The notes under the pieces: model-generated | The model's input: only the letters and a program-made list of their open reading frames with translations | Told to the model about the DNA's origin: nothing | The model's database searches: none | Program-made: the position numbers and the translations under genes | Shown: positions 1-33,195 of the stretch, in pieces | Layout: every line of letters begins with the position of its first letter | Position numbering within the stretch: position 1 is the first letter of the stretch | From: Candidatus Brocadiia bacterium | GTDB taxonomy: Bacteria; Planctomycetota; DG-23; SLPQ01 | Assembly: GCA_007131925.1 (NCBI GenBank) | Contig: SLPQ01000070.1 | Location: 1-33,195, forward strand | Direction of reading: 5' to 3' | DNA length: 33,195 nt

Positions 1-360
1 CTCTTTCGTCCCTTATAACGCTCTGACAGGGCATTTGTTCCCCTGAATCTGCCCGATCCAAGCGCACTCCCCATGGTATTATACACCGGGAAAGATGTGT
101 GGCCTTCTGATTTCCTCTCTGCAAAGCTGCGAACCCAGCGCGCTCAGCGCGCGTAAGCGCCGGCTGTGCACACAGGGCGCGCTCCTCCATAATTCGCGAA
201 TTCACGCGATGCACCCACTTCAGGGCGCCAGACGAGCTCGCTAAGCTGGATGGCATGTCACTCGGTGTCCACACTCAGTGCCATTCGCCGCAGCCGCACC
301 GACACTCGGCAAGCCCCCTCCTGCACAAAAATGCCTGCCTTTTGCAGGAAGGACCTGTCT

Positions 361-1827
361 CTACCGGCCCCTGTACTCAAATGCGCCAATGTCGACAGCC
401 CTGCGCACCCGCCGGGGCTCAAAACCATGCCCCTTCCGCACAGGCTCCCAACGAGGCAGCGCTGCCCTGATATCGTCGAGGGCCTCAAGATATGGCGGCG
501 AAGGCACCGCGTCGGTTCCGCTTGTGGCATTTTCGAGGACGACAGCAATGGCGTCGTAATATTCCTGAGCGTCTGTGCCGGCATCGATGAGCTCAGAGCC
601 GGCACCCGGACGATAGCTGAACTTAACGGGGTCTTCAAAACCCGGATCGTCTCCGTAAACGGTGCTCACCAGGTCCTCCGGCACTCCAGTGACGCCTCGG
701 CGAATCCAGTTGTTGGAGCCGGTGATATTGCCCTGGCCGTTGTGATAAAAGAAGACCTCTCCCGGCCCGGCAAAGACATTGTTCAGAAGAACAAGGTCTG
801 CTGTACCCGTCGCGAAGCTGAAGCCGAAATGGTCGCGTGGGAAGTGTGTCACGAAGGTGTTGCTGACGGCCACCACCGTCCCTCGGACTATGCCGGTGCC
901 ATCGCCAAGGGCAAAAATGCGCCCCTGCCACAGCCCCTTGGTCGAGCGCTTCGCGACGAAGTTTCCAAGCCAGAGTGTGTTCAGATCCCCGTTCGATGAC
1001 TGCTCGATGGAGTAGGCATAGTCCTCGTCGACCCAGTTAAAGGCAAATATCGTATTGCGTCCGCGGGACTTGAAATTCTGGCCATCGCGCGGATCGTGGA
1101 GGTATGAGTTTTTGACAATCTGATGTGCGGCATTGAAGTAGAAGTTGTGCGTGGCTGCATGCGTCTCCGGCCACAGCGTGCCATTGTGTGCTATATGGCA
1201 GTCTTCTATGAGGATGTAGTCGGCAGTGCGGGTTGCGAAGAAGCCGTTTTCGTTGTGGTGACTATAGCAGTTTCGCACGGTGATATTGGTGCCTTCAAAG
1301 AACATCCCCGCGGCGTGGTGGCCAAAGGTGGGCTCACCGCTTTCTGAGATGCCGCCCATTCCAACGCCCGGCATGCCCTCCCTGACGGCTTCTGTCACTT
1401 CCTCCGGCACGCTCATGTCATACTCGTGGCGCGTTCCCAGCGCATGGCGCAGCTCGAGATTTTCCACGATGATGTCGTGAACGTCGGGTGGAAAGCTGAG
1501 CATACCGCGGTTTGTGCTGACACGGCTGCCGTCTATCACCGGCCTCTGGCCGTCGCGGATCACACCGCGCACGATGATAGGCTGTTCAGGCGTACCGCTC
1601 CTGCCTACGTGGATGCGATGACTCGTAGCATAGTACACACCCGGCTGAATCTCGATAATGTCCCCCGGATTCGCCTGCTCCTCCAGTGCCAACTTCAGTT
1701 CGTCATAGGTGCTGACACTGCGGATCTGCCCTGTCCGCTGGGGACTTACCGCATGGTGCATGGAGGCACAGCCCATCATAACAACCATCGACACCGTCAC
1801 CCCTAAAGCAATCGCCATCCTGTACAT
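361..1827 (-). CDS. Right-handed parallel beta-helix lipoprotein, pectate-lyase/PL6-like
   Basis: 488 aa ORF; N-terminal signal with lipobox-like VMMGC; beta-helix-type text such as GDIIEIQPGVYYATSHRIHVGRSGTPEQPIIVRG and repeated N/V-rich turns (NITVRNCYSHHNENGFF, ADYILIEDCHIAHN). Confidence 0.8.
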   Translation of the reverse strand: MYRMAIALGVTVSMVVMMGCASMHHAVSPQRTGQIRSVSTYDELKLALEEQANPGDIIEIQPGVYYATSHRIHVGRSGTPEQPIIVRGVIRDGQRPVIDGSRVSTNRGMLSFPPDVHDIIVENLELRHALGTRHEYDMSVPEEVTEAVREGMPGVGMGGISESGEPTFGHHAAGMFFEGTNITVRNCYSHHNENGFFATRTADYILIEDCHIAHNGTLWPETHAATHNFYFNAAHQIVKNSYLHDPRDGQNFKSRGRNTIFAFNWVDEDYAYSIEQSSNGDLNTLWLGNFVAKRSTKGLWQGRIFALGDGTGIVRGTVVAVSNTFVTHFPRDHFGFSFATGTADLVLLNNVFAGPGEVFFYHNGQGNITGSNNWIRRGVTGVPEDLVSTVYGDDPGFEDPVKFSYRPGAGSELIDAGTDAQEYYDAIAVVLENATSGTDAVPSPPYLEALDDIRAALPRWEPVRKGHGFEPRRVRRAVDIGAFEYRGR

Positions 1828-2188
1828 GTCCGGCTCCTTTCCCTCGCCATATCGTCTACCCTTCGCACCATGGCCCCCGCGGCGACCCGATGTCGCGCGG
1901 GATCCCTTTCCGGCGCACGGTGCGCGATGGGCCTATAAGCCTTGTTTCTGGTCGCTCACGCAAGAGTACATCCGTATGACTGTGGATAACCGCAGTAACT
2001 ATTATTCTTTGTCAGGGCCTGTACCTGTCAATCTACCATTTCCTGAAAACCTTCCCGCCGCGCCGGGAAGTTTGCCTGGAGTCGGCGTGAAGATACCAAA
2101 AGGTCACGTTTCAATTTGACTGCCGCGAGAACGCACGTAGGCTTGTTTTCTTGGTCAGAGATACCGGCGGTCAGGGGAGGAGGCAGGC

Positions 2189-5092
2189 ATGTCGCGCGTA
2201 CCAAAGGATGAGATGAGCAGCTTTTATCGCGAGGCGCCTTTCTGGTCATGGAATGACCGGCTGAAAAGCACGGAGGCGCGCCGGCAGATAGATGAAATGG
2301 CCGCGGGTGGCTGGGGAGGCTTTTTCATGCACGCGCGGGTGGGCCTTGTCAGTGACTACATGGGCAGGGAGTGGATGAAGGTGGTAAAGGCCTGCGTGTC
2401 CCACGCAAAAAAGCGCGGCATGTGCGCATGGCTTTATGACGAAAACCGCTGGCCCTCCGGCTTCGCAGGGGGCGCCATACCCAGCAAGGGCAGGAAATAT
2501 CGCGCCAAGTACCTAATGCTGTCGGAAAACATCAATGAAGAGGGGCCAAACTTCAAGCGACTTAACTCATTTGTCACCAGCAAGCAGGGCAGGCGCATAG
2601 AGACACAAGAGCTCGGCGCCGATGCGGCCACCGGCGGACGCACGGTTTATCACCTGTACCAGTACACGGCTGGCCTGGGCGATGAGTGGTTTCTCGGAAC
2701 CTCTTATGTCGACCTGCTGGAGCCGGAGACGACCAGGGAGTTTATCCGTGTGACTCACGAGCCCTATCGTCTTGCCGTAGGAGATCACTTTGGCAGGACG
2801 GTGCCGGGTATATTCACCGACGAACCCTCGCTGCCAGTCCCTCACGGATGCCCCGGGCCGAGTGTGCCGTGGACACCAAGATTGCCCCAGGTCTTCCGAG
2901 AGCGGCGCGGATATGACCTCATGGGGCATCTGCCGTCACTTTTTCTATCAACGGGCGACTACCGAAAGGTGCGCTACGACTTTTACCTCACTGTCACCGA
3001 GATGTTTGTCGAAGGCTTCATGAGACAACTCTACGAGTGGTGCCACAAACAGGGCCTGGCGCTGACGGGCCACATGATGGCCGAGGACTCCATCTCTTCT
3101 CAGGTGCAGTGGGCCGGGGCTGTGATGCCTTTCTATGAGTACATGCAGATACCCGGCATGGACCATCTCGGCAGAAACCTCGCCGATCCCGCTACAGCCA
3201 AGCAGGTCTCATCGGTGGCAGACCAGCTGGGCAAGGAACGCGTGCTCTCGGAGCTCTACGGCTGCTCCGGGCAGCACCTCGACCTTAAAGCACGAAGGTG
3301 GATCGCCGACTGGCACTTTGCCCTGGGGATAAATCTACTCAACCCTCATCTCTGGCTCTACACGATGCGCGGCGCCAGAAAGCGCGACTTCCCGCCGACT
3401 ATCTCCTGCCAGCAGCCGCACTGGCCAAAGTCAAAAACCCTCTCAGACCGAAATGCGTTCATCTCACATCTGCTCACCCGCGGGCGGCGCATCACAGATG
3501 TCCTTGTGATCCACCCCGTCGAGAGCGCCTGGTGCGACAGGACGCCGCTTGAGCCCGATGCGCTTCTACAACATGACCGCCGCTTTGCTGCAATGATCGA
3601 TAAGCTCCTGGACAACCAGGTGGATTTCCACTTCGGCGATGAGAGCCTCATGGCAAAGTACGCCTCTGTCAAGGACGGCTCTCTGGCCGTAGCCGAGGCG
3701 CACTACAAGGCGGTGGTGGTGCCGGAGTGCACGACGCTGAGAGATTCGACCGCACGATTACTGGCTGACTTCGCGTCAGCCGGCGGCACCATCTTCGTCA
3801 TAGGCAGCCAACCTGCACTCGTCGATGGCGCCCGAAGAGGTACCACCATCCTTCGCAAGGCGCTGGATGGTGCTGAGGTCGTGTCGCTTGCCGGCCTGCC
3901 AGCGGCCTTGCGAAAGGCCGGAGCGGCGCCGGTTTCCCTGGTTGGAAAGGGCGCGCGCAAGGTGCTCTACCACTTGAGAAACATCGGCAGGGAGAGGATT
4001 CTTTTCCTGGCAAACACCGACCCGGACAAGCCGTCCAATATCACCCTTACCGTCAGCACAGGCGACACTCACGCGGGCCTTCTTGATGATCACTCAGGCA
4101 ACGTGACCGCCCTTGAAGCCGCTGAAACGGCCGCCGGACTGCAGGTGAAAGTCGGCATCTCTGAAGGCTCAAGCGCGCTAATCGCGCTCGGCGGCTCCGC
4201 CTATCCAAAGGCTCCTGAACCGCCCGGTATGCCCCGCCGCTCAGAGCGCATCGACGGCAGGTGGCGCCTCAGGCGTGCCGATACCAACGCCCTGACACTC
4301 GATCGAGTCCGGCTGCAGCATCCCTCGGCCGCATGGACCGCACCTCAGTACGTTCTTTTCGCCGCAGACAAACTGCGCAAGAGCCGGTCTGCAGCCGTGC
4401 GTTATGAGTTCAAGGTTGATGAGGTGCCGACAGGAAGGGTGCGTCTTGCAATCGAGCGCGCCGACGAGTGGGAGATCACTTTCAACGGCTATTCTGTTAG
4501 CAGCATCGAGGGCTGCTTTATGGATACGTCCTTTCAGACCGTCGATGTGACAGAGCACCTCAGCGAGGGACGCAACGTCGTCGAGCTTCGCGGGCCTGTC
4601 GGAGATGACTGGGAACTTGAAAGCATCTATGTTGTTGGAGACTTCGGCGTCGTGGAGCGCCGCGGCAGCTTTCACATAACCGCAGCAAGCGAAGCAGTCG
4701 ACCCACACGATCTTACAACGCAGGGATTCAGCTTCTTCGCCGGGACGGTAGACCTGGAGAAGCATATGGAGCTGGACGAGGCGCCCTCAAGGGCACTATT
4801 TGCGCTCAAGAGCCTGCACGCCGGCGCGGCTGATGTACTTGTAAACGGAGCCTTGCAGGGAGAGCTGCTCTATCCGCCGTATGAAGTCGAGCTCAAAGGG
4901 CTTCACGGTGGCGCCAACCGCCTGACCGTGAGGCTCTATTCTACGCTTCGAAATCTGCTTGGCCCGCATCACTTTGAAGGGCCGGAGATCGAATGGGTCT
5001 CGCCCGGATCGTTTGTGGACCGGCGCGCCTGGAGCGACGAATACCGCTTTGTTAAGTTTGGCTTCAGCGGCGCGCACCTTCATCTATGGTGA
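2189..5092 (+). CDS. Glycoside hydrolase, GH106 (alpha-L-rhamnosidase)-like
   Basis: 967 aa ORF preceded by ggggaggaggcaggc RBS; N-terminal FWSWNDRL...GGWGGFFMHARVGL...AWLYDENRWPSGFAGG is characteristic of GH106-like proteins; no obvious signal peptide. Confidence 0.75.
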   Translation: MSRVPKDEMSSFYREAPFWSWNDRLKSTEARRQIDEMAAGGWGGFFMHARVGLVSDYMGREWMKVVKACVSHAKKRGMCAWLYDENRWPSGFAGGAIPSKGRKYRAKYLMLSENINEEGPNFKRLNSFVTSKQGRRIETQELGADAATGGRTVYHLYQYTAGLGDEWFLGTSYVDLLEPETTREFIRVTHEPYRLAVGDHFGRTVPGIFTDEPSLPVPHGCPGPSVPWTPRLPQVFRERRGYDLMGHLPSLFLSTGDYRKVRYDFYLTVTEMFVEGFMRQLYEWCHKQGLALTGHMMAEDSISSQVQWAGAVMPFYEYMQIPGMDHLGRNLADPATAKQVSSVADQLGKERVLSELYGCSGQHLDLKARRWIADWHFALGINLLNPHLWLYTMRGARKRDFPPTISCQQPHWPKSKTLSDRNAFISHLLTRGRRITDVLVIHPVESAWCDRTPLEPDALLQHDRRFAAMIDKLLDNQVDFHFGDESLMAKYASVKDGSLAVAEAHYKAVVVPECTTLRDSTARLLADFASAGGTIFVIGSQPALVDGARRGTTILRKALDGAEVVSLAGLPAALRKAGAAPVSLVGKGARKVLYHLRNIGRERILFLANTDPDKPSNITLTVSTGDTHAGLLDDHSGNVTALEAAETAAGLQVKVGISEGSSALIALGGSAYPKAPEPPGMPRRSERIDGRWRLRRADTNALTLDRVRLQHPSAAWTAPQYVLFAADKLRKSRSAAVRYEFKVDEVPTGRVRLAIERADEWEITFNGYSVSSIEGCFMDTSFQTVDVTEHLSEGRNVVELRGPVGDDWELESIYVVGDFGVVERRGSFHITAASEAVDPHDLTTQGFSFFAGTVDLEKHMELDEAPSRALFALKSLHAGAADVLVNGALQGELLYPPYEVELKGLHGGANRLTVRLYSTLRNLLGPHHFEGPEIEWVSPGSFVDRRAWSDEYRFVKFGFSGAHLHLW

Positions 5093-5102
5093 GATGAGAG
5101 GC

Positions 5103-5522
5103 TCAGACCTCGCCTTCTTCGCAGAGCGTGACCTCCACGTGAAACTCGGGCGTCTCAACTATGTGCTTTTTGACCGCACAGGCGTCCAGGGCGCGTACGA
5201 CGGCCTTTCGGTACTTGTCCGGCAGATCCCGGGGCATGCGAACCTCGAAGGTGAAGTTGTCGATCATACGCTTTTCTTCGTTCTCAAACTTGTGCAGGAT
5301 GATCTTCATACATGACATGTCGAGGTCGCGCGCGCGCATGAATGCAAATACATTCGCCGACGCGCAAAGGCCGATGGAAGCTACGAACAGGTCAAAGGCG
5401 CTTGGATGAGCCCCCTCGTGCCACGACTCGAAATCACCGTTGCGAATGACAAAATCCTTGTACCTCGCCTCCACCCCCCTGTTATCTGGAAAGGTGATCT
5501 CCATGCTGGCGGTTTCAGCCAT
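5103..5522 (-). CDS. OsmC family protein
   Basis: Start placed at MAETASMEITF (ORF track extends to 5588); HPSAFDLFVASIGLCASANVFAFMRARDLD is OsmC-like around the first reactive Cys, with a second Cys in ALDACAVKKHI. Confidence 0.8.
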   Translation of the reverse strand: MAETASMEITFPDNRGVEARYKDFVIRNGDFESWHEGAHPSAFDLFVASIGLCASANVFAFMRARDLDMSCMKIILHKFENEEKRMIDNFTFEVRMPRDLPDKYRKAVVRALDACAVKKHIVETPEFHVEVTLCEEGEV

Positions 5523-5731
5523 CGCTTCGCCCTTTTTTGCTGCTTGGCCCGAAATCACTGACACGGCGCAGCGGCCCTCTGCCGGCACCTCCTACCAGTA
5601 TATAAGCACCTGGCCGGTGGTGAAAGTTCCCGTCATCAGCCGCGACCTGCTATGGACACTGCCGGCTCTGCCAGGTATGATGCAACGCGTCGGTTTTTCT
5701 TTTCAGTCCTTTGCGGGAAAGGGGAAATTCA

Positions 5732-6580
5732 ATGCGGGACATTTTCGACACGCACGTACACGCTAGCGACATGGACTGCACCTCCGACGAAATCGTCCGT
5801 TCAATGGATTCCAACGGCATTCGCATGCAGTGCATGATCGCTCCGATGCCGACAGCCGGCCAGCGTGAAGAAATGAAGGCGATGCCGGCCAAGGAGCGCA
5901 TGGAGGGGAGGCGCCAGTTCTGGAGCAAGACCGGCCGACAAGCCAATGACTACATCGCCAGGATAGCCAGCGAAAAACCAGACAGGATAATTGCGCTCGC
6001 CTTCTGCGACTCGATATCTCCCGACGCGCCCGCCGAGCTCGAGCGCGCCATCAACAAAGGCTGCAAGGGGCTCAAACTGTTTAACATCGGGCACTACCCA
6101 TGGGATGAGCGGTGCTTCCCTCTGTATGAAAAAGCCGAGGAGCTCGGTGTGCCGATTCTTTTTCACTCGGGGATCCTGGGCGATGCGCGCAATTCCCGCT
6201 TTCACCGCCCCGCTGAGTACGAGATAGTAAAGATGTGGCCAAAGCTTAAGGTGATACTCGCACACATAGGCTGGCCATGGACTGATGAGGCCATCGCGAC
6301 TGCGGGCATGTGCTCGCGCTTTGCAAAGATCCGCCAGATCCACCTCGACCTCACACCCGGCGCGCCGCTTGACTGGCGCGAGGAAGCTACCAAGAAGGCC
6401 ATCGACTACCTCCCCGACTATGTGCTTATTTTCGGCACTGATGGCAAGTCTGTAGGAGAGATGCAGGGCCGTGTGCTGCGTCAGCAGGATTACATTTTCA
6501 ACAAGCTGCGCGTCAGCGAAGAGCTGCGCCACAAGATCTACTGGCAAAACGCGATGGAGTTCTGGGGCCTTGACGTCTGA
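5732..6580 (+). CDS. Amidohydrolase family (TIM-barrel metal-dependent hydrolase), paralog 1
   Basis: Start at MRDIFDTHVHASDMD after ggaaagggg RBS; HVH motif; LILAH/VILAHIGWPWTDEA and FGTDGKS motifs of Amidohydro_2-type proteins. Confidence 0.8.
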   Translation: MRDIFDTHVHASDMDCTSDEIVRSMDSNGIRMQCMIAPMPTAGQREEMKAMPAKERMEGRRQFWSKTGRQANDYIARIASEKPDRIIALAFCDSISPDAPAELERAINKGCKGLKLFNIGHYPWDERCFPLYEKAEELGVPILFHSGILGDARNSRFHRPAEYEIVKMWPKLKVILAHIGWPWTDEAIATAGMCSRFAKIRQIHLDLTPGAPLDWREEATKKAIDYLPDYVLIFGTDGKSVGEMQGRVLRQQDYIFNKLRVSEELRHKIYWQNAMEFWGLDV

Positions 6581-6686
6581 GGAGCCCCCGGTCCTGCGAC
6601 TCATTTTATGGTTTCGGCAGGATCAGGAACCTGCACTGTAGCATCGCGTGTCGAAAGCGGCGTAAGCACATTCGAAAGGAGCCGGC

Positions 6687-7535
6687 ATGATGGATATTTT
6701 CGACACGCATGTTCATTGCCTGAGCTGGGAGCAGACAGCGGCTGATATAGTCGCACAGATGGACGAGTGCGGCGTGCGCATGGAGTGCGTCATAGCGCCG
6801 CCAATCTGGTATGAAAACCGCCAGGCGCTTGCCTCACTGCCAAGGAGCGAGCGCCGCAAGGCCTTTTCCCGCGTATGGCGTGAGAAGGCCCCCGCCGCAA
6901 ATGACCTCGTCGCCGGATGGGCGCGGGAGCGTCCGGATCGTATCCTTGCGCTCGCATGGATAGATCCTCTCCACCCTGAAGCCCCCCATGAGGCCGAGCG
7001 GGCTGTGGAGGCGGGTTGCGCCGGCATAAAAATTATAAATATCGGCCACTACCCGTGGGATGAGCGTTGCTTTGATGTCTATGACCGTATAGAGCAGCTG
7101 GATGTACCAGTTCTATTTCACGCAGGCATCCTCGGGGACGGGCGAAACTCGCGCTTCAGCCGCCCGGCGGAGTTTGAGGCGCTCAAGGAGTGGCCGAAGC
7201 TGAGAGTCATACTTGCCCATATGGGCTGGCCATGGACGGATGAGGCCATAGCGACGGTCGGCATGGGCAGGCTCTATAACCCGACGGCCAACATGGTCAT
7301 GGACCTTGCACCGGGCGCGCCGCTTGCATGGCGCGAAGACGCCATGGCAAAGGCTCTTGGTTACCTGCCGCATGAATGGATACTCTTCGGAACAGATGGC
7401 AAATCGACCGACGGCAAGGCAGCACGCGTAATCCGCGAAACCGAGTATATATTCAACAAGCTCGGTGTCAGCGATGAGGCCCGGCGAAAGATCTACTGGC
7501 AAAACGCATGTGATTTCTACCGGATTAATTATTAG
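6687..7535 (+). CDS. Amidohydrolase family (TIM-barrel metal-dependent hydrolase), paralog 2
   Basis: MMDIFDTHVHCLSWE; collinear with the upstream paralog (NIGHYPWDERCF, GILGDxRNSRFxRPAE, VILAHxGWPWTDEAIAT, FGTDGKS). Confidence 0.8.
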   Translation: MMDIFDTHVHCLSWEQTAADIVAQMDECGVRMECVIAPPIWYENRQALASLPRSERRKAFSRVWREKAPAANDLVAGWARERPDRILALAWIDPLHPEAPHEAERAVEAGCAGIKIINIGHYPWDERCFDVYDRIEQLDVPVLFHAGILGDGRNSRFSRPAEFEALKEWPKLRVILAHMGWPWTDEAIATVGMGRLYNPTANMVMDLAPGAPLAWREDAMAKALGYLPHEWILFGTDGKSTDGKAARVIRETEYIFNKLGVSDEARRKIYWQNACDFYRINY

Positions 7536-7553
7536 CAGCTTCGGAGGTCAGCA

Positions 7554-8678
7554 ATGAACGTCACAAGCAAAGCCCTCGCCAAGCTTGATACTGCCTACAA
7601 GGGCTATCTCGAAGGTGCGAAAGTCGACCGTTTCTTCAGCGACTTCGGCATTCGGTTCGCCGCCGGCCATTGGGCGGCTGGGCCATTCGCCGACCGCTTC
7701 GCCAGCGGCGGCTATACTGATCCGGCCGAAGACTTCGATCCGTCTATCTTCGGCCAGATAAAGCGAGTGAAGGCTGCAGGAATCAAGGGCATTGAGTTTC
7801 ACGAAGACGTCTTTACCGACGAGACCTTTCGAAAGGTCCCTGCCCTTGTAAAAAAGGTCTCCGCTGCTACCAGGCGCGCGGGGCTCGTACCGACCAATAT
7901 GAACACCAATCTCTGGACGCATCCCAAGTGGAAGCTCGGATCAGTCACCTCCGGAGATGAGGCCGTGCGACGGGAGGCTCTGCGCGTGGCGCTGCAGGCG
8001 GTGGATGTCGCCGCTGAAGTCGGCTGCGCTTCGGTGGCGCTCTGGCCAGGTGCAGACGGCTGGGATTACAACTTCCAGGCCAACTACGGCCTGCTGCTCG
8101 ACCGCTTCATCGATGCCTGCGTGGCGATATCTCGCCGGGCCGGCGAGCGAGGCCTCGCCTTTGGCACGGAGGCCAAGCTCCACGAACCGCGAGAGGGCAA
8201 CATGGTCGTCGCGACCACCCAGAAGGCGATGCTCATCGCCGCCGAGGTCAACCGCCTTACCGGCATGAAAAACATGGGAGTGGCCATCGACTATGGCCAT
8301 GAGCAGATGTACGGATATGAGCCCGCAGACAACCTCTATCTCGCCCGACGCATGGGTGTACCGGTTGTGAACTTTCACATAAACAACGCCAAGCTGCACT
8401 CCAATGATGAAGATCGCGTCGCCGGCACGGGTGACAACTGGAGGCTGGCCGATTTCTGCTATGCTGCAATAGATACCGGCTATGATGGATGGTTCGGCGA
8501 GGATCAGTTTACCTACCGGATGGAGCCGGTAAAGGCCATGGCACTATCAAAGGAGCTCTTTGCCAACACAATGAAAAAGGCGCTCCTGATCTACCGCCGC
8601 CGCGCCGTGCTCGCACGCGCCCAAAAGACCGGCGATGCCGGGCGCACCATCGATGTCGTCAAGAAGATCCTGACGTAG
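7554..8678 (+). CDS. Sugar isomerase/epimerase, xylose isomerase-like TIM barrel
   Basis: 374 aa; VKAAGIKGIEFHEDVF, GCASVALWPGADGWDYNFQANY, FGTEAKLHEPREGNM, VAIDYGHEQMYG, VVNFHINNAKL, GWFGEDQFTYR resemble xylose isomerase-like proteins. Confidence 0.8.
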   Translation: MNVTSKALAKLDTAYKGYLEGAKVDRFFSDFGIRFAAGHWAAGPFADRFASGGYTDPAEDFDPSIFGQIKRVKAAGIKGIEFHEDVFTDETFRKVPALVKKVSAATRRAGLVPTNMNTNLWTHPKWKLGSVTSGDEAVRREALRVALQAVDVAAEVGCASVALWPGADGWDYNFQANYGLLLDRFIDACVAISRRAGERGLAFGTEAKLHEPREGNMVVATTQKAMLIAAEVNRLTGMKNMGVAIDYGHEQMYGYEPADNLYLARRMGVPVVNFHINNAKLHSNDEDRVAGTGDNWRLADFCYAAIDTGYDGWFGEDQFTYRMEPVKAMALSKELFANTMKKALLIYRRRAVLARAQKTGDAGRTIDVVKKILT

Positions 8679-8842
8679 CCCCAAACAGACGGGAAGTCAC
8701 GCAAACAGCCAATCCGCCCACTGCACCGAAGAAGCCCCGCAGTCGGCATTCGCGGAAATGAAAGACGGGCAGAATGGCCTGTTTTATCCGCGCAGCCACG
8801 CCGGGCTGCCCCCGGGACAGGGCCCCGGCGACCGTACGGGCC

Positions 8843-8870
8843 TTGACAAAGACTTGCCTGGTATTACGAT
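8843..8870 (+). promoter_or_regulatory. Candidate sigma70-type promoter upstream of tolQ/exbB-like gene
   Basis: TTGACA (8843-8848), 16 bp spacer, TACGAT (8865-8870), 45 nt before the ATG at 8916. Confidence 0.4.
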
Positions 8871-8915
8871 ACGGTTATTCATAATACGTTACTATCACCG
8901 AGGGGCAAGTGAACA

Positions 8916-9530
8916 ATGCTTGATCTTTTCGTGCGAGGCGGGTGGATGATGTATCCGATACTCGCCTGCAGCGTGCTGGTGCTGGCTGTGACAGTCGAGC
9001 GGGCGATTTTTTTCCTGCGGGCGCGCGGAGATGATGAGGGCCTTGCCAGGAGGGTGCAGTCACTTGTGGCAGGAGGGGCGCATGATAAGGCCATAGAGCT
9101 CTGCCGGGGCGGCTGCAGCCCCATAGCCGCGGCGCTCGCCCGTGTACTCGAAAACGCCCACCTGGACGAGGACGGCCTCGAGCGCGCACTCGAGCGCGAG
9201 AGCTCGGGGCTCCTGGAGGAGATGGAAAGGCACCTTAAGCTTCTTGCCGTTGTGGCCCAGGCCGCACCGCTGATGGGCCTTCTCGGGACGGTCACGGGGA
9301 TGATCAGGTCTTTTATGAGGGTCGAGGAAGCCGCAGGCGCGGCGGGGGCGGCTTTGCTGGCCGGAGGGATATGGGAGGCGCTCCTGACGACAGCGTTCGG
9401 TCTTTTCACGGCCATTCCGGCGATGCTGGCTTACCACTACTTCGAAGGCAGGGTCGACTCGGCAGAGGGCAAGATGCGCAGGCTTGCCGGCGGGCTGGCT
9501 GAGACGGTCCGAAGGTCTCCAAGAATATGA
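8916..9530 (+). CDS. MotA/TolQ/ExbB proton channel family protein
   Basis: 204 aa; GGWMMYPILACSVLVLAVTVERAIFF and LLAVVAQAAPLMGLLGTVTGMIRSF...LTTAFGLFTAIPAMLAYHYF are TolQ/ExbB hallmarks. Confidence 0.92.
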   Translation: MLDLFVRGGWMMYPILACSVLVLAVTVERAIFFLRARGDDEGLARRVQSLVAGGAHDKAIELCRGGCSPIAAALARVLENAHLDEDGLERALERESSGLLEEMERHLKLLAVVAQAAPLMGLLGTVTGMIRSFMRVEEAAGAAGAALLAGGIWEALLTTAFGLFTAIPAMLAYHYFEGRVDSAEGKMRRLAGGLAETVRRSPRI

Positions 9531-10021
9531 AGATCTACCGAAGGCGCAAGGTAGAGACGCTGCTGAACATGACACCGCTGATCGACTGTGTCTTTCTACT
9601 GCTGATATTCTTTCTTCTGACCTCCACAATAATCGTCGACTCCGGCCTGGAGATAAACCTGCCCGAGTCGGCACATGCCGCCTCCATCGATGGCGGCGAC
9701 ATCGCCGTGTCCCTCTCAGAGGAGGGCGAGCTGTCCGTAAACTCAGCGCCCTCCACCCTGGACGACCTGACAGCATGCGTCCGTGAAGCACGCGATAGGG
9801 CCGAAAGAACCCACGCGATCCTGCGGGCAGACAAAAACGTGCGACTCGGACTTCTCACCATTGTGACCGACCTTATAAAAGACGCAGGCATCACACGAAT
9901 CGACATCCAGACCCTGCGCCCCCCGACGCCTTCCCACCAGGGGCCAACATCAGAGCCGCCGGCCGCGGCAGATACCAAAGACACGTCAGACTCTCCGCCT
10001 GACGACCAGGAGCCGCTCTGA
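9527..10021 (+). CDS. ExbD/TolR biopolymer transport protein
   Basis: ATGA overlap with the upstream gene; LLNMTPLIDCVFLLLIFFLLTSTIIVDSGLEINLPES is the ExbD/TolR TM segment. Confidence 0.92.
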   Translation: MKIYRRRKVETLLNMTPLIDCVFLLLIFFLLTSTIIVDSGLEINLPESAHAASIDGGDIAVSLSEEGELSVNSAPSTLDDLTACVREARDRAERTHAILRADKNVRLGLLTIVTDLIKDAGITRIDIQTLRPPTPSHQGPTSEPPAAADTKDTSDSPPDDQEPL

Positions 10022-10167
10022 GGTTACAGCGCCTCGGGCAGCACACATGTGGCCCTGGCGTGAAATACTCGTAAAAGGCTTGCCATACCGTGGATGTTTA
10101 TTTACTTTTGAGGCGTTGCCTCAGTTTGCGGCGTTGAGCGTCCCCCGGCGGCACTGCCTGGAGGTGC

Positions 10168-12192
10168 ATGTTGAGACAGAAAGTCGTAACATCAGCTGCA
10201 GTCATACTCGTGCTTATGCTCTGTGCGGCTGCCGGAGCAAGAGGGGCCACGGGCGCACCGGGGGTGCCTGCGCCGTCGCCGGTGGTGCCCGACGGAGCGT
10301 GGTCGCACCTTCTGGAGACACGTGGGAGGCTACTGGGTCCGCCCGAGCGACTCAGGGCAAGGGCTGCTGCCAGGCCGGACCTTTACCGCGCGACCGGTGC
10401 ATACGAGTCGATGCAGTCGGCAGCCATAAGGCATGTCGTCGATGGGCTCAGCGAAGAGGAGACCGGCCGGTACATCGCGCGTGCAATGGAGAGAGTTCGC
10501 GCCGGCGTCACCAACATCCATCATGATACGTATTTCAGAATGATGGACGTGGCGTTTGTCTACGACTTTTTTTATGACTCGATATCCGAAGCCGACCGCG
10601 CTGCCATGATCGAGTGGCTCAACGCCCACCTCGGTGTTTTTGTGACCGACGAAAACGCCTTTCACAACTCCACACTCGTCAAGATACTCTGCTACCTGAG
10701 AGTGGCCTATGCGACGTGGGGCGACAACCCCAGAGCAGGCGAATTTCGCGACTATGCACTGCTTAAGCTTTACGAGGGCAAGATAGTACCTGTGCTTAAC
10801 GAATTCGGTGCGGGGGGCGGGTTCACCGAGGGCGGCTGGTATGCGCGCTCTTCCCTTTTCAGCCTCGTGGAGGCGATCGAGCTTGCGCGGCGAATTGATG
10901 GCTATGACGGCTACGAGAAAGCGCCGCGCTTTTACTACCAGCGGCTGGCATATGAGCTGCTCCAGCCATATCCGGGACTTTGGGTATACGGGTCCCAGCG
11001 TTACGCGGTGGAAGGCGACGGCTCTCTTGTCTTCGGCGGCAGCAACGTGTATCCCAGGCTGATGCGACATATCATAGCGCAGTACTTCGCCGGCAGCGAG
11101 CTGGCAGGCTACACGGAGACGATGCGGCGGCCGCCGGCCAATTCTCTCGCGAGGGTAATGGATCTCATATACGATGAGCCCATAGGCGATTCGCTGCCGC
11201 TCGATGAGTTCCCGCCTGCTCACCTTGCCGCCGGCATCGGCAAGGCATATGCTCGCAGCCACTGGGGTGACGATGCATCGTGGCTTCGCTTCGAATGCGG
11301 AGATTACTACAACGGGCACCAGCATTTCGAGGTCGGCAATTTCGAGGTATTCCGCTACGAACCGCTGGCGACCGAGAGCGGTGAATACGTGGATTACCTC
11401 TCCGATCACTCCGTCAACTGGCTGATCCGCACAATTGCTCACAACTGCATAACCGTCTACATGCCCGGCGAGACATGGAGCATGCTGCGTGACGGAGGGC
11501 GCCACACCTACGCCAATGACGGCGGACAGGCCAAGAAATGGAGCTGGACGGCCGACAACCTCGAAGAGTGGATGGCAAGGCGTGAGACTTTCGAGAGAGG
11601 CCGGATAATAGCCTATGAAAACCGTGACGAATACTTCTTTATCGCGGGCGACTGCACCAGCGCATACAGCCCAGAAAAGCTGAAGAACTGGGTGCGACAG
11701 ATACTCTTTATCAGGCCGCACACCTTTGTCATTTTCGACAGTGTAGTCAGTCCGGATGCAAGCTTTACCAAGACATGGAGGCTTCACTGCCGCAACGAGC
11801 CCGAGCTCTCCGGCGACACCTTCACCGTCCGCGACGGAAAAGGCACCCTCGTGGCCACCACCCTCCTGCCCGCGGACGCCCGCATCGAGAGCGCCCATGG
11901 CTACGCCTACGGAGGAAGGGAGTTTCCGGAGCGCCACTCCGTGCAGGCTGAGGCTGCCGCACGCTGGCGCGTCGAGGTGACACCGGGCAAGGAGCGCGAA
12001 AAAGACCTCTTCCTCCACGTGATCTCGACGGATGGACCTGTCGAGGCGCGACTGATCCGCGAGGGCGATGTGACGGGCGTGGCCTTCGCAGATGCGATTG
12101 TGCGCTTCAGCGAGGATGCTGGCGGCACGCTCGAAATAGGTGAGAGGGGCTTTACCCTCGACCGGGAGATAAAGACCGGCACGTTCGAGTAG
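10168..12192 (+). CDS. Heparinase II/III-like polysaccharide lyase, secreted
   Basis: 674 aa with signal peptide; FHNSTLVK, GGWYARSS, GDYYNGHQHFEVGNFEVFRYEPLATESGEY, IAHNCITVY, RQILFIRPHTFVIFDSVVS typical of heparinase II/III-like proteins. Confidence 0.85.
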   Translation: MLRQKVVTSAAVILVLMLCAAAGARGATGAPGVPAPSPVVPDGAWSHLLETRGRLLGPPERLRARAAARPDLYRATGAYESMQSAAIRHVVDGLSEEETGRYIARAMERVRAGVTNIHHDTYFRMMDVAFVYDFFYDSISEADRAAMIEWLNAHLGVFVTDENAFHNSTLVKILCYLRVAYATWGDNPRAGEFRDYALLKLYEGKIVPVLNEFGAGGGFTEGGWYARSSLFSLVEAIELARRIDGYDGYEKAPRFYYQRLAYELLQPYPGLWVYGSQRYAVEGDGSLVFGGSNVYPRLMRHIIAQYFAGSELAGYTETMRRPPANSLARVMDLIYDEPIGDSLPLDEFPPAHLAAGIGKAYARSHWGDDASWLRFECGDYYNGHQHFEVGNFEVFRYEPLATESGEYVDYLSDHSVNWLIRTIAHNCITVYMPGETWSMLRDGGRHTYANDGGQAKKWSWTADNLEEWMARRETFERGRIIAYENRDEYFFIAGDCTSAYSPEKLKNWVRQILFIRPHTFVIFDSVVSPDASFTKTWRLHCRNEPELSGDTFTVRDGKGTLVATTLLPADARIESAHGYAYGGREFPERHSVQAEAAARWRVEVTPGKEREKDLFLHVISTDGPVEARLIREGDVTGVAFADAIVRFSEDAGGTLEIGERGFTLDREIKTGTFE

Positions 12193-12263
12193 CCCTCTAC
12201 ATTATCGTCTTATCAGCCAGAAATGCCCCGCCGGCCCGCTGCAAAGGCGCTTCTGAAAATAAG

Positions 12264-12309
12264 CGAGCCGGCATCGCACGCCTGATTTACCCTCGTGCAA
12301 GCCGGCTCG
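12264..12309 (-). terminator. Hairpin in convergent intergenic region; possible terminator for the minus-strand transcript
   Basis: CGAGCCGGC (12264-12272)/GCCGGCTCG (12301-12309) with inner GCACG/CGTGC; minus strand continues CTTATTTTC. No long U-run, and about 200 nt from the redoxin stop. Confidence 0.4.
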
Positions 12310-12517
12310 TCCCCATACTGGTCCGCGGCTCGGGACGATTCCCCTTAATCAATAGTGATTGCCGAAGCGGTTCGCTCTCTGACCACCGCGCCGCAGGCCC
12401 CGGATGCGCCGACGCAGACACATCAGACGGCATCAAGGTTCGCAAGTATCTATCATACCGCCGCACACCGCGCCGCAGCAGTTAAGTCCCTGGCCCATGC
12501 CGGCCCACCACAGGTAC

Positions 12518-13192
12518 TCAGTCCAACGGGTCGTATCCGAAGCGTGCCACTCTCTCAGACGCAGTGCGATACTTGATCGTGCAGCCGAATGCATCGATCT
12601 CTTTGTTCTCTATCTCTTCGCCGGCCAGTCGCGCATCGAGCGCCTGCGCCAGATAGACAGGTTCGTTGTGGCGATCGTCTATCGGGCCTATGTACAAGAT
12701 CGGCCGCCTGCCGTCCTCTTTCGGCTCGCAGAGGACAAAAACATGGTCAGTCCTGCGCGCGCCATAGGCGGCTGCTGTCATCTGGGTTTCATCGTAAAGA
12801 TACGGGAAGGGGAAATCCTTGTCCCTGGCCCTGTGCGCCATCTGCGGAAAGCCGTCAGCCGCCACTTTGTCGGCTGGATTCGGGTTTATAACCAGAAACT
12901 GAACGCCCTTCTCCTGGTACTCATTGCCCAAGGCCACCAGCCGGTCCACGTTTGCCTGGGAAGTGGGACAATGGTTGCAGTGGAAAACCACCACGATAAC
13001 GGGCTTGTCGGCATATCTCTCCAGGGAATGGTAAGTGTAATCCACGCCGAAAAGCTTGAACTCGGGGGCCATGTCCCCCACCTCAAGGAGCGTCACCTCG
13101 GCGCCTTCGATGCGCGCCGTCCTGGCAAAGCTCATCGGCAGTATGGCCACAATGCAGACCAATATCGCCAAAATCACGGCAATCCTTGTCAT
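12518..13192 (-). CDS. Secreted AhpC/TSA-type thioredoxin-fold redoxin
   Basis: Signal peptide; GDMAPEFKLFGVDYTYHSLERYADKPVIVVVFHCNHCPTSQANVDRL with CNHC redox motif; AAGGAG RBS before ATG. Confidence 0.85.
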   Translation of the reverse strand: MTRIAVILAILVCIVAILPMSFARTARIEGAEVTLLEVGDMAPEFKLFGVDYTYHSLERYADKPVIVVVFHCNHCPTSQANVDRLVALGNEYQEKGVQFLVINPNPADKVAADGFPQMAHRARDKDFPFPYLYDETQMTAAAYGARRTDHVFVLCEPKEDGRRPILYIGPIDDRHNEPVYLAQALDARLAGEEIENKEIDAFGCTIKYRTASERVARFGYDPLD

Positions 13193-13773
13193 CCTCGGAC
13201 TCCTTTCACCTTCTCTCCCAATTATGCAACACCCTTACGGAGGGTATTCGCCACCGCCAATCACCATATGCCAGGCTCTCGGCCTCGCTTTGACATTAAA
13301 ATATACGACAGACGCTGCCAAGAGAAGTTCCACGCATGCCAACTTTGTGCCTCCTCGGCACCCCCCCCCAACCCTGTAATCAGTCCGCAGGAGCCGTCTG
13401 GGGGCAAGACGAAGCTGCCAAGTTCCAATAACCCTCAGCCTCGTGCCGAGCAGTCAAGGTAAGGCGTCCGTCCGCTGTCAAAAAGACCGCTCCTGGCGAT
13501 GCAGGAGAAATCCCCGTGCTTGGAGTTGGCGGCACTGCTCGCCTCCAACGCCCATTGCGAAGCAGCGCCCCAGCGGCCGCCATGCGACCTCATCACCACT
13601 TAGGGCGGGGCCGATGTTTTTCGCGGACAGGGCTGCCCCACGACGACATCAGGCCCGGGGGAGCTGGCCCGCGGGAAAGCCGCCTCGGGCGGCTGCGCCG
13701 TGTGTCGGCAGCATCCGGCAGGCTTTGCCTGCTCTGGCGGCGGTTCAAGAGGCACACGTGCGTGCATGGTCAG

Positions 13774-15852
13774 TCATGCCTTAAAGCACGTCCGTACGGT
13801 GTCAATGAGGTCTTCGGTCGGGTCCCCCTTGCAAATGTAGGCCGCTGCGCCTGCATCGCGCATGGCCTTTGTGACGGACCTGTCCAAGTGCATCGAGAGT
13901 CCTATGACCTTGATCTCAGGGTTGTTTGAGAGGATTCGACGGGTGGCCTCGACACCATCGATTTGCCCAAGGTTGACGTCCATTATCACGACGTCCGGCT
14001 CCAATTTCCGCGCCAGCTCAATGGCCTCAGGGCCGTCACGCGCCTCCCCTACGACCTCGATGTCCGACTCAAAACGCAGCAGCTCGGCAAGTCCTTCGCG
14101 CAGGACATTGTGATCGTCGACGATGAGAAGGCGACACAGGTCCTGCTTTGGCTGCCATGCAGTCACCTCCGCAGGTCTGCGAGGCGCTGCCACCTCACTC
14201 GCCTTCGCCGCAGGCTGCTCCTCGTAGACGGGCACCTTCAAGGTAACCTTTGTGCCGCTGCCCGGCGAGCTCTCAATCTCCATCTCGCCCCCAAGGTGCG
14301 CCAGGCGCTCACGTATGCTGAACAGGCCAAAGGTCATCTCCCCAGCGTCTCTACTGCTGAGCTGGTCGGGGTCAAATCCTGTGCCTTCGTCACGGACTGT
14401 CAGTGTGACGAGGCCATCGCCCCCGCGGGCGATTGTCACATCCGCCTCACTTACGCAGGCATGCTTGGCGACGTTAAAAAGCAGCTCACGCGCACACTCG
14501 AAGATAAGAAAGCGCGCCTCCTCTTCAGCAATCTCAAACTGGGAGTCCGCATGGAGGTCCACGGTAAGGTTCTGCTGCTGTCGCATGCGGGAGGCCAGCC
14601 AGTCGAGACCGCCGATCAGCCCCTTCTCATGGAGTGCGGGCGGACTGAGCTCGACCGTCAACGACCGCGACGCATCCAATGCCTCGCTGAGAGTGTCAGA
14701 TGCATTCTGCGCGATGGCCTGCATCCGATGCGGGTCGCTGGTCTGTTTGATCTGTTGCACCTGCATTTTGGCGCCTGCGATAAGCTGCTGGACGTGATCG
14801 TGCAGTATCCTCGCCAGACGCTTGCGCTCGCGCTGCTCTGTCGTGGTCAGCTGAAGCGACAGTGCTCGAAGCTGTTCGGCCTGCTGCGTTATCTCGGCGG
14901 TGCGCTCGAACACGCGCCGCTCGAGAGATTCGTTGAGCGCCAGGAGCGTCTGCTCGTGATGCTTCTGATCCGTTATGTCGATTACCACTCCGATGTTTAC
15001 AGAAGGCTGACCGTCGCTGTCGCCAATCGTCTGGCTCTTGATTTCAACCCATCGCTCTGAGCCGTCAGGGTGAAAGATGCGGTATTCGCTCGACTGCTCG
15101 CCGGGGGCTTTCACCATGTCTGCAATCAGACGTTTCAAATCGGCGAGATCCTGCGGATGTGCAGTTTCAAGCACCTGCTCGGGCGTCACGTCGCCCTCAA
15201 GAGGCAGACCATATATGGTGCGCCCACGTCTTGAGAGCGTGAAGCTGCCGGAAGTAATGTCGAAGCGCCATGTTCCGATGGCTGCCAGCTCAGCCGCCAG
15301 GCGCAGGCTTTCCATGCTGTGTCTCAGCGCATCCTCGTGACGTTTGCGCGCGGTGATATCCCGCATTGTCACCTGGACTGCAGGGCGACCGTGAAACTCG
15401 ATCCGGGTGCCGACAGTCTCCACCTCCACGGGGCAGCCATCCAGCCGAACCACTGTGAATGGCGCTGGCGGCGTGCTTTGCCCGTCGCTCACCGCCAATC
15501 GCATGCGATCGGAGACGGCCTCGCGGTCATCGGCATGGACCAGCTCCAGCACGTTACGGCCGACAATCTCTTGCGCGCTTTCACCACCGAAAAGGCTCAC
15601 AGCCGCCGCGTTGACAAAAACATACTTTCCGTCGGCATGAACGGCGATGGCATCCGGGGAAAGGTCCACCATTGCGCGATACATGGCCTCGCTCTCGCGC
15701 AGTTGTGCTTCAGCCTCCCTCAGGCGCAGTAATACGAAGCTCTTCTGGCCGACGACAGCGTCGATGTCTCCCTCACGCAAGGCCGCGATGATGCCTTCTG
15801 CCTGCTCAAGACGTCTGCGCAACTCGTGCGCCGAGAGTTCTCCATGTGCCAT
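13774..15852 (-). CDS. PAS-containing sensor histidine kinase (HisKA_3/HATPase) fused to C-terminal REC domain
   Basis: 692 aa; PAS text (YRAMVDLSPDAIAVHADGKYVFVNAAA; RTIYGLPLEGDVTPEQVLETAHPQD), HisKA_3 ERKRLARILHDHVQQLIAGAKMQ, HATPase ECARELLFNVAKHA...VRDEGTGFD...FGLFSIRERLAHLGG, REC LLIVDDHNVLREGLAELL...DVVIMDVNLGQIDGVEATRRI; no HTH after REC. Confidence 0.93.
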   Translation of the reverse strand: MAHGELSAHELRRRLEQAEGIIAALREGDIDAVVGQKSFVLLRLREAEAQLRESEAMYRAMVDLSPDAIAVHADGKYVFVNAAAVSLFGGESAQEIVGRNVLELVHADDREAVSDRMRLAVSDGQSTPPAPFTVVRLDGCPVEVETVGTRIEFHGRPAVQVTMRDITARKRHEDALRHSMESLRLAAELAAIGTWRFDITSGSFTLSRRGRTIYGLPLEGDVTPEQVLETAHPQDLADLKRLIADMVKAPGEQSSEYRIFHPDGSERWVEIKSQTIGDSDGQPSVNIGVVIDITDQKHHEQTLLALNESLERRVFERTAEITQQAEQLRALSLQLTTTEQRERKRLARILHDHVQQLIAGAKMQVQQIKQTSDPHRMQAIAQNASDTLSEALDASRSLTVELSPPALHEKGLIGGLDWLASRMRQQQNLTVDLHADSQFEIAEEEARFLIFECARELLFNVAKHACVSEADVTIARGGDGLVTLTVRDEGTGFDPDQLSSRDAGEMTFGLFSIRERLAHLGGEMEIESSPGSGTKVTLKVPVYEEQPAAKASEVAAPRRPAEVTAWQPKQDLCRLLIVDDHNVLREGLAELLRFESDIEVVGEARDGPEAIELARKLEPDVVIMDVNLGQIDGVEATRRILSNNPEIKVIGLSMHLDRSVTKAMRDAGAAAYICKGDPTEDLIDTVRTCFKA

Positions 15853-15867
15853 AGGTGTCTTTCCTGA

Positions 15868-16167
15868 TCAGATAAGGCCCAGGGCTGCATGCAGCTTTTC
15901 CGTATCGCTCAAATCGCCCAGCAGAGTCACGCGAGGAGGGGGGTCAAGTACGACCAGGGCCGGAGTGACCATAATGTCATAATCAAGGGCCGTCTGGAAA
16001 TCGTCAAATACGTCCACTACCTGGAGGTCGTACCGCTTACTGCCCTTCTCAGAGCAGGCAGCACGGATGTTTTCCCTGGCGCGACGTGAGTTTGGCTCAT
16101 CGCCGGCGACAAACAATATCATCCTGCAGCGGACCGCGCCCGGTGCTGTCAAGCCGGGCCGGTTCAT
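15868..16167 (-). CDS. kaiB: KaiB-like (thioredoxin-fold circadian clock family) protein
   Basis: MILFVAGDEPNSRRARENIRAACSE..YDLQVVDVFDDFQTALDYDIMVTPALVVLDPPPRVTLLGDLSDTEKLHAALGL matches KaiB LYVAGxxPNS, VIDV, ATPTL, GDLSDREKV; overlaps the kaiC stop (ATGA). Confidence 0.9.
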   Translation of the reverse strand: MNRPGLTAPGAVRCRMILFVAGDEPNSRRARENIRAACSEKGSKRYDLQVVDVFDDFQTALDYDIMVTPALVVLDPPPRVTLLGDLSDTEKLHAALGLI

Positions 16168-17606
16168 TTGTCTTTCCCCTCGCTCGATAAATGAGCTCCT
16201 GGTGTTTTCAAGGCCACGCCTTTCGAGGAGATGCTGAACTTATGAAACTTGTTTGAGTGATTTCTGCCGCGCGACTTCAGCACAAGCAAAGTACGCTCCA
16301 TCTCGCAGCCGCTACGCACGAAGCCGAGCATGACGATGGCGTCAATCAGCGATGAAATGCCGATGCCGCTCAGGACCTCCATGCTGACGGCCCCGCCGGT
16401 CTGATTGACATAAATGCACGTAATCCCGCGCTCCTTGCAGCGGTTGAGCAGACGGATTAGAAAATCAAAAGCAGCCTGCTCAGACCCTATACGTCGAGCC
16501 GCGGAAATCGCATCAACAACGAGGTGCTCCGGCTCGAAATCGTCGATACGCTGGAAGATACGCAGCAGGTGATGCTCCGCCCCAAGGGCCTCAGGCATGG
16601 CTGTGAGGATCTCCAGGCTGCCATCTTCCAGAAGCGGTCGCAGATCAATGCCGGGGCTGAGCATGGCCCCTGTCAGGGCTTCTCTTGATTCCTCGAAGCT
16701 CACGTACAACGTACGCTCTTGCCGTCTGCATGCGGCCTGGGCGAAAGTACAGGCCAGCGTCGTCTTGCCACTCCCGGTAGGCCCCGCTATAAGAACTGAG
16801 GCGCCCCGGCAATAGCCACCCCCAAGCACGGCGTCCAACTCACTCTGCCCGGCAGAAACCGGCGCGCCCAGTGGCCTGTGAGCCAGCTCGGCATCAGAGA
16901 CCGGCACGATGACGATGCCGCGGGGTGTAATGACGAAGGGATACTCGTTGCTGCCGTATGCGGATCCGCGATATTTCAACACGCGCAGCCTGCGCGTGCT
17001 TACCTGTGTGTCAACTCGCTGAGTGGCCTGGATCACGCAATCGGCCATGAATTCCATGAAGGTGAAGTCTCTTGCCAGACCAGTGTCCTGGCCGGACTTG
17101 GCTGTAAGCACGGCGGTAAGGCCGCTTTGCATCAACCATTCGTGAAGGCTGTACAGCTCGTTTCGCTGGCGCAGGGGGTCATTGAAGAGGCACATCAATA
17201 CATCCACAGCATCGATCACAACGACACTTGCGCTGATCTTCTTGGCCTGTCCGCTCAAGATCGCCAGCAGCCCCTTGATGCTGAACTCACCGGCAAAGAT
17301 CGCATTGTAATCAATCTTCGGACGGATTACTGCCAAAAGGCCCTTTGCTTCAAGTGCGGCCAGGTCCCAGCCCATGGAGAACGCGTTGCCACGAATTGCT
17401 TCGCCCGTCTCCTCAAAGGAAATCAGAACGCCCGGCTGACCGGACATGGCCCCGCGATAGAGCATCTCCAGCGCCAACACCGTCTTACCAGACCCGGCTT
17501 CGCCGACGACCAGGGTGGTCCGCGCTTGCGGCAGGCCACCCTCAAGAATGCTGTCAAGACCTTCCACGCCGGTGGCAAGCTTGGGAAGTGGCTCAGGTCG
17601 CTCCAT
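16164..17606 (-). CDS. kaiC: Double-domain KaiC-like RecA-superfamily ATPase
   Basis: 480 aa from MERPEPLPKLATGVEGLD (AAGGAG RBS; ORF track extends to 17666); two Walker A motifs GEAGSGKT and GPTGSGKT; two EE motifs LISFEETGEAIR and LYVSFEESREALTG; VVIDAVDVL and LVVDAISAA Walker B-type strands. Confidence 0.93.
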   Translation of the reverse strand: MERPEPLPKLATGVEGLDSILEGGLPQARTTLVVGEAGSGKTVLALEMLYRGAMSGQPGVLISFEETGEAIRGNAFSMGWDLAALEAKGLLAVIRPKIDYNAIFAGEFSIKGLLAILSGQAKKISASVVVIDAVDVLMCLFNDPLRQRNELYSLHEWLMQSGLTAVLTAKSGQDTGLARDFTFMEFMADCVIQATQRVDTQVSTRRLRVLKYRGSAYGSNEYPFVITPRGIVIVPVSDAELAHRPLGAPVSAGQSELDAVLGGGYCRGASVLIAGPTGSGKTTLACTFAQAACRRQERTLYVSFEESREALTGAMLSPGIDLRPLLEDGSLEILTAMPEALGAEHHLLRIFQRIDDFEPEHLVVDAISAARRIGSEQAAFDFLIRLLNRCKERGITCIYVNQTGGAVSMEVLSGIGISSLIDAIVMLGFVRSGCEMERTLLVLKSRGRNHSNKFHKFSISSKGVALKTPGAHLSSEGKDK

Positions 17607-17837
17607 ACTGCAGGGCTCCTTGCGCTTACTGGAGTCCATCGCGCTGCACTTTGCTCTGCAGCACAAGCTTAAGCCAATTATATGCGGCTACCCTCAATAA
17701 GGGTACCCTCCGGCCCATGCGGCTGTCAACATACAATATTGAAGAAAGGCTGACAAACGTGAAGCTTCTCTTCGACCTCATGGGCGTTTGAAACGGGTGC
17801 TGGCAAGACCTCCACATTTCTTGACAGACCGCCCCCG

Positions 17838-17913
17838 CGCCGTGCACACCCGGCTGCTCATCTTAAACAACTCAAAGGCAGTCCGTAAAGATGAGCACAC
17901 ATTGTGCACGGCG
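17838..17913. repeat. Nested interrupted inverted repeat between divergent kaiC and araB
   Basis: Outer arms CGCCGTGCACA (17838-17848)/TGTGCACGGCG (17903-17913), perfect 11 bp; inner arms GCTCATCTT (17856-17864)/AAGATGAGC (17888-17896), perfect 9 bp. Confidence 0.9.
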
Positions 17914-18055
17914 GCAGATCGAGTCTGTCATATAGCAGGCAAGATCGCGAATACTTCCAGGTGGGATTGCCTGTACGATGGGTCATCCAGGCAACCTCTT
18001 GTCTTTGAAATAAGAATGCAGGCACTATGACAAAGCCCATGTAGCTTTTGCAGGC

Positions 18056-18084
18056 TGGACACGCACGCCCTCTCCTGATAGTAT
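18056..18084 (+). promoter_or_regulatory. Candidate sigma70-type promoter for araB
   Basis: TGGACA (18056-18061), 17 bp spacer, TAGTAT (18079-18084); ATG at 18122. Confidence 0.4.
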
Positions 18085-18121
18085 GCCGCATCATGAATCT
18101 GGTTTCAGGTGCGAGGGAGGT

Positions 18122-19807
18122 ATGATGAGCGGTGCCTTCACAATAGGGCTCGACTTCGGCACAAACTCGGTCAGAGCACTCATCGTCGACACGGCGACCG
18201 GTGAGGAAATCGCAACCAGCGCCTGGAATTACTCGCACGGCCGGGACGGTGTGATCATCGACGACATGGACCCTCATCTGGCCCGCCAGCACCCGCAAGA
18301 CTACCTCGACGGGATCGAGGCCGGCATCGTTGCGTGTCTTGCGCAGGCTTCCCGGAGGCGAGGCTTTTCAGCGGATAATGTAATCGGCATCGGCGTGGAT
18401 ACGACGGGGAGCACTCCTATTCCCGTGGATGGCGACGGCACGGCGCTTGCCTGCAAGGAGGATTTTGCCGATAACACGAATGCCATGGCGTGGCTCTGGA
18501 AGGACCACACCGCACACGAGGAGGCCGCCGAGATAACCGCCGCAGCCGCCAGGGAGCGCCCGCAGTACTTGGCAAAGTGCGGCGGGAGGTATTCGTCTGA
18601 ATGGTTCTGGTCGAAGATCCTGCACTGTCTGAGAGTGGACGAGCAACTTTTTTCGGCTGCCCACACGTGGGTGGAGTGCGCCGACTGGATACCCGCGGTC
18701 CTCACCGGCACCCAGTCGCCCGGCAGGATGAAACGAGGCATATGCGCCGCCGGGCACAAGGCGATGTTTCACCCGACATGGGGCGGCTATCCGGACGAGG
18801 AGTTTCTGGCCGGTATCGACCCGGGGCTTCGAGCTGTTCGCCGGAGGCTGCCGCAGAGGGCATATACGGTAGCCGACCCGGCAGGCGCGCTCACCGATGA
18901 GTGGGCAGACAGGCTCGGCCTGCCCGCAGGCATACCGGTGGCGACAGGCGCCTTCGATGCGCATCTGGGCGCAGCAGGCTCAGCTGTGCGTCCCGGTGTG
19001 CTGGTCAAGATAATCGGCACTTCCACCTGCGACTGCGCGGTCTGGCCGCTCGATGCCGACCTTCCTGACATCCCGGGGGTCTGCGGCATCGTGCCGGAAA
19101 GCATCCTGCCGGGCATGTACGGTCTGGAGGCCGGGCAGTCTGCGGTAGGGGATATTTTCAACTGGTTTGTCAGCCACATCCGCCCTGGTGGCGAGGCCGG
19201 CTCCCACGAGACGCTCACAAGGGAGGCAGCGGCCCTCCTACCCGGTCAGAGCGGCCTCTTGGCCCTCGACTGGCACAACGGCAACCGCACCATCCTTGTC
19301 GATCAGCGCCTGACGGGTCTTCTTGTCGGGATGACTCTGCACACTACATCCGCGGAGATCTACCGCGCCCTTATAGAGGCGACCGCATTTGGCGCGCGTG
19401 TCATTATCGAGCGCTTCGAGGAGTACGGCGTCAGGATCGATCGCGTGGTCAGCTGCGGAGGCATCGCGGCCAGAAATCCTCTTGTGATGCAGATCTACGC
19501 CGATGTCATGAACCGCACAATGGATATCGCACAAAGCGACCAGACCTGCGCACTCGGTGCCGCCATGGCAGGGGCCGTGGTCGCAGGGACCGCAGCAGGC
19601 GGGCATGACGACTTTGCTGGCGCCCAGGAAGCCATGTGCGCCTTCAGAGACCAGAGCTTCCGGCCCGACCCCGAGAGATCGGCCGTCTACCATCGCCTGT
19701 ACCTGCTTTACCGGCGGCTGCATGATGCCTTTGGAGCCGGGAAAAGCGGCGACATGCAGGATATCATGAAGAAGCTTCTTTCAATTCGCGATGAAGTGAG
19801 GGGCTGA
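18122..19807 (+). CDS. araB: Ribulokinase (FGGY family)
   Basis: Start at MMSGAFTIGLDFGTNSVRALIVD after gagggagg RBS; GIGVDTTGSTPIPVD, NTNAMAWLWKDHTAHEEA, GTSTCDCAV, CGGIAARNPLVMQIYADV. Confidence 0.93.
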   Translation: MMSGAFTIGLDFGTNSVRALIVDTATGEEIATSAWNYSHGRDGVIIDDMDPHLARQHPQDYLDGIEAGIVACLAQASRRRGFSADNVIGIGVDTTGSTPIPVDGDGTALACKEDFADNTNAMAWLWKDHTAHEEAAEITAAAARERPQYLAKCGGRYSSEWFWSKILHCLRVDEQLFSAAHTWVECADWIPAVLTGTQSPGRMKRGICAAGHKAMFHPTWGGYPDEEFLAGIDPGLRAVRRRLPQRAYTVADPAGALTDEWADRLGLPAGIPVATGAFDAHLGAAGSAVRPGVLVKIIGTSTCDCAVWPLDADLPDIPGVCGIVPESILPGMYGLEAGQSAVGDIFNWFVSHIRPGGEAGSHETLTREAAALLPGQSGLLALDWHNGNRTILVDQRLTGLLVGMTLHTTSAEIYRALIEATAFGARVIIERFEEYGVRIDRVVSCGGIAARNPLVMQIYADVMNRTMDIAQSDQTCALGAAMAGAVVAGTAAGGHDDFAGAQEAMCAFRDQSFRPDPERSAVYHRLYLLYRRLHDAFGAGKSGDMQDIMKKLLSIRDEVRG

Positions 19808-20529
19808 TGGCATACGAAGAGCTGAAAGAGAGTGTATTCGAGGCAAATCTCCAGCTTGTGCGCTCAGGGCTGGTCATACTCACGTGGGGCAACGCAAGCG
19901 CCGTCGATCGTGATGCGGGCGTAGTTGCGATAAAGCCAAGCGGCGTCGAATACGCTACGCTCACCAGCGACGACATCGTCATCGTGTCACTTGCCAGCGG
20001 AGCGATCATCGAGGGGGATCTTTGCGCCTCGTCCGACACTCCGACTCACCTTGTGCTGTATCGTGAGTTTGAATTTATGGGCGCAATCACGCACACTCAT
20101 TCGACCTGCGCGACCGCGTGGGCGCAGGCCTGCAGAGAGATCCCATGTCTCGGCACGACGCATGCTGACTTCGCTGCAGGGGCGGTGCCGGTGACGCGTC
20201 TGATGAGGCGCGAGGAGATTGAGGGGGATTACGAGGCCAACACGGGCAAGGTCGTAGCAGAGTGTCTGCGCCTGCCTGAACACGAGGGCTCGGCGCCGCC
20301 TGCCGCCCTCGTCGCGGGACATGGCCCTTTCACATGGGGCGCTACGGCCGCAGAGGCAGTCGAAAATGCTCTCATACTCGAGGAGATAGCACGGATGGCT
20401 TTGCATACCCTGGCTGTAAACCCTGAGATCAAACCTATCGGAAAGGTCCTGCATGAGAAACACTGGAGCCGCAAGCACGGACCCGGCAGTTACTATGGCC
20501 AGAGCAAGGAGCCGCCGGCCAGCGACTGA
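19807..20529 (+). CDS. araD: L-ribulose-5-phosphate 4-epimerase
   Basis: TGATG overlap with araB; LTWGNASAVDRD, IKPSGVEYATLTSDDIVIVSL, SSDTPTHLVLYREF, ITHTHSTCATAWAQACREIPCLGTTHADF, GHGPFTWG. Confidence 0.95.
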   Translation: MAYEELKESVFEANLQLVRSGLVILTWGNASAVDRDAGVVAIKPSGVEYATLTSDDIVIVSLASGAIIEGDLCASSDTPTHLVLYREFEFMGAITHTHSTCATAWAQACREIPCLGTTHADFAAGAVPVTRLMRREEIEGDYEANTGKVVAECLRLPEHEGSAPPAALVAGHGPFTWGATAAEAVENALILEEIARMALHTLAVNPEIKPIGKVLHEKHWSRKHGPGSYYGQSKEPPASD

Positions 20530-20728
20530 GAGGACGGACCATGCGGCAGGCTCCGGATACCGACTGCGGCCTGCCCGGGTGCCGCTGTGACCACTTGCAG
20601 CGACTGCAGGCTTAGAAGTACCGTCGCAATCGCGGATCAGCTTATCACCGCAGGCTGAAACCATCCCGCCGTCGCACGTGTCAATGTCACGGATGAAAGG
20701 CTACCGGCTAAATCTTAAAGGGGATGAG

Positions 20729-21175
20729 ATGTCAGGCGAAAAGAAGGTGAGAATTCTTTTTCTCTGTACGGGAAATTCATGCCGCAGCCAGATGGCCGAG
20801 GGCTGGGCACGACACCTCAAGGGTGACAGTATCGAGGCATTCAGCGCCGGGACAGATCCACAGCCACTCGACGTGCGTGCCGTGAAGGTGATGGCAGAGG
20901 CCGGCGTCGATATCTCGGCGCAGCAGCCCAAGAGCATTGAGGAGTTCACGGGAGAGCAGTTCGACTACGTGGTAAGCGTGTGCGATGCGGCGCGAGCGGC
21001 CTGCCCTGTATTTCCGGGCGCCGGCAGAAAGGTGCATGCAGGTTTTGACGACCCTCCCGCCCTTGCGCATGACGCGGCCGACCAGGAGGAGGCGCTGTCT
21101 CATTACAGGCGGGTGCGGGATGAGATCCGCAGGTTCGTCGAGCTGCTGCCGGAGGCGCTTGAAGGCGCCGAGTGA
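20729..21175 (+). CDS. arsC: Arsenate reductase / LMW protein tyrosine phosphatase family
   Basis: Start MSGEKKVRILFLCTGNSCRSQMAEGW (CxxNSCRS P-loop) after aaggggatgag; C-terminal Cys-containing VSVCDAARAACPVF. Confidence 0.88.
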   Translation: MSGEKKVRILFLCTGNSCRSQMAEGWARHLKGDSIEAFSAGTDPQPLDVRAVKVMAEAGVDISAQQPKSIEEFTGEQFDYVVSVCDAARAACPVFPGAGRKVHAGFDDPPALAHDAADQEEALSHYRRVRDEIRRFVELLPEALEGAE

Positions 21176-21313
21176 GCTTGCGCGCAGTCCCTGTGCGGCA
21201 TGAAGAAGGTTTCAGACGTGTGGATTTGTGCTTTCTGAAAGACTTGCTTGCGGCCGGAGCGAAGAGTTCAGATACACGACCGGCTGCAAAGCCGCCCGGC
21301 GCAGACCCGCACG

Positions 21314-21378
21314 CGGCATGCTCCTTAGACCGCCATCCCTGCAGACCTGCAGGTTGTACGGGGTCTAAGCGTGTGCCG
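21314..21378. repeat. Imperfect stem structure between convergent arsC and 2-oxoacid:Fd oxidoreductase beta gene
   Basis: TTAGACC (21325-21331)/GGTCTAA (21362-21368), CGGCA/TGCCG outer arms, and inner CCTGCA-GACC-TGCAGG (21338-21353). The right arm covers the minus-strand stop codon. Confidence 0.5.
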
Positions 21379-22189
21379 CTCTTTCGAACTGCTCAAGCAT
21401 CGTGCCCTTGGAAAGGACCTTTGCGCGGCTCTCGTAGGCGGCCCTGCCGCTGCGGTAGATGATGCCTATCGGGATCCGGTCGCCCCACTCCAGTGCCAGC
21501 TCAAGTGCCGCCGCCTGGTCGTATGGGTCATGGGAGTCATCGACCGGTCTGACGCGCTCGCTGTACCATTTGAAAGTATTTACCCTGTTGAAGGACACGC
21601 ACGGCTGCAATATGTCAAGAAGCGTAAAGCCGGAGTCGTTTTCAAAGGCGGCCAGCATCATCTCCTTGAGGTGGTCGCGCGCACCGGCGTACGATCTCGC
21701 CACGAAGGAGGCGCCTTCAATGATCGCTGCGGCAAGCGGATTAAAGGGCTTCAGAATGACCCCGCTTCTCTGCACGCTCGTGACAAAGCCCTCATCAGAG
21801 GTAGGCGATGCCTGGCCCTTGGTCAGGCCATAGACCTGGTTGTTGTGGACAAAGACCTTCAGCGAGACATTACGCCGGAGATTGTGCAGGAAGTGGTTTC
21901 CACCCTCGCCGTACATGTCACCGTCACCGGAAGTCACGACGACTTCGAGGGAGTGATTGGCCAGCTTGATGCCGACAGCGGCCGGCAGCGCCCTGCCGTG
22001 AAGGCCGTTGAATACGTTGCCGGTCGTATAGTGGGGCAGCTTGGCCGCCTGGCCGATTCCGGATACGAGCACAAGCCGTCTGCGATCGATGCCCGCCTCG
22101 CTTACCGCATCATTGAAGACGTCCAGTATCGGAAAATTGCCGCACCCGGGGCACCATGCAACGTCCTTGGATGGATGGTGGCTTGTCAT
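21365..22189 (-). CDS. 2-oxoacid:ferredoxin oxidoreductase, beta subunit
   Basis: WCPGCGNFPILDVF, VSGIGQAAKLPHYTTGNVFNGLHGRALPAAVGIKLAN, TSGDGDMYGEGGNHFLHNLRRN (TPP-binding GDG), NNQVYGLTKGQASPTS. Confidence 0.95.
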   Translation of the reverse strand: MTSHHPSKDVAWCPGCGNFPILDVFNDAVSEAGIDRRRLVLVSGIGQAAKLPHYTTGNVFNGLHGRALPAAVGIKLANHSLEVVVTSGDGDMYGEGGNHFLHNLRRNVSLKVFVHNNQVYGLTKGQASPTSDEGFVTSVQRSGVILKPFNPLAAAIIEGASFVARSYAGARDHLKEMMLAAFENDSGFTLLDILQPCVSFNRVNTFKWYSERVRPVDDSHDPYDQAAALELALEWGDRIPIGIIYRSGRAAYESRAKVLSKGTMLEQFERAAHA

Positions 22190-23877
22190 TATCGTATCCT
22201 TTCGGCAAGCTCCTCGCCTGTAAATGGCAGCCCGTCAAACCTCGTCACCAGGCCGCACTCACTCAGGACGCCCGCCTCGCGAAGAAGCGATGCAAACTGG
22301 CCGGTCGCGTTTGCCTCGATCAGGGTGACGCGGCGGGATGAGCGATTGTCGCGTCGGCGCACCCTGAGGGCCCTGCGGGCCTTTTCGATATTTACCGGCC
22401 ATACCTGCGAGAAATGCACCATCGCTGTAGAGCCGCCACGTGAGTTTGTTATATCGACGGCCTCGCGCAACGGTCCGTACGTTGAACCCCAGCAGACAAG
22501 CAGATGCTTGGCTGATTTCGGCCCGTAAAACGACGGGGCAAGCGCCTCGTCATACAGCCCGGCTCCCTTGCTGAGACGCTTGTCGACCATTCTGACACGG
22601 ATGTCGAGGTCCTCCGTAATATGCCCCGCGTAGTCATGCTCATCACTGTCGACCACCACAAAGGCGCTCGAACCGGGCAGCGCCCTCGCCGATACGCCAC
22701 CCTCGACCGGCTCGTAGCGTACATAATCCTCCGGGGGGGACTTGAGGACGTGCCGGTCTATGGGGTCTATCTTTTCACCGAGTCTGCGAATGTTTTTCTG
22801 CATGTCGGCCAAAAACTGATCCGAAAGCATAATGACAGGCGTCTGGTACCTGTGCGCCGTTTCGAGCGCGATCCGGGTAATCTTGTAAGCCTCCTCTACT
22901 GTTCCCGGAGCGTAGACCGCCCGCGCAAACTCACCATGCCCGGCACGTATCACAAACTGCAGGTCCTCCTGGCCGGTACGCGTGGGAAGCCCCGTTGCGG
23001 GGCCGGGCCGCTGAGCGTTCATTATGAAAAGAGGCAGCTCAAGCATTCCTGCAAGGCTGAGCCCCTCCACCATAAGGGCAAATCCACCGCCGCTGGTAGT
23101 CACCATCGCCGGCACCCCGGCGTAAGTGGCGCCACATGCCATATTTGCAGCGGCGATCTCATCCTCGGCCTGCTCTACGACGATCCCGTACTTATCTGCA
23201 GCCCCAGCCAGCCAGGTGAAAGCAGCAGTGGAGGGGGTCATCGGATAGGCAAAAACAGCCTTGACTCCCGCCACGGCCGCCGAGAGGCCGACCGCCTCGC
23301 TGCCGCTGTAGACGCTTGAGGGCGACTTAACCGGCTCCGGTACGGCGCCCATGCCGAGGTCTGCCTCGCGCGCCATCTCGGCGCCACGGCGCGCACAGGT
23401 TATGTTCTTCTCGACGGTCTCTTCGCCCTTTCCCGAAAACGCCACTTCCAGGTAATCCACAAGCGCGTCGATGTCGTAGCCCAATACCCCAAAGACTGCT
23501 CCGGCCGCGACTGTATTGGCCATGACCTTGCTGGAGACGAGTTCACGCGCGGTCTTTGTAAAGGCAAGCGCCGCTACACCGTCGTCGGCCTTTTCACCGT
23601 CGAAGAGCACGACAGCGCCTTCGCCCGACTGGCCCCTGAGCTTCTCAAGGGCAAAGGGCGTCAGCGCCACAAGAAGGTCACAGTGAGGCCTCCCGGAAAA
23701 AAGCTCACGGTCGGCTATGCGCACGTCATACCAGTTCAGCCCGCCCCTTATGCGCGACCAGTAGCTGCGCGTGGCAAAGACGTACAGGCCCATGCGCGCG
23801 AATACCTCGACAAGAGCTGCGCCCGTGGTCTGAACCCCTTGTCCGGCCTCACCCGCTATCCTGATGGCAATGTCCAT
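22189..23877 (-). CDS. 2-oxoacid:ferredoxin oxidoreductase, fused gamma/alpha subunit
   Basis: Gamma domain IRIAGEAGQGVQTTGAAL...RSYWSRIRGGLNWYDVRI; alpha domain VKAVFAYPMTPSTAAFTWLA...EQAEDEIAAANMACGATYAGVPAMVTTSGGGFALMVE; 1-nt overlap with beta gene. Confidence 0.95.
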   Translation of the reverse strand: MDIAIRIAGEAGQGVQTTGAALVEVFARMGLYVFATRSYWSRIRGGLNWYDVRIADRELFSGRPHCDLLVALTPFALEKLRGQSGEGAVVLFDGEKADDGVAALAFTKTARELVSSKVMANTVAAGAVFGVLGYDIDALVDYLEVAFSGKGEETVEKNITCARRGAEMAREADLGMGAVPEPVKSPSSVYSGSEAVGLSAAVAGVKAVFAYPMTPSTAAFTWLAGAADKYGIVVEQAEDEIAAANMACGATYAGVPAMVTTSGGGFALMVEGLSLAGMLELPLFIMNAQRPGPATGLPTRTGQEDLQFVIRAGHGEFARAVYAPGTVEEAYKITRIALETAHRYQTPVIMLSDQFLADMQKNIRRLGEKIDPIDRHVLKSPPEDYVRYEPVEGGVSARALPGSSAFVVVDSDEHDYAGHITEDLDIRVRMVDKRLSKGAGLYDEALAPSFYGPKSAKHLLVCWGSTYGPLREAVDITNSRGGSTAMVHFSQVWPVNIEKARRALRVRRRDNRSSRRVTLIEANATGQFASLLREAGVLSECGLVTRFDGLPFTGEELAERIR

Positions 23878-23956
23878 ATATCGCTCCTGACAATATCAAG
23901 GCAGCAGAAGTTCAACGCATCCTGCGGACGCCAGCCGCAGCAGCCCTGCCAGACCG

Positions 23957-24007
23957 GCAAAAAGCACCGCGCCCGGCATCCATATTTATCTGGACGGACC
24001 GGGCGCG
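23957..24007 (-). terminator. Rho-independent terminator downstream of hcp-rubredoxin
   Basis: Minus strand: CGCGCCCGG-TCCG-TCCA-GATAAATA-TGGA-TG-CCGGGCGCG followed by GTGCTTTTTG; 9 bp GC stem plus 4 bp inner stem and T-run, 20 nt after the rubredoxin stop. Confidence 0.8.
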
Positions 24008-24026
24008 CCTGCTGAAGGTTCCTTAA

Positions 24027-24188
24027 TCACGTCACCGGAGAAAAATCATCCTTGCCCGCGCCGCAAAGCGGGCACACCCAGTCGTGCGGCAGGTCCACAA
24101 ATGAAGTTTCCGGCTCAATGTTGTTGGACGGATCGCCCTTTTCGGGATCGTAAATGTAGCCGCATATGTCGCAAACATATTTCTGCAC
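24027..24188 (-). CDS. Rubredoxin (GTG start; absent from supplied ORF track)
   Basis: Hand translation: [53 protein letters not shown], 53 aa, two CxxC knuckles (CDIC, CPLC); gggaggcaggcaaa RBS before GTG. Confidence 0.95.
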
Positions 24189-24247
24189 TTTGCCTGCCTC
24201 CCTCTAAGACGGTCTCAACAAATACGGTTTATCCACCCCTGCGTATC

Positions 24248-25903
24248 TTACGCCTGCGCCAGCGCTGTTGCAAGGTCCTCATCCGGTGTGGAGACCGGCT
24301 GTATGTTAAACTTCTCCACGAGCACATCGAGAACGGGCTGTGTTATGAACGCAGGCAGCGACGGGCCTATTTTGATGTCCCGTATGCCGAGGTGCAGCAG
24401 AGTAAGCAGTATGGCAACGGCCTTCTGCTCGTACCAGGACAGAATGAGCGAAAGCGGCAGGCCGTTCACATCGGTGCCGAATGCATCGGCAAGTGCTCCG
24501 GCAATCTTAATCGCCGAATAGGCGTCATTGCACTGGCCGACGTCCAGCATCCGCGGTATGCCGCCTATCTCGCCGAACTCGAGCTTGTTGAAGCGGTACT
24601 TGCCGCAGGCGAGAGTCAGGATGACGCAGTCGTCCGGGACCTTTTCGGCCAGCTCCGTATAGTAGTTGCGACCCGGCTTTGCGCCGTCACAGCCGCCTAT
24701 CAGGAAGAAATGGCGGATGTTGCCGGCCTTTACCGCGTCAATGACCTTGTCTGCGACACCGAGGACCGCGTTGTGGCCGAAGCCGACCATGATCTTCTTT
24801 TCAGGCGCGTCCTCCTTGAAGCCCTCTGCGGCAAGTGCGGCGTCTATGAGGGGCTTATAGTTGTGCTCATAGATATGGGTTACACCGGGCCATGCCACCA
24901 GACCACTTGTGAAAATCCTGCCCTTGTATGATTCGGAGGGCTTCTGCAGGCAGTTTGTGGTCATCAAAATCGCACCTGGAAGCTTGTCAAACTCCCGGAT
25001 CTGATCCTGCCAGGCGCCGCCGTAGTTTCCAACAAGATGCGGGTACTTACGCAGAGCCGGGTAGCCGTGCGCCGGCAGCATCTCGCCATGAGTGTAGATA
25101 TTTATTCCAGTGCCCTCGGTCGCCTTGAGGAGCTCTTCAAGGTCCTTGAGGTCATGGCCGGAGACAACTATGGCCTTTCCCTTTACCGGAGTCACGCGCA
25201 CCTCGGCGGGCTCGGGATGGCCGAAGGTATCGGTGTGCGCCTTGTCCAGAAGCTCCATCGTCACGAGGTTGATACGCCCGGCCTCGAGGCATAGTGCGAC
25301 CAGCTTGTCAACAGTGGGCGCGGGGTTTGCCAGGTAGTCGAGCGCCTCGTGGAAAAAGGCGTATATTTCGTCGTTTCGATAGCCGAGTATGGCGGCATGA
25401 TCTGCATATGCTGCGGCACCCTTTACACCGTAGAGCAGCAGCTCCTGGAGGCCAGTAGCATCGTGGCCAAGGCTGTCGATGCGGGCCTTTATGCCGAGAT
25501 CATCAGCCTGCTCGACCATTCCGCTAATCCCAGCGGCCGGCTGCCAGGTGGCCGGTCCTGCGAGCTTTTCGACCTCTACGCCCTTGGCGGCACATGCCCT
25601 TGCATACATTTCTGCGGCCTTTTCACGGATGGCTATGCTCTCTTTGAGCATGACGGCAAGACTCTCCGGGTCAAAGTTGACATTGGTGAGAGTCGCAAAG
25701 AGAGCCTCAGCGGTGAAAAGGTCCACCTCGTCATCAGTCGCGCCGAGCTCGCGCGCGCGGTGGGCATACATGCTTATGCCCTCAGCCGCGTAAACCAGAA
25801 GATCCTGTAAGGCGGACGTCTGTGGGTCCTTGCCGCAAACGCCGTGCACGGTGCATGCCTGGCCTTTGGCGGTCTGTTCGCACTGATAGCAGAACATTGT
25901 CAT
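24248..25903 (-). CDS. hcp: Hybrid-cluster protein (hydroxylamine reductase / NO-related)
   Basis: Start at MTMFCYQCEQTAKGQACTVHGVCGKD (Cx2Cx8Cx5C) after AAGGAG (ORF track extends to 26035); GINIYTHGEMLPAHGYP, TTNCLQKPSESYKGRIFTSGLVAWPGV, GGCDGAKPGRNYYTE, GQCNDAYSAIKIA. Confidence 0.97.
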   Translation of the reverse strand: MTMFCYQCEQTAKGQACTVHGVCGKDPQTSALQDLLVYAAEGISMYAHRARELGATDDEVDLFTAEALFATLTNVNFDPESLAVMLKESIAIREKAAEMYARACAAKGVEVEKLAGPATWQPAAGISGMVEQADDLGIKARIDSLGHDATGLQELLLYGVKGAAAYADHAAILGYRNDEIYAFFHEALDYLANPAPTVDKLVALCLEAGRINLVTMELLDKAHTDTFGHPEPAEVRVTPVKGKAIVVSGHDLKDLEELLKATEGTGINIYTHGEMLPAHGYPALRKYPHLVGNYGGAWQDQIREFDKLPGAILMTTNCLQKPSESYKGRIFTSGLVAWPGVTHIYEHNYKPLIDAALAAEGFKEDAPEKKIMVGFGHNAVLGVADKVIDAVKAGNIRHFFLIGGCDGAKPGRNYYTELAEKVPDDCVILTLACGKYRFNKLEFGEIGGIPRMLDVGQCNDAYSAIKIAGALADAFGTDVNGLPLSLILSWYEQKAVAILLTLLHLGIRDIKIGPSLPAFITQPVLDVLVEKFNIQPVSTPDEDLATALAQA

Positions 25904-26006
25904 TTTACTGCTCCTTTCCGCATACCTGTAATTACGGTCTCGCAGCGGGCGAGGCGCCTCGTCAAAGCCTGCGAAACCAGATCCATGCCACCATCGATAC
26001 CTATTC

Positions 26007-26765
26007 TTACACACCGGCTGGTGTGATGACCTCACGGGTTATGGAGCCGTCTATACCGATCGTATGAACCTCAAGCGGCACGTCTGGAGCCGCCTGTAGT
26101 GCAGCATCGACCGTGACCTTTGCAAGCCCGGCACAGCATGGCACCTCCATGCGCAGTACAGTCACCGAAGCGGGCCCGGCCTCAGCAAGTATAGCCTTTA
26201 TTTTGGATGCGTAGCCGGCCAGGTCGTCAAGCTTGGGGCAGCCCACAAGCACCGCCCTGCCCTCCAGATACCGGCTGTGAAAATCAGAAAGAGCAAATGG
26301 CACACAATCGGCAGATATCAGTATGTCCGCCCCCGCAAGAAACGGCGCGAATGGCGGCACGAGCCTCAGTTGCACAGGCCATGTAGAAAGCGCCGAAAGA
26401 GCAGCGGCATCCTCCCCCTCAAGGGGGCGCTTCGCCTGGGGCCTTCGAAGCGCGGTTCCCGGACAGGCTGCGCCAGGGCATCCGGCCGGCTCACTGGCGT
26501 GCGCCGGACCGTCCAGGGTGCGCCCAAGCATCGCCAGGCGCGCCTCTACCGCCTTCATATCAAAGGCCTCGGCCTCCCGCTCCTCGATAACAAGCGCCCC
26601 CGTAGGGCACTCGCCGATGCAGGCGCCCAAGCCGTCGCAGAAGACCTCGCTGACGAGCTCGGCCTTGCCATCGATGATCTCAATGGCCCCCTCTGCACAG
26701 GCCGTCACGCAGTTGCCGCACCCGTTGCACTTGTCACGGTCAATGGATATTATCTTTCTCTTCAT
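26007..26765 (-). CDS. 4Fe-4S ferredoxin-domain protein, Hcp-associated
   Basis: Two ferredoxin motifs CNGCGNCVTAC and CDGLGACIGECP; overlaps the 3' end of the Rrf2 gene by 26 bp and precedes hcp. Confidence 0.85.
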   Translation of the reverse strand: MKRKIISIDRDKCNGCGNCVTACAEGAIEIIDGKAELVSEVFCDGLGACIGECPTGALVIEEREAEAFDMKAVEARLAMLGRTLDGPAHASEPAGCPGAACPGTALRRPQAKRPLEGEDAAALSALSTWPVQLRLVPPFAPFLAGADILISADCVPFALSDFHSRYLEGRAVLVGCPKLDDLAGYASKIKAILAEAGPASVTVLRMEVPCCAGLAKVTVDAALQAAPDVPLEVHTIGIDGSITREVITPAGV

Positions 26766-27198
26766 GTCTGAGTTTACCTTCCATGCTGGCGGCTATATTG
26801 GAAACTCTCGTCCCGGAAAGGCGATGCCGGACCATCCTGCACACCTCGGCGAGAAGGTCCCCCAGGATACAATTTCCCTGGCAGACGGGTTCATCCAGAA
26901 GACACTCGCTCTCGGCCAGCGGCCCGTCAATTGCCTCATAAACCTCCATTAAAGTGATTTCTTCGGCAGGCTTGTCGAGCATGAAGCCGCCCCTGGGCCC
27001 ACGCACCGATGCGACAATGCCGCTTCTGCCCAGTCGCTGGAGCACCTTTGAAAGGTGTGCCTCGGATGCGCCCAGAAACGCCGCCATGTCCCTGTTGCTC
27101 AGCACCTCGCCGTCGTGTGCGGCGAGGAGTGCAGTTGTGTGTATCGCGAGCACCGCGGCCTCCGAAATTCTCAGTATTCCGTACATCGCTCGCCCCAT
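26740..27198 (-). CDS. Rrf2-family transcriptional regulator
   Basis: LRISEAAVLAIHTTALLAAHDGEVLSNRDMAAFLGASEAHLSKVLQRLGRSGIVASVRGPRGGFMLDKPAEEITLMEVYEAIDGPL; Cys set CLLDEPVCQGNC consistent with Fe-S coordination. Confidence 0.92.
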   Translation of the reverse strand: MGRAMYGILRISEAAVLAIHTTALLAAHDGEVLSNRDMAAFLGASEAHLSKVLQRLGRSGIVASVRGPRGGFMLDKPAEEITLMEVYEAIDGPLAESECLLDEPVCQGNCILGDLLAEVCRMVRHRLSGTRVSNIAASMEGKLRHEEKDNIH

Positions 27199-27217
27199 AA
27201 TGTATCAATGCGGTACC

Positions 27218-27245
27218 ACTATACCATAAAGCGTGCGCCGTGCAA
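27218..27245 (-). promoter_or_regulatory. Candidate promoter of the Rrf2-Fd-hcp-rubredoxin operon
   Basis: Minus strand TTGCAC (27245-27240), 16 bp spacer, TATAGT (27223-27218), 20 nt upstream of the Rrf2 ATG at 27198. Confidence 0.5.
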
Positions 27246-27344
27246 GCAAAATCTCAAGAAACTTTCTCGCCTCACCCGAAAACGGCCGGACCTCTCCATA
27301 CCACATCCAGCCTTTACGCGTACCGTAGCTGCTTGCCACAGTTA

Positions 27345-27836
27345 TCAGACTGTGTGTGCAAGCTCCCTGCTGAGCTTCGTGATGTGGCTCATTTCCTCTG
27401 TGATTATCTTTTCTATCTTGTCCTTGCCGAGCCGGGCAGGCACAAGCTCCTTGAGGCCCGTATAAAAGGCTACCGAGTCCTTCTCCAGACCTATTGCCAT
27501 TCTCAGTATGTCCGGCACGCTCTCGCCTCCGGCGAGCCTGTCGGCGGGCTTGACCTTTGTATCGAAAACGTGACCGTCGGCAAACGCCTGCAGATACATC
27601 TCGGCCTGCCCCTCCGGGTCGTAGGTCGTGGGCTTTGCCTCCTCGGCGGTGATTTCGCTGTGCATACTCGTGAACGTACGCAGGTGCTCCTCCTCCCAGT
27701 CGGCAAGCTCAAGAAAGGTCACCTTCGGCCCCTCTTGCTCGAACATCTCGGCGGCCTTGCGGTAAAAAGCGGCACCGTTACGCTCGATCTCCTCGGCTAT
27801 CTGGAAAATCTCGTCCGCGTTGAAGTCTATTGCCAT
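27345..27836 (-). CDS. Rubrerythrin-like ferritin-family di-iron protein without rubredoxin domain
   Basis: Start at MAIDFNADEIF after GGAGG; EEIERNGAAFYRKAAEMF...LADWEEEHLRTF...GLEKDSVAFYTGLKEL...EEMSHI: two ExxE/ExxH-type helices pairs. Confidence 0.85.
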   Translation of the reverse strand: MAIDFNADEIFQIAEEIERNGAAFYRKAAEMFEQEGPKVTFLELADWEEEHLRTFTSMHSEITAEEAKPTTYDPEGQAEMYLQAFADGHVFDTKVKPADRLAGGESVPDILRMAIGLEKDSVAFYTGLKELVPARLGKDKIEKIITEEMSHITKLSRELAHTV

Positions 27837-28045
27837 GACTTCCTCCACATGTACCTTCAATTAAGTGAGCTACGACGCCAGACGCTACAGGCGCTGCGCC
27901 GGAGCAGTACGTCCTCATGTGCAACGTGCGGCCCGCAATGCGTCAAATACACCCTGCAGGCACCTCATAAGACCATAAGTGCTGGTACTAGTACCGCGGA
28001 GTGGAGATCACGGCCGCACTGACAAAGCCTCCCATCCAGCTTCGC

Positions 28046-28537
28046 TTATGCGCCCCGCCTTCCAAGCTCACGGTCGATCATTACCAGCGCCCCGGCGGTA
28101 TCTTTGACCTTTTCCAAAGTCTGCACGATTTTCTGTGTGGAATCTTCTTCCTCGACCTGCTCGCTGACAAACCAGCTCAGAAATACCTCTGCGGCGTTGT
28201 CTTTTTCCTTGCGGGCGAGCTCCACCAGGTCATTTATCCTGCCAGTGATATACTGCTCATGTTTGTACGCATCTGTAAACGCCTCAAGCGGCGAGGTCCA
28301 GTCTGTCTTGGGCTTCTTGACGGCCTCAAGGACCACCTTGCCACCGCGGGAGACGATGTTGTCAAAAAACTTCATTGCGTGCCCGAGCTCTTCCTGCCAC
28401 TGAGCGCGCATCCAGGCGGCCATCCCCTCAAAACCGGCCTGCTCAAACCACCCCACCATTGAAAGGTAAATATACGCCGAGGCAATCTCCTCATTAATCT
28501 GTTTGTTGAAGGCATCAGCGACCTTGTCCCCTATCAC
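28046..28537 (-). CDS. Ferritin (GTG start proposed)
   Basis: VIGDKVADAFNKQINEEIASAYIYLSMVGWFEQAGFEGMAAWMRAQWQEELGHAMKFFDNIVSRGG...FLSWFVSEQVEEED; gaaaggag sits ahead of GTG at 28537, so the ATG in the ORF track (28573) is likely too far upstream. Confidence 0.93.
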   Translation of the reverse strand: MIGDKVADAFNKQINEEIASAYIYLSMVGWFEQAGFEGMAAWMRAQWQEELGHAMKFFDNIVSRGGKVVLEAVKKPKTDWTSPLEAFTDAYKHEQYITGRINDLVELARKEKDNAAEVFLSWFVSEQVEEEDSTQKIVQTLEKVKDTAGALVMIDRELGRRGA

Positions 28538-28622
28538 CTGCTTTCTCCTTTCGTGCAGCCGCGCAGGCCACACACTTTTCCCATTGACATAAAGCTGCTG
28601 CGCCGAGCGCCCCGCGCACGAC

Positions 28623-29138
28623 CTAAGAAAACCGCCTTACAGCCTCAAGGGCGGTCTCGTAGTCAGGCTCACCTGAGACCTCGTCGACGATTTCACGGTA
28701 GCGCACCACGCCGTTGGCATCCACGACAAAGACGGCCCTGGCAAGCAGCCGCAGCTTCTCAATCAGCACACCGTAATTCCTGCCAAAGGACGCATCACGA
28801 TGGTCGGAGAGAGTCGTCACGTTCTTCACCCCGGCCGCACCGCACCACCGTTTCTGGGTAAAGGGCAGATCCATGCTGATCGTAAGAACCGTGACATCTT
28901 CACCCAACGCGGTGACCCTTTCGTTGAACGTTCGGGTCTCTTTGTCACACACTGACGTTTCAAGGGACATCACCGAGGCTATGATGCAGGGGCGCCCCTT
29001 GAACTTCGACCAATGCACTTCAGCCATGTCGTTGTCCACGCCGATGAAGTCAGGCGCCTTGTCTCCGACCTTGACCTCCTTGCCGGCAAGCGCCACCGGC
29101 CTGCCGTCTACCGTCACAGTGCGACTTTCTTTTCCCAT
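28623..29138 (-). CDS. tpx: Thiol peroxidase (peroxiredoxin, Tpx family)
   Basis: VTVDGRPVALAGKEVKVGDKAPDFIGVDND...SLETSVCDKETRTFNERV...DLPFTQKRWCGAAGVKNVTTLSDHRDASFGRNYGVLIEKLRLLARAVFVVDANGVV. Confidence 0.9.
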   Translation of the reverse strand: MGKESRTVTVDGRPVALAGKEVKVGDKAPDFIGVDNDMAEVHWSKFKGRPCIIASVMSLETSVCDKETRTFNERVTALGEDVTVLTISMDLPFTQKRWCGAAGVKNVTTLSDHRDASFGRNYGVLIEKLRLLARAVFVVDANGVVRYREIVDEVSGEPDYETALEAVRRFS

Positions 29139-29186
29139 GAAAACCTATCCTCCTCTTAGCGCACTATCTTTCACCGCCGGCGATGC

Positions 29187-29768
29187 TTACCAGTTTTCCG
29201 CAAGCAGCTCAAAGTGCGCTTGCGGATGTGCACAGGCAGGGCAGCTTTGAGGGGCCTCTTCACCGGTGTGCAGGTATCCGCAGTTACGGCAGCGCCAGAC
29301 GACCTGGTCGTCTTTCTTGAAAACCGTACCTGCCTCCACATTTGCCAGGAGCCCGCGGTAGCGCTTTTCATGCTGCCTTTCGGCGACCGATATGGCCTCG
29401 AAGACCGCCGCTATCGCATCGAAGCCCTCCTGGCGGGCGGTATCGGCAAAGGTTGGATACATCTCGCCCCACTCGTAGAGCTCGCCGTCGGCGGCGGCTT
29501 TCAGATTTTCAGCAGTGGTTCCGATGACGCCCGCGGGAAAGTTGGCCTTTACCTCCACCTCCCCTCCCTCGAGTAGCTTGAAAAAGCGCTTGGCGTGCTC
29601 CTTTTCCTGGTCGGCTGTCTCCTCGAAAATATCTGCAATCTGTACGTACCCTTCCTTGCGAGCCTGTGAAGCGAAGTAGCTGTAGCGGTTTCTTGCCTGC
29701 GACTCACCGGCAAATGCGGTAATTACGTTCTTTTCTGTCCTCGTGTCCTTCAAACCCATTTCTGCCAC
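29187..29768 (-). CDS. rbr: Rubrerythrin
   Basis: KNVITAFAGESQARNRYSYFASQARKEG...EETADQEKEHAKRFF...EAISVAERQHEKRY...VWRCRNCGYLHTGEEAPQSCPACAHPQAHFE (C-terminal rubredoxin-like domain). Confidence 0.97.
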   Translation of the reverse strand: MAEMGLKDTRTEKNVITAFAGESQARNRYSYFASQARKEGYVQIADIFEETADQEKEHAKRFFKLLEGGEVEVKANFPAGVIGTTAENLKAAADGELYEWGEMYPTFADTARQEGFDAIAAVFEAISVAERQHEKRYRGLLANVEAGTVFKKDDQVVWRCRNCGYLHTGEEAPQSCPACAHPQAHFELLAENW

Positions 29769-29804
29769 TCCTTTCCTTCGTACAATTACAAGCCTCTACT
29801 GCCC

Positions 29805-31082
29805 CTATGCAGTTTCGGCGCCATCCGCGCGACGTGCGGCGTAGCCAAGCTCAGTGACTGCTCGCTCGAGACATTCTCCGGCAAGCCCGCTGCCCGCTAC
29901 CACCGCCAGGCCGTCAGACAGATTTACGGAAACAGAAGCAACACCCTCGCACGCCCTCAGTGCCCGCTCCACAGCGGCCACACAATGGCTGCAGGTCATT
30001 CCATCGACCTCGAGGGTCACAGTTTCCTCAGAAGGACCTCCTGCACTTCCACCAGCAACGCCGCGGGCACTCTGCCCGCGCAACATCGCGGAAAAGATGA
30101 CCACAAGCAGTATCACAGCCGACGGGACCATGACATAATCGGGCAGCATTTCCGCCATGCTGTAAACGCCGGGAATTGCAGGATGCCTGAAAAGCAGATC
30201 AAGAATCGCACCGAACGTCAGCGCCGCGGCCACTACAGAGGCCAGGTACAGAAGCGCCGTGCGACCACCCATGACCTTCCATATGGTGGTGATAGATGCC
30301 GCGTTGGTCGTGGGCCCGGTCATGAGAAAGACCAGCGCCGCCCCCGGTGATACGCCTTTTTCGAGAATCAGTATGGCCGCCACCGGTATCGACGCGGTCG
30401 CACAGACGTAGAGAGGTATCCCGCAGAGCATCATCACGAGCATGCCGGTAAAACCGGTCCCCAGCGCACCGGCAAAAAAGTCCTCAGGCACCACCACGCT
30501 CACCAGCGCAGCAATAGAGAGGCCCATTAGAAGCGACTTCCCGATATCTTCAGGCAGCGTCACAAATCCGTAATGAAGAATGCGCCTGAGCCTGCCGTGT
30601 CCCTCGTCAAAACTGCAGCAGGCATCCGTACACTCTACCACATCCGTGTCCGTGGCACTTGCGCCCCTCTCGCCCCCGAAAAGCGCCACCGCGACCCCGC
30701 CAAATATTCCCGCTGCAAAAGCCGCCACCGGCCTGAAGACAGCAAAGACGGGCCCCAGCAGGCTAAGCGTCACCAGTATGCTGTCCACGCCGGTCTGAGG
30801 TGTAGAGAGAAGAAACGAGGTAGTCGATGGTCTCGACGCACCATGCCTTCTTAAAGAGGCTGCCACAGGTATAACCCCGCATGAACACAGAGGCAGCGGC
30901 ACGCCGAAAAGGGACGCCTTCACGACAGGCCAGATGCCGTGTCCGCCAAGGTGTCTTTCCACAACCACCGGAGAAATCAACACCGAAAGGACACCAGCCA
31001 CAAAAAAACCAAACAGAAGGTATGGCGACATGTGGGTTAAGGTTTCCCAGAATGCGCCGATTATCTCAACAAGGTATTCCAT
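29805..31082 (-). CDS. Permease (SO_0444-type Cu/Zn efflux family, DUF318/ArsP-like) with C-terminal HMA domain
   Basis: YLLFGFFVAGVLSVLI, GVPLPLCSCGVIPVAASLRRHGASRPSTTSFLLSTPQTGVDSILVT, permease TMs; C-terminal VTLEVDGMTCSHCVAAVERALRACEGVASVSVNL. Confidence 0.9.
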   Translation of the reverse strand: MEYLVEIIGAFWETLTHMSPYLLFGFFVAGVLSVLISPVVVERHLGGHGIWPVVKASLFGVPLPLCSCGVIPVAASLRRHGASRPSTTSFLLSTPQTGVDSILVTLSLLGPVFAVFRPVAAFAAGIFGGVAVALFGGERGASATDTDVVECTDACCSFDEGHGRLRRILHYGFVTLPEDIGKSLLMGLSIAALVSVVVPEDFFAGALGTGFTGMLVMMLCGIPLYVCATASIPVAAILILEKGVSPGAALVFLMTGPTTNAASITTIWKVMGGRTALLYLASVVAAALTFGAILDLLFRHPAIPGVYSMAEMLPDYVMVPSAVILLVVIFSAMLRGQSARGVAGGSAGGPSEETVTLEVDGMTCSHCVAAVERALRACEGVASVSVNLSDGLAVVAGSGLAGECLERAVTELGYAARRADGAETA

Positions 31083-31889
31083 TCAGTAAGTAACCTCGAA
31101 AACCGCATATTTACTGAAAAAGTGCTCCGGATCGACATCCTCCCGAATACCGAGGCGCGTCAGGGCAAAATCATACCTGACCGGGTCGTCCGGTGAAAAG
31201 CGCCTGAAAGCGTCGGTGATCTCCAGGGCCGTCTTAATGTCCGCCTGCGAGCGGCTGGTCAGGCCGAGTCGCCTGCATATCCTGTGCATATGAACGTCGA
31301 CGGGCACCACCAGCATCGCAGCGGGCACCGACTTCCAGCAGCCCGGATCAACCTCGTCCGCCCTGACCATCCATCGCAGGTACAGATGCAGCCGCTTGCA
31401 GGCGCTGCCGGCAGAGGGGCACGCCAACAAGTGTCCCAGGCGACCGGCCGCTGTGCGTAGACGGTCAGCAAAGGCCGCAAGCGCCGGCATTGTCGTTTTG
31501 TCCTGATGGGTGATGCCGTCGGCAAAGGCGCTTTCAAGCGACCCGTAAGTGTCGATGAGCCTGCCCGCGCCGAAGATCATTGCCGCGACCTGCTCGCCGG
31601 TGGCGAAGCGGTGCTTGAAGCCTGCGAACGTCCGCCGCATCTTTTCGAAGCCTGTCTCTTCAGCGAAACGCGCCGGGCTTTCCATCCGGCTGAGGACCTC
31701 GCCCGCAGAACTGAGTATCTGCTTTACCCGCCCGTAGGCCAGGGCCGATGCCACAAGGCCCGCGACCTCCATGTCGCGCGGGTTGTCATAATTGTACAGC
31801 AGTTCCAGAGGGTCAGGGGATACCAGTTCACGCCGGTTAAAGCATTCATAAAGCTTTTCGAGGGCCTGCCTGTCTATATTGCAAGTCAT
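31083..31889 (-). CDS. TIGR02757/DUF2400 family protein
   Basis: NRRELVSPDPLELLYNYDNPRDMEVAGLVASALAYGRVKQIL...KRLHLYLRWMVRADEVDPGCW...VPVDVHMHRICRRLGLTSR; start MTCNIDRQALEKLYE chosen over 31922. Confidence 0.85.
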   Translation of the reverse strand: MTCNIDRQALEKLYECFNRRELVSPDPLELLYNYDNPRDMEVAGLVASALAYGRVKQILSSAGEVLSRMESPARFAEETGFEKMRRTFAGFKHRFATGEQVAAMIFGAGRLIDTYGSLESAFADGITHQDKTTMPALAAFADRLRTAAGRLGHLLACPSAGSACKRLHLYLRWMVRADEVDPGCWKSVPAAMLVVPVDVHMHRICRRLGLTSRSQADIKTALEITDAFRRFSPDDPVRYDFALTRLGIREDVDPEHFFSKYAVFEVTY

Positions 31890-32245
31890 GATTGCTCGTT
31901 TTCTTACTCTACCGGCCTGCACTCGCTTCGATGGGCTCTTACCCTCTCCTGTAATCGACCGCCGCCCCGGTCGCCCCCATCTGCATCATGACAAGAAGAC
32001 AGTGCAAACCGGACAACTGCTCCCAAAATACCATTTACTCGCAAGAAAGAGGCACTCGCCCTGAAATGCCCGTGCCCGCGCCGGAAGGATGAGGAGCTCG
32101 ACCTGCAAGCCAAATTGCCACCTTCGGGCCCCCCGCCCTGCAAGCTAAGGGGGCAGGCTCTCACCCTCCGGCCGAAGACACCGCGGCTGCCGAAAAAGAC
32201 AGGCCGCGCAGGCGCTCAAGATCTCCCTCTGCCTCACCCGGGCCG

Positions 32246-33076
32246 TTACTTCGCCGCCGCCAGAGCACAGACCGCGGAAGGATGCTTTATCCTGAGAGCC
32301 ACGCTCTCGGAGAGCGAAAACTCAAAAGCGCCCTCTATCGGTCCGATAAAGCCTGCCATCAGGTCCTGCCCGATGACTACGCTTGCATAGATGCGGCCGG
32401 TCGCGATAAGCACACCGCCCGAATCGAGCGCAGGCAACTTCACAACACCCTCGGTGACCACTCTCTTCACGTGGTCCATTTCCGTCATCTCGCCGTGCTC
32501 GTAGCGGCGCAGCAGGAGATTGTAAAGAGAGGGCGCAAGCCCCAGCGCATACGGACCGTGTATGCCCGCATTGTCCATCTTAGTGACCGCTGCAATAATG
32601 TCATCGACCGCGGCTCCGATGGTTTTCCATGACTTGATGGAGTGGGAGATAGAACCCTTCAGACCCAGAAGCCCCTCAGTGCCAAGCTCCCTGGAGCCGT
32701 TGAGAAGCAGCTCATCCTCCATCCTTGCGACTGCGATGGCAGCATGTGCGACCGCTCTTGTATCAAACGGCGCACCGATCTGCTCAAAGGCCGCGATGTC
32801 GCGCATGCCGATTTGAAAGATGGAGTTGATGCCGGCAAGCGGGATGATGCCTGGCCCGCTTGCACTGGCTGTAACATCGCCCATCTTTATCTCATGCTTT
32901 GTCGGCACGTCTGTTGTGGGAACGCTCTTTGTGCCGAGGCCGTACGGGCCCTCTATGTCGATAAGCCTGCGCACCGAAAGCTGAGCCCTTGCGGCGCCTA
33001 TCGCCGCATCATCCAGGTGTTTCCAGACCTTTTCACCGAAAGGGGCGTCGCTGCGCCCGAGATATTTGCCAGCCAT
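32246..33076 (-). CDS. Family 1 encapsulin shell protein (linocin M18-like)
   Basis: YLGRSDAPFGEKVWKHLDDAAIGAARAQLSVRRLIDIEGPYGLGTKSVPTTDV...AVARMEDELLLNGSRELGTEGLLGLKGS...GPYALGLAPSLYNLLLRRYEHGEMTEMDHVKRVVTEGVVKLPALDSGGVLIATGRIYASVVIGQDLMAGFIGP; aaaaggagg RBS. Confidence 0.96.
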   Translation of the reverse strand: MAGKYLGRSDAPFGEKVWKHLDDAAIGAARAQLSVRRLIDIEGPYGLGTKSVPTTDVPTKHEIKMGDVTASASGPGIIPLAGINSIFQIGMRDIAAFEQIGAPFDTRAVAHAAIAVARMEDELLLNGSRELGTEGLLGLKGSISHSIKSWKTIGAAVDDIIAAVTKMDNAGIHGPYALGLAPSLYNLLLRRYEHGEMTEMDHVKRVVTEGVVKLPALDSGGVLIATGRIYASVVIGQDLMAGFIGPIEGAFEFSLSESVALRIKHPSAVCALAAAK

Positions 33077-33099
33077 TGCGGCCTCCTTTTGCTATGACT

Positions 33100-33195
33100 T
33101 CATTCCCGCATGGAGCCGACCGTTGGCACATCGTCGTCGCCTTTGGCTGCGGGGTCCTCTGCGCCATCCTCTGCGAGCATTTCATTTACTTCCTC
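33100..33195 (-). CDS. C-terminal fragment of likely encapsulin cargo protein, ending in a targeting peptide (5' end beyond window)
   Basis: Hand translation of the minus strand: ...EEVNEMLAEDGAEDPAAKGDDDVPTVGSMRE*; the TVGSMR terminus resembles TVGSLR-type encapsulin cargo-loading peptides; lies 23 nt upstream of the encapsulin ATG. Confidence 0.75.
   Translation of the reverse strand, partial: EEVNEMLAEDGAEDPAAKGDDDVPTVGSMRE

Follow-up and report, generated by a model that had tools for sequence, protein, structure and literature searches.

How KaiBC systems that do without KaiA, SasA, CikA and RpaA deliver their signal is a standing question. Surveys have reported that SasA homologues outside cyanobacteria have no KaiB-like domain and that the output factors are missing (PMC5520375). 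The locus described here lies in 33,195 nucleotides of contig SLPQ01000070.1 from a Candidatus Brocadiia bacterium (the window) and encodes a KaiC, a KaiB and a hybrid histidine kinase. The less expected part of it is a short module at the N-terminus of the kinase, which in 941 genomes from three phyla is nearly confined to proteins encoded right after kaiB and which may address this question.

A kaiC-kaiB-kinase locus without KaiA

ORF calls and Pfam/NCBIfam matches confirm the gene set given in a preliminary description of the locus: a two-domain KaiC, a KaiB and a 692 aa kinase-receiver protein, all intact, tightly packed and on the minus strand, as are all features below. Also as claimed there, the kaiC stop and the kaiB start overlap in an ATGA (16164..16167), and 15 nt separate the kaiB stop from the kinase ATG. 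An AGGA-like ribosome site precedes both the kinase start and the kaiC start, and a weak terminator-like hairpin with a T run lies 3' of the kinase (13490..13507; 8 such sites against 3.9 expected). The three genes form an apparent operon and are putatively co-transcribed. KaiA (PF07688) had no match in the window's own genome, which is 91% complete and holds a single two-domain KaiC, and the genes for 2-oxoacid:ferredoxin oxidoreductase, Hcp and rubrerythrin, of the type found in anaerobes, are indeed nearby, as the preliminary description had said. It had also called for a comparison of neighborhoods: the order kaiC-kaiB-kinase recurs in a Brocadiaceae MAG (L006) and in Desulfotignum MAGs (L008, L192), with a HisKA_3-REC kinase in L006 and L008, and the kai neighborhood is therefore not random. 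At two other loci (L132 and L134) kaiC and kaiB are close together with no adjoining kinase.

The idea of a compact KaiC-KaiB-kinase module holds as to its genes and its intact kinase and receiver residues, but such a layout without KaiA is not new. Operons of kaiC, kaiB and a PAS histidine kinase have been described in R. palustris and R. sphaeroides (PMC4794148; see also PMC10931921), and in almost all non-cyanobacteria a kinase or GGDEF/EAL protein is encoded immediately 3' of kaiBC (PMC3164672).

KaiC (16164..17606) is a 480 aa, tail-less protein with two PF06745 domains (E 5e-93) and a score of 473 bits against NCBIfam PRK09302 (cut-off 408). Both halves carry a Walker A motif (at 35 and 275) and the catalytic Glu-Glu, FEE (at 64 and 304). 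An in-frame TTG at 17666, giving 500 aa, was set aside because the ATG at 17606 matches homologues. S418-S419 (16350..16355) are a candidate phosphosite pair: in alignments they fall on S431/T432 in KaiC of the cyanobacterial type and on S413/S414 in the R. sphaeroides protein. Since 13 residues follow position 467, the A-loop/KaiA-binding tail of cyanobacterial KaiC1/KaiC3 is absent, as is the coiled-coil C-terminal extension (about 50 extra residues) of R. sphaeroides-type KaiC2. In the tree, the window KaiC falls into a tail-less clade (97/85), apart from the R. sphaeroides-type clade and the 8zn5-type clade, and phyla are mixed within its clade; nearly all members of the long-tail clade have 85-131 residues after position 467.

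The locus resembles the R. palustris/R. sphaeroides operon in gene order, in having no KaiA, in the Ser-Ser pair of KaiC and in the PAS kinase that follows kaiB (PMC4794148, PMC10076222), whereas its KaiC has no coiled coil and belongs to another clade, and its kinase is of the HisKA_3 class with a C-terminal receiver. The genomic signature of a KaiBC hourglass system, namely kaiBC with a PAS kinase and no KaiA, is present in this 91%-complete genome. The R. sphaeroides KaiBC is an hourglass driven by ATP/ADP, and its KaiC still phosphorylates without the coil (PMC10076222).

KaiB (99 aa, 15868..16167) matches PF07689 at 61.1 bits (cut-off 27) and scores under the NCBIfam clock-KaiB equivalog cut-offs. 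Its AlphaFold model takes only the fold-switched, thioredoxin-like form (beta-alpha-beta-alpha-beta-beta-alpha), a form that the shallow alignment of 3 sequences may favor, and its best PDB matches are 4kun, 8fwj_M and 5jwr_B. The first of these is the KaiB of Legionella pneumophila, whose kai operon likewise has kaiBC without KaiA and whose KaiB is a match in sequence as well as the top match in fold. The Legionella KaiB reportedly does not act with KaiC as a clock, which we counted against the mechanism proposed below. The window KaiB could instead be a thioredoxin-like kinase adaptor in a stress response, with KaiC a separate regulatory ATPase and no timekeeping at all. The Legionella match, the oxidative-stress genes in the neighborhood and the existence of KaiB-kinase pairs without KaiC would all suit such an adaptor; we nevertheless think it unlikely, as kaiC is mostly retained in the operon and its product has kept the Ser-Ser pair and the active sites of both halves.

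The hybrid kinase and its N-terminal module

The kinase (13774..15852, 692 aa) reads PAS-PAS-HisKA_3-HATPase_c-REC and has full-length relatives at 48% (L006), 37% (L007) and 36% (L008) identity. The domains of the PAS-HisKA_3-HATPase-REC architecture first proposed are all there, but the PAS domains number two and not one, and the N-terminal module had been missed. The first PAS occupies residues 57-166 (15355..15684, PF00989) and the second residues 206-290 (14983..15237, PF08447); these are followed by the HisKA_3 phosphoacceptor domain (residues 342-407, 14632..14829, PF07730), the HATPase_c domain (residues 451-542, 14227..14502, PF02518) and a NarL-like receiver (residues 576-686, 13795..14127, PF00072) whose nearest PDB relatives are VraR and NarL. 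The catalytic residues H351, N460 and D488xGxG are in place, as are D579/D580/D625/S653/K675 of the receiver, with the phosphoacceptor D625 intact.

Like SasA, this is a histidine kinase that appears tied to Kai proteins by its N-terminal part, but where SasA has a KaiB-like thioredoxin domain the window kinase has a short helix-rich module. A Pfam scan of the kinase found no KaiB domain (PF07689), and identity with SasA was dropped for want of that N-terminal domain. CikA is likewise a kinase ending in a receiver-type domain; the CikA receiver has no phosphoacceptor Asp and binds KaiB. The window kinase, in contrast, keeps D625 and the acidic pocket and hence has no pseudo-receiver, and its HisKA class is not that of CikA, which led us to drop that identity too. 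KaiA3 of Synechocystis also places a NarL-type receiver within a kai operon (PMC11372060), but KaiA3 joins its receiver to a KaiA-like C-terminus, whereas here the receiver ends a kinase in a genome with no KaiA match.

The module covers residues 10-35 of the kinase (ELRRRLEQAEGIIAALREGDIDAVVG, 15748..15825). Rich in helix and about 26-60 residues long, it has the consensus [ED]LxxRLxEAExTLxAIRxGEVDA[VIL]V and the core A..R.GEVDAVV; A24 and D31 are invariant in 43/43 aligned rows. Neither Pfam families nor solved structures matched it at a meaningful E-value, and a viral collection held no encoded relative. Its AlphaFold model, from 4 sequences, is of low confidence (pLDDT 51-71).

Linkage of the module to kaiB

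A profile of the module, run on 941 whole genomes from three phyla, gave 38 matches at E<=2.1e-5. Thirty-six of these lie within a kai operon 3' of kaiB, 35 of them immediately so, at 8-570 nt past the end of the KaiB domain; on plasmids, 3/3 matches are directly 3' of kaiC-kaiB. Three module proteins are encoded elsewhere: L257, L007/L191 and L256, the last of which lies 3' of a KaiC fragment. In the window's own phylum the module occurs in about 11 of the 27 genomes above the KaiB cut-off, the other KaiB genomes being without it. Weaker matches (E 1.9e-4 to 9e-4) were taken as background and left out of the count; at least one of them (L262) adjoins kaiBC, and several others resemble chance frames.

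What follows the module varies: HisKA_3-REC, HisKA-REC and HWE kinases, a sigma-54 AAA protein with HTH_8 (L119) and a GGDEF-EAL protein (L189). These output domains come from different families, and a single vertical lineage for all module kinases was rejected on that account. The KaiC that adjoins a module kinase in Falsirhodobacter clusters with the R. sphaeroides KaiC in the tree. In three genomes (G261, G337 and G064, one of them a single contig at 99% completeness), kaiB and a module kinase are present and KaiC was not found, so the module tracks KaiB. Where operons carry tandem kaiB genes, the KaiB tree separates the kaiC-side from the module-side copies; it places the proteins of the KaiC-less G261 and G337 together with the L117/L120 copies encoded on the module side (100/100). 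The module is near-exclusively linked to kaiB in genomes, despite differing outputs or a missing KaiC.

The operon might simply have been transferred and inherited as a block, the shared N-terminus reflecting descent from one kinase line and having no role in coupling to KaiB. Its sporadic distribution (35/395 genomes of the phylum) and the mixing of phyla within the KaiC clade do point to transfer. Such hitch-hiking strikes us as a very improbable account of the module itself, which is highly conserved before unrelated outputs and nearly missing away from kaiB.

Judged by this linkage, the module may be the part of the kinase that reads the clock protein. More broadly, it could be a docking element for KaiB in general, with no relationship to the KaiB-like domain of SasA, and could connect KaiBC to outputs as varied as several classes of kinase, a sigma-54 activator and a c-di-GMP enzyme; the second KaiB of tandem operons would then be specialized for the module, and the KaiB-module pair would work without KaiC in some genomes. 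We offer this wider reading tentatively, a little short of an even chance. The KaiC-less KaiB-kinase pairs would imply that KaiB has a task beyond KaiC binding. A sequence tag for KaiB-wired proteins in at least 3 phyla provides a concrete, testable answer to the question of output, and could serve to identify the outputs of uncharacterized KaiBC systems on sequence grounds alone.

A proposed KaiB-to-kinase route

We propose as the leading explanation, at about even odds, that the locus encodes a KaiBC phosphorylation/ATPase switch that works as an hourglass and does not sustain a rhythm by itself, and that a dedicated hybrid kinase is coupled to this switch and reads KaiB through its N-terminal module. 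By analogy with R. sphaeroides KaiC, phosphorylation of this KaiC would follow the ATP/ADP ratio independently of KaiA, and the thioredoxin-like KaiB would bind or leave KaiC depending on its phosphorylation state. The kinase would sense KaiB, free or KaiC-bound, by a presumed contact with the module, and combine this signal with those of its own PAS domains; H351 would then hand its phosphate to the receiver of the kinase, to a separate regulator, or to both. The contact between KaiB and the module, the direction of signaling and any timing role are all three what we infer. A gene neighborhood is no proof of contact, and this too was counted against the mechanism.

The kinase could instead be an input device, its PAS domains sensing redox or oxygen and the kinase regulating KaiBC with no read-out of KaiB. 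Such a role has been proposed for the R. sphaeroides kinase (PMC5520375, PMC10931921), and the two PAS domains and the redox genes nearby would fit it. However, the module also precedes pure, output-like effectors (the sigma-54 activator with HTH in L119 and the GGDEF-EAL protein in L189), and KaiB-kinase pairs remain where KaiC, the supposed target, is missing; we regard an input role as improbable. Conservation of the module leans towards a KaiB-linked partner and leaves the direction, sensor input versus reader output, unsettled.

Hpt (PF01627), as a partner for the terminal receiver in a phosphorelay, had no match in the window's own 91%-complete genome, which contains 36 receiver domains. 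The genome search suggested in the preliminary description, which turned up no KaiA, did yield response regulators: the best 30 of the 36 receivers include two OmpR-type regulators (L216 and L221), potential RpaA orthologues, and one DNA-binding regulator of NarL type (L222). Among these best 30, the receiver of the NarL-type regulator is the closest to that of the kinase itself (47%), making it the best candidate for a separate regulator that would receive the kinase phosphate.

The apparent kai operon and its relatives

The minus strand carries kaiC (17606-16164; 480 aa, two KaiC domains in Pfam), kaiB (16167-15868; 99 aa, one KaiB domain) and a hybrid histidine kinase (15852-13774; 692 aa, PAS-PAS-HisKA_3-HATPase_c-REC). 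kaiC and kaiB overlap by four nucleotides (ATGA), and 15 nt separate kaiB from the kinase. Every detail of this set checked from the preliminary description was borne out by the ORFs and Pfam. Both KaiC halves carry Walker A and Glu-Glu motifs, the kinase has its His, N and G boxes, and its receiver has the Asp and Lys. The divergent gene upstream of kaiC is a ribulokinase, paired with a class II aldolase (18083-20529, plus strand).

Conservation of the neighbourhood was also found: the three genes recur on one strand and in the same order in a Brocadiaceae MAG (L006) and a Desulfotignum MAG (L008), whose kinases are 48% and 36% identical to the window kinase over their full length (37% for L007, likewise from a Desulfotignum MAG). 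KaiB is sporadic in the Planctomycetota (35 of 395 genomes at E<=0.001, 27 of them above the family cut-off). The arrangement itself is known: R. palustris and R. sphaeroides have published kaiC-kaiB-PAS/HK operons (PMC4794148), and outside the cyanobacteria kaiBC is almost always followed immediately by the gene for a kinase or a GGDEF/EAL protein (PMC3164672). The gene set is genuine and belongs to a known type; what marks it as a variant is the HisKA_3-REC kinase together with a KaiC from the tail-less clade.

In the KaiC phosphosite region (LSGIGISSLID), S418-S419 align to S431/T432 of cyanobacterial-type KaiC and S413/S414 of R. sphaeroides KaiC. Only 13 residues lie beyond position 467, and this KaiC has neither a KaiA-binding tail nor the coiled coil found in its R. 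sphaeroides counterpart. Eight such KaiCs (the window copy, L006, L008, L132, L134, L192, L254 and L255) form one clade (97/85), separate from the 8zn5 and R. sphaeroides types, with L008 placed less surely because of its long branch. As R. sphaeroides KaiC deprived of its coil retains nucleotide exchange and autophosphorylation (PMC10076222), a tail-less KaiC can plausibly be functional. In the complete genomes of L132 and L134, a tail-less KaiC and a KaiB lack an adjacent kinase and are followed by membrane-type and glycosyltransferase-like genes. A second neighbourhood type (L135, L136, L137, L139) places KaiB-like genes beside receiver proteins, without KaiC or the module described below.

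A kinase N-terminal module behind kaiB

Comparison of kaiB neighbourhoods revealed a recurring kinase N-terminus in genes adjoining kaiB (residues 10-35 of the window kinase). Profiles scored whole genomes, not kai loci alone: one of 9 N-termini against 395 Planctomycetota genomes, and one of 11 against 299 and 247 genomes from the phyla of Bradyrhizobium and Desulfotignum. At E<=2.1e-5 these gave 11, 8 and 19 matches, of which 11, 8 and 17 lie behind kaiB, counting the Planctomycetota match in G019, where kaiC intervenes and the module is internal to the protein. The Desulfotignum-phylum exceptions are L257 and L256, the latter behind a fragmentary KaiC. Beyond these samples, all three plasmid matches (Pararhizobium, Rhizobium, Falsirhodobacter) follow kaiC-kaiB, and the single match in the L006 genome and one of two in Desulfotignum G397 (exception L007/L191) follow kaiB, for 41 of 44 overall. 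The profiles were built partly from counted matches (seven from the Planctomycetota, one from Desulfotignum's phylum); the Pseudomonadota and almost all Desulfobacterota matches were not among the sources. Mere co-transfer of genes is a rival, less likely explanation of the linkage.

A24 and D31 are invariant across 43 rows, and R26, G28, L15 and R14 almost so. Neither Pfam nor the PDB gave a match to the module, and the papers searched yielded no description of it; earlier notice is possible, given that an unspecified N-terminal region is mentioned for some kai-linked kinases (PMC3164672). What follows it, mostly after a PAS domain, varies: HisKA_3-REC (window, L006, L008), HisKA with or without REC (L116, L120, L121, L131, L187, L190, L250, L258), an HWE kinase in Rhizobium (by annotation), a sigma-54 AAA domain with HTH_8 (L119) or GGDEF-EAL (L189). 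A constant module in front of varying effectors is the pattern expected of a docking or adaptor element.

At one locus (L245), kaiC and three kaiB genes alternate with two module proteins. In the Desulfotignum of L192, kaiC-kaiB precedes a 421-aa module gene with a stop within the module match, and the intact module kinase (L007/L191) lies elsewhere, without kaiB.

KaiB without KaiC and a possible signalling route

In three genomes, G261 (a single contig, 99% complete), G337 (99%) and G064 (90%), kaiB is followed by a module kinase and no real KaiC was found; the best family matches are weak, partial frames of 457-479 aa (<= ~72 bits, where real KaiCs score 196-259 per domain) and are probably RadA-type. 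A pair of kaiB genes is common in module operons. In the KaiB tree the kaiC-proximal copies fall, along with some single KaiBs, in one supported group (98/96), and the module-side copies mostly outside it; the G261 and G337 KaiBs group with the module-side copies of L117 and L120 (100/100). Given the shortness of KaiB and the many unresolved forks of the tree, this split is a lead rather than proof. The module and these KaiC-less pairs are the parts that a specialist would want to test.

Most likely, the kinase reads the state of KaiBC through KaiB, via the module. KaiC would cycle phosphate on S418/S419 with its nucleotide state, by analogy with R. sphaeroides. KaiB, whose model has the thioredoxin-like topology that binds KaiC, would associate with it in that form, and the kinase would read KaiB through the module while integrating PAS input, passing output to its own receiver and/or a NarL-type regulator. 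That the kinase is instead an input device, or that a stress adaptor is involved, are less likely alternatives.

The preliminary description had called the system KaiA-less and proposed a search for KaiA and DNA-binding regulators. No KaiA, second two-domain KaiC or Hpt domain was found in the window's own assembly, absences that are provisional at 91% completeness (3.03 Mb, 257 contigs, 9% missing). A candidate regulator did emerge among its 36 receiver domains: the NarL-type DNA-binding L222, whose receiver is closest to the kinase's own among the best 30 receiver loci (47% identity). OmpR-type regulators (L216, L221) occur as well.

Other genes of the window

A likely nitrosative-stress unit (24248-27198, minus strand) consists of overlapping genes for Hcp (prismane), a ferredoxin-type protein and an Rrf2 regulator. 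Also on the minus strand, an encapsulin (Linocin_M18, 32246-33076) lies a few genes from rubrerythrin (29187-29768) and a redoxin (28623-29138), and the group may form a cluster for an oxidative-stress or iron compartment. A single protein at 29805-31082 (minus strand) joins an ArsP-type permease to a C-terminal heavy-metal-associated domain.
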